IMG/VR virus record: IMGVR_UViG_3300032116_000404
Span: 1 to 44,478 of that record
DNA: 44,478 bases
Source of the DNA: a virus
Strand: one strand, 5' to 3'
Positions 1 through 44,478 of this stretch are shown piece after piece. Both the position numbers and the translations under genes were made by a program. The notes below the pieces were generated by a model. That model searched no databases. It was given only the letters and a program-made list of their open reading frames with translations, and had not been told where the DNA came from. Every line of letters begins with the position of its first letter. Position 1 is the stretch's first letter.

Positions 1-29
1 CCCGCCTTAGCAACCTGGCAAAACTGAGT

Positions 30-91
30 TGTGCGTGTACGCGCACGCGTGTGCGCGCATCATACGCACGTGCATGCGCGCATCACGCACG
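30..91. repeat. Alternating purine/pyrimidine tract (Z-DNA-like)
   Basis: Bases 30-60 alternate pyrimidine and purine without a break, mostly GT, GC and AC steps. After one phase slip, 61-83 alternate again, and 84-91 after a second slip. The tract includes the self-complementary ATGCGCGCAT at 74-83. Such runs are known to favour left-handed DNA under negative supercoiling. That this happens here is inference. Confidence 0.6.
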
Positions 92-138
92 AGAGCACGC
101 GTGCTATTCGTGGGAGCCGCGACGCCCGAGCTGCTAGC

Positions 139-174
139 GTGCACCAGGTCGTGCACCAGGTCGTGCACCAGGTC
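139..174. repeat. Three perfect tandem 12-bp repeats
   Basis: The unit GTGCACCAGGTC occurs at 139-150, 151-162 and 163-174 without mismatch. Each unit contains the palindrome GTGCAC. No function can be assigned; it sits between the alternating tract and the iteron-like pair at 176-203. Confidence 0.85.
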
Positions 175-175
175 G

Positions 176-203
176 CGTGCCAATGTGTCACCGTGCCAAT
201 GTG
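176..203. repeat. Two 16-bp-spaced iteron-like motifs, inverted relative to the right end
   Basis: CGTGCCAATGTG occurs at 176-187 and 192-203, a 16-bp step. The 12 bases at 179-190 are the exact reverse complement of 44317-44328 inside the right-end 16-bp iteron array. A looser relative lies at 280-293. The shared core and spacing suggest one binding protein for both ends, which is inference. Confidence 0.6.
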
Positions 204-331
204 CAGCGGCCGGACGCGTGCATAATGGCACTGCGAGCTGTAGCCACCGAAGCGGTGCAATCAGCCATTCCGCTACCAAGCCAATCTGTCACCCGTTCCG
301 CTTAGCAATCTGGCAAGGCGCAACACGCCTT

Positions 332-400
332 AATCCCATTGACGTTGACTTGTGGTGGTCCCTAGAAGGGGACACCACGTCAAGTCAAAGGAATGGGATT
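332..400. repeat. 69-bp imperfect palindrome
   Basis: The outer arms AATCCCATT (332-340) and AATGGGATT (392-400) pair perfectly. Inside them TTGACTTG pairs with CAAGTCAA, then TGGTG with CACCA, then TCCC with GGGA, with small bulges and a short loop around CTAGAA. About 26 pairs form in total. There is no T-run on either side, so it is not a classical terminator. It could be a protein or packaging site, or a cruciform. Confidence 0.65.
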
Positions 401-512
401 TCGGTCAACTCCCAAGGTTTCATTCAAGTGTTTGATTATCCCTCGAAGTATTCCAAAGCTCATTACGCCACCATTGCAGTGTGCCGAAGCGCCCATTGCT
501 GGCGAAAAGACT

Positions 513-571
513 AAACATCTTGCGTGTTATGTGTGTTAGATAGTTTGATTAATCAAACATCTTCCGTGTTA
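513..571. repeat. 17-bp direct repeat flanking a perfect 16-bp palindrome
   Basis: AAACATCTTGCGTGTTA at 513-529 recurs at 555-571 with one change (G to C). The perfect palindrome GTTTGATTAATCAAAC lies at 543-558 and overlaps the start of the second copy. The arrangement resembles an operator upstream of the first early gene, but no known operator is recognised. Confidence 0.6.
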
Positions 572-636
572 GATTGTTTGAAAAATCGTGACTTGGCTTG
601 GCGTGGGCGCAAACGATGATAGCAAATCGGCAGGAT

Positions 637-672
637 AAGGCGCTTGACATGTTGGCGAAGGCGTGCCAATAG
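637..672 (+). promoter_or_regulatory. Candidate sigma70-type early promoter
   Basis: TTGACA at 644-649 is a perfect -35 box and lies 17 bp before CAATAG (667-672), a poor -10 match. It is 39 bp upstream of the first gene's ribosome binding site region. The 13 bases AAGGCGCTTGACA (637-649) recur exactly at 5667-5679, also ahead of a gene with an untranslated leader, which supports a promoter role. Confidence 0.35.
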
Positions 673-710
673 AGAGGCCACAGTGCATTTTGATAAAACG
701 GAGATACCAA

Positions 711-929
711 ATGATCGACGCCGCTGCCTCTGCCGAAATGACCGCCCGCAAGCGTGCCATGGATGAAGCGTACGCCACCACGCTGGAGATTGACGCGGCA
801 TGGCGCCGCGACTTCGCTGCCAAGCTCGCGGCGGCTGGCCATGCCGGCAGCTATGACTACGAATACAGCATCAAGCATGCCGAGAGCGCCGAAGCCGAAG
901 CCGCCGCAATCCGTGCTTCTCTCGCGTGA
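711..929 (+). CDS. Small early protein, 72 aa, unknown
   Basis: This is the first gene of the plus-strand early block. ATG 711 was chosen because CGGAG (699-703) sits seven bases before it; an in-frame ATG at 663 lacks a ribosome binding site. The product begins MIDAAASAEMTARKR and is rich in Ala, Glu and Arg. It is predicted largely helical, with no cysteines, signal peptide or membrane segment. I do not recognise a family. Its TGA stop is the first triplet of copy 1 of the recurring intercistronic element. Confidence 0.7.
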   Translation: MIDAAASAEMTARKRAMDEAYATTLEIDAAWRRDFAAKLAAAGHAGSYDYEYSIKHAESAEAEAAAIRASLA

Positions 930-995
930 CGTTCATACACTGCCGCGTGATGCGCGGCAGACATGAGCGCCACAGCTCACAACGGAGAACGGATC
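927..995 (+). promoter_or_regulatory. Structured intercistronic element, copy 1
   Basis: The element begins at the stop codon of the upstream gene. Stem 1 is CTGCCGCG (940-947) with CGCGGCAG (953-960). Stem 2 is GAGC (965-968) with GCTC (975-978) around GCCACA. The ribosome binding site GGAG (984-987) and ATG 996 follow. This is the reference member of a six-copy family in the early region. Confidence 0.8.
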
Positions 996-1187
996 ATGTG
1001 TTTTCAGCCTCGCAATCCCGCCGGCACGCGTTACGCCACGATGACGCGTGCACAGCTCGCGGCGGAGTATGAAGGACGGGTGGGTTACGATCCGTTCGCG
1101 GATGACGCACGCACCACGGAAGACGACGTGAGGGAGCTGCTGCGTCAGCTTGACGAAATGGCCGAAGAACTGGCGGAGGAAATGTGA
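996..1187 (+). CDS. Small acidic early protein, 63 aa, unknown
   Basis: ATG 996 is placed eight bases after GGAG (984-987). An in-frame ATG at 963 lies inside the structured element and has no ribosome binding site, so I reject it. The product begins MCFQPRNPAGTRYATMTRAQ and ends in a strongly acidic helix rich in Glu, Asp and Leu (residues about 40-63). No family is recognised. The tail of the gene carries GGAGGA, which serves the micro-gene starting two bases after its stop. Confidence 0.7.
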   Translation: MCFQPRNPAGTRYATMTRAQLAAEYEGRVGYDPFADDARTTEDDVRELLRQLDEMAEELAEEM

Positions 1188-1189
1188 CC

Positions 1190-1261
1190 ATGGGCGACCT
1201 GCCGGACTGGATCGCCTTCCCCTTGGTATGCGCCGCTATCTGGCTCATCCTTTCAATCTGA
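1190..1261 (+). CDS. 23-aa single-pass membrane micro-protein
   Basis: ATG 1190 follows GGAGGA (1175-1180) by nine bases and lies two bases after the previous stop, so it is probably translated by coupling. The peptide is a short acidic head (MGDLPDW) followed by about 16 hydrophobic residues (IAFPLVCAAIWLILSI) ending at the stop. That is the shape of a minimal inner-membrane anchor. Function is unknown. It could be a membrane-active early factor, or chance, but the strong ribosome binding site argues for translation. Confidence 0.5.
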   Translation: MGDLPDWIAFPLVCAAIWLILSI

Positions 1262-1277
1262 CAACGGAGAACACATC

Positions 1278-1679
1278 ATGCCCAAGCCTCTTTACCTCGA
1301 CATTGCCGATCGCGTGGCACAGCTCATCAATATGAACAAATCAACGGCCGTGGAATGGGGCGCCATTGGCGATAAATCGGCTGAGCTGGAAAAGCTCATC
1401 CGCGACCACATGCCGGGTGGGAGCGGTTTCGACAACGGAACCACGCTGGACGATGACGCAACGCGCGCCGACAAACTCGTCTTTCGCACCGCGTTTCACC
1501 ACATGGACGAGAGCGGCGGCTATGATGGTTGGACGGAACACACCGTCATCATCACGCCAGCTTTCGGCGGCTTCGATATTCGCGTGACCGGCCGCAACCG
1601 AAACGACATCAAGGCGTACATTGCCGACACGTTCCAGCATGCCTTGTCGGCGCCGGCAGGATGGGCAACGGCCGGCTAG
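1278..1679 (+). CDS. Hypothetical early protein, 133 aa
   Basis: ATG 1278 follows ACGGAG at 1264-1269. The product begins MPKPLYLDIADRVAQLIN. It has a helical N-terminal half (an AVEWGAIGDKSAELEKLI helix near residues 24-42) and a more beta-like C-terminal half with HTVIITPAFGGFDIRV near residues 88-103. No catalytic motif or membrane segment is seen and I do not recognise the family. It ends with TAG, followed directly by copy 2 of the intercistronic element. Confidence 0.75.
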   Translation: MPKPLYLDIADRVAQLINMNKSTAVEWGAIGDKSAELEKLIRDHMPGGSGFDNGTTLDDDATRADKLVFRTAFHHMDESGGYDGWTEHTVIITPAFGGFDIRVTGRNRNDIKAYIADTFQHALSAPAGWATAG

Positions 1680-1749
1680 TGACGTTCTGCATGGGGCCGG
1701 CATTGTCGGCCCCTAACAGAGCGCCACAGCTCGCAACGGAGAACGACCA
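1680..1749 (+). promoter_or_regulatory. Structured intercistronic element, copy 2 (GGGG subtype)
   Basis: It starts TGACGTTC like the other copies but carries a different stem: GGGGCCG (1693-1699) with CGGCCCC (1707-1713) around a 7-base loop. Stem 2 is GAGC (1719-1722) with GCTC (1729-1732). GGAG (1738-1741) and ATG 1750 follow. Confidence 0.8.
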
Positions 1750-2178
1750 ATGACCAGCTACACCGAAGCCGATTATCAGCGCGAACGCGCAATCTGCGAC
1801 AAGGCGCAAGCCTATTGGAAGGCGCACGCGTCCTACGACCGAAGCGGCGCATCCAGCATGACGGCAGAGCAAGCCGCGCATCCCGACTACGCCGCGTGCG
1901 ACAACGCCATGCGCGGCCGTGTGGAGGCCTGGGAGCTGCAGCGCGACAAGCCGGCGGTGTTCTTCGCTTACCTGGACGCCAAAGGCGAGCACGTCACCAC
2001 ATGGCTGGGTGACGTTATCGGTCGCGTGACGCGCCTTCGCCGATCCACGCACCGCACATGGAATGGCGCGAGGCACAGCATGTACCATGTGCACGTGACG
2101 GCTTTCGGCAAGCGCTACCACGGCAAGGGAAGCGGCCCCGGAATGTGCATCACGTTGCGCGCATTCAAGAGCAAGTGA
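1750..2178 (+). CDS. Hypothetical early protein, 142 aa
   Basis: It begins MTSYTEADYQRERAI with a helical, charged first half. A beta-rich second half has PAVFFAYLDAKGEHVTTW (about residues 68-85) and, near the C-terminus, MYHVHVTAFGKRYHGKGSG. The C-terminal part is basic and glycine-rich, which would suit nucleic acid binding, but this is inference. No named family is recognised. It lies between copies 2 and 3 of the structured element, and its TGA is the first triplet of copy 3. Confidence 0.75.
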   Translation: MTSYTEADYQRERAICDKAQAYWKAHASYDRSGASSMTAEQAAHPDYAACDNAMRGRVEAWELQRDKPAVFFAYLDAKGEHVTTWLGDVIGRVTRLRRSTHRTWNGARHSMYHVHVTAFGKRYHGKGSGPGMCITLRAFKSK

Positions 2179-2248
2179 CATTCACAAACTGGCGTGCTAC
2201 ATGTACGCCAGACGTGAGCGCCACAGCTCGAACACAGGAGAGAAGACA
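2176..2248 (+). promoter_or_regulatory. Structured intercistronic element, copy 3 (diverged stem)
   Basis: It starts TGACATTCA. Stem 1 is CTGGCGT (2189-2195) with ACGCCAG (2205-2211), extended by a G-U pair. Compared with copy 1, both arms have changed and pairing is kept. Stem 2 is GAGC (2216-2219) with GCTC (2226-2229). The strong ribosome binding site ACAGGAGAG and ATG 2249 follow. Confidence 0.8.
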
Positions 2249-2518
2249 ATGCTTGATTTCGTGTTGCACCTGTCGCGTGACGTGCCGGGGATGCGCAAGG
2301 CACGCGTCAGCTCGGAGCAGCCTGGAATGCACGTGCGGCCGGTTTCGACGGAAACGCGCAAGGCGTTGCCGTTCCAGTATCGCGCGGCTTTCGACCGCGC
2401 TAACGATACGTGGTGGCAGAACAAGCACGACACGTCAGACAACCCGCCGCTGTATCTCGAATTGCGTTCGGCGCGCGGCAAATACCTCAACACTGTGCAC
2501 GCCATTCCGGCGCGCTAA
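2249..2518 (+). CDS. Small hypothetical early protein, 89 aa
   Basis: ATG 2249 follows ACAGGAGAGAAGACA. An in-frame ATG at 2201 lies in the loop of the structured element and is unlikely to be used. The product begins MLDFVLHLSRDVPGMRKARV and includes a Trp-rich stretch (NDTWWQNKHD, about residues 52-61). It looks like a small soluble alpha/beta protein. No family is recognised. The next gene follows after 16 bases with its own GGAGAGAAGAC leader and no structured element. Confidence 0.7.
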   Translation: MLDFVLHLSRDVPGMRKARVSSEQPGMHVRPVSTETRKALPFQYRAAFDRANDTWWQNKHDTSDNPPLYLELRSARGKYLNTVHAIPAR

Positions 2519-2534
2519 CAACGGAGAGAAGACA

Positions 2535-2948
2535 ATGTGGAACTACAGCAAGAAAGAACATCAAGTCATTGCGCATGCATGGGCGCGCCTGGCCGAAGCG
2601 GCGGATACCCGCATGGGCGCCGGGTGGGAGCTGGCGTTGTACGTCAAGATGGAACGTGGATCGGGCGGCCCCAAAATCAGTTCGTTGTCGGCGCGCTTCC
2701 TGATCGCTCGTTCCGTGTTCGAGGGGATGCGAGAGCCGGACGCGCCGATTTCGTCCATTGGCGGTTTCCGTCATTCCATCATCCTGGCCCGCGTGTTCGG
2801 CGCCGACAATCGCGACCGCGGCACCCTCAACCCCCGCTGGACGGAATTTCTCGCGGCAATGCCGGCCGCTATCGAGGCGCATGACGCGTGCACCAAACGC
2901 GAGCACGACGCCAACATGGCCGAACTGCGAGCGATGAAGACCGCGTGA
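2535..2948 (+). CDS. Hypothetical early protein, 137 aa
   Basis: ATG 2535 follows CGGAGAGAAGACA. The same frame stays open upstream to 2058 but that part overlaps two genes and has no start signal. The product begins MWNYSKKEHQVIAHAWARLA, predicted helical, and later has GFRHSIILARVFGADNRDRG around residues 76-95. The C-terminus is a charged helix. No catalytic motif is obvious. Its TGA opens copy 4 of the element. Confidence 0.7.
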   Translation: MWNYSKKEHQVIAHAWARLAEAADTRMGAGWELALYVKMERGSGGPKISSLSARFLIARSVFEGMREPDAPISSIGGFRHSIILARVFGADNRDRGTLNPRWTEFLAAMPAAIEAHDACTKREHDANMAELRAMKTA

Positions 2949-3016
2949 CGTTCATACACTGCCGCGCACTGCGCGGCAGACATGAGCGCCACAGCTCGAC
3001 CACAGGAGAGAAGACA
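2946..3016 (+). promoter_or_regulatory. Structured intercistronic element, copy 4
   Basis: It starts TGACGTTCATACA. Stem 1 is CTGCCGCG (2959-2966) with CGCGGCAG (2972-2979), with one further C-G pair closing a 3-base loop. Stem 2 is GAGC (2984-2987) with GCTC (2994-2997). ACAGGAGAG and ATG 3017 follow. The loop differs from copies 1 and 6 while the stem is identical. Confidence 0.8.
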
Positions 3017-3445
3017 ATGCCCGAATTCATCATCAACGACGACAAGCCGTTGCGCGGCCTGTCTGACTTCGAACGCGGGTACATCGACGCCATGTTCTTT
3101 ACGAACGGCGACACGGGGGACGACGAAAGGCCATGGCTGTTGAATGAGCTTGGCACGCGCCGGCTCACGCGCAAGGCGCTGGTGCGCATCAAGGCCGATT
3201 GCGGCGCCTTCCTGGCCGCCTTCGTGTCGCCTGGACGCACTGTTGCTGAAGTCATCGCGGCGCAAGAGAACTACGACGAAGAACAAGCCGGCCGTGATTT
3301 CTGGTACACGCGGCAAGGCCATGGCGTCGGGTTCTGGTGCCGGGATGAACTGGCCGAAGCTGTCGGCGACGCTCTGTCGAGAGCCGCAAAGGCGCAAGGC
3401 GAAGCCTATGTGGAAACCTGGCGGGGCTGGATTTATTATCGGTGA
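3017..3445 (+). CDS. Hypothetical early protein, 142 aa
   Basis: ATG 3017 follows ACAGGAGAGAAGACA. The product begins MPEFIINDDKPLRGLSDFER. A region with FWYTRQGHGVGFWCRDEL (about residues 94-111) looks like a compact aromatic core. The C-terminus is helical and ends GWIYYR. It is acidic overall, with no signal or membrane segment. Similar short acidic proteins are common in phage early regions but I cannot assign a function. Its TGA opens copy 5 of the element. Confidence 0.75.
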   Translation: MPEFIINDDKPLRGLSDFERGYIDAMFFTNGDTGDDERPWLLNELGTRRLTRKALVRIKADCGAFLAAFVSPGRTVAEVIAAQENYDEEQAGRDFWYTRQGHGVGFWCRDELAEAVGDALSRAAKAQGEAYVETWRGWIYYR

Positions 3446-3514
3446 CGTTCTGCATGGGGCTGGCGTTGTCAGCCCCTAACAGAGCGCCCCTGCTCTAACA
3501 CAGGAGAGAAGACA
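3443..3514 (+). promoter_or_regulatory. Structured intercistronic element, copy 5 (GGGG subtype)
   Basis: Stem 1 is GGGGCTG (3456-3462) with CAGCCCC (3470-3476). Relative to copy 2 a C-G pair has become T-A through matched changes in both arms. Stem 2 is AGAGC (3481-3485) with GCTCT (3492-3496), whose loop changes from GCCACA to GCCCCT. ACAGGAGAG and ATG 3515 follow. Confidence 0.8.
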
Positions 3515-4261
3515 ATGCCCGCGATACGCCACCACACCACGCAGCAAGTGTTGCACGTGACGCATGGAAAAACTTTGTTCGGCGCCAACCTGCAAGGCGC
3601 CGACCTGCGAGGCGCCGACCTGCGAGACGCCGACCTGCAAGGCGCTGACCTGCAAGGCGCTGACCTGCAAGGCGCCGACCTGCAAAGCGCTAATCTGTAC
3701 GGCACCCACCTGCGCGACGCTAATTTGTACGGCGTCAACTTGCGAGAAGCCCACCTGCGCGACGCCCGTTTGCCAGGCGCCAACCTGCAAGGCGCCAACC
3801 TGCAAGGCACCAACCTGCAAGGCGCTAATCTGTACGGCGCCAACCTGCGGTACGCCGGCCTGCGGTTCGCCGACCTGCAAGACGCCAACCTGCAAGACGC
3901 CAACCTGCAAGACGCCAACCTGCGAGACGCCCACCTGCGACGCGCCGACCTGCGACGCGCCAACCTGCGAGACGCCCACCTGCAAGGCGCCAACCTGCGA
4001 GACGCCGACCTGCAAGGCGCCGACCTGTACGGCCACCACGTTGTGCGGGAAGTCGCTGTGTTGCGGCGTGCGGACGGCTACGAATTCCGCGCGTTCGAAA
4101 CGCTCGGCGGCCTGTTCATCCGCGCCGGTTGCCGCGCCAAGATGATCGAAGAATTCAGGGCGCACGTGGCGAAGTATTACCCCAAAACCGCCAAGGCCGC
4201 CGAAACCTTGGCGATCCTCGATTTCTGCGAGCAGCAAGCCGCGCGGGAGCCCTGGGCCTGA
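3515..4261 (+). CDS. Pentapeptide-repeat protein with C-terminal cap domain
   Basis: After a short leader (MPAIRHHTTQQVLHVTHG) the protein is an almost unbroken series of five-residue units of the A(D/N)LxG type from about residue 20 to 172. Such repeats form a right-handed quadrilateral beta-helix. A non-repeat C-terminal domain follows (about 173-248), with FRAFETLGGLFIRAGCR and a helical end. Repeat proteins of this class can mimic DNA and bind gyrase (Qnr, MfpA), but most phage members are uncharacterised, so gyrase binding is only a hypothesis. The central Leu/Phe position is mostly Leu. The fold is secure, the function is not. Confidence 0.85.
   Translation: MPAIRHHTTQQVLHVTHGKTLFGANLQGADLRGADLRDADLQGADLQGADLQGADLQSANLYGTHLRDANLYGVNLREAHLRDARLPGANLQGANLQGTNLQGANLYGANLRYAGLRFADLQDANLQDANLQDANLRDAHLRRADLRRANLRDAHLQGANLRDADLQGADLYGHHVVREVAVLRRADGYEFRAFETLGGLFIRAGCRAKMIEEFRAHVAKYYPKTAKAAETLAILDFCEQQAAREPWA
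3583..4030 (+). repeat. 15-bp coding minisatellite of the pentapeptide gene
   Basis: The DNA is a near-tandem series of 15-bp units of the form GACCTGCAAGGCGCC, about 30 in number. Variation is concentrated at the first and third codons. Because the unit is a multiple of three and lacks stops in most frames, other frames and the opposite strand stay open too. That produces false Cys/Thr/Pro-rich and Val/Gly/Gln-rich open frames. Confidence 0.85.
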
Positions 4262-4328
4262 CGTTCATACACTGCCGCGTGATGCGCGGCAGACATGAGC
4301 GCCACAGCTCGGACACAGGAGAGAAGAC
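4259..4328 (+). promoter_or_regulatory. Structured intercistronic element, copy 6
   Basis: Stem 1 is CTGCCGCG (4272-4279) with CGCGGCAG (4285-4292), the same hairpin including its loop as copy 1 more than 3 kb upstream. Stem 2 is GAGC (4297-4300) with GCTC (4307-4310). ACAGGAGAG and ATG 4329 follow. It starts with the TGA of the pentapeptide gene. Confidence 0.8.
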
Positions 4329-5084
4329 ATGAAGCGCCCCGAAATCATATTCGTGGGCATGGAAACGAGCGGCGCATTACGTCGCCGCTTCCAGGCCAAA
4401 GGATACGAGACGTACTCTGTGGACCTCCTGCCTTCCGAAGATGGCGGGGAGGAAACAACGTACACCCAAGACGGCATGCTTACGCTCGGCAAGCACTGGG
4501 TTGGCGACGTGTTCGGAACGCTCGAAAACATGTACGCATGCGATCTTTGGCCGGATGCCGCGGTGTTCCACCCGGATTGCACCTATCTCACCAACTCGGC
4601 TGAATGGGCGTACAAAGACCCCGATTTTGTGCGTTACCCCGAAGTTGGCTACCACCAGCGCGTCAAGCCCGGCACATTGACGGGCGCGGCCAGGCGAGCC
4701 GCCCGAGCTGCGGCCATGGATCAGTTCCGCCGCATCCTCGCCTTGCCGATCCGCGTCAAGGTTATCGAGAACCCGCGGGGCGCCTTGTCCCGCATCATGA
4801 AACCGACGCAGACCGTGCAGCCCTACGATTTCGGCGACGACGCCAGCAAGGCCACGTGCCTGTGGCTGCTCGGCAAGTACAACAACCCGTTGCCGCCGCT
4901 CCCCGTCAACCCGGCTAAGCGTGTGCCTGGCCGCATCGTCAATGGCGTTGAACGGTGGGCTAATCAGACTGACAGCGGGCAGAACCGGCTTTCACCGGGC
5001 GACGACCGCTGGAAAGACCGCGCCCGCACTTATCCCGGCATTGCGGACGCGCTGGCCGACTACATCGCCGAACAACTCAGCTAA
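4329..5084 (+). CDS. C5 DNA methyltransferase-like protein, phage type
   Basis: The N-terminus IIFVGMETSGALRRRF followed by GYETYSVDLLP matches the SAM-binding motif I layout of phage cytosine methyltransferase-like proteins. HPDCTYLTNS (about residues 81-90) corresponds to the catalytic PC loop, and KVIENPRGALSR (about 143-154) to the ENV/ENP motif. Later WANQTDSGQNRLSP is typical of this short family. The residue before the catalytic Cys is Asp instead of the usual Pro, so activity is uncertain. At 251 aa it has a reduced target-recognition part. It may methylate phage DNA against restriction, or be a non-catalytic relative. Confidence 0.65.
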   Translation: MKRPEIIFVGMETSGALRRRFQAKGYETYSVDLLPSEDGGEETTYTQDGMLTLGKHWVGDVFGTLENMYACDLWPDAAVFHPDCTYLTNSAEWAYKDPDFVRYPEVGYHQRVKPGTLTGAARRAARAAAMDQFRRILALPIRVKVIENPRGALSRIMKPTQTVQPYDFGDDASKATCLWLLGKYNNPLPPLPVNPAKRVPGRIVNGVERWANQTDSGQNRLSPGDDRWKDRARTYPGIADALADYIAEQLS

Positions 5085-5096
5085 CGGAGAGAAGAC

Positions 5097-5426
5097 ATGT
5101 ATTTTAAGATGATCGGAGAGCCGGCCAACAAGAGCTTGGCGAGCGCCGCGGAATACGGCCACGAGCTGAACCACGCTATCCGCCACATCGACACGCTCGT
5201 GGCTATGGAAGTCATGGGCGGCGGCCCCAACACTATCGCAATCTTCCCCTGTCTGAACGGCGGCAAGCAGATCGAAGCCGTACAGGCTACGGTCGATTTT
5301 CTGCAGCGCGCCGCCGAAGCGGCAAAGGACATGCACGCTTTCTTAACGGAGGCGTGCGAACATGCGCAGGCGTTCACAAAGCGCACCCCGACCGTCACCC
5401 CCATGCCCTTCAAGAAAGGCGGCTAG
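5097..5426 (+). CDS. Hypothetical protein, 109 aa
   Basis: ATG 5097 follows CGGAGAGAAGAC with no structured element, 12 bases after the preceding stop. The product begins MYFKMIGEPANKSLASAAEY. It is mostly helical, with alternating charged and small residues, and a short hydrophobic TIAIFPCLNGG segment near the middle. It ends in a basic KKGG tail. No family is recognised. The next gene begins two bases after its stop, so the two are probably co-translated. Confidence 0.7.
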   Translation: MYFKMIGEPANKSLASAAEYGHELNHAIRHIDTLVAMEVMGGGPNTIAIFPCLNGGKQIEAVQATVDFLQRAAEAAKDMHAFLTEACEHAQAFTKRTPTVTPMPFKKGG

Positions 5427-5428
5427 CC

Positions 5429-5677
5429 GTGCCCATAGTAACTTACTACATCATCGCGCACGTGCATTCCGACCCTGTGCAGCTCGGCAAGATTGCCAGG
5501 CTCATGCACGAGGGCGACATTCCCAAACTGTACGCCGACCGCGCCGCCGCGGTGACGGCTCTCGAAAACTACGGTTTGATGCGGACGCGGTATCGTGTAT
5601 GGGAAGTCACCCTGTCCGATGAACCTTTGACGCCTTACAGCGTTGACGTCGGCGGGCAGCGCGTAAAAGGCGCTTGA
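5429..5677 (+). CDS. Hypothetical protein, 82 aa, GTG start
   Basis: GTG 5429 lies two bases after the preceding TAG, with a weak AAAGG (5415-5419) upstream, so coupled translation is likely. No ATG occurs at a comparable place. The product begins (M)PIVTYYIIAHVHSDPVQLGK and looks like a small alpha/beta protein, with a helix around DRAAAVTALENYG. Its TGA stop is embedded in TTGACA of a candidate promoter (5674-5679). Confidence 0.65.
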   Translation: MPIVTYYIIAHVHSDPVQLGKIARLMHEGDIPKLYADRAAAVTALENYGLMRTRYRVWEVTLSDEPLTPYSVDVGGQRVKGA

Positions 5678-5703
5678 CAGCCTAACAAGTTATCGCGTAG
5701 CGT
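5667..5703 (+). promoter_or_regulatory. Candidate second early/middle promoter
   Basis: TTGACA (5674-5679) is preceded by AAGGCGC, giving the same 13 bases as at 637-649. A -10 box is weak: TAGCGT at 5698-5703 with an 18-bp spacer. It lies in a 78-base untranslated gap before the gene at 5756, the largest gap in this part of the plus strand. Confidence 0.35.
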
Positions 5704-5755
5704 GCCCGCGTTGAATACCCAACGGCCAGATGGCCACAACAACGGAGAATGCGAA

Positions 5756-6211
5756 ATGTCCCTCAAGGTTGGTCCGGTTCTCGCCCCCGGCTCGTTCACG
5801 GTCCCGGCCGGCTCGTCCGGTCGTTCGTCGCACACGGCGTTTCACGCTGCCCTGATGTCGCTCGCCGCCCCGGCGCCCGGCCAGGAGCACGGCGGGGCCT
5901 TCCCCGTCGAAGTGGACATGTCGGACTGCGGCATGCTCGGCGAGGCCCGCGCGACCGAATTCAGCGCCCGCGCTCGCAAGGTGTCGAATTCCGTCAGCAA
6001 TGCCATCCGGTCCTTCGGCCGCACCACGCCCGGCCCGAAGTTCACGGCGCGCACGATCCGCGGCCAGAACAACCCGCTCGGCGCCATCGACGGTTGCCTT
6101 CTCGTGATCCGGCTCGCCGACAACGCCCCGGCTGCGCCCGCCGCTGGCCAGACCGGCGCCGGCCAGGCCCCCGCCGCGCCGCCGAAGCCCCCGAAGCCGC
6201 CGAAGAAGTGA
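5756..6211 (+). CDS. Hypothetical protein with Pro/Lys-rich tail, 151 aa
   Basis: ATG 5756 follows ACGGAG (5741-5746); an in-frame ATG at 5702 has no ribosome binding site. The product begins MSLKVGPVLAPGSFTVPAGS and has a folded-looking body to about residue 122. A disordered tail of Ala, Pro and Gly follows, ending in KPPKPPKK. The body has a beta-type stretch AIDGCLLVIRLADN. No family is recognised. Its position and basic tail would suit a DNA-associated protein, which is inference. Confidence 0.7.
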   Translation: MSLKVGPVLAPGSFTVPAGSSGRSSHTAFHAALMSLAAPAPGQEHGGAFPVEVDMSDCGMLGEARATEFSARARKVSNSVSNAIRSFGRTTPGPKFTARTIRGQNNPLGAIDGCLLVIRLADNAPAAPAAGQTGAGQAPAAPPKPPKPPKK

Positions 6212-6228
6212 TCTGCGGCTTTCGCACC

Positions 6229-6257
6229 CTGCGCCCCGCCTGTATGGTGGGGCGCAG
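6229..6257 (+). promoter_or_regulatory. 12-bp intercistronic hairpin
   Basis: CTGCGCCCCGCC (6229-6240) pairs with GGTGGGGCGCAG (6246-6257) around loop TGTAT, with one G-U pair. No T-run follows. It sits 18 bases after a stop codon and about 20 bases before ACAGGAGAG of the next gene. This is the same placement as the early structured elements but an unrelated stem. Confidence 0.7.
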
Positions 6258-6291
6258 TCGCGAGAGCCCCACCCTTCACAGGAGAGAAGTC

Positions 6292-7488
6292 ATGAACCTC
6301 AAGGACTACCTGCCGACATTCACAGGCGGCGCGGCGGCCGTCATCGCCGCGGTGCAGACTGGCGCCACGTACGCCGGGCTGCGCAGCCCGTCGTTCGACC
6401 AGCTCGCCGACCTCGTGGCGTCCACGGCCGAGAACCGCGCCGTCACGTCGATGCAGGCGTGGCTGCAGCCGCAGCTTGAAGCGCACGTGGCGGAATTCAC
6501 AGCGCTGTACGGCGGGCGCCCTGGCGGCCCGAGCGACGCCGCCGACCAGTACGACAGTCTGCTCGACGACTGGCTGCACAACTGGCTCGAACAGCCGTGG
6601 CTCAAGGAATGGCTTGGCCCGAGCTGGATCGGTCAGAACAGTGTGGGCGCGCAGGCGCACGACCCCGCCGAAGTCATCAAGCTCGCCCGCAACATGTCGG
6701 CGCAGATCGTGCGCGAAATCGTGACGCGAGAAGTCAATGTGGCGATCCACAACGGCCAGGCCACGCACGCGCAGATGCCGGAATACAAGCTGCTCGCTCT
6801 CGGCATCCGCCGCGACGACATCATGCCGCTCGTCATGGCCGCCGCAGCGCCGGCTGGCGTGACGCATCCCACCGAAGCGGCGCCGGTTGCCGCACAGCCC
6901 GCCGTGGACGTGGCGGCGCTGAAATCGGTTGTCGATCCTCTCGTGCTGCACCTGGGGCAGCACAGCGGCGAGCCGCCGGATGCGGTGGCCGCCATCGTGC
7001 AACAGCTCGCGTCAGACAAGCCGCAGCTCGTGCAGGTTATCATCGAACGTTACGGCGTCGATGCCGGGTACGTCCCTTACGTCAAGCAGTACTTCGCTGC
7101 GATCCCGACAGCGTGGACGGACATTTTCAACATGCTGACGGTGCCCGCCGCCACGGAGGCCGCAAAGCCGAAGCGCCGCAAGGGCAAGGGAGGCACCAAG
7201 GCCAACGAGGATGCCGCCACGGGCGCCGCGGCGTCGAGCGCGCCGGCCGCCACCCCGACCGGGGAAGTGCCGCCGTCCGTCTTCGCCGCGCTCGGCGACT
7301 GTGGGGCTTCGGATCGTGACCTGGCCGACCTTCTCGGCATGTCGCGCCCGACGATCAACAACGCCAAGAACGGCAAGGGCACGCCGCCCAAGCTCTCGGC
7401 GGAACAGCGCAAGCAGCTCGCGGACCTCATCATCCGCAAGTCGCAGGTGCTCCACGAGGCGTACACTGCGCTGTCGGCGGTGCAGTGA
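6292..7488 (+). CDS. 398-aa protein with C-terminal helix-turn-helix
   Basis: ATG 6292 follows CACAGGAGAGAAGT. The N-terminal 280 residues are helical and unrecognised, starting MNLKDYLPTFTGGAAAVIAA, with a Trp-rich segment DDWLHNWLEQPWLKEWLG near 90-107. A basic, disordered linker (KPKRRKGKGG) follows. The last 60 residues contain DRDLADLLGMSRPTINNAKN, a classical helix-turn-helix of the Xre/Cro type. I infer a DNA-binding regulator or replication accessory factor. It is a candidate to bind the terminal iterons, but nothing here proves that. Its stop overlaps the next start (TGATG). Confidence 0.7.
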   Translation: MNLKDYLPTFTGGAAAVIAAVQTGATYAGLRSPSFDQLADLVASTAENRAVTSMQAWLQPQLEAHVAEFTALYGGRPGGPSDAADQYDSLLDDWLHNWLEQPWLKEWLGPSWIGQNSVGAQAHDPAEVIKLARNMSAQIVREIVTREVNVAIHNGQATHAQMPEYKLLALGIRRDDIMPLVMAAAAPAGVTHPTEAAPVAAQPAVDVAALKSVVDPLVLHLGQHSGEPPDAVAAIVQQLASDKPQLVQVIIERYGVDAGYVPYVKQYFAAIPTAWTDIFNMLTVPAATEAAKPKRRKGKGGTKANEDAATGAAASSAPAATPTGEVPPSVFAALGDCGASDRDLADLLGMSRPTINNAKNGKGTPPKLSAEQRKQLADLIIRKSQVLHEAYTALSAVQ

Positions 7489-7715
7489 TGGCCAAGCGCG
7501 CGATCAAGGTCAAACGGCCGTCCTACGCCCTCGCCGAGCGGCTGACCCCCGCTTTCACAAGGTGGCTCTTGCGGGGCAGCTCCGCCTTGGCAATCGCCAC
7601 CCGTTCGGAGCTGCAGCCGCAGCGCCAGGCGCTCATCCAGGCAGGGCTGCGGCTCGGCGCCCTGGAAGTGCGCCGGAAGGGCACGAAGCACGTTCTTCGT
7701 GAGCGGCGCACCTGA
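7488..7715 (+). CDS. Small basic protein, 75 aa, unknown
   Basis: ATG 7488 overlaps the TGA of the preceding gene by one base, giving the coupled form TGATG. The product begins MAKRAIKVKRPSYALAERL and is strongly basic throughout, ending RRKGTKHVLRERRT. It is helical with a possible winged-helix-like pattern (LIQAGLRLGALEVRRKG near the end). Nucleic acid binding is plausible from charge alone. The next start again overlaps by TGATG. Confidence 0.65.
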   Translation: MAKRAIKVKRPSYALAERLTPAFTRWLLRGSSALAIATRSELQPQRQALIQAGLRLGALEVRRKGTKHVLRERRT

Positions 7716-7909
7716 TGCGGTGTACGCTTCGCACAGCCCCCGACGCTAGTGTGACGTGTACAGCTTGCAACCGTCGATGGGACGCCGACGAGGCGCCCCA
7801 TCAACTCCCGGTGGACGAGGATTGCAATGCCCCGCGAGAGAACCCCTTGGCGCCACCGCGTCGTGAGCACGCCGAAGAACGGCGGTGGAAGCGTTATCTT
7901 ACCCGTTGA
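7715..7909 (+). CDS. Small Cys-rich, possible zinc-binding protein, 64 aa
   Basis: ATG 7715 overlaps the previous TGA as TGATG, the same coupling used one gene earlier. The product begins MRCTLRTAPDAS and contains CTACNRRW (a CxxC pair), then His and a further Cys in VDEDC, a pattern that could bind zinc. The C-terminal third is Arg-rich. It overlaps the next gene by 83 bases in another frame, which is unusual. The coupling and Cys pattern favour a real gene, but a chance frame in GC-rich DNA is possible. Confidence 0.5.
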   Translation: MRCTLRTAPDASVTCTACNRRWDADEAPHQLPVDEDCNAPRENPLAPPRREHAEERRWKRYLTR

Positions 7910-8222
7910 CGAACCGCAGGCCGAAGGCCCGAGCTACAACGCAGACGGCTTTGTGGACAGGCTCCTGGCCGCGCTCGATACGGACGCCGAGGGGCTGGCC
8001 AAGGCGTTGAAACTGCCGGCGCGCGAAGTCAAGCAGATCGTAGGCGCGCAGCGCTGGCGCCTCGCCGAGACATTCCGCGACGAGTTCTGGACGCGGCTTG
8101 CCAACTACATCGCCGTACGCCGCGGCGCCCTGGCCGCTGTACAGCACGAGATTGCCGACAAGATGGAACGCGACCGTGCGGCAGTGCTGCGGCGTCGCCT
8201 GATAATAGAGGGTCGCCAGTGA
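7827..8222 (+). CDS. Hypothetical helical protein, 131 aa
   Basis: ATG 7827 follows GAGGA at 7816-7820. The first 30 residues (MPRERTPWRHRVVSTPKNGG) are basic and unstructured. The rest is helical and includes AEGLAKALKLPAREVKQIVG, which resembles a helix-turn-helix. A later in-frame GTG (7863) would remove the overlap with the Cys-rich gene but has no clear ribosome binding site. No family is assigned. Its stop overlaps the next GTG by four bases. Confidence 0.65.
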   Translation: MPRERTPWRHRVVSTPKNGGGSVILPVDEPQAEGPSYNADGFVDRLLAALDTDAEGLAKALKLPAREVKQIVGAQRWRLAETFRDEFWTRLANYIAVRRGALAAVQHEIADKMERDRAAVLRRRLIIEGRQ

Positions 8223-8488
8223 CGACGTACAAGTTCAAGCCACAGCGGTGGGATTTGGTGTTGGATTGCGACGGCTTCCTCGGGCACGAATTCAACGACT
8301 GGCCGCAGCAGAACCGCGACATCGTGCTTGCCGCGATGGAACAGCAGTGCGTGCCGCGCCCCGGCCACGGTATCAGCTACCGCGTGGCGCACGACGCCAA
8401 TCCCGACAAGCCGGGCATGTTTTACATTCACATCGAAGTGGTGGAAACGCCGCCGAAAATCCATGTACCGAAGGGGTTCTTGTCGTGA
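8219..8488 (+). CDS. Hypothetical protein, 89 aa, GTG start
   Basis: GTG 8219 overlaps the previous TGA as GTGA. The product begins (M)TTYKFKPQRWDLVLDCDGFL and has a beta-type segment GMFYIHIEVVETPPKIHVP near the C-terminus. It is a soluble alpha/beta protein of unknown role. Its own stop overlaps the GTG start of the PP-loop gene by four bases, so the three genes form a translationally coupled set. Confidence 0.7.
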   Translation: MTTYKFKPQRWDLVLDCDGFLGHEFNDWPQQNRDIVLAAMEQQCVPRPGHGISYRVAHDANPDKPGMFYIHIEVVETPPKIHVPKGFLS

Positions 8489-9309
8489 AAGTGCACCTTC
8501 GCATCGAAGACGCCCCCATTCGTTTTGTTATTTTCTGCTCATATGGAAATGACAGCGTGGCGCTTATTCAATGGGCGCATGAGCAGCAGCTTGAAGGCGT
8601 GGCAGTAGTGTTTACGGATACGGGATGGGCAGCGGACGGCTGGATGGCCCGCGTTGAAAAAGCCGAAGCATGGGTGCGTTCGCTTGGGTTCACGCCGCAC
8701 AGAACGTCATCAATCGGCTTTCGCCAGCTCGCGCGCGACAAGAAGGGCTTTCCGACACAGCAATTTCAGTGGTGTTCCTACATTCTCAAAATCGAACCGG
8801 GTCAGCGCTGGCTTGAACGCTTTGACCCCGAAGCGCGCGCCGTGTGCTTAATCGGAGTTCGCCGGGAAGAAAGCGCCGAACGCGCAAATTTTCCCGAGTG
8901 GCTGTTGCGCAGCCCCAACCACGGCAACCGCGTCACCGTGGCGCCTTTCGCAACTTGGACAGCGGAGCAACGTGACGCGTTAATACGGCGAGCAGGGTTT
9001 GAAGTACTTCCCCATCGTTCACGGGAATGCAAATGCATTAATTCAACACGCGCAGATATGCAGCGTTTCACTGATGCCGATTGGCGCGAACTGCAGGATG
9101 CAGAAGCCGAAATTGGCAAGACCATTTTCAGGCCGCACCGTCACATGGGCGCAAAAGGGGCCGCCGAGGTTCGCAGATGGGCTAACAGCCCCAGGGGTAA
9201 ATACAAACCGACCGAGTCCATGCCAGGGGCCGTTGATCTTGAAGACGCGGCGCAAGAGACAGACTTATTGGTCTGCAACAACACGATGGAAGGAGGATGC
9301 GGAAGATGA
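8485..9309 (+). CDS. PAPS-reductase-like PP-loop protein, 274 aa
   Basis: The N-terminus has FVIFCSYGNDSVALIQWAH (about residues 14-32). This matches the PP-loop of adenine nucleotide alpha-hydrolases such as PAPS reductases and DndC, whose usual form is SGGKDS. The strand-ending VVFTDTGW (about 37-44) fits the same fold, and WCSYILKIEP with VCLIGVRREES are typical further motifs. Several Cys residues (RECKCINS) could bind a metal. Phage members may act in sulfur-dependent nucleotide or DNA modification; the substrate is unknown. The DNA here is noticeably less GC-rich than its neighbours, suggesting recent acquisition. GTG start overlaps the upstream stop. Confidence 0.75.
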   Translation: MKVHLRIEDAPIRFVIFCSYGNDSVALIQWAHEQQLEGVAVVFTDTGWAADGWMARVEKAEAWVRSLGFTPHRTSSIGFRQLARDKKGFPTQQFQWCSYILKIEPGQRWLERFDPEARAVCLIGVRREESAERANFPEWLLRSPNHGNRVTVAPFATWTAEQRDALIRRAGFEVLPHRSRECKCINSTRADMQRFTDADWRELQDAEAEIGKTIFRPHRHMGAKGAAEVRRWANSPRGKYKPTESMPGAVDLEDAAQETDLLVCNNTMEGGCGR

Positions 9310-9458
9310 CGACAGTTTCGCAAGCGTCGCCGGCCATGCTCATCGAGCTGTGGCTGTCCGAGCAGATCGAACCGCGCCGTTGGCGCGAAATCCTCGCCGA
9401 GCGCCCCGACGTGGCCGCGGCGTACGCAGAGCTGCAGCAGGCCCGTCATGTGGCTTGA
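9306..9458 (+). CDS. 50-aa micro-protein
   Basis: ATG 9306 overlaps the preceding TGA as ATGA, and GGAGGATG lies just upstream (GGAGG at 9292-9296). The peptide begins MTTVSQASPAMLIELWLSEQ and ends in an Ala/Glu-rich helix. It is amphipathic, with no membrane segment or Cys. Function is unknown. Its 3' end overlaps the next micro-gene by 11 bases in a different frame. Confidence 0.6.
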   Translation: MTTVSQASPAMLIELWLSEQIEPRRWREILAERPDVAAAYAELQQARHVA

Positions 9459-9561
9459 ACTGCTCGGCATGTTCACCGCCGTGGTGGCGCTGACGTGGAT
9501 ATTCGGCCGGGCTCTCGAATGGCTGTTGCGCGGCCCTGGGGAGGCAGACGATGACCGTTGA
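9448..9561 (+). CDS. 37-aa single-pass membrane micro-protein
   Basis: ATG 9448 lies inside the end of the preceding gene, with CAGCAGG (9435-9441) as a modest ribosome binding site. The peptide has a hydrophobic span LLGMFTAVVALTWIFG (about residues 5-20), then Arg and a charged tail ending GEADDDR, giving an inner-membrane anchor with a cytoplasmic C-terminus. It overlaps both neighbours by 11 bases. It may be a membrane-active early factor; the function is unknown. Confidence 0.55.
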   Translation: MWLELLGMFTAVVALTWIFGRALEWLLRGPGEADDDR

Positions 9562-9844
9562 CGAAATGAAAGCGGAGCTACGGCGTCAGGGCGCGGTGTG
9601 GTTCAACAACACTACGTTGCTCGTGCTGGAAGACTTCATTGCGGCGTACGACGCCGCAGCGCGCAGCGACACGGCGGTTCAGTACGCCGAAGCCCTCGCC
9701 GAGCACTGGCGTGAAACTGCGGCGGCCACACCGCACAAGTTGCACAAAATCGTGGCGGAAGCCAAAGGGGACACGGCCGCCAACATCGCCGCCGCCATCC
9801 GTAAGTTCACCCAAACGGCCCCGGAGGCCCCCGATGCCTCATAG
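9551..9844 (+). CDS. Hypothetical helical protein, 97 aa
   Basis: ATG 9551 follows GGGGAGG (9538-9544). The product begins MTVDEMKAELRRQGAVWFNN and is almost entirely helical, ending TQTAPEAPDAS. No motif or family is recognised. Its last 11 bases overlap the start of the next membrane-protein gene, continuing the chain of overlapping small genes from 8219 to 9995. Confidence 0.7.
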   Translation: MTVDEMKAELRRQGAVWFNNTTLLVLEDFIAAYDAAARSDTAVQYAEALAEHWRETAAATPHKLHKIVAEAKGDTAANIAAAIRKFTQTAPEAPDAS

Positions 9845-9995
9845 CTTTGTTTGGGGCTTCATCTGCGGTGTACACTTCGCCAACGCGGTAGTGTCGCACG
9901 CGCTCGGCAACATGCCGGCGGCGGTCTGCTCGGCCGTGGCGGCGACGGTTTCATTACTCGTCATTGCGATGCGCGCAAAATGGGGTGACGCATGA
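9834..9995 (+). CDS. 53-aa two-pass membrane micro-protein
   Basis: ATG 9834 follows CCGGAGG (9821-9827). Two hydrophobic spans are visible: FVWGFICGVHFANAVV (about residues 5-20) and AAVCSAVAATVSLLVIAM (about 29-46), joined by a short loop and ending in a basic tail (RAKWGDA). The layout resembles a small holin-like hairpin, but the position in the early block, far from the lysis genes, argues for another role. Its stop overlaps the resolvase start by four bases. Confidence 0.6.
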   Translation: MPHSFVWGFICGVHFANAVVSHALGNMPAAVCSAVAATVSLLVIAMRAKWGDA

Positions 9996-10540
9996 CGTAC
10001 GTTATGGGTATTGACCCCGGCGTCAACGGCGCCATGGCGGTGTACGACGATCAGCAGGACAAGTTGATCGACGTTACGCCCATGCCGAAGTTCAAGATGA
10101 AGGTGGGCAGAACGACACGTGAACGCGTGGATGCGTACGCCCTGCATCAGTACTTCGTGACGTGGGCTCTTATGGGCACGCGCCTGGCAGTGATGGAAGC
10201 TGTCAGCGGCCGCGGCAATCAGATGGGCGGCGCAGCGTTCTCGTACTCTGTCGGGCTCGTGTACATGGGGCTTGTGGCGGCGCGCATTCCTGTCGAGACG
10301 TCGCCGCCGAACGTCTGGAAAAAGATAATGCGCGTTCCCAAGGACGACCTGGGGATTTCGCAGCGTGCCAACGAGATATTCCCCAATGCTCGCCACCACT
10401 GGACGGGCAAGATGGGCGGTTTCAAGGATGGCAACGCGGAAGCCGCCATCATGGCCTATTTCGGGGCAGCGCACATGCTGCATGTCGCGCCCCGAGATAG
10501 CGAAGAACACATGTACAAGCGAGCAGAGACAGGAGGCTGA
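9992..10540 (+). CDS. RuvC-like Holliday junction resolvase
   Basis: GIDPGVNGAMAVYD (residues 6-19) carries the first catalytic Asp (D8) of the RuvC/RNase H fold. LAVMEAVSG places the second acid at about E69. KDGNAEAAIMAYFG supplies the last acidic pair (about D146 and E150). At 182 aa it matches phage RuvC-type resolvases, which cut four-way junctions that would block packaging. ATG 9992 overlaps the upstream stop as ATGA. It lies just before the helicase and nuclease genes. Confidence 0.85.
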   Translation: MTYVMGIDPGVNGAMAVYDDQQDKLIDVTPMPKFKMKVGRTTRERVDAYALHQYFVTWALMGTRLAVMEAVSGRGNQMGGAAFSYSVGLVYMGLVAARIPVETSPPNVWKKIMRVPKDDLGISQRANEIFPNARHHWTGKMGGFKDGNAEAAIMAYFGAAHMLHVAPRDSEEHMYKRAETGG

Positions 10541-10541
10541 C

Positions 10542-10970
10542 TTGAATTTCGAGGAATGGAGCAGGACACAGCGGGCAAACGACAGACTGATATTGCTGCT
10601 GCCGGCGGAAACGCAAGAGTGGCTTCGCGACCGGATACGCGACGCCTTCGACGCGGGGGCTGCGCACGCTATCGAGACTGCGGAGGCGAAGGAGAAAGAA
10701 AAGGCCGCGAAGCAAGCCTTGCAGGCAACCGCCGAGAACAAGCGCTTTCGCAACTCGGCGCTCCCGCCGGATTTCGAATACCCCACCGACAAGCCGCTGC
10801 AGCTCCCCGAGCAGCCCCCCGAGCAGCCCCCGCAGCTCCGCACCGCAGTGCGTTCGCTCGTCGTCTTCAACGACCGGCTGTACATCGGAACCGATGTCGG
10901 CCTCTACCAGCTCGACCCCCTCGCACAGACGGCATACCCCGTGCCCCTGGCGTTACCCAAAGGAGCCTAA
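10542..10970 (+). CDS. Hypothetical protein, 142 aa, TTG start
   Basis: TTG 10542 follows the very strong AGGAGG (10531-10536) at a normal distance, so I prefer it to distant ATGs in the same frame that lie inside the resolvase gene. The product has a helical N-terminal part with a Lys/Glu/Ala-rich coiled-coil-like stretch (EAKEKEKAAKQALQA), a Pro/Gln hinge (PLQLPEQPPEQPPQL), and a short beta-type C-terminal part LVVFNDRLYIGTDVGLYQL like a propeller blade. No function is recognised. Confidence 0.6.
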   Translation: MNFEEWSRTQRANDRLILLLPAETQEWLRDRIRDAFDAGAAHAIETAEAKEKEKAAKQALQATAENKRFRNSALPPDFEYPTDKPLQLPEQPPEQPPQLRTAVRSLVVFNDRLYIGTDVGLYQLDPLAQTAYPVPLALPKGA

Positions 10971-10973
10971 GCC

Positions 10974-11204
10974 ATGGAAGAACTGATACGCCGTGTACTG
11001 GACGAGCTGCGCCACGTGCGCCGTGAGAACGAGATACTGCGCGCCAAGGTGGACACCTTCGACACCTTGACGCAGTTCCTCCGCAGCAATGCGGTGCAGC
11101 CGGTCCGAGAAGTGATGTTCGAAGACCCGGCCTGGCAGCTCGGCAAGAAACTCGACGAGCTGGAAGCGCAGCGCGCTCGCCGGCAGAACACGAGCGAGAG
11201 CTAA
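10974..11204 (+). CDS. Small coiled-coil protein, 76 aa
   Basis: ATG 10974 follows AAAGGAGCC (10959-10967). The product begins MEELIRRVLDELRHVRRENE, a heptad-like charged helix. A second helix (WQLGKKLDELEAQRARRQ) lies near the C-terminus. It is probably an oligomerising accessory protein. The TAA stop overlaps the helicase ATG by one base (TAATG), so it is likely co-expressed with that enzyme and might partner it, though this is inference. Confidence 0.65.
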   Translation: MEELIRRVLDELRHVRRENEILRAKVDTFDTLTQFLRSNAVQPVREVMFEDPAWQLGKKLDELEAQRARRQNTSES

Positions 11205-12586
11205 TGCCTCTCGATGTATTCCCATACCAAGACGTTGGCGCGCGCTATCTCATACAGAGGGCGCGCGCCGGCCTTCATGACGAAATGGGTGTGGGCAAGA
11301 CGGCCACAGCCATCCGCGGTCTGGACATGCTCGGGTACAAGCGCGGCATCATCGTTGTACCGGCCTTTCTGCGCCGCAACTGGATCAAGGAATTCGAGAA
11401 GTTCGCGCATGTCCCGCGGTCCATCGTACGCGGCGAGACGGTGCACGATTTCGCCGCCTGGCAGCGCGGCCGGTTCGACACGTTGGTGACGAGCTACGAG
11501 CAAGCCGTCAACTGGAAACCCCACATCGACCAGCAAGCCGAATTCCTCGACTTCGTGCTGTTCGACGAAGCGCACAAGCTCAAGAACCCCGACATTCCCC
11601 GTACGAAGGCGCTGCTTGGGCCGGAAGCCGATGGCGTAGGCGGCTTGCCGATGTGGGCACGCGTGGCCTGGCACATCACAGGCACGCCGATGATTAACGA
11701 TCCGCTGGACATTTTCACGTTCCTGAAAATGTGCGGCGCCATGCCTCTGCGCAAGACGGAATTCATCAAGCGCTATTTCCACGTACGCCGCACCACGTAC
11801 GGCTCTCGGCAGATGCCGCGCCCCGAAATGGTGGAAGAACTGACGCGGCTCATCAACGCCAACAGCATCCGGCGTACGCTACGGGAAACCGGCGTCGAGC
11901 TACCGCCGATCTTCCTGTCTTCCATGTTCATTGACGGCGATGCGAGCAAGGTCAATCAGTTCCTCGCCGAGCATCCCGGTCTTGACCGCAGCATCATTGC
12001 GACGTTGCAGGAGCAAGGCAATCTGTCGTTCTTGGACAGCCAATACGTGTCCACACTACGACGGCTTATCGGCGAAGCAAAGGTGCCTTCGTACTGCGAA
12101 ATGGTGCGCGAGGAATTGGAAGGCGGGCTGGACAAGATTGCGATTTACGGCATTCACCAGCACGCGCTGAAAATGATACAGGACTACTTCGCCCGCAAGC
12201 GTATCAAGATGGTGCTCGTCAACGGCACTACGACGAAGGCGATGGACGAGGAGGCCGAACGCGCATTCAACAACGACCCCGAGTGCAGAGGCTTCATCGC
12301 CAACATCGAGAAGGCCGGCGCGGGCGTCAACTTGCAGGTGTCTGCAGCTCTCGACATTTTCGAAAGCGACTGGTCGCCAGGCAAGAATGCGCAGGCAGTG
12401 AAGCGCGTACACCGCATCGGCCAGCGCCGAAATGTGCGCGGGCGCTTTATTACCCTTGCCGGATCATTCGACGAAATGGTTAATAAGATCGTCGCCGAGA
12501 AAACGGCCGCGATTGCCCAAATCGAAGGGGAGGCCATGGCCGCCGCGCCCTCCGATGTGCTTGACCAAATCAGGCACCTGCTCTAA
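11204..12586 (+). CDS. SNF2-type DEAD/H helicase or translocase
   Basis: Motif I is DEMGVGKTATAIRG (K32), motif II is FDEAHKLKN (about residues 120-128), motif III is ITGTPMIND. The C-terminal RecA-like lobe ends with QAVKRVHRIGQRRNVRG, the SNF2 motif VI. These are all in order, so the ATPase is probably active. At 460 aa it is a minimal phage SNF2 protein, a class often found beside DUF2800 nuclease, DUF2815 and PolA genes. It should move along duplex DNA during replication, recombination or repair. Start overlaps the upstream stop. Confidence 0.85.
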   Translation: MPLDVFPYQDVGARYLIQRARAGLHDEMGVGKTATAIRGLDMLGYKRGIIVVPAFLRRNWIKEFEKFAHVPRSIVRGETVHDFAAWQRGRFDTLVTSYEQAVNWKPHIDQQAEFLDFVLFDEAHKLKNPDIPRTKALLGPEADGVGGLPMWARVAWHITGTPMINDPLDIFTFLKMCGAMPLRKTEFIKRYFHVRRTTYGSRQMPRPEMVEELTRLINANSIRRTLRETGVELPPIFLSSMFIDGDASKVNQFLAEHPGLDRSIIATLQEQGNLSFLDSQYVSTLRRLIGEAKVPSYCEMVREELEGGLDKIAIYGIHQHALKMIQDYFARKRIKMVLVNGTTTKAMDEEAERAFNNDPECRGFIANIEKAGAGVNLQVSAALDIFESDWSPGKNAQAVKRVHRIGQRRNVRGRFITLAGSFDEMVNKIVAEKTAAIAQIEGEAMAAAPSDVLDQIRHLL

Positions 12587-12626
12587 CATGTTAGTGCGTA
12601 GTTCGAGAACGCCACAGGAGAACCAA

Positions 12627-13256
12627 ATGGCGAAGTACCAGATCGTGCATGAATTCAACACGCTCGCCGAGCTGCAGGCGTTCGCCGCCAGCATGCCCGG
12701 CGGCGCCCCGGCCGGGGCGGGCGGTGCGCTCCCCCCGCCCAATCCCGGCATGCCCGCCCCTCCGCCGGGCCTGCCCCCGCTGCCGGCCGCTGGTGCCCCT
12801 GGGGGCTTCGCGGGTGGAGCCCCTGCCCCGATGCCTGCGCCGGGCATGCCCTTGCCCCCGATGGGCGCCCCGAGTGCCGGGTTCCCTTCTAGCCCACCGG
12901 GCATGCCCGCCCCGCCCCCGATGGCGCCGCCCATGGCCCCGCCGCCGGCTCCCGGCATGGCGCCGCAGGTGCCCCTGGGTTTTCACAACGGGGGCGGAGC
13001 GGTCGGCCCCCGCGGGGACGTTCCGGGGGCTCCCCCGGCCGCTGGAATGGCAGGGGCGTCAGCCCCGGCTACCGGTGGGGGTGGTGATCTGGCGTCGCTG
13101 CAACAGGCTCTCATGGCCGCCCTGCAGAACCGCGTCCACACCCAGGACACGGCGCAGCGCATCCTGCAGAAGTACGGCGCGCAGCAGGTCAACCAGCTCA
13201 ACCCGCAGTACTACCCGCACGTCATCGCCGAGTTGCAGCAGCCGCCGGCCGCCTGA
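12627..13256 (+). CDS. Pro/Gly-rich low-complexity protein, 209 aa
   Basis: ATG 12627 follows CACAGGAG (12613-12620). A short N-terminal part (MAKYQIVHEFNTLAELQAFA) is followed by about 110 residues of Pro, Gly, Ala and Met repeats with many PGMP and PPP units. A folded C-terminal part follows, with TQDTAQRILQKYGAQQVNQL and NPQYYPHVIAELQ. The last segment resembles small terminal modules of phage recombination or SSB-type proteins. The long disordered region may promote condensation or act as a tether in the replisome; that is inference. Confidence 0.65.
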   Translation: MAKYQIVHEFNTLAELQAFAASMPGGAPAGAGGALPPPNPGMPAPPPGLPPLPAAGAPGGFAGGAPAPMPAPGMPLPPMGAPSAGFPSSPPGMPAPPPMAPPMAPPPAPGMAPQVPLGFHNGGGAVGPRGDVPGAPPAAGMAGASAPATGGGGDLASLQQALMAALQNRVHTQDTAQRILQKYGAQQVNQLNPQYYPHVIAELQQPPAA

Positions 13257-13268
13257 CGCCTTTACGAC

Positions 13269-13290
13269 CTGCCCCGCTTCGGTGGGGCAG
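13269..13290 (+). promoter_or_regulatory. 9-bp hairpin with TTCG tetraloop
   Basis: CTGCCCCGC (13269-13277) pairs with GTGGGGCAG (13282-13290) around TTCG, a C(UUCG)G-type tetraloop that is exceptionally stable in RNA. It is 12 bases after a stop and 22 bases before the next ATG. No T-run follows, so it may stabilise or process mRNA more than end it. Confidence 0.7.
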
Positions 13291-13311
13291 TGGTAAGGAC
13301 GAGGCCGCCCC

Positions 13312-14562
13312 ATGACAGAACGACAGCACGCCGCTTACGGCGCGTCCAATGCACATCGTTGGCTCGTGTGCCATGCCAGCATCAAGGAAGCGGCAAAGGC
13401 ACCGCCGCGCCCGTCGTCGCGTGCTGCTCGTGAAGGCACCGCGGCGCACGCTCTGCTCGAACACTGCTTGAAGACCGGCGTGTGGGATGCGCGGCCGTAC
13501 ATCGGCCAGGCCATCGACCCCGAGTTTCCCATCGACGACATGATGGCCCGCGGCGTCAACACGTGCCTTGATCTTGTCTGGCGCATCCTCGCCGAGAACC
13601 CCGGCGCCGAGCTGCACGTCGAGAACCAATTCGAAATCCCGTCGCTCGCCGCGCCCGGCCAGGTGTACGGGCATTGCGACATTTGCATCTTCGTGCCGTC
13701 GAACGGGTGGCTCATCGTCATCGACTTCAAGTACGGCTACGACGTAGTGGACGTGAAGGGCAATCCGCAGTGTTTGCACTACGGCACTGGCGCGTTCTTC
13801 TCGGGGCGGTTCCAGAACGTCCAGGCGTTGACCACGTGGATTTGCCAGCCCCGCGCCTACGGCACAGGCGTGACGGAATACCACACTTACAGCGTGCAGG
13901 AAGTGTACGATTTCTACGCCCGCGTCGAGCAAGCGGTGGCTGACAGCAAAGCCGAGAACCCGACGTACGCCCCGTCGCGCGAGCGCTGCAAGTACTGCCC
14001 GGCCAACACGACATGCGCCGCTGCGCGCTCGGCGGCTCTCGTTACGTTTGGCTTCAACGATGTGAAGCAGGTAGGCGAAGCCGTCATTCCCGCGCCGCAG
14101 GACGTGGACATACCCACCATGGCGCACGTCCTGGCGCATGCCGACATGCTGCGTGGGTGGCTGGACGCCTACGAGACGCACGCCAAAGAGCTGCTTTTGC
14201 AAGGCGTCTTCATCCCCGGCCAGAAGCTCGTCGAGGCGAAGCAGAACCGGGCGTGGCACGGCGAGGAAGAACAGGTGGCCGCGGCGCTCATGCGGCTGAT
14301 CGGGCTGACGTGGGATGAAGTGATGCCCCGCGGGCTCATCCCTGTGACGGAAGCCGAGAAGCTGGCCGTTGACGCCTACAAGGCGCGCGCTCCCCGCGGG
14401 CAGAAGATGGAAGCGGCAAAGGCAGCGCGCGAAGCGCTGGCCTTCCTGACGCATAAGCCAAAAGCTCCGACGTACACAATGGCGTCGGAGAGTGACCCGC
14501 GGCCGGCGGTTAACCCGGTCAAACAAATGTTCGCTGGCGTGGTGCCGTCGAGCAGTTCGTAG
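13312..14562 (+). CDS. RecB/Cas4-like PD-(D/E)XK nuclease (DUF2800 type)
   Basis: The N-terminus has SNAHRWLVCHASIKEA and RAAREGTAAHALLEHC, typical of DUF2800/Cas4-like proteins. The nuclease core is HCDICIFVPSNGWLIVIDFK (about residues 121-140), giving the Asp and the D-x-K pair of the PD-(D/E)XK fold, followed by QCLHYGTGAF. CKYCPANTTCAA (about 226-237), with an upstream Cys, could bind an iron-sulfur cluster as in Cas4. The 416-aa length fits the family. With the SSB and helicase next door it probably processes DNA ends for recombination. Confidence 0.8.
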   Translation: MTERQHAAYGASNAHRWLVCHASIKEAAKAPPRPSSRAAREGTAAHALLEHCLKTGVWDARPYIGQAIDPEFPIDDMMARGVNTCLDLVWRILAENPGAELHVENQFEIPSLAAPGQVYGHCDICIFVPSNGWLIVIDFKYGYDVVDVKGNPQCLHYGTGAFFSGRFQNVQALTTWICQPRAYGTGVTEYHTYSVQEVYDFYARVEQAVADSKAENPTYAPSRERCKYCPANTTCAAARSAALVTFGFNDVKQVGEAVIPAPQDVDIPTMAHVLAHADMLRGWLDAYETHAKELLLQGVFIPGQKLVEAKQNRAWHGEEEQVAAALMRLIGLTWDEVMPRGLIPVTEAEKLAVDAYKARAPRGQKMEAAKAAREALAFLTHKPKAPTYTMASESDPRPAVNPVKQMFAGVVPSSSS

Positions 14563-14579
14563 GTGCAAAGGATACCGCT

Positions 14580-15431
14580 ATGACTACGACGATCATGAAG
14601 AACTCGATGGTGGGCGACGCCTGGATCATCGAAGCGTGCCGCAACAACCCGATTACCTACCAGGGGGATGGCCGCTTCCGCTCGTGCCCGGTGCGGCTCT
14701 CGTACCCCGATCTGTTCGAGGCGAAGACGAACCGCATGGACCCGAGTAAGCCGCCGAAGTTCTCGACGGCCATGCTGTTCCCGCCGCACGGTGTCTGCGA
14801 TCTGTCGCCGCTGTACCAGGCAGCGCAGCAAATCGGCGCCGCCGCGTACGCCGAAAACATGTACAACGGCCAGCTCCACGGCGTCGAAATGCCGTTCACC
14901 GATCAGGCGAAGAAGATGCAGAGCGCCGGCTATACGCCGGGGTGCATCTACCTCAACGCCAAGGGCAACTTCAAGCCCCGCGTCGTGGACGTGCCGCCCG
15001 CGATGAACGACATTATCGACCAGCGCCGCGTGTACCCCGGTGTGTGGGCCATCGTGTCGTTCAACTTCTATGCGACGAAGCCGCCGCACAAGCGGATTGC
15101 AGTCGGGCTCGACGCCGTGATGATCTATGGCGACGATACTCCGCTCGGCGGCGCCGGTCAGGTGGACGTGCAGGCGGCCTTCGGCGGCGTCAAGTCGTCG
15201 GCTCCGATCGCTGTGCCGATGGCCGCGTTCGGAGGCGCCGCCGTGGCCTTCCCCGGCCAGCCACAGCCCCATGCCGGCTATACGCAGGTTAACCCGCAGG
15301 CGTTCGGCCAGCCGGCCCCGCAGCCCTACGGCCAGCCCATGCAGCCCTATGGGCAGCCGGCCCCGCAGCCCTACGGCCAGCCCGCCATGCCGGGCATGGA
15401 CGAGCAGATGCGCCGCCTGATGGGCGGCTGA
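14580..15431 (+). CDS. Single-stranded DNA-binding-like protein (DUF2815)
   Basis: The first 200 residues have the DUF2815 pattern: RLSYPDLFEAKTNRMDPSKP, then KFSTAMLFPP, and later YPGVWAIVSFNFYATKPPHK. Phage DUF2815 proteins are taken as SSB-like because of fold and because they sit between DUF2800 nuclease and PolA genes, as here. The C-terminal 80 residues are low complexity, with repeated QPYGQP units, ending GMDEQMRRLMGG. That recalls the flexible tails of SSBs that recruit partners. ATG 14580 has only GTGCAAAGG (14563-14571) upstream. Confidence 0.75.
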   Translation: MTTTIMKNSMVGDAWIIEACRNNPITYQGDGRFRSCPVRLSYPDLFEAKTNRMDPSKPPKFSTAMLFPPHGVCDLSPLYQAAQQIGAAAYAENMYNGQLHGVEMPFTDQAKKMQSAGYTPGCIYLNAKGNFKPRVVDVPPAMNDIIDQRRVYPGVWAIVSFNFYATKPPHKRIAVGLDAVMIYGDDTPLGGAGQVDVQAAFGGVKSSAPIAVPMAAFGGAAVAFPGQPQPHAGYTQVNPQAFGQPAPQPYGQPMQPYGQPAPQPYGQPAMPGMDEQMRRLMGG

Positions 15432-15440
15432 CGAAGCCCG

Positions 15441-15472
15441 TACGGCGGCGCCGGGGGAGTGGCGCCGCCGTA
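15441..15472 (+). promoter_or_regulatory. 12-bp perfect hairpin before DNA polymerase
   Basis: TACGGCGGCGCC (15441-15452) pairs perfectly with GGCGCCGCCGTA (15461-15472) around GGGGGAGT, which hides the only strong purine-rich ribosome-binding-like stretch in the loop. It lies between the SSB stop and the non-ATG polymerase starts. It may limit polymerase translation or protect the upstream mRNA. Confidence 0.7.
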
Positions 15473-15496
15473 TTGAGACACGTGAAGGCGGGCCGC

Positions 15497-17773
15497 GTGG
15501 AGGCACAGTGCCCGCCGCTTTTTACGGCAGAACCAGCAGTGAAACCGCGCGCGCATCTGGACTTCGAAACAGCGAGCCCCGCCGATCTGACAAAGACCGG
15601 CGTGTACCGCTATGCCGAAGACGCACAGACGCGCGCGTGGCTGTTTCGCTACCGCATCGGCGACGGCCCACGGAAAGGCTGGCGCCCCGGCCAGCCGGAC
15701 CCTGTGGATTTGCTGCAGCACGTGGCCGAAGGCGGAACCGTCGTCGCGCATAACGCGGCGTTCGAGCGCGTGATTTGGAATTGGTGGCTGCGCGCACGGC
15801 TGCCGCATTGGCCGGTTCTGCAGATCGAGCAAATGGACTGCACCATGGCACGCGCGATGGCCATGGACTTGCCAGGCAGCCTCGAACTGCTCGGGACGGT
15901 GTGCAATTTCACAGCGAAAAAGGACATGGAAGGCGCCGCGTTGATGAAACGCATGATGCGCCCCAGGAAAGTGGACGAGTACGGCCGCGTCGTGCAGTGG
16001 TGGGACGCCCCCGAAAACATCGACCGGCTTGAACAGTATTGCGACGCAGACGTGGGCGCCGAAGAAGAAGCGGACTTCATGCTGCCGCCGCTGTCGGCAA
16101 ACGAAAAGACGATCTGGAATTTCGACCAGCTCATAAACGAGCGTGGCATTCAGGTGGACGTGTCGCTGCTGCACGCTGCCGAAAAGCTGATCGAGAAGGC
16201 GAAGCAGCACGCAGACGCGCGCATGGCTGTGCTGACGATGGGCGCCGTCAAGAAATGCAGCGAGAGCGGCAAGCTGCTCAAGTGGATACAGGCGCGGGGT
16301 GTGCTCGCCGACAGCATGGCGAAGCACGAGACGGACGACATTCTGTCCGTCGCCGGGCTGCTCGGGGACGTGCTGGTGGCCGAAGCTGTGAAGCTCCGCG
16401 CGAGCGCCGGCAAGGCGAGCGTCAGCAAGATACGCGCGATGCTCGACACGGTTTGCCGGGATGGTCGTATCCGCGGCCTTCTGCAGTACTACGGAGCCGG
16501 CACCGGGCGGTGGGCGGGGCGGCTCGTCCAGCCGCAGAACTTGCCGCGCCTCGATTGGGGCGAGGATGGCCAGCGCATCCTGTTGCTGCTCGCCCTCCTG
16601 CGCGACACAGGCCACGATGCCGAGCTGGCGCATGCCACCTGCAGCATGCTCTTGGGGCCGCCCCTCGAATGGCTGTCCAAGGCTCTCCGCAGCTTCATCA
16701 TCGCCGCCCCCGGCCGCAAGCTCGTCGGCGGGGACTTCTCGAACATCGAGGGCCGGGTGAACGCCTGGCTCGCGGGCGAACAGTGGAAGGTTGACGCCTT
16801 CGCTGCTTACGATGCCGGCACCGGCCACGACTTGTACAAGCTGGCATACGGTAAGTCGTTCGGCGTTGAAGACATCGACAGCATCACGAAGCCGCAGCGT
16901 CAGCTTGGTAAAGTGCAAGAGCTGGCGCTTGGCTACCAGGGCAGTGTTGGCGCGTTCCTCAAGTTCACCGTCACGTACAACATGAAGTTAGAGCCCATCG
17001 TCAAGGCTGTGCGTGAAGCGACGCCGCCGGACGTGTGGGACGCACAGGCTGCCAAGTACGCGGGCGAGCGCAACAAGTACAATCTGCCGCTTGAGTACTG
17101 GACGGCCATCAAGATCATCGTGGTTGCTTGGCGCAAGGCGCATCCGCGCATCGTGCAATCGTGGTGGAACCTGCAGGATGCTGTTATCGCCGCGGTGGAT
17201 ACCCCCGGTGAAATCATCGCGGTTGAGAACTACCCGATCAGCTTTGTCTGCAGCCCGAGCCGCGACTTCCTGTATTGCATCTTGCCAAACGGCCGGCTCC
17301 TGGCCTACCCCGAACCGCAGATCGTCGAGGCCCGCGAAGACCAGATCGTGTACGCGGACGGCGCCGTGCGCAACACGGACGACTATACGCCCGACGAGCT
17401 GGAAATGATCCGGCTGTACGGCATCGACAAAGACGCGATGTTCTGTACGTACAAGGAAGGCAACCGCCACCGCAAGGTGACGTGCGCCGCCATGGAGAAG
17501 GGGAATTGGTGGCGATACGCCTTGTACGGCGGGCTGATCTGCGAGAACATCGTACAAGCTGTCTCGCGCGACATTCTCGTGGAAGCCATGTTCCGGGTGG
17601 AAGCCGCCGGCTACCCCGTCGTACTCACGGTCCACGACGAAATTCTGACGGAGCCGCCCGTGGGCTTCGGCAGCGAACACGAGTTTGTAAAGATTATGTC
17701 GGTTAAGTCCGAATGGTACAAAACGCTTCCCTTGTCGGCTGCCGCCTGGGAAGATCAGCGCTACGTCAAGTAG
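15497..17773 (+). CDS. Family A DNA polymerase with 3'-5' exonuclease
   Basis: Exonuclease motifs are HLDFETAS (Exo I), VVAHNAAFERVIW (Exo II) and QYCDADVGAEEEA (Exo III). Polymerase motif A is VGGDFSNIEGRVNAW, motif B RQLGKVQELALGYQG, and motif C VLTVHDEILTEPP near the end. All key acids are present, so this should be the replicative enzyme. No ATG suits the start. TTG 15473, GTG 15482, GTG 15497 and GTG 15539 are in frame; I chose 15497 because AAGG lies eight bases upstream. It gives 758 aa. Phage replicases of this size copy DNA with a primase-helicase, here at 18029. Confidence 0.85.
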   Translation: MEAQCPPLFTAEPAVKPRAHLDFETASPADLTKTGVYRYAEDAQTRAWLFRYRIGDGPRKGWRPGQPDPVDLLQHVAEGGTVVAHNAAFERVIWNWWLRARLPHWPVLQIEQMDCTMARAMAMDLPGSLELLGTVCNFTAKKDMEGAALMKRMMRPRKVDEYGRVVQWWDAPENIDRLEQYCDADVGAEEEADFMLPPLSANEKTIWNFDQLINERGIQVDVSLLHAAEKLIEKAKQHADARMAVLTMGAVKKCSESGKLLKWIQARGVLADSMAKHETDDILSVAGLLGDVLVAEAVKLRASAGKASVSKIRAMLDTVCRDGRIRGLLQYYGAGTGRWAGRLVQPQNLPRLDWGEDGQRILLLLALLRDTGHDAELAHATCSMLLGPPLEWLSKALRSFIIAAPGRKLVGGDFSNIEGRVNAWLAGEQWKVDAFAAYDAGTGHDLYKLAYGKSFGVEDIDSITKPQRQLGKVQELALGYQGSVGAFLKFTVTYNMKLEPIVKAVREATPPDVWDAQAAKYAGERNKYNLPLEYWTAIKIIVVAWRKAHPRIVQSWWNLQDAVIAAVDTPGEIIAVENYPISFVCSPSRDFLYCILPNGRLLAYPEPQIVEAREDQIVYADGAVRNTDDYTPDELEMIRLYGIDKDAMFCTYKEGNRHRKVTCAAMEKGNWWRYALYGGLICENIVQAVSRDILVEAMFRVEAAGYPVVLTVHDEILTEPPVGFGSEHEFVKIMSVKSEWYKTLPLSAAAWEDQRYVK

Positions 17774-17783
17774 GAGAATACGC

Positions 17784-18023
17784 ATGCTCACGCCGCGCGA
17801 ACAGACGTTGTACGACGCGCTCAAGGACGGCGAGCAGCCCATCGCGGTGCTGTTCGATCTGTGCTGGCCGAACTTCGATAAGCCGATTACCCCGCGCGAG
17901 CGACAGCAGCGGCTCGGGCGCGTCATTTCGGACGTGAACATGAAGCTGACGGCGAAGGGCGAAGGGAACCTTGTCAAGCCTGGCATCGCCCGAGGGACCT
18001 ACGCGCTCGTGCCTGCCGAGTAA
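17784..18023 (+). CDS. Small winged-helix-like protein, 79 aa
   Basis: ATG 17784 follows AGGAG (17772-17776). The product begins MLTPREQTLYDALKDGEQPI and continues through RERQQRLGRVISDVNMKL to KPGIARGTYALVPAE. Helix, helix, then a beta-hairpin is the winged-helix order seen in many small DNA-binding proteins. It sits alone between the polymerase and primase genes, so it may be a replication or transcription accessory factor. No specific family is claimed. Confidence 0.65.
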   Translation: MLTPREQTLYDALKDGEQPIAVLFDLCWPNFDKPITPRERQQRLGRVISDVNMKLTAKGEGNLVKPGIARGTYALVPAE

Positions 18024-18028
18024 CGGCC

Positions 18029-20050
18029 ATGGCCGGAATGCTCGATTACGCAATGGCGTGGGCCTCGCGCGGTTTCCGCGTGTTTCCGCTGATCCGCGGT
18101 ACACGTGATGGCCAGCTCACGTCGTCGCACGTCAACGACGCGACGACAGACCCCAACTGGATTAACTACTGGTGGGGCAACGGGCAGGATCACAACATCG
18201 GCGTGGCCACGGGCAACGGCTTGACGGTCATCGACATCGACGTGAAGAAGGGTAAGCCCGGCCTAGAGAACTTCCTAAAGCTCGTCGGCGAATTCAACAC
18301 GCTCACGGTGCAGACGCCGAGCGGCGGCTATCACTGCTATTACACGGCGGCAATCGACTTTGGGCAATCCGAAGTTGACAAGGGCGTGGACGTGCGTAGC
18401 CACCACGGCTATGTGCTGGCGCCGGGCTCATACGTCAAAGACGTGAACGCAGGCGTGGACGGCTTCTATCAGATCGTGCGCGAAGGCGCCCCGGTCATGC
18501 TGCCAACACAGATTGCGCAACGTCTGCGCCCTGCCGGACAGCGGAAGGCGCACAGCGACATTGCGCTCGTGGACCTAGACCAACCGCGCAACGTGTCGGA
18601 TGCGTTGCACTACCTCGCGCACCAAGCGCCTATCGCCATCGAAGGACAGAACGGCAACGACACGACGTACAGGGTGGCGGCACGGTTAACGCGTGACTTT
18701 GCCCTGTCGGACCAAACAGCGTACGAGCTGTTGCAAAGCTATTGGAACCCGAAGTGCGCGCCACCCTGGGGGCCGCACGAGCTTTGGGCGCTCGTCCAGC
18801 ACAGCCGCGACTACGGCCAGAACCCCGTTGGCGCCGCCACCACGGCCGTGGCGTTCGGCGATGTCGCCGCGCCGCCGGCTCTCGCGATGGCCGACGACGG
18901 TATCTGGCAGTTCGGCAACGCGCTCGATGCGCAGCTCATCCCGCGGCGGCCGTGGGTTGTGGATCGCTATCTGATGGAACGCCAGGTGACGCTTGTTGCG
19001 GCCGAAGGCGCCGCCGGCAAGTCAACCCTCATGTTGCTCACGGCCGCGTGCCTCGCTGTCAACCGGGCGTTTCATTCGCGCATGAACGTAGTAAAGCCCG
19101 GCAAGTCTATTATCATCAACAAAGAAGACGACATAGAAGAAATGAGCCGGCGCCTGTGGGCGATCTGCGATACTATGAAGTTCGACTGGCACGAAGTGCG
19201 CAAACACGTCAACCTCATCAGTATTGAACAGCTCGACTTGACCCTGGCCATGTACGCCAATGGGCTTGTGGCCAACGAGGCGCACATCGCCGAGCTGATC
19301 CGTCGTTGTTCCGGCCCTGACGTTCGCATGCTCGGGCTCGATCCGCTGGTGAAGCTGCATCAGTGCGACGAACAGGACAATATCCACATGGACTTCGTGA
19401 TGACGCAGATTATGAAGATCGCGCGTCACGGCACCGTCGCATGTCTCGTCAACCACCACATTCCTAAGTCGGCGTCGTTGAACGCTGACACGCAGACTGG
19501 CAGCATGTCGGCCGTACGAGGCGCCGGCTCAATCGTCGCCGCGGCGCGTATTGCGTTCACCATGTTTCCGATGCCGAAGGAAGACCAGAACAGGTACAGC
19601 ATTGATCCTGATGACATACACAAGTACGTCCGTCTCGACGACGCCAAGATGAACCTGGCGCTCAAGATGGCCGAACCTATGTATTTCGAACGTACGACGC
19701 ATTCGCTCCCGAACGGCGAAGGCGTCGGCGCGCTGCGCGCTATGTCGTGGGCGCCGAAGGAAACCGAACAGGCCAACACCGTGGGCTCGCTGATCTATCA
19801 GCTAATGGCCGGCAACCAGCGCGGCCAGGTGTTGCATTCGGAAGTGCGCGACCGCTTCGCGCAGTTCACCGGCCGCATCGAGCCGGCCATGCAGAGCGCC
19901 TTGGATATGGCGCTGCATCGCATGTACGTCCGTGGTGGGAAGAAGTTCACGTACACGGACGAACTCGGGCGCATGCACGAATTCGTCAAGACGGAGAAGA
20001 AGGGCGCCCGCGGTACTTTGTACCACTACAAGGGCGTCGAGCCGGCCTAG
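18029..20050 (+). CDS. Primase-polymerase fused to RepA-like AAA ATPase
   Basis: Residues 1-170 form a bifunctional primase/polymerase (archaeo-eukaryotic primase) domain. TVIDIDVKKG has the catalytic Asp pair (D69, D71), with GGYHCYY (about 99-105) and HHGYVLAPGSY as later motifs. After a helical linker, VAAEGAAGKSTLMLL (about 322-336) is a Walker A of the RecA/RepA-type AAA_25 class. IIINKEDDIEEMSRRL and MLGLDPLVKLH follow as expected for a hexameric helicase lobe. It should prime and unwind DNA for the polymerase upstream. Its TAG overlaps the stop of the convergent lysis gene. Confidence 0.85.
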   Translation: MAGMLDYAMAWASRGFRVFPLIRGTRDGQLTSSHVNDATTDPNWINYWWGNGQDHNIGVATGNGLTVIDIDVKKGKPGLENFLKLVGEFNTLTVQTPSGGYHCYYTAAIDFGQSEVDKGVDVRSHHGYVLAPGSYVKDVNAGVDGFYQIVREGAPVMLPTQIAQRLRPAGQRKAHSDIALVDLDQPRNVSDALHYLAHQAPIAIEGQNGNDTTYRVAARLTRDFALSDQTAYELLQSYWNPKCAPPWGPHELWALVQHSRDYGQNPVGAATTAVAFGDVAAPPALAMADDGIWQFGNALDAQLIPRRPWVVDRYLMERQVTLVAAEGAAGKSTLMLLTAACLAVNRAFHSRMNVVKPGKSIIINKEDDIEEMSRRLWAICDTMKFDWHEVRKHVNLISIEQLDLTLAMYANGLVANEAHIAELIRRCSGPDVRMLGLDPLVKLHQCDEQDNIHMDFVMTQIMKIARHGTVACLVNHHIPKSASLNADTQTGSMSAVRGAGSIVAAARIAFTMFPMPKEDQNRYSIDPDDIHKYVRLDDAKMNLALKMAEPMYFERTTHSLPNGEGVGALRAMSWAPKETEQANTVGSLIYQLMAGNQRGQVLHSEVRDRFAQFTGRIEPAMQSALDMALHRMYVRGGKKFTYTDELGRMHEFVKTEKKGARGTLYHYKGVEPA

Positions 20051-20055
20051 CCGGC
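20041..20055. terminator. Palindrome carrying both convergent stop codons
   Basis: GCCGGCCTAGCCGGC is a perfect GCCGGC inverted repeat with CTA as its loop. The plus-strand gene stops with TAG at 20048-20050 and the minus-strand gene with TAG read from 20049-20047. There is no T-run, so termination would be weak or factor-dependent. It is the only candidate between the early and late blocks. Confidence 0.4.
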
Positions 20056-20370
20056 GTTACGCGCGGTAGCGCCGGAAGCAATCGCCGTCAGTATGATCTT
20101 GTTGTTCTCGCGCTGTTCGTCGCGCAAGCCCTTGATACTCTCGTCGATGCGGTTCAGGTGGTTCGACAGATCGTCGCGCCGCACGTAGTCGTCCTTGATG
20201 TCGTTGATACGCGTGTGCAGCTTGTCGATGCTGTCGCGCACGGCGTTGTCCCCGCTGACGATCTTGTCTTGAATGTAGCGGTCGCGCACAATCATACCGC
20301 TCACGAGGGCCAGGACTGTGAGAGCCCACCCGATGACATGCGTAAGTTCGAGCTGCATGATGCTACCCAT
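20047..20370 (-). CDS. Membrane-anchored coiled-coil protein, possible holin
   Basis: The start at 20370 follows GGAGGG on the minus strand. The 107-aa product has one N-terminal membrane segment, HVIGWALTVLALVSGMIV (about residues 11-28). A long charged coiled coil follows (DSIDKLHTRINDIKDDYVRR and onward), then a small hydrophobic C-terminal end. Small single-span coiled-coil proteins of this kind occur in phage lysis cassettes and may act as holins or antiholins. Position beside spanins and endolysin supports a lysis role, but no holin family is recognised with certainty. Confidence 0.6.
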   Translation of the reverse strand: MGSIMQLELTHVIGWALTVLALVSGMIVRDRYIQDKIVSGDNAVRDSIDKLHTRINDIKDDYVRRDDLSNHLNRIDESIKGLRDEQRENNKIILTAIASGATARNAG

Positions 20371-20415
20371 GGAACCCTCCGTCTGCCGGGGGTATGCGGT
20401 TTCAAGGATCTAGGG

Positions 20416-20625
20416 TTAACGCCACAGGCCGCCGCGGCGTTCCCGCTCCACCCGCACGTCGATGCGGAGCTGGTCGGCCCTGGTGGCGCCTCGAACGCCG
20501 GTCAGCGGCTCGCCGAGCACCCTACGGAGCCCGGCCACATCGCCCGGTGATGTTGTCCCACACGCCGCCAGCATCGTAGCAGCGGCGAACAAGGCGCTCG
20601 CCTTCGTCAGCGTTCGTAGCGGCAT
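20416..20625 (-). CDS. Rz1-like outer-membrane lipoprotein spanin
   Basis: The start at 20625 lies within the i-spanin gene in a different frame. The 69-aa product has a basic head (MPLRTLTK), a hydrophobic stretch and the lipobox LAAC, so the mature lipoprotein would begin at Cys about residue 22, followed by GTTSPGD. Nested or overlapping Rz/Rz1 genes with a lipobox in the second are characteristic of phage spanins, which fuse inner and outer membranes at the end of lysis. A longer frame to 20733 is open but unlikely to be used. Confidence 0.8.
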   Translation of the reverse strand: MPLRTLTKASALFAAATMLAACGTTSPGDVAGLRRVLGEPLTGVRGATRADQLRIDVRVERERRGGLWR

Positions 20626-20773
20626 CGGCGTTGACCCTCTCGATGGCGGCGCGGTGCTCGGCCGCGCCCTGGTGCTTGAAGTATTGGATAGCAGCCCAGG
20701 CCGCGAGCGCAAGCAGAATTGCACCCCCGACATAGCGGCCGACCGGCCCGAGAAACCACATCAGCAGCCCCAT
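20522..20773 (-). CDS. Rz-like inner-membrane spanin (short)
   Basis: The start at 20773 follows GGAGGA. The 83-aa product has an N-terminal membrane anchor, VGGAILLALAAWAAIQYF (about residues 15-32), then a short helical periplasmic part. Two Cys residues near the end (RRCYDAGGVW and GRCGRAP) could form disulfides. It overlaps the Rz1-like lipoprotein gene by 104 bases. At 83 aa it is shorter than lambda Rz, so it would need an unusual geometry to span the periplasm. The assignment rests mainly on the overlap. Confidence 0.65.
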   Translation of the reverse strand: MGLLMWFLGPVGRYVGGAILLALAAWAAIQYFKHQGAAEHRAAIERVNADAATNADEGERLVRRCYDAGGVWDNITGRCGRAP

Positions 20774-20776
20774 GGC

Positions 20777-21664
20777 CTATTCCTCCGGATCGTCGGCCGC
20801 CATCGCCGGCCGCACGGGCACGGGGGCGCGGCTGATGACCAGGCGCCCGGTCCACCACATGTAGAAGGCGACGGCCAGCGCCAGGACCACCAGGGCGCCC
20901 GTGCCGTACTGCAGCGGGTTTTCCGTGATGGACGATATGACGGCGTTGATGATCGCCGTGAACGACAGGCCGCCGAATACCAGCGTGCCGGGGTCTTGCT
21001 GCGGCGCCACGTCGTCCGCCTCGGCGCCGCGCTCCGTTGCCTCGGGGGCCGGCTGCGCAGCGCGAGCGGCCTTGATGGCGTCGAGGAAGTTGCGGTAATA
21101 GCGGGCGATCAACGACGCCTTGTCAGTGCCGTTGACGATCCTGCGCGCGCCTTCGGGGTTCTCCGTCGTGGCGTTGAAGTACATTGACAGCTTGTGCCTG
21201 CCGCGCGTCCACCAACCTTCGATCAGCGACGGCCAGAACACGCGGGCGTCAACGTCTTCCTGCAAGAGCAAGTCGGGGTTGTTCACCACGTCGAGGCCGA
21301 TGCGCGCGGCGATGTACTCGATGTTGTGCTTGTGCGTGGCCTGCACACGGCCACGCCCGAACCACCCTTCACGCCAGTACGGCTTGCTGACGGAACCGAG
21401 CTGTCCGGCCGCCCATGCCTTGTCCAGTGCCCGCACAACAGCTTGCGTGCTGTTGCCGAACGTTTCGCGCACCGGCACCATTCGGCCGCCGGTTTCGCGG
21501 AATGCCGTAGCGAACCCGTACGCCAGCTTGCGGTCGTCGCCGTCGCCGTACGTCTGCCACGAGCGCAGCATGGCGTTCATGCCGTTGATCTGCGCTTGCG
21601 TCAGCCGGCCCCCGAACGGGGCGTTGCGCACGTAGTTGTAGAACGTCGTCTTGTTGAAGGACAT
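20777..21664 (-). CDS. GH19-like endolysin with C-terminal membrane segments
   Basis: Residues 1-195 are a GH19 chitinase-like muramidase domain. FATAFRETGGRM holds the catalytic Glu (about E57), and GWFGRGRVQATHKHNIEYIA corresponds to the conserved substrate-cleft motif. After an Ala/Pro/Glu-rich linker come two hydrophobic spans, about 225-243 (GGLSFTAIINAVISSI) and 258-275 (ALVVLALAVAFYMWW), and a basic tail. Phage GH19 endolysins usually lack C-terminal membrane anchors. It may be tethered, or combine endolysin and holin functions. It cleaves peptidoglycan at lysis. Confidence 0.8.
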   Translation of the reverse strand: MSFNKTTFYNYVRNAPFGGRLTQAQINGMNAMLRSWQTYGDGDDRKLAYGFATAFRETGGRMVPVRETFGNSTQAVVRALDKAWAAGQLGSVSKPYWREGWFGRGRVQATHKHNIEYIAARIGLDVVNNPDLLLQEDVDARVFWPSLIEGWWTRGRHKLSMYFNATTENPEGARRIVNGTDKASLIARYYRNFLDAIKAARAAQPAPEATERGAEADDVAPQQDPGTLVFGGLSFTAIINAVISSITENPLQYGTGALVVLALAVAFYMWWTGRLVISRAPVPVRPAMAADDPEE

Positions 21665-21674
21665 TAGCCCGCTC

Positions 21675-24404
21675 CTATGCGCGCCAGGACAGATAGCACG
21701 ACGACTTGTCGCGGCCGCCGTACTTCGTGCCGGAAGACGCGGCTTGCTGGATGCTTTCCAGAATGTTCACGTCATGATAGCCGAGCTGCTTAGGCACCTT
21801 CGCCGCGAGGCTCGAACCGGGGAAGCCGCCCGCCGCTTGGGTCAGGTTCGAGCGGTAGGTGTCGAAGTAAGCCGTGGCGTCGTCGAGGCCGATACCCGTG
21901 CGGAACGCCACCGAAGCCGCCGCCGAGTTGAACAGCGTTTCGATGTTGACAAGCATATCATCTTCGGCCTCGCCCGACACGATGGCGAACTTGTCGTTGA
22001 CGCCGGCATGCGCGGCGCCAGCGTCGCGGCGGCGTACCGTCTGCGCATTGTACGTCCAGCTTGCTTGACTGGTGTAGAGCTGCATGACGATGTTGCGGCG
22101 CTGCCACCTGTTCCACAGGCCGATGGCGCAACGGTTCACCACGTCCGTGCCGTTCACATCGACCAGCTTGAAATTGTAGTCAACGAGGGCCGACACGTTG
22201 GCGTACACGGTGCCCATGTGCAGCGCGCCGCGTGCCGGGATTGTGTACGTCCCGGCTGCGTTGGCGATGGCGTTCTTGTTGACCGGCAGCCCGTTCACCC
22301 ATTCGATTTCACTGACACCGGTTCCGCGCGCCGTATTCGTTGACCACTTGGTCTGTGCGAGCTTGACCGTCTCAGTCTCCCAATGGCCGAAGGCCCAATA
22401 ATCGCGCGTCTGGTTGGTGCCGTCGCCGCTGATGGCCGGCGAGAAGCTGACATCATTGAGCGACAGCGCGATGTTGTTGGCGAACGGCACCATGGTGAAG
22501 AAGTAGCCATTCCACACCGGGATGAAGCGGCTTCCCTTCTGCACGAGATACACGGTCGCCTGGTTGGTCAGCGTCGGATCGGGAGCCGCGTCACCCGAGA
22601 CGACGGACAGCGCCGCCTGGGGGAACACCACATCGGTGGTGCGTGCCTGCGCCGGGGCGCCGCCCGACAACATCAGCTCCGTCAGCGTCGTGGGCGAATA
22701 GATCGGCCCTTCTGAATTGCCGCGCAGATCGTGCCCCGTCATGTGGTGCGCGTTGTCTTCGCCGAAGCCAACACCCCACTTCTGCGCGGGGTCCGACGAT
22801 CCCACCGTCTTGATGGGGCCGCACAGCGTACCTTCCTCGATGTAGGCGCCGCACTGATCCGCCGGCACTTCCGGCGTCACGCCGCCATCGGTGAAGGCGC
22901 GGCCGTTGTTGGTGCAGTACACGTTGCCGTCAGTGTGCAGCCGCGGCGTCTTCGACCGGATGCCGTTGCGGGCGGCGCCGTTGGACAACACCTGGCCGAG
23001 CCGAACGTCACCGTTGTTTTCCGTGATTTCGAGGCCATGGGCATCCCACGACGCCGGGAGCGTGACCGGCGAGCCCACGGCGTTGGCGCCCGGCCCGGTA
23101 GCAATGGTGCCGTCTTCCTCGGCATGAAGCCCTTGGATTTCGTGGTTCGTGCCGAAGGTGTTGAGATAGAGCGACGCCTTGCCGTTCTGCCCCGAGAAGA
23201 TATTGCTCTTGTACCGGATCGCCGGAATGGGGGCGTCGGCGCGGCCTTCCGCGGCAAAGCCGTAGCTGCCATTCAGGAAGCTCTGAATGTCATGATGCTC
23301 GCCGGGGGCCATGCCGCCCGTGGCGTCGGCGTGCGGGCGGATAAGCCACCCCTTGTCGCCGGCTGCGCCGTTGTAGCAGTCCTTGCAATACCACTGCGTG
23401 CCACCGCCGGCTGCGCTGTTGGTCTGCACGAAGTTGTGGCTGACGCCGTACTCGCCGATCAGCTCGCGCGCATGCGCCAGCGCCGCCGGCCCGAGCAGGA
23501 AGTTGGTTCCGCTGCGGCGCGAATAGATTTGGCGCAGATTGATCTGCACGAAGGCATCACGCGGCGTCCAGACGCCGAGCGCGCCGGGGTCTTCCTCGTC
23601 CCAATCGGCGGCGCGCGCCACGACGGAGCGGTCAACGCCGAAGTACTCCATACCGCCGCCGGCCACACCGTCCTGAAAGCCGATGATGTCGTTATCGGCG
23701 TTGGCGCTCTTGAACGTCGTCGCCATTGGGCCGTGACAGCGCACGTACGTGCCGTTGCCCGGTACGATCAGGCTGCCGTTGACCTTGTACACGCCGGCCG
23801 GGACTACGCCCGTCAGCCCTCGCGGCGTGAGCATGTCGAAGAACGCCTGCAGATTGTCCGTCTGATCGGTGCCGAAGTCGCGATCCGCCAACGGATATTC
23901 GTTCAGGAAGTTCAGGATGCCGATGTCCGTCAGCCCGTACTTGAGCAGCCGCGGCGAGAGCATCTTGGTGGTGCTCGAACGCAGACGCGTTTCTTCGCGC
24001 GTGGCGAATTCAGCAGCGACGAGCGCGGCGACTTCCTCGATCTGGCGCTTCAACTGCTGGAAGCGCATGACGGTGCGGTCAAATTCCTTCGTGACGCGCT
24101 GCTCGTTCAGCCGCGAGTTGATCGGAATGTTCAGGTCCGTCGTGAGCGGCAGCGTGCGCTTGACAATGATGTCGTCGCCGTCGCACTTCGTCACGAGTGA
24201 CGCCGTGGGCGTGATCGTGCACGAGGCGAAGTCATCCGCGAGCGTGACAACGTAGTCCGTCGTCGGCACCGCCACGGTATTTTCCGTGTTCACGATGACC
24301 ACGGAGATTTCCGTATCGGCGTGCACCGGATAGTTGAAGTTCAGCGGTACGCCGGCCGTCACGCCAGAGTACTGTTGCGAGCTGGCGGTGGTGGAAACGC
24401 TCAT
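21675..24404 (-). CDS. Tailspike or tail fibre, receptor-binding protein
   Basis: This 909-aa protein starts MSVSTTASSQQYSGVTAGV, and its first ~150 residues resemble the particle-binding N-terminal part of T7-type tail fibres. A helical segment follows (VMRFQQLKRQIEEVAALVAA). From about residue 180, DNLQAFFDMLTPRGLTGVVP and GVYKVNGSLIVPGNGTYVRC match the opening of pectate-lyase-type beta-helix tailspikes. The C-terminal half is beta-rich and would bind and perhaps cut host surface polysaccharide. The start overlaps the upstream gene's stop by four bases. Confidence 0.75.
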   Translation of the reverse strand: MSVSTTASSQQYSGVTAGVPLNFNYPVHADTEISVVIVNTENTVAVPTTDYVVTLADDFASCTITPTASLVTKCDGDDIIVKRTLPLTTDLNIPINSRLNEQRVTKEFDRTVMRFQQLKRQIEEVAALVAAEFATREETRLRSSTTKMLSPRLLKYGLTDIGILNFLNEYPLADRDFGTDQTDNLQAFFDMLTPRGLTGVVPAGVYKVNGSLIVPGNGTYVRCHGPMATTFKSANADNDIIGFQDGVAGGGMEYFGVDRSVVARAADWDEEDPGALGVWTPRDAFVQINLRQIYSRRSGTNFLLGPAALAHARELIGEYGVSHNFVQTNSAAGGGTQWYCKDCYNGAAGDKGWLIRPHADATGGMAPGEHHDIQSFLNGSYGFAAEGRADAPIPAIRYKSNIFSGQNGKASLYLNTFGTNHEIQGLHAEEDGTIATGPGANAVGSPVTLPASWDAHGLEITENNGDVRLGQVLSNGAARNGIRSKTPRLHTDGNVYCTNNGRAFTDGGVTPEVPADQCGAYIEEGTLCGPIKTVGSSDPAQKWGVGFGEDNAHHMTGHDLRGNSEGPIYSPTTLTELMLSGGAPAQARTTDVVFPQAALSVVSGDAAPDPTLTNQATVYLVQKGSRFIPVWNGYFFTMVPFANNIALSLNDVSFSPAISGDGTNQTRDYWAFGHWETETVKLAQTKWSTNTARGTGVSEIEWVNGLPVNKNAIANAAGTYTIPARGALHMGTVYANVSALVDYNFKLVDVNGTDVVNRCAIGLWNRWQRRNIVMQLYTSQASWTYNAQTVRRRDAGAAHAGVNDKFAIVSGEAEDDMLVNIETLFNSAAASVAFRTGIGLDDATAYFDTYRSNLTQAAGGFPGSSLAAKVPKQLGYHDVNILESIQQAASSGTKYGGRDKSSCYLSWRA

Positions 24405-26914
24405 TGGCCAAATATCCCTTCGAACGTCGGCGCCCTGTCAGGAGCTTCGCGCCCTGGTGCCCACCAGAACGCATTCCCAATTTCATCACGTTGTTTGTTG
24501 GCCCTCTGCCGGAACTTCCGGTACGCGAGAGGATCAGCGAGTTCCTGCAGTCTATCATGAACCAAGCGGTCGAGCACTAGCTTTGACGGCCAGAAGGTCG
24601 CCAGAGGATTGTACCGCTGAACGAAGCGAGCCGCCCGGTCGTCGATCTTCCATTCGTGGCCGTTCCAGTCCATGCCGTTGGAAATGATCTTCTCGGCGTC
24701 GCCGAACGCCAGGGTCCGCAGATCGTCCACGAGGCCCGCCAAGGGGCCGCCGATAGCCGCGGCCGGCGTGCGGTTCAGCTCGTTGATGCCGTTGAAGAAG
24801 AAATCCCCGTACAGCCCGAGCGCGCCGCCGGCCAGGAGCGCCTTGCCCCAAAAGGCGGGCTCGTTCATGGGGCGAGGATCGCGGCCGTTGACCACTTCTT
24901 TGAGCTGCGTCCCGAGCGCGCCGAACAGGGTAGCGGAAGCGAGCAGCCCCGCCGTGAGCCCGAGCCGGCCGGTCATGCTTTCGTTGCTCATGGCAAGCCG
25001 GCTGTACGTCAGGAAGAACGTCACCGGGTACGACTTGTACATGGCGAAGGAATGCAGGATGGCGCCTGTCAACGTGTCGGGGCGCGACGTGCCGCGCAGC
25101 GCCACCTGGCCTTCTACGCTCGCTTCGATAATCATCTGCCGCGACGCGTTCACGATCATGCCTTGCATCTTGCGGAACAGTGCGTCGTCCTTCTCGGCGA
25201 AGTCGATGGGCCGCAGCAATTCCACGCCCGGCCGCGGCGAGAACACATCGCCGTTGCGGAACTTGTCCCATTCGGCCTTCGTCACGCCGTTGGTTTCGAG
25301 CAGCGCGCGAAACGGTACGTCTTCGAATTCCTTGCCGCGGTGAAGCGCGAACGCCGCCATTGTCTCCGTACGCGCTGCATCCTTGACGGCGCGCGTGTGC
25401 GGCCCAAGGCCAGACGTGCGGATCGCCACATCGGCCACCCGCTTGGACAGGTAGTTGCCGTACGTGTTGAAGCCGGTAAAGCGCTCCGTCGCGTACAAGG
25501 AACGCCATGCCTCATCCCAGGCGAAGCCCGACGACGCGGCGATCTGCTTGGCCTCGGCGCTGCCGGTCAGCGCGCGCAGGTAATGCCCCAAGCCGCCGCC
25601 AGCGTTGAGCCCGTGGAACATTTGCACCAGGCGCTTTGTGCCGAAGTCGCCGAGCGCCATGAGCACGGCTTGTCCGAGCTGCGCCGCTACCAGATAGTTG
25701 CTCACGGTGGATACCGTGTTGGCAAGCGGGCTCTCCGCTTCCATCGGGTTGCGGTTCATCAGAATGTCGGCGGCCGGCGCCACCTTGTTCTTGAAGGCGC
25801 CTTCGGCTGCGTCCTTCGCCAGCGCGCTAATTTCGCCGGCCTTCTTCAACGCGAACGCCTTGGCCGCTTCAAGCGTCAGCTCGGGGTTGGGGCCGAGCGT
25901 ACGCACCGTCGCGGTTGCGTTGGCAAGGTGCGTCAGATGGTTGAAAATCAGGTCCATCACGTTGCCATCGCCGTAGGCATCGTGCGCCGCCATCCATGAA
26001 GCGCTGTCCTTGTAAAACAGCAAGCGCTGGCGGTCGAGCGCATTGCCGAGCGCGCGGCCGTTACCGCGGAATGCGGTTTCGTCCAACTTGTTAACGCCGT
26101 CTTGGTACTTGGTTTCGTACATTTCTTCCAAGTACATGCGGCGCTTGTCTTCGGGCACCGGGCTGCCATCTGCGTACTTGGTGCGCGACCAATCCACCCA
26201 CCCGTCAAGATGGCGCTCAATCCACTCGTCTTTCTTGCCGTGCAACTTGGCGGCATTCGACGGCTGCGGCAGCCCGTAGTTCTCCAACTTGCGCATGAGG
26301 CCGCCAGCCGCGTTGAACCGATCCACCGCGATGTCACCGACTTTCTTGTACGCTTGGGCGATGGTCTTGGCCAACACGTCGCCCGTGTCTTCGCCCATTG
26401 CTTCCTTCACGATGTTGGGGAAGTGCGCGACGCCGCGCTGCACCCCGAGCAGCCCTTTGCCGGCCTTCTCCATCACATCGTCGAGCATGGACAGGAGATA
26501 CCCCCGTTCCACCTGCATTTCCGTATCGAGCGCGCGCACGCCCTTGAACCGCGGATCGTTCGTCAGCATGGCGTTGATGCCGCCGACGAGCGCCTGCCCC
26601 CTGGCGCGGTCGCCCTTGCCGCCGAAGAAAACGGCCGTCTCGGCGGTCAAGCCTTGCTCGACGGCCTGGTGCGCCCGAGCCACCGCTTCGATGCGGGCAA
26701 TGTTCTGCTTGGCGCGGTTCTGCGTCTTTTCGACCATGCGTTCGAACACCATGCCCATGGCAATGGCGTCGCCGTCGCGGATCACGCCCTGCGACTGCAG
26801 CGAGGCACGGATGCGATAGAAGTCGTCAATGATTTCGTCTTGCCGCGCCTTGCCAAAGCCGCGGGACTTCACCTGATCCAGAATGCAATCTACGAAGTTT
26901 TGCGTACCGAACAT
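24401..26914 (-). CDS. Large internal virion protein, 837 aa
   Basis: It begins MFGTQNFVDCILDQVKSRGF and is largely helical. Scattered hydrophobic segments near the C-terminal third (LGLTAGLLASATLFGALG, LLAGGALGLYGDFF) could enter membranes. In T7-like particles the last large internal protein is ejected to form part of the DNA channel across the envelope, and this gene has that position, directly before the tailspike. No enzyme motif is seen. It overlaps the upstream gene by 25 bases. Confidence 0.65.
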   Translation of the reverse strand: MFGTQNFVDCILDQVKSRGFGKARQDEIIDDFYRIRASLQSQGVIRDGDAIAMGMVFERMVEKTQNRAKQNIARIEAVARAHQAVEQGLTAETAVFFGGKGDRARGQALVGGINAMLTNDPRFKGVRALDTEMQVERGYLLSMLDDVMEKAGKGLLGVQRGVAHFPNIVKEAMGEDTGDVLAKTIAQAYKKVGDIAVDRFNAAGGLMRKLENYGLPQPSNAAKLHGKKDEWIERHLDGWVDWSRTKYADGSPVPEDKRRMYLEEMYETKYQDGVNKLDETAFRGNGRALGNALDRQRLLFYKDSASWMAAHDAYGDGNVMDLIFNHLTHLANATATVRTLGPNPELTLEAAKAFALKKAGEISALAKDAAEGAFKNKVAPAADILMNRNPMEAESPLANTVSTVSNYLVAAQLGQAVLMALGDFGTKRLVQMFHGLNAGGGLGHYLRALTGSAEAKQIAASSGFAWDEAWRSLYATERFTGFNTYGNYLSKRVADVAIRTSGLGPHTRAVKDAARTETMAAFALHRGKEFEDVPFRALLETNGVTKAEWDKFRNGDVFSPRPGVELLRPIDFAEKDDALFRKMQGMIVNASRQMIIEASVEGQVALRGTSRPDTLTGAILHSFAMYKSYPVTFFLTYSRLAMSNESMTGRLGLTAGLLASATLFGALGTQLKEVVNGRDPRPMNEPAFWGKALLAGGALGLYGDFFFNGINELNRTPAAAIGGPLAGLVDDLRTLAFGDAEKIISNGMDWNGHEWKIDDRAARFVQRYNPLATFWPSKLVLDRLVHDRLQELADPLAYRKFRQRANKQRDEIGNAFWWAPGREAPDRAPTFEGIFGQ

Positions 26915-28944
26915 GATGACACCGCTTTCAATGATGCTTCGTCGTCTGCAATGTCGTCGAGCATTTGCCGCAGCGTCATCGCTTTGTGCCCGTCTTCTGT
27001 AGGCACCATGATTTGAAAATCGGCGTCGTCCAATTTGTACTTGACGCCGTTGATGTCCATTTCATCCGTGAGGCCGCGCAGCGTGTCAATCTGCGCGCGC
27101 GTCACTTCCAAGGCTTCATCCGCCCGCTTGGCTTGCTCGGCCAGGACGATGCGTGCTTTCTCCGCCGCGTCAGCATTCGGCGGCAGATCGCGCACCGCTT
27201 GCGGCGTCAGCTCGTCGTTGATGCCGGGCACCATTTCGTCCACCGTCGCAGCGCGCGGCGTCACCTGTTCGCGCGGCGCCGGCTTCATCCATGACGGCTT
27301 GTACAGTTCTTCGATGCCGGGATTTCGCCCGCGGATGAAGTCGAGCACTTCGGGGTCGGGCTGCGGCCCCTGCAAGCGCCCTTCGGCGGCTGCCCGAGCG
27401 CGCGACATCGGCAAGGCCAGATCGCGCATTTCATAGTCGAGCCGCTGCATTTCCGTGCGCAGGATGGTTTCCCGCATCTGCAGCGCGCGAGCGTCCGTGT
27501 CCTGCGGAATGGCCAACTGCTGTTGCTGCGCTCGCAGCGCGTCCAGCTCGGCTTGCACCTTGGCGGCTTTCTTGCCTTTCAACCCGGCAAGCTGCTGCTC
27601 CTTCAACGCGATCTGCTCGTTCAGCTCGCGAGCAACGCCGGCCGTTGACGACACGTCTGTGCGCGCCGCGTCAATTTCGGCGAGCTGCACGCGCATGCTG
27701 TCCAACTGCTGCTGCAGCTTGGTGTAAATGCGGTGCGTCTCGGGGTCGATACGCCGCACAACATCGTCCACCGTTTCGGTGGGGGCGCGCACTTCGATGC
27801 GCGGGTTCTCGACGACGCCCGGCAGCGCCGTATCGGTATGAGGGCGCACAGCCCACGGCGGCGTGCCCTGGTCGAGCTGGCGCGCGGTGGCCGCCAAGTC
27901 CTGCTCGAACAGCGTTTGCGCCCGGCGGCTCTGCCCGTAAGGGTTGGCCTTGCGCACTTCGGCCATGAAGGCGGCTTCGTCGTTCAACAGGTCAACGGGC
28001 GCTCGTGGGGCCTCGGCGGGCTCGGGGGCCGCAGGGCGAGGCGCAGGGGCGGCTTGGGGGCCTTCGGCGTCCATTCGCAGCGGCCCGGCCTCGGGCGGCT
28101 CTGCGCGGCCAGGGGGCGGCGGGGCGGGGTCGCTGGCGGTCGAGCGGAACCACCGCCGCCCCAAGGCCCCGATCCCCTCGCCAACGGCCTGCAAGCCGGC
28201 GCCGCCGAGCACCGCGCCGCCCACCGACATGGCGCCCTGCGCCAAGCCATAATCCACGCCGAGCAGCCGCCGGCTCTCCTGTACGCCCGTGATCTGGTTG
28301 ACGGCCTCGATAGCGCCCTGCCCTGCGCCCTGTGTGGCGATCCTGCGCAGCGCCGTCTGGCCGACCGCCCCAACCCCGAGCGTTGCCAGGTTCCACGGGT
28401 CCGTGCGAGGGTCCATGCTCCCCACCACAGCGCCCGCGATCCCGCCGGCCAATCCGCCCCACGTCGTCGGGCTCCTGTCTGCGCGTTCGTTGGCCTGTTG
28501 CGCGCGCTGACGCACATCGGCCCACATTTCGCTGTACGTCTTCAACCCGAGTTCGGGGTGCTGTATCTTGAGCTGGTTGATTTGACGTTCACGCTCGGCC
28601 ATGAAGTTGCCGAAGCCGTCATCGCCGGGCGCAGTGCCATCTTGGAAGAAGCGCGCGGCATCGCCGTAGCGGCGTGAATTCGTGAAGTCGCCTCCACCGA
28701 ACACGCGCCCGTCTTCCACGTCGTTAAGCGAGCGGTGCGGCTTGAGGCCGGCGCGCTTCAAGGCTTCGATCTGCTCTTGCTCGCGCTGGCGGAATGCTTG
28801 CTCAAGCCCGTACAAGCTGTTGACGCGCGCTTGCTGCTCCCATGAGGCTTCAAACGCCCCGAGAAAGCCGAGCCGGGGGCCGAACGACACCGCCCCCGGC
28901 GCTACCGACATTGCGTCCGAATGTGCTTCTTCAAACATGCTCAT
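26890..28944 (-). CDS. Large internal virion protein, 684 aa
   Basis: It begins MSMFEEAHSDAMSVAPGAVS. A glycine-rich, mildly hydrophobic region (GGLAGGIAGAVVGSMD; AQGAMSVGGAVLGGAGLQAV) lies around residues 165-270. A Pro/Ala/Glu linker and long charged coiled coils follow (LQQQLDSMRVQLAEIDAA, ELNEQIALKEQQLAGLKG). The protein ends SLKAVSSCSVRKTS. This composition suits an internal core protein that is ejected with DNA. It overlaps both neighbours: four bases upstream and 25 downstream. Confidence 0.65.
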   Translation of the reverse strand: MSMFEEAHSDAMSVAPGAVSFGPRLGFLGAFEASWEQQARVNSLYGLEQAFRQREQEQIEALKRAGLKPHRSLNDVEDGRVFGGGDFTNSRRYGDAARFFQDGTAPGDDGFGNFMAERERQINQLKIQHPELGLKTYSEMWADVRQRAQQANERADRSPTTWGGLAGGIAGAVVGSMDPRTDPWNLATLGVGAVGQTALRRIATQGAGQGAIEAVNQITGVQESRRLLGVDYGLAQGAMSVGGAVLGGAGLQAVGEGIGALGRRWFRSTASDPAPPPPGRAEPPEAGPLRMDAEGPQAAPAPRPAAPEPAEAPRAPVDLLNDEAAFMAEVRKANPYGQSRRAQTLFEQDLAATARQLDQGTPPWAVRPHTDTALPGVVENPRIEVRAPTETVDDVVRRIDPETHRIYTKLQQQLDSMRVQLAEIDAARTDVSSTAGVARELNEQIALKEQQLAGLKGKKAAKVQAELDALRAQQQQLAIPQDTDARALQMRETILRTEMQRLDYEMRDLALPMSRARAAAEGRLQGPQPDPEVLDFIRGRNPGIEELYKPSWMKPAPREQVTPRAATVDEMVPGINDELTPQAVRDLPPNADAAEKARIVLAEQAKRADEALEVTRAQIDTLRGLTDEMDINGVKYKLDDADFQIMVPTEDGHKAMTLRQMLDDIADDEASLKAVSSCSVRKTS

Positions 28945-31847
28945 GGCGCGGGCCGCGCGTTAAGAATGTTGGGGTCCGTGAAGTCGTACGGCGCCGGCTG
29001 CCGCATCGTCGGCGGCTGACGCGTCAAGTCGCCCGCCGTCGTGGGGCCGGGCGTACGCGGCGCCTGCCTGGCGTTCACTTCCTTGATGCGCGCCGGCTCG
29101 GCTTGGAACACGTACACTTCCGCGCGCCCGTTCGCCGCCGGCCGCCCGGTCGTGAGAAAGTTGCCATCGGCCATCTGGATACGGTAGCGGTTGCCGCCGA
29201 GCGCGCGGAACTGCCCTTCCCGCGCAATCTCGTCGGGCGCCGCAATCTGGCCGTTAGCATAGCGCGGCATCGTGTTCTGTGGCGACATTTGCGCGTAGTC
29301 TTCTGCCGTCATCTTGTCCAGCGCGCCGTCGAATTCCCGCCCGGTCACGCCCCGCGGCATGACGGTGGGGGAGCCGTTCACCGTGTCCACCGAACCTTGC
29401 CCGCCAAGCACCGCCTGAATGGACTGCTTGAACGCCGTTTCGTTCCACTTGCCCAAGTTCGAGGGCATCGCGGTTTGCACATAGTGCGCGATGGCCGCCT
29501 GCCGCACCGCGGCCAGCGACGACGGATCGAGCGACAGCAAGCTCTGCTTCGTGAAGTTGTCGAAAGCCGTATTCATGTCCGTGGTGGACGCGCCGATGCG
29601 CGTCTGCACGGCGGAACTATCGGCGTCGATCTGCTTCTGGCCGCGCACGATGTCGCTGGCCGTGGCCACTTGATCCGGCCGCGCTGCAGCGAGCGCCGCC
29701 GCGTGCCCAAATGTCGTGTTCTCCTGGCCGAGCTGCTTGAACGCCGCTCGCGCCATGTCGCCGCCCATGCCCTGTATCTGCTGCATCACGGACAGCACTT
29801 CATCCGCGTTGCCGTCGCGCAGCCGCTTCGTCAACTGTTCGGCTTCGGCCGCCGTAAACGGCTTCATGCTATCAATTGGCAAGCCGTAGTATTCGGCGAC
29901 GGAGCGCGCCGCCACGCCGCGCTCCTGCATGCCGCCCGCGCCGTCAATCGGCGAAATCTGGATGCGGCCTTCCTGCGCTGCCGTCCGCATCGGATCGGTG
30001 CGCAGCCCGCTCGCCACGGCATCAGCTCGCCGATTGAGCGTCACACTGTCCCCATACGCCACGCGCGTGGGGTTCTGCGTAAACTGCGTCGTCAGCCGAC
30101 CGTACAACTGTTCGACTGTCAGCGCTTGTCCGTTGCGGTTGAACACGGTGGGGTTCGCCCCCGCAGCAACCGGCAGCAACTCCGCTGCGATGGCGTTGGG
30201 GTTGCTCTTGAGCGCGCGAAACAGCGTGTTGGCGCCGCCGGCCCCCAGGAAGTGCGCAACGTACAGTTCGCCTTCGGACGGATCGCGGCCGAGCACGGGC
30301 TTGATGAGCCGGGCGTTCTCGGAGGCGTACGCGGCCGTCATCAGGATCGACAGCCGTGGATCAGCGCGCAGCGCCAGAAGCTGCTGATCGCTCATCCCGC
30401 GCAAGTCCTGCCCCGTCAGCGACGAGAGCCTTACGGCCAGCTCCGTGGGGGCGCGCGTGTCGTTGTTCCGCAGCATGCGCAGCCACGTGCCATCGACGAA
30501 CTGGCCAAGTCCCGTTGCGGTTGACGCACCCTCGTAGTTGCGCACGCCGTAGTCGCCCGAGCGCGCGGCAGTGCCGGCTTCCCTCGCGACGGTCGCGGCC
30601 AGGTAGCCGGGCGACACGCCGGCAAATCGGGCAGCCTCATTGACATATCCGGCCAGCGCCGGGGGAACGCCGCGCATGGCCGCCGCCGGGGTGCCTGCAG
30701 GCGCAGGGCCGGGCGCCGAGCCCGTCCGCGGCACTTGCTCGGGCTCTAGGGGGCCGGCTTCGCCAGGCCCCGTAGGAGCGCCTTGCGAGCGCGCCGCTCG
30801 CGCGGGCGAGTTCTGCTGCGCGTCGGCGATGGCGCGAATGTCTTCCGGCCGCATGCCCCTGGTGCGGGAAATCCAGTCCTGATCCCGTGCGATGCGGGCG
30901 AACTTGTCCTTGATCGTTTCATCAGTGGACTGCCTCACGATACGAGCGACAGACGCCAGTTCTTCCACGTCAATTTGCTGGTCCGCTTTGGCGCGTTCTT
31001 CCAACGACGCCACGGCAGCGCGTGCGTTCGTGTTGAACGCCGTGCTCATCGTCGTGCGCGCAGTGCGCGCCGTGTCGATCATGCGGTCAAAGTCTTGTGG
31101 CTTGAGTTCCTTGCGCCAGTCCCGTTCGCCTTCCGGCACTTCGCTGCGCGTAAGTTCCGTCAGCACCACGTCGAGTTCTTCCGGGGAGCGCGCATTCTGG
31201 ATACGCGCCTCGAACCGCGCTTTAGCAATGGACTGCCGCGCGCCCTCCTGCATGATCTGAATTTGCGCCGCGCTCAAGCCGGGGCGTGCGGCGATGACCG
31301 CCTGCGCGTCGCGCACGGCGCTTTCGTACGCGTTGGGGTCCGCGCGTACGCGGTTCGTTGTTGCCTCAAGCGACGTGTTGGCTTCACGGGCGCTGTGCTC
31401 GGCCTGCTGCCCAAACTGCCACGCGGTTTCCGTCTCCTGACGCCGCGCCAGCTCTTGCCGCTGCGTGACACGGAACTGACTGCGCACGATGGGGTCGGCG
31501 ATCTGGTTGGCGCGCGCGTCAATCTGCGCCGTAACAGCACGAGCCACGGCTTCGGTGTGGCCGGCAGCATCGGCCGGCGCCGTACGCCGTGCTTCCATGA
31601 TGGACTGCACCATGGGAAACTGCGCGTTCTGGTTGGCCAGGTCTTCCGCACGCTTGCGCGCCAGTTCGTCGCGAGCGCGGTCGTTGACCGCGCTCGCCAT
31701 CTGGCCAGCGCCTCTTTCCAACTCCCCGAGCGCGCGGCTCGTGGCCCCGCCGAAAGCGCTGTCCGAGCCGTAGCCGCGCGAGAAGCTGTCAGGCGGGTTA
31801 ACCGCCGTCGTTTCGGCGCGCGAGATAATGAGCGGTATGCGGCCCAT
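28941..31847 (-). CDS. Internal virion protein with lytic transglycosylase domain
   Basis: The first 370 residues are helical and charged (core-forming). A Pro/Gly linker leads to a transglycosylase (SLT) domain at about 395-545. YLAATVAREAG contains the likely catalytic Glu (about E423), TATGLGQFVDGTW (about 443-455) is the conserved substrate motif, and GELYVAHFLGAGGANTLFRA is typical of the C-lobe. About 400 further residues follow. Phage particles carry such enzymes to open peptidoglycan locally during DNA entry, as with T7 gp16. The domain is inside a 968-aa protein. Confidence 0.8.
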   Translation of the reverse strand: MGRIPLIISRAETTAVNPPDSFSRGYGSDSAFGGATSRALGELERGAGQMASAVNDRARDELARKRAEDLANQNAQFPMVQSIMEARRTAPADAAGHTEAVARAVTAQIDARANQIADPIVRSQFRVTQRQELARRQETETAWQFGQQAEHSAREANTSLEATTNRVRADPNAYESAVRDAQAVIAARPGLSAAQIQIMQEGARQSIAKARFEARIQNARSPEELDVVLTELTRSEVPEGERDWRKELKPQDFDRMIDTARTARTTMSTAFNTNARAAVASLEERAKADQQIDVEELASVARIVRQSTDETIKDKFARIARDQDWISRTRGMRPEDIRAIADAQQNSPARAARSQGAPTGPGEAGPLEPEQVPRTGSAPGPAPAGTPAAAMRGVPPALAGYVNEAARFAGVSPGYLAATVAREAGTAARSGDYGVRNYEGASTATGLGQFVDGTWLRMLRNNDTRAPTELAVRLSSLTGQDLRGMSDQQLLALRADPRLSILMTAAYASENARLIKPVLGRDPSEGELYVAHFLGAGGANTLFRALKSNPNAIAAELLPVAAGANPTVFNRNGQALTVEQLYGRLTTQFTQNPTRVAYGDSVTLNRRADAVASGLRTDPMRTAAQEGRIQISPIDGAGGMQERGVAARSVAEYYGLPIDSMKPFTAAEAEQLTKRLRDGNADEVLSVMQQIQGMGGDMARAAFKQLGQENTTFGHAAALAAARPDQVATASDIVRGQKQIDADSSAVQTRIGASTTDMNTAFDNFTKQSLLSLDPSSLAAVRQAAIAHYVQTAMPSNLGKWNETAFKQSIQAVLGGQGSVDTVNGSPTVMPRGVTGREFDGALDKMTAEDYAQMSPQNTMPRYANGQIAAPDEIAREGQFRALGGNRYRIQMADGNFLTTGRPAANGRAEVYVFQAEPARIKEVNARQAPRTPGPTTAGDLTRQPPTMRQPAPYDFTDPNILNARPAP

Positions 31848-31848
31848 G

Positions 31849-32319
31849 TCATACCCTCGTAAGTGCGGGGTTCTTCATCAGCGAAGAACCGGCCGAGAAG
31901 ATGCTTCCGAGCGCCGCGATGGGGGCCGCGGCCAACTCGTTTGAAGCCTGCGCTTCGAACTGGTTTTGCTGATCCTTGTAGCCAAGCGCTTTCATACGGC
32001 CGGTGTGCTCGACTTTCGCCAAGTCGTACTGCTGTTCCGTCGCGGTGTCTTCCAACACGTCAAGCGGCGAGCCCGCAAGTTCAAGCCCGCTTGCGCCATA
32101 CGCCGCGCGAATACTGCCGATCTGCCGGCGCTGCTCCCGCTGCTTGTCTTCGATCTGCGATGCTGTGGACTGCAGCGCGAGCTGTTCGTTCCGCTTCGCA
32201 ATCTCGGCGTTGTACTGCGCCTGTGCTGAACGAGCCTGTGCGCCCATGATGGCGCTGATGGCCCCCGTCACACCTTGCGCGATGGAGAAGGCGCCCGCGA
32301 TGAGTTCAAGCCCGGTCAT
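31849..32319 (-). CDS. Small internal virion protein, 156 aa (T7 gp14-like position)
   Basis: I start it at 32319 (MTGLELIAGAFSIAQGVTGA), which overlaps the upstream stop as ATGA. A longer frame to 32601 would run over the neighbouring gene and codes implausible sequence. The N-terminus is hydrophobic (about residues 4-24), followed by an Ala/Gln-rich helical body (AQARSAQAQYNAEIAKRNEQ). A second mildly hydrophobic end lies at the C-terminus. Size, membrane-seeking ends and place among ejected proteins resemble T7 gp14; homology is not shown. Confidence 0.65.
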   Translation of the reverse strand: MTGLELIAGAFSIAQGVTGAISAIMGAQARSAQAQYNAEIAKRNEQLALQSTASQIEDKQREQRRQIGSIRAAYGASGLELAGSPLDVLEDTATEQQYDLAKVEHTGRMKALGYKDQQNQFEAQASNELAAAPIAALGSIFSAGSSLMKNPALTRV

Positions 32320-32759
32320 GGCCGCACCTTGCTGTACATGGACAACGTACGCCCGTGAGGGTCTGCGTGCAGCATGCCGTTCGGTGTTTCGTTGGTGAAG
32401 CCGAGAAGGCGCATCCAACGGTGGCCTTGCTCGAAATCGTGGACGACAGAGCACTCGAACCGCCGGGCCTCGTGCGTCGCGAGGATCGCCCGCACCGCCC
32501 TTGTGATGGCCAGCATGTACGGTGGCGCCTGGCGCGACAGGAGGCACCACACCTGCGCCACCCCGGCCCACTTCGGGAGGATGCCGGCGGCCCCGATGCA
32601 CTCCCCTGCGATCCAGCCCGAGAACGCAAGCGATCGCTCAAGAACGGGGGCCACCTGATCGGCCGTCAGCCCGAAATGGTCGAGTTCCTGCGCCGCCTGC
32701 GGCTCGATAAGCCGCAGGTGTTCCACGTAGCATTTGCGCAGGTCCAGGGGCGGGCTCAT
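32316..32759 (-). CDS. GNAT-fold virion-associated protein
   Basis: The 147-aa product begins MSPPLDLRKCYVEHLRLIEP. SGWIAGECIGAAGILPKWAG, AQVWCLLSRQAPPYMLAITR and GHRWMRLLGFTNE follow the order of strands and helices in GNAT acetyltransferases, as in T7 gp13-type proteins. A clear acetyl-CoA pyrophosphate loop (RxxGxG/A) is not visible, so it may be a structural relative and not an enzyme. It overlaps both neighbours by four bases (ATGA), so the virion genes here are translated as a coupled series. Confidence 0.6.
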   Translation of the reverse strand: MSPPLDLRKCYVEHLRLIEPQAAQELDHFGLTADQVAPVLERSLAFSGWIAGECIGAAGILPKWAGVAQVWCLLSRQAPPYMLAITRAVRAILATHEARRFECSVVHDFEQGHRWMRLLGFTNETPNGMLHADPHGRTLSMYSKVRP

Positions 32760-35482
32760 CCGTCGCTTCCCGAAAGCTGAGGCATCAGAGCCACCAGATT
32801 AAGCGGGTACGGATCATCTGTCGAGACAACTACGCGGCCGTCCGTATCATAGCCGGCCGGGAAGGACACTTTCCCCAGGTCGCCCGTGAACAAAGGCAGC
32901 ACGTCGGTGTAGTCGTCAGGCAGCCGATAGCCGATGTCTTCCCACACTTCGGCGCCCGTCTCTTGGTCGTAGCGGCCGTACTTCCCGCCAAGCGTATCCC
33001 ACACACGAATGTTGACGCCGTGAATACGCTTCGTCTTGCCCTGCGAAGTGCCGTCAGAACCGCCCGCGTCGATCCGCGCCGTCTCGGCAATGCTTTCGAA
33101 CGGCAGCCCCAACACCACGCTTTCGGCTTCGTAGCCGAGCGTAACGGCGCCGTTCGTGACGACAAGCGGGCCGACTTTCAAGCCGTCCGCAAGGCCGTAC
33201 ACTGTTTTGCCTTCCAAGAACCACAAGCCGGCAAGGGTGTCCGTAAGTTCGCCGTCGTACCGTGCGCCGCAGTCCACAAACCACGCATCGTCCGCGAGCG
33301 TGTTGCCGAAATCCCAAAAGTCGGCCAGGCGCTCGATGTACCGCACCGTCTGCGAGTTGACAGTGCGGCGTACGACAAGCCACAGGCTATCCTGCTTGCC
33401 GTCTTCGTTCGGCAGCACCGCCATGCTTTCGACGAAGCCGCCGACATCATGCAGGTGCCAGCCGATGACGTTTTCCTCACGGTTGTATGTCAACCCTGCC
33501 ACAAGCCCGTCTTCACGGCGGATGAAGCACACGGAATGCGGCTCGGCGGCATAGTCGAGTTCGACGAAACGCTGCTCCCCCAGGTGGCTGGCGAACAGCG
33601 ACATGGACGGCGAGCGGTAGCCGTCAGCCTCGAACACATAGGCCAGCTCGCGAACGGTGCGCTGCGACCGCTGCACGTAAAGCAGCGCCCTGTCGATCTT
33701 CACAGGCTCGATAGGCGCCGAGCCGCGGGCGGTCGAGTTGCGGGCCTTGACGCTACGCGCCGTGATGGCCTCGCCGCTGGTCGCGGCCGTCACGACGAAT
33801 TCGCCGGCCCCGGTGCCGATCAGCAAACCGCGCTCGTCGGTTGCCATCCACGCCACCCGCGGGATTTTGCGGGCCTTGATCTTGAACACCAGCGCGTTGT
33901 CGTCGTTGACCGTGCCGTCCTTGTCGGTCTGCGCGAAATTCGTGTAGCTGCCGGGGGTGGACGCTGCCACCGTCGTGGGGGCGTCGAAGGCGCCCGCCAT
34001 GTACAGCCGGTCGTCGAAGAACGTACCGCACGTCGGCCAGCCCGTCGTATCCGAGAACAGCCCGAGCCGCCATTGCGTCGTGTTGATCGCGCCAAGAAAC
34101 GGATCGTCGAGCAGATCGCACACCACCGTCGTCGTGTTTGTCACCGACGTGATTTTCAGCGCGTGCCAGAAGCTACGGCTGTCACGCACGCGCAGCAACC
34201 GGCCAACGTCCGTTGACTGAAAACCCGTATTACGGTTGATGCCCGTCGTGGACGAGAAGGTAGCCGTCACGCTTTTGACGCCGGCCTCTCGCATGATGAA
34301 TTCGTGGATAACGGGGTACGCGTCGCCGTTCCGCCCGCTCTCCGTGATTTCGATGCGGTAGAATTCGAACGGGTACGTGTTCGCGAATTCGAAGAATTCC
34401 GTCCGCTTTTTGTCCCACAACTGGTAGTTCTGGACTTCGTGCAACGTCGTCCAGTTTGTTGCGTCGTCCGAGCCCTGCATCATCCACGAGCCTGGCGAGT
34501 AGTCTTTGGCGGTGTAATCGGCATTCTCGCTCGACTGCGCGCCGTACAGCATGTAACCGTCGATGACCTTGCCGCTCGCGCCAAACCAGTAGCGCAGCCA
34601 ACCGTACTGTTTGGTGTCGGACTGCCACGCCGACGTGCGGTTCTGATCGAACGCGAAATAGCCCTGCGTGCCAGCTCGCGTCGTGCTGACAGCCACGGCG
34701 CCAGACGGCGTGTTGATGCTCGTCATGATCGGCGTAGCAATGGTGTTCGTCGTGATAGACACGCGCGTTTCCGTCGCGTTCACGTCCATGTACGGGCCAT
34801 CGCTGAAATCGAGCAGTTCGAGCGTCCAATTCAGATTGCTGAACCGCGACAGGACGTACGGCGCGAAGCCTTCACAAAACAAGAACACCAGATCAGCGTC
34901 TTGCAAATAGCGCAAGTTCGGCGTGTCCGTTTCGGTGTACGGCGACGCAATGGCGTACACACGCGCAGCCGTCGCCGACACCACGCTTATCGTGCCAGCC
35001 GGCCGTGCCAGGTCCAGCGTATAGTCATTGCTCACTTTGGCCGTGATGTTGGCCACGCGGCCGTTCAGGTTGGTTGCCGCGGCGAAGCCGCCAAGCACCA
35101 CCTGATCGCCGACATTGGCCCCGAGTGACGCCGACGTGATGACGAGCGGAGTGCCGGCGCCCACGGCCGTGACCGCGACGGCGGCGTACGTCAGCAGCCC
35201 GCCGTCCGAAATGAAGCGCAGCGTCTCGTCGCCGAATTCGAGCAGCAACGCCTGATCCTGCCCGAAGATGAACGGGATGATTTCGCTGTGCTCGTTGTTC
35301 TTGTTGGCCGTCGTCGTAAAGATGGTGCCGCTGCGCCGTACGATGGGGCCTTGCTGCGTCACCACGAAGTTGCGCAGCTTCTTCATCGACGACGCATAGC
35401 GGTCGATGTCTGTCCGGCCTTCGACTAGGGGGGACCATTCGCCCGCGTTGAAAGAGCGAAGGATGGGCGTAACGCGGGCCAT
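32756..35482 (-). CDS. Tail tubular protein B (nozzle), T7 gp12-like
   Basis: This 908-aa protein begins MARVTPILRSFNAGEWSPLV, the typical opening of phage nozzle proteins (NxGE(L/W)SP). A strongly beta-rich body follows, with repeated strand and turn segments such as GTFFDDRLYMAGAF and WMATDERGLLIGTGAGEFVV, the latter characteristic of this family. It is expected to form the hexameric tail nozzle below the gatekeeper ring. It lies one base after the tail tubular protein A gene and is co-translated with the genes after it. Confidence 0.85.
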   Translation of the reverse strand: MARVTPILRSFNAGEWSPLVEGRTDIDRYASSMKKLRNFVVTQQGPIVRRSGTIFTTTANKNNEHSEIIPFIFGQDQALLLEFGDETLRFISDGGLLTYAAVAVTAVGAGTPLVITSASLGANVGDQVVLGGFAAATNLNGRVANITAKVSNDYTLDLARPAGTISVVSATAARVYAIASPYTETDTPNLRYLQDADLVFLFCEGFAPYVLSRFSNLNWTLELLDFSDGPYMDVNATETRVSITTNTIATPIMTSINTPSGAVAVSTTRAGTQGYFAFDQNRTSAWQSDTKQYGWLRYWFGASGKVIDGYMLYGAQSSENADYTAKDYSPGSWMMQGSDDATNWTTLHEVQNYQLWDKKRTEFFEFANTYPFEFYRIEITESGRNGDAYPVIHEFIMREAGVKSVTATFSSTTGINRNTGFQSTDVGRLLRVRDSRSFWHALKITSVTNTTTVVCDLLDDPFLGAINTTQWRLGLFSDTTGWPTCGTFFDDRLYMAGAFDAPTTVAASTPGSYTNFAQTDKDGTVNDDNALVFKIKARKIPRVAWMATDERGLLIGTGAGEFVVTAATSGEAITARSVKARNSTARGSAPIEPVKIDRALLYVQRSQRTVRELAYVFEADGYRSPSMSLFASHLGEQRFVELDYAAEPHSVCFIRREDGLVAGLTYNREENVIGWHLHDVGGFVESMAVLPNEDGKQDSLWLVVRRTVNSQTVRYIERLADFWDFGNTLADDAWFVDCGARYDGELTDTLAGLWFLEGKTVYGLADGLKVGPLVVTNGAVTLGYEAESVVLGLPFESIAETARIDAGGSDGTSQGKTKRIHGVNIRVWDTLGGKYGRYDQETGAEVWEDIGYRLPDDYTDVLPLFTGDLGKVSFPAGYDTDGRVVVSTDDPYPLNLVALMPQLSGSDG

Positions 35483-35483
35483 G

Positions 35484-36071
35484 TCAAACCCCTATGTGCC
35501 GGGCGTTCACCCACGAGTGCTGTGCGTCGTCTTCCGCGTAGTTGTCGGGCTCGCGGTCGAAAGAGTTGAGCTGCGCAGCGATGGCCAAGGCTTCCTTGTA
35601 CGCCACGCGCGCTTCTTCCTTCTTCGAATTGGACTGCGTGATCTTTTCGGCCGAGCGCCAGGCAAGACCCCATGCGAGCACGTCCACGAAGTCGGCGGGA
35701 AACTGATCGGGGCCAACACGCTTCACGATCAGCAGATCAAGCGAGGCGTCTTTGGCGCTAAGCACCATGTTCTTGCCGTACGGCTCCCACTCGTCGTACT
35801 TCTGTCGTACGACGCGGAGGCACTCGTTCGGCAGAGTGTAGCGGTACTTGCGTTCGACATCGGCCGTCAGCGCGGGTGCGGTCGGCGTCAGTGTGATGTA
35901 TTCTTTGGCGAAGCCCCACACACGGCGGCGCAGCTCGTAGTCGCGGGCGTGTGGGTACACGAGCGCAAAGTACCGCTCGTTGTCCGTCGTCGGGGGCTCG
36001 ATGGACTGCATACGAAAAGCGGCCCCAAGGTTCGACAAGGCCAGGTTGCAGATTGCAAGGCTCGTCGTCAT
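35484..36071 (-). CDS. Tail tubular protein A (gatekeeper), T7 gp11-like
   Basis: The 195-aa product begins MTTSLAICNLALSNLGAAF and continues with ERYFALVYPHARDYELRR and WGFAKEYITLTP, the standard pattern of T7 gp11-type proteins. Later WALAWRSAEKITQSN-like helices complete the fold. The start at 36071 follows CAGGAG. It should form a twelve-subunit ring between portal and nozzle and hold DNA in the head. Directly upstream of tail tubular protein B, the usual order. Confidence 0.85.
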   Translation of the reverse strand: MTTSLAICNLALSNLGAAFRMQSIEPPTTDNERYFALVYPHARDYELRRRVWGFAKEYITLTPTAPALTADVERKYRYTLPNECLRVVRQKYDEWEPYGKNMVLSAKDASLDLLIVKRVGPDQFPADFVDVLAWGLAWRSAEKITQSNSKKEEARVAYKEALAIAAQLNSFDREPDNYAEDDAQHSWVNARHIGV

Positions 36072-36110
36072 GGGGCCGCTCCTGTCAGTCGTACACGCGC
36101 CGGCACACGA

Positions 36111-36575
36111 TCACTCGTGCAGGTACGCCAGATACCCTTCCAGCGTGCCGCCGACCGGGAACGTGCCGCCGGTCACGGTGGCGAAGAAATCCCACCCCGT
36201 GCGCGAGAACATGTCGTAGGGCGTGCCGGTGCTCATCTGCAGCGCGTTGGTGGCGCTGGACACGTCCAGGGCCGAGCCGAAGGCGTCATCGTCTTCGGCC
36301 TCGGCGGAGCCGTCCGCCTTGGCGTAGGCACGGTGCCCGAACTTGAGCACGCGGGACGAGCCCCAGGCCGAAGTCCAGATCTTCGACTGATCGCGCAGGA
36401 TGCGCAGCCGGCCGAACGGCAGGCGGCCGAGTTCGAACGTCGAGCCGTCCGCGGCGGCGACAGTGGCGGCGGCCACCTGGAAGTAGTGCAGCCGAAACTT
36501 GGGGTGGCGGTCAATCGGGAGAAGATTTGTCTTCGCCACGATTGCGTCCACCTGAATGCTGTTCACGCTGGCCAT
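36111..36575 (-). CDS. Probable virion protein, 154 aa
   Basis: It begins MASVNSIQVDAIVAKTNLLP and is beta-rich, with KFRLHYFQVAAATVAAADG and FELGRLPFGRLRILRDQSK. An acidic insert (AEAEDDDAF) follows, then GWDFFATVTGGTFPVGGTL near the end. The start follows CAGGAGA. It lies between the capsid and tail tubular protein A genes and begins after a hairpin that may limit read-through from the capsid gene. A head or connector structural role is inferred from place and from composition. Confidence 0.65.
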   Translation of the reverse strand: MASVNSIQVDAIVAKTNLLPIDRHPKFRLHYFQVAAATVAAADGSTFELGRLPFGRLRILRDQSKIWTSAWGSSRVLKFGHRAYAKADGSAEAEDDDAFGSALDVSSATNALQMSTGTPYDMFSRTGWDFFATVTGGTFPVGGTLEGYLAYLHE

Positions 36576-36623
36576 GTGCCAATCTCCTGTTGATGCGTGA
36601 AGAAGGGAAGCGACGCCGCGCTA

Positions 36624-36642
36624 GGCGGCGCCGAGCGCCGCC
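36624..36642 (-). terminator. GC-rich hairpin just after the capsid stop
   Basis: GGCGGCGC (36624-36631) pairs with GCGCCGCC (36635-36642) around CGA. It begins one base after the capsid gene's TAA. No T-run follows on the minus strand, so it could be a weak terminator or a 3'-end stabiliser that keeps capsid mRNA abundant. Confidence 0.5.
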
Positions 36643-36643
36643 G

Positions 36644-37549
36644 TTACTCGACGCATTCGAGCATCAGCACGCGGCCTTCCTCGCGACGGGTGGCGCCCGC
36701 CGTGAAGGTGCCGTGGATTTGCTTGATGTTGTTCTTGTCGGCACGATTGTTGATCGTGATGACAAGCTCCTGCCAGGAGCCGTAGTGCATGCCCTCGGGC
36801 ACCCACACGGGGCAGTACCGGACGGTGCCGCCGACGTTGGTCGGGATGCCCTTGGTCACGGCATCCTGATCCTCGTACGGCACGAAGGTGAAGCCCATGA
36901 AGGCATTGACCTCGCCGTCTACGAGCGGCTTGACGGCGTTGTAGTCCGACGAGCCCACGGCGACTTCGCCGAGCAGGTCGTCGATCTGGTGCGCCGTGAC
37001 GGCGATCAGCGGGCGCGTCATGCGCAGATCGACATGGTTCAGCTTGAGCCGCTTGCGGGCGGCGCGGAGCTTGGCCACGGACATGCGCGTGCCGCCGTTG
37101 GCGATGGTGTCGGCGGCCGGGAACGACACATTGGTGTTGCCGTGCTTGCCGGCCTTGGCGACGGCGAAGAAGGCTTCCATGATAATGTCGTCCTGCTTGC
37201 GGGCGGCACCGACACGGAAAGCCTCGACGTACATGTTCGTCGGCTCGTAGATCATCTTGAGCGTGTCGAGCCGGTCCACGAGCATGGCCGTGTCGAACTC
37301 GTCGCCGTAAATCCAGCGCTGAGTGTGCTCGGGCTCCGTCACTTCCGTGTCGGAGTACTTCGTGGTCCGCTTCTGGAAGAAGACGGGACCGATGAAGTTG
37401 ACCACCTGCGCTTTCTCGCCGACGTAGGCGCCGCGGGTGACGTGCTGCATCAGCAGGCCCGGCATCTTCTGCAGCGCGTGCTGCACGTTGCCGGTGAACT
37501 GCATGACGTGGTGCTCGGGCACCTGATAGGTGGAAAGCGTCTCGGACAT
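36644..37549 (-). CDS. Major capsid protein
   Basis: The 301-aa product begins MSETLSTYQVPEHHVMQFTG. It continues with AQVVNFIGPVFFQKRTTKYS and IYGDEFDTAMLVDRLDTLK, the pattern of podovirus HK97-fold major capsid proteins. MIYEPTNMYVEAFRVGAARK and RPLIAVTAHQIDDLLGEV also fit. The protein ends EGRVLMLECVE. It follows the scaffold gene, as usual. It is preceded by a terminator-like hairpin and a 122-base gap that may hold a promoter or processing site for high expression. Confidence 0.85.
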   Translation of the reverse strand: MSETLSTYQVPEHHVMQFTGNVQHALQKMPGLLMQHVTRGAYVGEKAQVVNFIGPVFFQKRTTKYSDTEVTEPEHTQRWIYGDEFDTAMLVDRLDTLKMIYEPTNMYVEAFRVGAARKQDDIIMEAFFAVAKAGKHGNTNVSFPAADTIANGGTRMSVAKLRAARKRLKLNHVDLRMTRPLIAVTAHQIDDLLGEVAVGSSDYNAVKPLVDGEVNAFMGFTFVPYEDQDAVTKGIPTNVGGTVRYCPVWVPEGMHYGSWQELVITINNRADKNNIKQIHGTFTAGATRREEGRVLMLECVE

Positions 37550-37612
37550 GTGGAAATCCCCTTATGTGGCTCACCGGCTCGGAGGCGAGAGGGGTTTCCT
37601 ATACAGGCCCTC

Positions 37613-37647
37613 AAAATGAGAAGGAGCCAGCACCGCCGGCTCCTTCT
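37613..37647 (-). terminator. Terminator or attenuator between scaffold and capsid genes
   Basis: AGAAGGAGCC (37619-37628) pairs perfectly with GGCTCCTTCT (37638-37647) around a 9-base loop. Read on the minus strand the stem is followed by CATTTTGAGG, a short T-run. It would end part of the transcripts after the scaffold gene, implying separate supply of capsid mRNA, or it may be an RNA-processing site. Confidence 0.55.
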
Positions 37648-37671
37648 TGTAAGCCCAAAGGCTTTGCGTCG

Positions 37672-38631
37672 TCAAGACCGCGGGCGGGCCGCCAGCCTGG
37701 CGTACAGCGCGTTCAGCTCGGCCACGGCCTGCTTGTGCTCGGGGTGCCCGCCGTCGAGGTACTTCTTGTTGAACTCGGCGTCGCCCCGGAGCTGGTTGAT
37801 GCGCGTCTGCGCCGCTTCCGGCGACAACAGCGCCGGGTTGTTCGGATCGCCGCCGTTGGCCGGAATGAAGGAGCCTTCCCCCATGCCGGCGCCCATCTTG
37901 ATGAGCAGTTCAAGGACTGCCGCATCGCCGATGGCCGCTTCAACCCGCGCCGCGCCTTCGGGCGTCATCTTGAGCGCCTGGAACGCTCGCGTGCCCGCCG
38001 CCTGCGCTTCGGGCCACTTGTCGCCGTACGACTGCTTGAGCGCGTTGACGGCGGCGGCGTTGGCTTCACGTGCCTGCGCATGTTGCGCCGCGATCATCTG
38101 CGGCACCTTGGCGTTCCACACGTCAGCCACCGCCTGCGCCTGCTTGGCGGTCAGCCCCGCGGTGTGGAAGGCTTCCCGGCCGATGCCTTCCAACACCATA
38201 TCCGGCTTCTCGACGCCGTTGTGTTTCAGCTCGTACTTGTCCGGTGTCTCGGGGCGGCCGAGCGTGTTGTAGAACTTATCCCACACTTCTTTCGGCGCGT
38301 CGTCCGCGGGAAGCGGCACCACGTCTTTCGCGCCGCTCAATGCCTTGTTGGCATTGTAGTACGCCGTCGCCAGGGCGTTGGGGTCCTTGTCGAACGCCTT
38401 GGCGGCGAGAAGGTCGGCGACCGGCTGCCCCACCTTCGCAGCATCGAAGTACGTCTGCGTGGTAGCCGGCGGCGGCGGAGTAGTGGCGGGCGGCGTCGTC
38501 GGGGGCGGCTGGCCACCTGCCGGGTTTCCAGCGCCAGCGGCCGCAGCGGCAGCGGCAGCGGCGGCAGCCGCGGCATCGCCACCGCCGGGGTTTCCGCCCG
38601 GCTGGCCGCCCAAGTGATCCTGTACAGACAT
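37672..38631 (-). CDS. Capsid scaffolding (assembly) protein
   Basis: This 319-aa acidic, helical protein sits between portal and capsid genes, the usual scaffold place. The N-terminus has a poly-Ala run of 13 residues and a Pro/Thr-rich stretch to about residue 60. The central part includes YYNANKALSGAKDVVPLP and ALKQSYGDKWPEAQAAG, commonly seen in podovirus scaffolds. The C-terminal segment (EFNKKYLDGGHPEHKQAVAE) is charged and would contact the capsid. It directs shell assembly and then leaves the head. Confidence 0.8.
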   Translation of the reverse strand: MSVQDHLGGQPGGNPGGGDAAAAAAAAAAAAAGAGNPAGGQPPPTTPPATTPPPPATTQTYFDAAKVGQPVADLLAAKAFDKDPNALATAYYNANKALSGAKDVVPLPADDAPKEVWDKFYNTLGRPETPDKYELKHNGVEKPDMVLEGIGREAFHTAGLTAKQAQAVADVWNAKVPQMIAAQHAQAREANAAAVNALKQSYGDKWPEAQAAGTRAFQALKMTPEGAARVEAAIGDAAVLELLIKMGAGMGEGSFIPANGGDPNNPALLSPEAAQTRINQLRGDAEFNKKYLDGGHPEHKQAVAELNALYARLAARPRS

Positions 38632-38646
38632 GGTTGGGTTCCTTAG

Positions 38647-38994
38647 TTACGAGCCGTGGTATTTCTTGTACAGCGCATCAAGGGACAGCCCGGTGAAATC
38701 CAGGATGCGCAAGAACACTTCACGTCTGCCGTCGAGCCTTGCGGCAACGTACGGGTTTTCGTGAAATGTGCTTTTGTGAGCGCGGCAGAACCGCGCAAGG
38801 TCTTCCATGAAGAAGTCCATATCGCCGGGGAACGGCACACCGTTGCGAACCCGCCAATACACTTCCTTGCGCTGCCGCAGCAGCCGCATGGCTGCGTCGT
38901 TCACGTCTTCTTCGGCGTACTTGACGAGCCGATCAAAGTGCAGATCGTCGTCGGGGTGCGCCAGGGGGTCGGCGTCGTCTTCGATGAAAGCCAT
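38647..38994 (-). CDS. Hypothetical protein in head module, 115 aa
   Basis: It begins MAFIEDDADPLAHPDDDLHF. It is acidic at the N-terminus and more basic and helical after RLLRQRKEVYWRVRNGVPFP, ending SLDALYKKYHGS. Its ATG overlaps the portal stop as TAATG, so it is translated with the portal. Short acidic proteins of this size lie between portal and scaffold in many podoviruses without a known function. It is 15 bases before the scaffold gene. Confidence 0.7.
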   Translation of the reverse strand: MAFIEDDADPLAHPDDDLHFDRLVKYAEEDVNDAAMRLLRQRKEVYWRVRNGVPFPGDMDFFMEDLARFCRAHKSTFHENPYVAARLDGRREVFLRILDFTGLSLDALYKKYHGS

Positions 38995-40691
38995 TACGCC
39001 ACCCGTGGGCTCTGCTGCGCCTTCATCATCGTGCTCGCGACGTTCGCCATGGCGGGCGCCGCATCAACAAGCTGCTGCTGCTCCGCCTGCGCCTGGCGCC
39101 CGTTGCGCTTCGCCTCCACCTTGTCGGGGGTGTTGATCCAGCGCGGGCGCACCGACTGAATGGCCGCAATCTCGGGAATGGCCTCGTCGAAGTTGATCCA
39201 GTCCAGCGTCGAGGGGTCTTGCGTCACGGTCGCGGCCTGCACCGCGACTTCGACCGTACGGGCAAAGCCGGTGACTTCCTCCATGTTCTGCGACTTGGCC
39301 AGCGGCGACGCGTACGTGATGCTGTACTCGCCGCCGGCTTCCTGCAGCTCGGGCGGCATTTCCGGCAGCAACCCGGCCTCGGCGAGAACGGCAAGCTCGC
39401 GCTCCGTCTGCGGCCCCAGGTCGTTGCTCTGCAGTGTGCCCATGGTGGGCGCCAGCAGCGCGGCCTTCTCGGCAATGTTCTCCATGACTTGCGTTGCCGT
39501 CATTTCCGGCTTCTCAAGCAGGATTTGGAACAGCGTCACGAAGAACAGATCGTCGATGTCCTTGCGTTCGTCCTGCAGCAGCCCTTCGGCCACGCGGAAG
39601 TTGCCGGTCGGCAGTGTGTCCACCAGCTTGCGGCCTTGGGCGTCGATGGCCCCGTAATTGACCGCGCCCGGCCGCAGATCGAGCCGCGAATTCAGCACGC
39701 CGTCATCGTGCGCCAGAAGCACAGGCTCGACGGCTTTCTGCCCCTGCTTGAGCAGCGTCTTCTTCATGGCCGACACGCTGCCGAGCGCCGCGTACGCCTG
39801 GTTGGCCACGGAGAAGCCGTATGTCTCGTCGGCCTCGGCGCCGAGCGTCGGGATAACCCACGGCATTGACATGTAGCCGCTGCGCTTGCCGATCCATTCC
39901 TGCGACGGCATGAACAGATAGCGCTCGGCCACCCGGTGCCGGCGCGCGTCCAGCCGCTCGGGGTCGTGATCGGACGCGTAGCACACCACGTGCACCACGT
40001 GGTACTTCGTCGTCTCGGAAGGCGTCGCCTTCTTCAATTCGGCGGCGACGATTGCCGGCAGCTTGTCTTCGGTGTAATCGTCGTTGCAGAACTTGTCACG
40101 CACCTGCCGCGCATTCAAGTACATGTCGCGGAAGACGGCGTAAATCTCGCCCTCGTGGTCAAGCAGCACATAGACGTTGCGCAGGAACACCGATCGGAAA
40201 TGCAGACCGCCGGTCGGATCGCGCCAATCCCGCTTGCGGCGGGCGATGAACTTGGGCGCCGTTCCGTACATGCCGAGCTGGCCGTACAACTGCGTCTGTG
40301 CCTGGCGGAACCGTGCGCGCGGCGCTTCCCGTTCTTGGAACAGAATGCGCGTCACTTCGTCGAAGTACTCCTGCACGGCGCGGCTGCGGTTCAGCTCGGG
40401 ATTGTCGGTGCCGAGCTTCTGGTATCGCACGCTTGCCGGCGTCATGATGCGTTCGAGCACGGCCGTGTAGGTGCGCAGCGCCTTGGCGCCGGTCGCGTCG
40501 TACGAAATGCGGCGGGCGGCCTCCGTCGCATAGTTGTACACGTCGGATGACTGCGGCGTCGTCCACGCGCTGTAGTGACGCGGGCGCAGGTGCGCCGCGG
40601 CCGTTCGCCAGTCGGGTTCGTACGGGGAGCGCAGATTGACGGCCTCCCGGTAGCTCAACACGCAGTCGCGCGCGTCCAGAAGGTTCACCAT
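38994..40691 (-). CDS. Portal (head-to-tail connector) protein, T7 gp8-like
   Basis: The 565-aa product begins MVNLLDARDCVLSYREAVNL and matches the T7-type portal pattern. DATGAKALRTYTAVLERIMT, QTQLYGQLGMYGTAPKFIAR and PWVIPTLGAEADETYGFSVA are all characteristic, as is LQSNDLGPQTERELAVLAEA. The C-terminal part is helical and Gln/Ala-rich. It forms the dodecameric ring through which DNA is packaged and exits. It follows the large terminase and a 69-aa protein. Confidence 0.85.
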   Translation of the reverse strand: MVNLLDARDCVLSYREAVNLRSPYEPDWRTAAAHLRPRHYSAWTTPQSSDVYNYATEAARRISYDATGAKALRTYTAVLERIMTPASVRYQKLGTDNPELNRSRAVQEYFDEVTRILFQEREAPRARFRQAQTQLYGQLGMYGTAPKFIARRKRDWRDPTGGLHFRSVFLRNVYVLLDHEGEIYAVFRDMYLNARQVRDKFCNDDYTEDKLPAIVAAELKKATPSETTKYHVVHVVCYASDHDPERLDARRHRVAERYLFMPSQEWIGKRSGYMSMPWVIPTLGAEADETYGFSVANQAYAALGSVSAMKKTLLKQGQKAVEPVLLAHDDGVLNSRLDLRPGAVNYGAIDAQGRKLVDTLPTGNFRVAEGLLQDERKDIDDLFFVTLFQILLEKPEMTATQVMENIAEKAALLAPTMGTLQSNDLGPQTERELAVLAEAGLLPEMPPELQEAGGEYSITYASPLAKSQNMEEVTGFARTVEVAVQAATVTQDPSTLDWINFDEAIPEIAAIQSVRPRWINTPDKVEAKRNGRQAQAEQQQLVDAAPAMANVASTMMKAQQSPRVA

Positions 40692-40694
40692 GGC

Positions 40695-40904
40695 TCAGAC
40701 CTTCCCGGCGCTGCCAAGATACTTGACCGTGCTCCCGAGCCCGGTATCGTCGCCGCGGCCGCCGGTCAGCAGCGTGAGCGTCTGCGAGCCCTGCGCCTTG
40801 CGCCGCTGCTCGGCCGCGAGGGCGCTGATGTCGGCCGCCGAGCGATCCGGCGGGGGCGGCGCCTTCTCGACGGTCGGTTGCTTGATATTGAACAAGCCGG
40901 CCAT
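40695..40904 (-). CDS. Small conserved podovirus-type protein, 69 aa
   Basis: The start follows AGGAGG on the minus strand. The product begins MAGLFNIKQPTVEKAPPPPD, with a Pro-rich N-terminus, a helical SALAAEQRRKAQGSQTLTLL middle and a Gly-rich end (GSTVKYLGSAGKV). Small proteins with an N-terminal GLF, a Pro-rich stretch and a glycine-rich LG end are common beside terminase and portal genes. Their function is unknown. It may be a minor head protein or a regulator. Confidence 0.7.
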   Translation of the reverse strand: MAGLFNIKQPTVEKAPPPPDRSAADISALAAEQRRKAQGSQTLTLLTGGRGDDTGLGSTVKYLGSAGKV

Positions 40905-40915
40905 GGCCGCGCCTC

Positions 40916-42439
40916 CTAGTGTGTCATTGGTTCGTAGTCGGTGACTGCAGTATGCCGGTTGTCGGCCCCTTTGGAAAGAGCCCGGTCCTTCCTGGCGATG
41001 TTGACGGCGAAGGTCAGGACGAAGCTATCCGCGGCGTCGGGGCTCTCGCCGCCGTTGCGCTGCTTGTAGTCTTCCTTCGGTTCCATGATCTGCCGCTGTG
41101 TGCGGCGCTCGATCCCGTATTTGATGCGCGTCATTTGCTTCATCAGCACGGGGTCTTCCGGCAGGCATCCGGCCTCCTGCATCCAGTCTCGCGCCTTCAC
41201 CCACATTTCCATGCGCTTGTTGGCGTACACCAGATGATCCGATGCCGGGGCGCCGGGGTGCACGCTGATGACGCGATACTTGCGATCCCGCATGATGTCG
41301 ATGACGCCAACACCGGGGCCGACACTCTCGATTACGATGGCGTCCGCTTTAAGCCGGTTGGCCAGCTCGCCGAGCCTGTCGGCCACCTGAATGTTGTTGA
41401 GCCCGCGGTACACGATCTGCTTGTGCGATCTGGCGTCGTTGCCCTGCCGCACCGTGAACACAGTAGCGTCGTCGCCGTAGCGCGCCACGTCCGCGCCAAT
41501 GATGACCGGGGCCGCCTGATCATAGATCAGCTCACGGCTCACGCAGTCGTTATAGAGCGACATGCTGATGAAGCCGTCAAACGCCTGATTGGGGAACTGC
41601 CCGTAAACGCGGATGCGCGCCGCGTCGCTGTCTGCGCCGTTCTTTAGGATGATGTCCATAAGCGCGGCTTTGTTGGTGTGCGACACTTCGCGGCTGTCCA
41701 CGTGCCGCAGATATGTGTACACGTCCTTGTGCTTGTCGAAGCAGTCCGCGAATTCGCCATCGGGGCGCGTCGGGTTGCCGAAGCAAAAGAAGAAGCCTTC
41801 GCCGTCCGTGAACGCACCGTCCACGACTTGCCAGACGTTCGACGTGATACCGGACGCCTCGTCGAAGATCGCGAACACCGCCTTGCCTTCGTTGTGCAGA
41901 CCGGCGAAGGCTTCGGTGTTCTGCTCGCTGACGGTCTGCGCCGACACCATGTAGTTCTTTTGCTTTTCCTCGGGGTACTGTGCGAACGTGTACGAGGATG
42001 CTGTCCAACGGAACCAATGCTTGCACAGCAAGAGCTGGTGCCACTTCGCCAGCTCGGGCCATGTCTTCGTTTCGAGCTGGTTGCCTGTATTCGCCGTAAC
42101 GACGCCGCGGGTGTCCACGCGCGTTGACATCATGAAGTGGATGATCCACGCGACGAGCGCCGACTTGCCGACACCGTGGCCTGACGCCACCGCCGAGCGC
42201 CACACGCGGTAGTCACAGCCAAGCGCTTTCAATGTCGCGTTAAGTCTGATGTGCTCGCCAAGCCGCAGTAGCAAGTCGCGCTGCCAGGGCTCGGGGCCTT
42301 TCTTGCGTTCGAGCGACGTACCTTTGACGCCCCACGGGTAAACCGCCATGACGAAGCCGTACGGATCGCCGGCAAACTGTGCGATGAACTTGGCCAGCTC
42401 GGCTTCTGTGTCAACGCTCGCGGTTGCTTCGCGTGCCAT
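40916..42439 (-). CDS. Terminase large subunit
   Basis: ATPase motifs are SGHGVGKSALVAW (Walker A, K92) and AVFAIFDEASGI (Walker B, D193-E194). The nuclease domain has IIGADVARYGDDATVF (D317), AIVIESVGPGVGVIDI (E371) and GESPDAADSFVLTF (D468, D471). At 507 aa it has the usual length and all key residues. It packages concatemeric DNA through the portal. The small subunit is not upstream on the same strand but divergent, with only 31 bases between the two start codons. Confidence 0.9.
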   Translation of the reverse strand: MAREATASVDTEAELAKFIAQFAGDPYGFVMAVYPWGVKGTSLERKKGPEPWQRDLLLRLGEHIRLNATLKALGCDYRVWRSAVASGHGVGKSALVAWIIHFMMSTRVDTRGVVTANTGNQLETKTWPELAKWHQLLLCKHWFRWTASSYTFAQYPEEKQKNYMVSAQTVSEQNTEAFAGLHNEGKAVFAIFDEASGITSNVWQVVDGAFTDGEGFFFCFGNPTRPDGEFADCFDKHKDVYTYLRHVDSREVSHTNKAALMDIILKNGADSDAARIRVYGQFPNQAFDGFISMSLYNDCVSRELIYDQAAPVIIGADVARYGDDATVFTVRQGNDARSHKQIVYRGLNNIQVADRLGELANRLKADAIVIESVGPGVGVIDIMRDRKYRVISVHPGAPASDHLVYANKRMEMWVKARDWMQEAGCLPEDPVLMKQMTRIKYGIERRTQRQIMEPKEDYKQRNGGESPDAADSFVLTFAVNIARKDRALSKGADNRHTAVTDYEPMTH

Positions 42440-42470
42440 GCTCGCTTATCTTTCCGGCAGGAGAGCCCCA

Positions 42471-42992
42471 ATGACCCGCTTGGAAGCGTACCCCATTCTT
42501 TACAGCATTATCAACCGGATCGCACAGGGCACGCCGCCGTTCCGCGCATTTCAGGAGCACGGCGTCACGCGGCAGTGGTTCCGCGGATGGATCGAGCGCG
42601 ATCCCGAGCTGCAGCGTCTCCACGAACAGGCCAAGGAAGACCAGGCCGAGACGTTGACGGAAATCCTCCTGACGATCAACCAGCCCACCGACCCGCGCGA
42701 TCCGCTGGCCATCGGTGGCGAGACTGACGCCAAGATGGCGAAGGTCATTTCCGACAACATTAAGTGGTACGCCGAAAAGCTCAAGCCCGAGAAGTACAGC
42801 AGTCGCATGGAAATCAAACACACTGTTACGGCTGACGGTGTGATTACCCAAATGCTGCGCGCCGGCATGGAGCGCATATCGCAGCTCAAGACCATCGACG
42901 CCGAGTACACCGAAGTCGTACAAGCGAGAGAGCCGGCATTGCTGCCGGCTCCCGATGTCGAAGAAGCTGTGCGCAAGCTGATGTACGGCTAG
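42471..42992 (+). CDS. Terminase small subunit-like protein, inverted in the late block
   Basis: ATG 42471 follows GGCAGGAGA (42458-42466). The 173-aa product begins MTRLEAYPILYSIINRIAQG and has FRAFQEHGVTRQWFRGWIER, a helix-turn-helix as in DNA-recognition parts of small terminases, then helical KVISDNIKWYAEKLKPEKYS, typical of the family. It is adjacent to the large subunit but on the opposite strand, the only plus-strand gene between 20 and 44 kb. Its TAG shares CTAG with the stop of the convergent gene. It would select the packaging site. Confidence 0.8.
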   Translation: MTRLEAYPILYSIINRIAQGTPPFRAFQEHGVTRQWFRGWIERDPELQRLHEQAKEDQAETLTEILLTINQPTDPRDPLAIGGETDAKMAKVISDNIKWYAEKLKPEKYSSRMEIKHTVTADGVITQMLRAGMERISQLKTIDAEYTEVVQAREPALLPAPDVEEAVRKLMYG

Positions 42993-43501
42993 CCCGGCCC
43001 GAAGTTGAGCTTGCGGCCCTCGGCGATGAACGACGACGGCGCCGACTGCTTCGGCTTCTCGGGCTCCACCAGCTCGGGCTCGATGACGGCCGGCGACGGA
43101 TCGGCGGTCGGCGCAGGAGCGACACCGGACCCTTTCGCCAGGGCGGCCTTGATCGCCGCGGCGTTGTTGGCGCGGATCGCGTCTTCCGTCTTCTTCCGCT
43201 CGGCCTCGACGGCGGCCCACGTCTCGCGCTCGGCGTCCGTCAAGCCGTCCGCGCCGCGGGCCTCGTCCGGCTTCTGCTCGTCGCCCTTGTCGCCGCCCTT
43301 GTCGCCGCCGACAGGAAGGCCGGTCCACGTGCCGGCGGTCAGCCGGCGCTGCCGTTCCTTGGCGTAGTCGCGCAGGTCGTCACCATCGAGCACCGCGGCG
43401 CCCGTATAGTGCTGCGTGAAAGCGCTGTCGATCTGCTCGTCAGTCAGTGAAGCGAAGAATTCTTCACGCGTCGGCGTGTGCGGGGTGGGTTTCTTGGCCA
43501 T
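42989..43501 (-). CDS. Hypothetical late protein, 170 aa
   Basis: It begins MAKKPTPHTPTREEFFASLT. A helical first part (DLRDYAKERQRRLTAG) is followed by a low-complexity GGDKGGDKGDE insert and a helix rich in Ala, Glu and Lys. A Pro/Glu tail ends SSFIAEGRKLNFGPG. The start follows CAGGAGAACCCC. Mixed charge and disorder suggest a virion-associated or assembly protein, but I recognise no family. A hairpin with a T-run precedes it and its stop shares CTAG with the terminase small-subunit gene. Confidence 0.65.
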   Translation of the reverse strand: MAKKPTPHTPTREEFFASLTDEQIDSAFTQHYTGAAVLDGDDLRDYAKERQRRLTAGTWTGLPVGGDKGGDKGDEQKPDEARGADGLTDAERETWAAVEAERKKTEDAIRANNAAAIKAALAKGSGVAPAPTADPSPAVIEPELVEPEKPKQSAPSSFIAEGRKLNFGPG

Positions 43502-43515
43502 GGGGTTCTCCTGTG

Positions 43516-43541
43516 AAAAGAGGGGGCGTCATTGCCCCCTC
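43516..43541 (-). terminator. Attenuator-like hairpin with T-run, minus strand
   Basis: GAGGGGGC (43520-43527) pairs with GCCCCCTC (43534-43541) around a 6-base loop. Read on the minus strand the stem is followed by TTTTC (43519-43515). The ribosome binding site of the 170-aa gene follows at once. It could partly end transcripts after the 128-aa gene. Confidence 0.55.
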
Positions 43542-43562
43542 CGATGTTCTGGCATCATGCCG

Positions 43563-43949
43563 TCACTTGTAGATGACGTTGAAGCCCACCACGTCGGCAG
43601 CCGTGAGCGCCGCCGTCGAATTGTCAGCCGCCGCGGTCGTCATGCGGTAGCCGAGCCCGAGCGAGAAGTCGAGATTGTACTTCGACAGGTCGATGTCGAT
43701 ACGCGACGTGGCGGCCACCGGCAGCGTCAGCACCGGCGTGTCGTTCTCGTCGGGCGCCGTCGCCTTGTTGTAGAACTTGATGTAGCGCGCCGCAGCCGCC
43801 GCGTTGTAGCCAATGACGCCGAGCAGCGACTTGTTGCCAGCGCTGATGAGCGTCGCATTGACCGAACCGGCCGCCGACACCAGGCGATGCACCGACACAT
43901 CGTCACCGGGCACGAGCGTGTTGCCGTTACCGTCCTTCACGGGTTCCAT
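43563..43949 (-). CDS. Probable virion structural (head decoration-type) protein, 128 aa
   Basis: The start at 43949 follows CAGGAGAACTACC; the frame stays open further but without another ribosome binding site. The product begins MEPVKDGNGNTLVPGDDVSV. A beta-rich body contains SLLGVIGYNAAAAARYIKFY, NKATAPDENDTPVLTLPVAA and LSLGLGYRMTTAAADNS-like segments. Runs of the form RYIKFYNKATAP...TPVLTLPV occur in many phage head-associated proteins. It is the first gene of the minus-strand late block, so it may be made in quantity. Confidence 0.65.
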   Translation of the reverse strand: MEPVKDGNGNTLVPGDDVSVHRLVSAAGSVNATLISAGNKSLLGVIGYNAAAAARYIKFYNKATAPDENDTPVLTLPVAATSRIDIDLSKYNLDFSLGLGYRMTTAAADNSTAALTAADVVGFNVIYK

Positions 43950-44107
43950 GGTAGTTCTCCTGTTCCGCGCCCTTTTGCGCTTCGCGCAACCTACCACTTG
44001 ACAGCCGCCCCTACAAGCTGCAGCTTCACCGCGGCGCTGCGACGGCTCATCCCCCGAGCGGCGCCCGGCGCGGCCTGGTCCTCGGGGGTGCGATCCGGCC
44101 AGCGACA

Positions 44108-44141
44108 GGGGGAGGCAGGTTCTTGCCGCCGCGCCTCCCCC
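44108..44141 (-). promoter_or_regulatory. 9-bp hairpin in late leader
   Basis: GGGGGAGGC (44108-44116) pairs perfectly with GCCTCCCCC (44133-44141) around a 16-base loop. On the minus strand it begins right at the stop of the five-codon frame 44158-44141 and precedes the first late gene by about 160 bases. There is no T-run. An attenuator or leader structure is possible. Confidence 0.55.
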
Positions 44142-44158
44142 TAGCCCCCACAGTGCAT
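44141..44158 (-). CDS. Orphan five-codon leader frame (MHCGG)
   Basis: AAGGAGAGAAGAC immediately precedes ATG 44158 on the minus strand, the same extended ribosome binding site used by several early genes. The frame ends after Met-His-Cys-Gly-Gly. A hairpin starts at its stop codon. It may be a leader peptide that tunes the late transcript, or the relic of a gene lost from this place. Translation is likely from the signal, function is not shown. Confidence 0.35.
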   Translation of the reverse strand: MHCGG

Positions 44159-44190
44159 GTCTTCTCTCCTTCCCTGATGACCACCCACTT

Positions 44191-44225
44191 AACGCCCTTG
44201 GCCAACGCCGGGGGCGTTTCTTTTT
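44191..44225 (+). terminator. Rho-independent terminator, plus strand
   Basis: AACGCCC (44191-44197) pairs with GGGCGTT (44212-44218) around a 14-base loop and is followed by TTTCTTTTT (44217-44225). On the minus strand there is no T-run, so it acts on plus-strand transcripts. The only plus-strand gene upstream is the small terminase at 42471, so it probably ends that transcript after crossing two minus-strand genes. Confidence 0.7.
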
Positions 44226-44238
44226 GTGCCAAGGCGCT

Positions 44239-44247
44239 AGTTTAGCA
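44239..44247 (-). promoter_or_regulatory. Possible extended -10 late promoter
   Basis: Read on the minus strand, TGCTAAACT gives a TGn extension and a four-of-six match to TATAAT. No -35 box is evident 17 bp upstream. It lies between the iteron array and the first late gene, where a leftward late promoter is expected. The terminator stem at 44191 would be transcribed from its inactive side. Confidence 0.25.
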
Positions 44248-44284
44248 TTTTGGCACTGTGGGGGCTTTGAGCGGGTGGGCCTGC

Positions 44285-44396
44285 TGACATATTGGCAGGA
44301 TGACATATTGGCAGGATGACACATTGGCAAATTAGCAAATTGGTAAATTAGCAAATTGGTAAATTAGCAAATTGGTAAATTAGCAAATTGGCACTA
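44285..44396. repeat. Seven tandem 16-bp iterons
   Basis: Units start at 44285, 44301, 44317, 44333, 44349, 44365 and 44381. Units 1-2 are TGACATATTGGCAGGA, unit 3 TGACACATTGGCAAAT, units 4-6 TAGCAAATTGGTAAAT and unit 7 TAGCAAATTGGCACTA. The invariant core is ATTGG(C/T)A. The array is AT-rich in a GC-rich genome, a feature of replication origins and repressor sites. A related copy without tandem neighbours lies at 44242-44256. Left-end relatives lie at 7-20, 177-205, 302-315 and 619-632. Confidence 0.85.
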
Positions 44397-44478
44397 TGGG
44401 GAAATTTTTGTGGGATTTTGCCGGCCTCGGCGGGGTTTATAGCGCGCAAACCGCCGCGCCCCCTCCCCCGCCCCGCAC

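Follow-up and report, generated by a model that had tools for sequence, protein, structure and literature searches.

A repeated RNA element with two exclusive folds at phage gene junctions, and its possible role as a termination-sensing switch

Element copies in the window

The DNA analyzed here (the window) is the whole 44,478-nt virus record IMGVR_UViG_3300032116_000404. A sequence-only reading of it had proposed that six gene junctions share one plan, and we recovered that plan at the same places: a search with the combined pattern GACRTTC...GAGCGCCNCNGCTC hits these six junctions and no other place in the window, with 0 matches expected from shuffles. The six copies counted in that reading are real, but two more exist, the first with E ~1e-7 under a covariance model trained on four copies and the second, which is diverged, with a covariance-model E of 1.6e-6. 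In the following list, A is the 5' arm at the stop codon, B the arm containing GAGC, and C the GCTC segment that can pair with B.

927..978, + strand: copy 1; A arm 927-936, inner hairpin 940-960, B arm 963-972 with GAGC at 965-968, C (GCTC) 975-978, RBS GGAG at about 984-987, ATG 996; the TGA in the A arm is the stop of gene 711-929
1680..1732, + strand: copy 2, directly after the stop TAG 1677-1679; inner stem GGGGCCGGC/GTCGGCCCC, GAGC 1719-1722, GCTC 1729-1732, next ATG 1750
2176..2229, + strand: copy 3; its TGA is the stop of gene 1750-2178; inner stem CTGGCGTGC/GTACGCCAG, GAGC 2216-2219, GCTC 2226-2229, ATG 2249
2946..2997, + strand: copy 4; its TGA is the stop of gene 2535-2948; GAGC 2984-2987, GCTC 2994-2997, ATG 3017
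3443..3495, + strand: copy 5; its TGA is the stop of gene 3017-3445 (g7, phrog_1915); inner stem GGGGCTGGC/GTCAGCCCC, GAGC 3482-3485, GCTC 3492-3495, ATG 3515
4259..4310, + strand: copy 6; its TGA is the stop of the pentapeptide-repeat gene 3515-4261; GAGC 4297-4300, GCTC 4307-4310, ATG 4329
6214..6271 (model match 6214-6294), + strand: copy 7; outer stem TGCGGCTTTCGC/GCGAGAGCCCCA, 12-bp inner stem, stop TGA 6209-6211, ATG 6292; B lacks a C partner
13257..13301 (model match 13257-13328), + strand: copy 8, diverged, after TGA 13254-13256, which closes ORF 12432-13256; next ATG 13312; no C partner found

The element had been said to start, as a rule, with the stop codon itself, and this holds: five of the first six copies have TGA as their in-frame stop, and in copy 2 the stop TAG stands directly before TGACGTTC. 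The first-stem sequences quoted for these copies were also correct, each inner stem being 9 bp. Each of the six junctions folds better than its own dinucleotide shuffles (z from -3.4 to -5.2), and several adjoining junctions in the window have a good RBS without an element. Since copies 1 and 6 share an identical stretch of about 50 nt, the six window copies are not six independent observations, and the covariation claim therefore leans mainly on copies from other phages.

Across about 36 copies, the in-frame upstream stop makes up the first three bases of the element in 19 and starts 1-5 nt before it in 13 others. The next start usually lies 60-80 nt downstream and has a Shine-Dalgarno (SD) sequence, and the flanking genes are mostly unrelated, co-oriented and small. 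No intrinsic terminator was called at the elements, TTTT following the inner stem in only one of 37, and sigma-70 -35/-10 hexamers gave no promoter call at the element junctions. Selenocysteine insertion or readthrough at UGAC was set aside, as another stop is met soon after the UGA in some copies (copies 1 and 3).

Helices and covariation

Arm A (TGACGTTCAT) pairs with B (ATGAGCGCCA), and the resulting A:B outer stem surrounds an inner hairpin of variable sequence. B, on the far side of this hairpin, can also pair with C, which sits just 5' of the next gene's RBS, in the GAGC/GCTC stem; because both stems use GAGC, B:C and A:B are mutually exclusive. The A:B state is one long rod around the hairpin, and the B:C state places a second hairpin beside the first. 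Both stems of the two-stem plan described earlier are real, but that plan was incomplete, having missed the outer A:B stem that excludes the GAGC/GCTC stem. Between window copies the outer stem is compensated (CAT/ATG, CTG/CAG, CAC/GTG).

Covariation was judged against column shuffles, slides, swaps of arms between copies and a held-out set. In 39 hits, 95.9% of the pair cells of the A:B and inner helices pair, compared with 66.5% after shuffling and 31-44% after sliding, and 17 of 18 pairs vary on both sides. In the 19 held-out copies, which lay outside the training set, 95% of A:B cells and 97% of inner-stem cells are paired, values that fall to 72% and 64%, respectively, when arms are swapped between copies. 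The B:C helix was never part of the covariance model, and its covariation was counted independently: a B:C match of at least 5 nt occurs in 25 of 37 copies, compared with 4.0 (maximum 9) in shuffles. Copies with GAGC carry GCTC in 15 of 19 cases and GCTTC in none of the 19, whereas copies with GAAGC carry GCTTC in all 13 and GCTC in none; the two classes coexist within single genomes (G021 and G030), and a diverged copy in L209 uses GATGC/GCATC as its B:C pair. About 6 of the 37 copies have no convincing C, among them copies 7 and 8 of the window. In 33 of 37 elements one A:B position retains a U.G wobble, whereas B:C pairs perfectly, which would be expected if A:B were kept weak enough for exchange. 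The lower stem is conserved in sequence, with a common A.C mismatch, and the inner stem is free to vary. The earlier preference for RNA structure over a DNA operator is strongly supported by the covariation across phages, by this conserved wobble, and by the strand bias of the covariance model, which scores 102.8 bits on the + strand vs 24 bits on the palindromic minus strand.

Spread among phages

Covariance-model searches found the same element in other uncultured phages, in up to nine copies per genome. The expectation that similar elements lie between genes of related phages was borne out, and an unrelated phage group carries them as well. The podovirus relatives G021 and L192 are carriers, as probably is L209, also a podovirus relative; the second group (G022, G023 and G030; about 61-74 kb) has no core genes in common with the window. 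The two groups share almost no proteins, and no gene is common to all carriers. Between carriers most of the small genes beside the elements change and the elements stay, and in a distant phage g7 still has its element. The inner part varies in length between copies, reaching 112 nt once. In one G030 copy, a 108-nt Atu_At1 sRNA (RF02496) fills exactly the usual inner-hairpin position with A, B and C intact; every other copy has a plain hairpin there. The presence of Atu_At1 in G030 is a hint of a host among the Alphaproteobacteria.

No Rfam 15 family reaches its gathering score in the window, where the best weak match to the element is an unrelated viral frameshift element (E 0.37), and at the elements of L469, L488 and L495 Rfam gave nothing except the Atu_At1 inside one copy. 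Other searches bound the distribution. Among the matches listed for the bare 14-base GAGCGCCACAGCTC in viral contigs, model R1 gave nothing convincing in 100 loci, and in 20 terL relatives it gave weak matches only; matches to the RBS 17-mer held no elements, the search of tail-protein relatives found none, and blastn of the early region and element against cultured phages returned no element. In 21 cultured phages and 14 contigs, model R2 yielded only two matches (E ~0.05), and it found none in the right half of TM4 or in the T7 early region. The search of Planktothrix phage Pra-JY27 likewise found none. Three sets of candidates were rejected: the seven matches of a first gapped pattern, which are chance occurrences inside genes; the 68-71-nt junctions of Rhodobacter phages, alike in length but made of promoter-like TTGACT...TAGAT repeats; and, from a pattern scan of genome contigs, the matches listed, which look like coding sequence except possibly L382. 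As judged from sequence comparison, the element is a previously uncatalogued RNA family found also in distantly related and unrelated phages, and the sequence evidence supports well the family itself, its three helices (A:B, inner and B:C), the incompatibility of A:B with B:C, the anchoring at stop codons and the spread.

A possible switch and its alternatives

The earlier reading suggested a device that may process, insulate or time each early gene. The conserved competition among three segments, anchored on a stop codon, is more specifically suggestive of a switch that depends on translation. We give an even chance to the reading that the element is a bistable, ribosome-sensitive switch between co-transcribed genes, coupling the translation of neighbors. 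A ribosome terminating at the upstream stop would cover A (about the first 10-12 nt), upon which B would pair with C. So occupied, C would stay away from the purine-rich RBS and the following gene would be translated. With no terminating ribosome, A:B would form, and the freed C could pair with the RBS, making that gene quieter. The ribosome sensing, the direction of the output, and control of translation rather than RNA processing are what we infer. When the first 12 nt were masked in folding, the mean B:C pairing rose from 0.21 to 0.78 and C:SD pairing fell from 0.26 to 0.09; in the G030 copy with Atu_At1, A:B dropped from 0.98 to 0.00 under the same masking and B:C rose from 0.00 to 1.00. 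The mean predicted RBS accessibility rose from 0.48 to 0.58. Because this shift is modest and strong C:RBS pairing is predicted in only some copies, the output side of the switch, i.e. the effect on the RBS, is weakly supported by the modeling.

So read, the element would act at each of many junctions either as a translational attenuator or by coupling translation through RNA unfolding. Translational attenuation and RNA-unfolding coupling are established precedents, with erm-type leaders, f1 VII/IX, MS2 coat/lysis and rpmI-rplT among the examples reviewed (PMC12548453). Like those systems, the element has exclusive helices, here covarying, between which the choice would depend on ribosome position; in most copies a stop codon lies at or just before one arm, and the last segment can touch the RBS. 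In contrast to them, the event sensed would be termination on the stop of an ordinary gene, and the element recurs in as many as nine places per genome, as a homologous family with a plug-in inner domain that moves between unrelated phages. Counting against a switch, structure just 3' of a stop codon is reported to reduce coupling (PMC12548453). The copies without C, the junctions without an element and the RNase III-like shape of the rod weigh in the same direction.

That shape underlies the main rival, which we consider unlikely though serious: host RNase III would cut the rod of A:B and inner hairpin, separating early messages and capping their 3' ends, as at the T7 early junctions. RNase III needs about 20 bp of near-continuous helix, and the rod (7-10 bp, a small internal loop, 9-12 bp, a small loop) matches. 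The T7 early junctions compared here, which we take to be RNase III sites, are likewise intercistronic, with two stacked stems and a small internal loop; the same descriptor fits them, as (6,2,9,4,3), (6,3,10,5,4) and (9,2,9,4,3), and in two of the three the base of the rod lies no more than 4 nt from the upstream stop. There is, however, no sequence relation, model R2 having no match in T7. Cleavage requires no second partner for B, yet the element has C and B:C covaries; the outer stem rather than the inner one is conserved, U.G and A.C positions being fixed in the lower stem; and no RNase III is phage-encoded, so that a host enzyme would be needed. That sequence conservation in the lower stem (UGACGUUC/GAGCGCCA), together with its wobble and mismatch and the free inner stem, also suits a binding site at which a protein of phage or host, or an RNA, would turn each junction down or up, with B:C as the unbound state. 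This is improbable in our view: the carriers, in two groups nearly without shared proteins, have no gene in common, and the lower stem itself switches class, from GUUC/GAGC to GUUUC/GAAGC, with GAUGC in L209.

We attach little probability to a transcription elongation device like HK022 put, in which upstream translation would favor a pair of neighboring stem-loops, and these would render RNA polymerase resistant to pausing or polarity. The B:C state does offer two side-by-side stem-loops in about 70 nt, comparable in size and plan to the phage putRNA (PMC9378689), and the elements lie in phage non-structural operons. But each early operon has a single put, close to the promoter, that acts on RNA polymerase, whereas the elements occur in up to nine copies at gene ends; no A:B rod is described for put, and the likeness is judged by size and plan with no Rfam match. 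An attC-like DNA recombination site, folding as single-stranded DNA and punctuating exchangeable gene cassettes, is slightly less probable still. The position at stop codons between mostly unrelated co-oriented small genes, the length-variable inner part and the persistence of elements where neighbors differ would suit it, and the last of these gives circumstantial backing to the recombination seam suggested earlier. Against both ideas, attC cores (RYYYAAC/GTTRRRY) occur in 1 of 37 and 0 of 37 elements and no tyrosine recombinase (PF00589) is present in five carriers; g7 moreover keeps its element, and neither the conserved wobble nor the conserved B:C beside the RBS fits a DNA site. The SAS/ESAS of cluster K mycobacteriophages resemble the element in their many copies among non-structural genes just before starts, their inverted repeats and an RBS-like part, but ESAS arms are 17-bp repeats conserved in sequence, and they lie 5' of a fixed 13-bp SAS (PMC3203893). 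Allowing up to 3 mismatches, the 13-bp SAS GGGATAGGAGCCC had 6 matches in the window vs 9.8 expected by chance, none at elements. The terminator, promoter, attC and SAS readings are each rejected, their signatures being absent or nearly so at the elements.

Returning to the termination-sensing switch, a broader and more doubtful version, which we offer tentatively, is that the element is portable RNA "punctuation" shared by unrelated phages, every copy reading the termination of the preceding gene and setting the following one. The inner position would be a socket for sensor RNAs, here Atu_At1, so that individual junctions could act as AND gates combining translation with a further signal.

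From a single long transcript, a phage has to express many small genes, each in the right amount and at the right time. If the switch reading is true, a repeated, homologous, bistable junction RNA would be a general and portable answer to this problem; coupling in phage operons would become testable by simple reporters, and synthetic operons would gain a compact part. The covariance model also provides a means to annotate gene junctions in phage dark matter.

Copies in the window and their fold

The six gene junctions between positions 927 and 4328 that a sequence-only reading had picked out as one family were all present, and a single pattern matched all six and no other site in the window; each junction folded well below its shuffles. 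In the folding, an arm at the stop codon (A, 5' start, UGACGUUCAU) pairs with an arm holding GAGC (B, 3' arm, AUGAGCGCCA), closing over a 9-bp variable hairpin to form a rod. Two tandem stems had been proposed: the GAGC/GCUC pairing of B with an arm just before the next ribosome binding site (RBS; arm C) does covary, whereas the minimum-energy fold is the rod in five of the six. Since GAGC is used by both, A:B and B:C are mutually exclusive. Compensated A:B changes among the window copies comprise CAU/AUG, CUG/CAG and CAC/GUG.

When copies 1, 3, 4 and 6 were used to train a covariance model, it recovered copies 2 and 5 and yielded a seventh whose outer stem is completely different (GGCUUUCGC/GCGAGAGCC); a second model (R2) added a further one:

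6217-6294, + strand, seventh copy (first model, E about 1e-7)
13257-13328, + strand, further copy (second model, E 1.6e-6)

The top six + strand matches of a shape-only descriptor in the window were six element copies. On the late strand, a similar double-stem hairpin adjoining a structural gene lies between stop and RBS at 36573-36666 (-; R2 score 14.9 bits). Junctions 1187-1278, 2518-2535 and 5084-5097 have a ACAACGGAGA-type RBS leader, as in their neighbours, and no hairpin element.

The 44.5-kb window, a record from an uncultured virus, carries small early genes, helicase, exonuclease, DNA polymerase and primase on its rightward arm and tail, portal-like and terminase genes on its leftward arm; its terminase is ~40% identical to those of epsilon15-like podoviruses. 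The gene at 4329-5084, a PHROG 'DNA methyltransferase', shares 69% nucleotide identity with gp47 of a sludge phage, EBPR siphovirus 2. Close to either end of the window, at 178-203 and 44304-44329, CAATRTGTCA-type units recur in inverted orientation and are possibly replication or packaging repeats.

Distribution and covariation

A search pattern of the shared lower stem plus CUG/CAG located the element in further uncultured viral contigs, where R2 found the copies to be numerous within a genome and grouped on a single strand.

Element copies found by R2 in other viral records and contigs
G021: six copies, 6.3-8.1 kb
G022: four copies
G023: about nine copies
G030: eight copies
L192: single copy
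L209: single copy, probably

At E < 5e-4 over ~326 kb, R2 gave no further copies besides reverse-strand echoes of true copies and a spurious match in contig L473; 22 cultured phages yielded no convincing copy. G021 is distantly related to the window phage (polymerase 42%, helicase 38%), and G022, G023 and G030 form a separate group having almost no proteins in common with the window. In L192 the element lies downstream of a homologue of the phrog_1915 gene (3017-3445) that likewise precedes copy 5, and in G022, G023 and G030 it precedes an orthologous 306-310 aa gene with differing inner-stem sequences. In a Planctomycetota MAG contig, L382:3848-3894 (-) is a possible candidate copy, judged from its TGACCTTCAT...ATGAGCGCCA, 8-bp inner stem and downstream GAGG RBS.

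Across 39 model hits, standard pairs occupied 95.9% of pair cells, compared with 66.5% after shuffling and no more than 44% with the arms slid, and 17 of 18 pairs showed both-sided changes; two of the 39 rows were not real copies and were excluded from later tests. In 19 held-out, untrained copies, A:B was 95% and the inner stem 97% paired, versus 72% and 64% after swapping arms among copies. The A:B and inner counts benefit from the fitting of alignments A6 and A7 to the structure; the B:C test and the swap controls do not. The cleanest covariation test is B:C, which was in no model. Where B is GAGC, C is GCUC in 15/19 and never GCUUC; where B is GAAGC, C is GCUUC in all 13 and never GCUC. 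Both classes coexist within single genomes (G021, G030), and in the diverged copy from L209 the pair is GAUGC/GCAUC. One A:B position retains a U.G wobble in 33/37, and an A.C mismatch is common close to the base of A:B.

Proposed termination sensing and its rivals

Of about 36 copies, 19 start exactly at the stop codon and 13 more have the stop 1-5 nt upstream (offset -1 to -5), in both phage groups; the next start, preceded by a Shine-Dalgarno sequence, usually follows 60-80 nt downstream. Given this position and the usual ribosome footprint, a terminating ribosome would cover the stretch corresponding to A. When the first 12 nt were masked in folding, mean B:C rose from 0.21 to 0.78. Most likely, the element would be a switch for the next gene that senses termination. 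The weak point of this switch reading is its output: on masking, the predicted gain in RBS accessibility is small (0.48 to 0.58), and a minority of copies show clear C:RBS pairing, so the effect on the next gene could be large or small and could run in either direction.

T7-like RNase III processing would account for the rod, and T7 junctions match the same shape descriptor, but it leaves the conserved B:C pair unexplained. Support is weaker for protein binding, put-like antitermination and attC-like recombination.

Rfam holds no family matching the element itself. The nearest literature cases found are SAS/ESAS of mycobacteriophage (PMC3203893), putRNA (PMC9378689) and RNA unfolding as translational coupling (PMC12548453), and none of them concerns an element that is at once homologous, repeated, stop-anchored and bistable; we found no account of such an element in the open-access literature, where absence is not proof.

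Rhodobacter phages L274, L275 and L276 have 68-71 nt repeated junctions with promoter-like TTGACT...TAGAT and palindromes. The repeated block of Erythrobacter phage XM05 (L280; CTTGACCGAATCGGTGGAG and GC hairpins, then T runs) reads as punctuation by terminator plus promoter. Several junctions of Caulobacter phage CcrSwift (L279), with a TAACCTTTTGTTAAGAC-like start at the stop codon and then a long GC hairpin, appear to be another stop-anchored repeat. Two phage records share a conserved double-stem stop-to-start junction (L257:16630-16708 (-) and L260:13456-13536 (-)), unrelated in sequence to the window family.

Enlarged inner domains

One G030 copy carries an Rfam RNA in place of the usual hairpin, between an A arm starting at a TAG stop and the B/C pair GGAGCGCU...GCUCC:

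L488:10979-11086, - strand, Atu_At1, contig IMGVR_UViG_3300022173_000041 (83 bits, gathering 60)

The insert had kept R2 from finding this copy. With its first 12 nt masked, A:B fell in the folding model from 0.98 to 0.00 while B:C rose from 0.00 to 1.00. A second instance of an enlarged inner domain is L495:10495-10600 (+), where the inner stem bears an additional AAACC/GGTTT hairpin. The Atu_At1 insertion suggests that the host is an alphaproteobacterium and that the element contains a modular socket.
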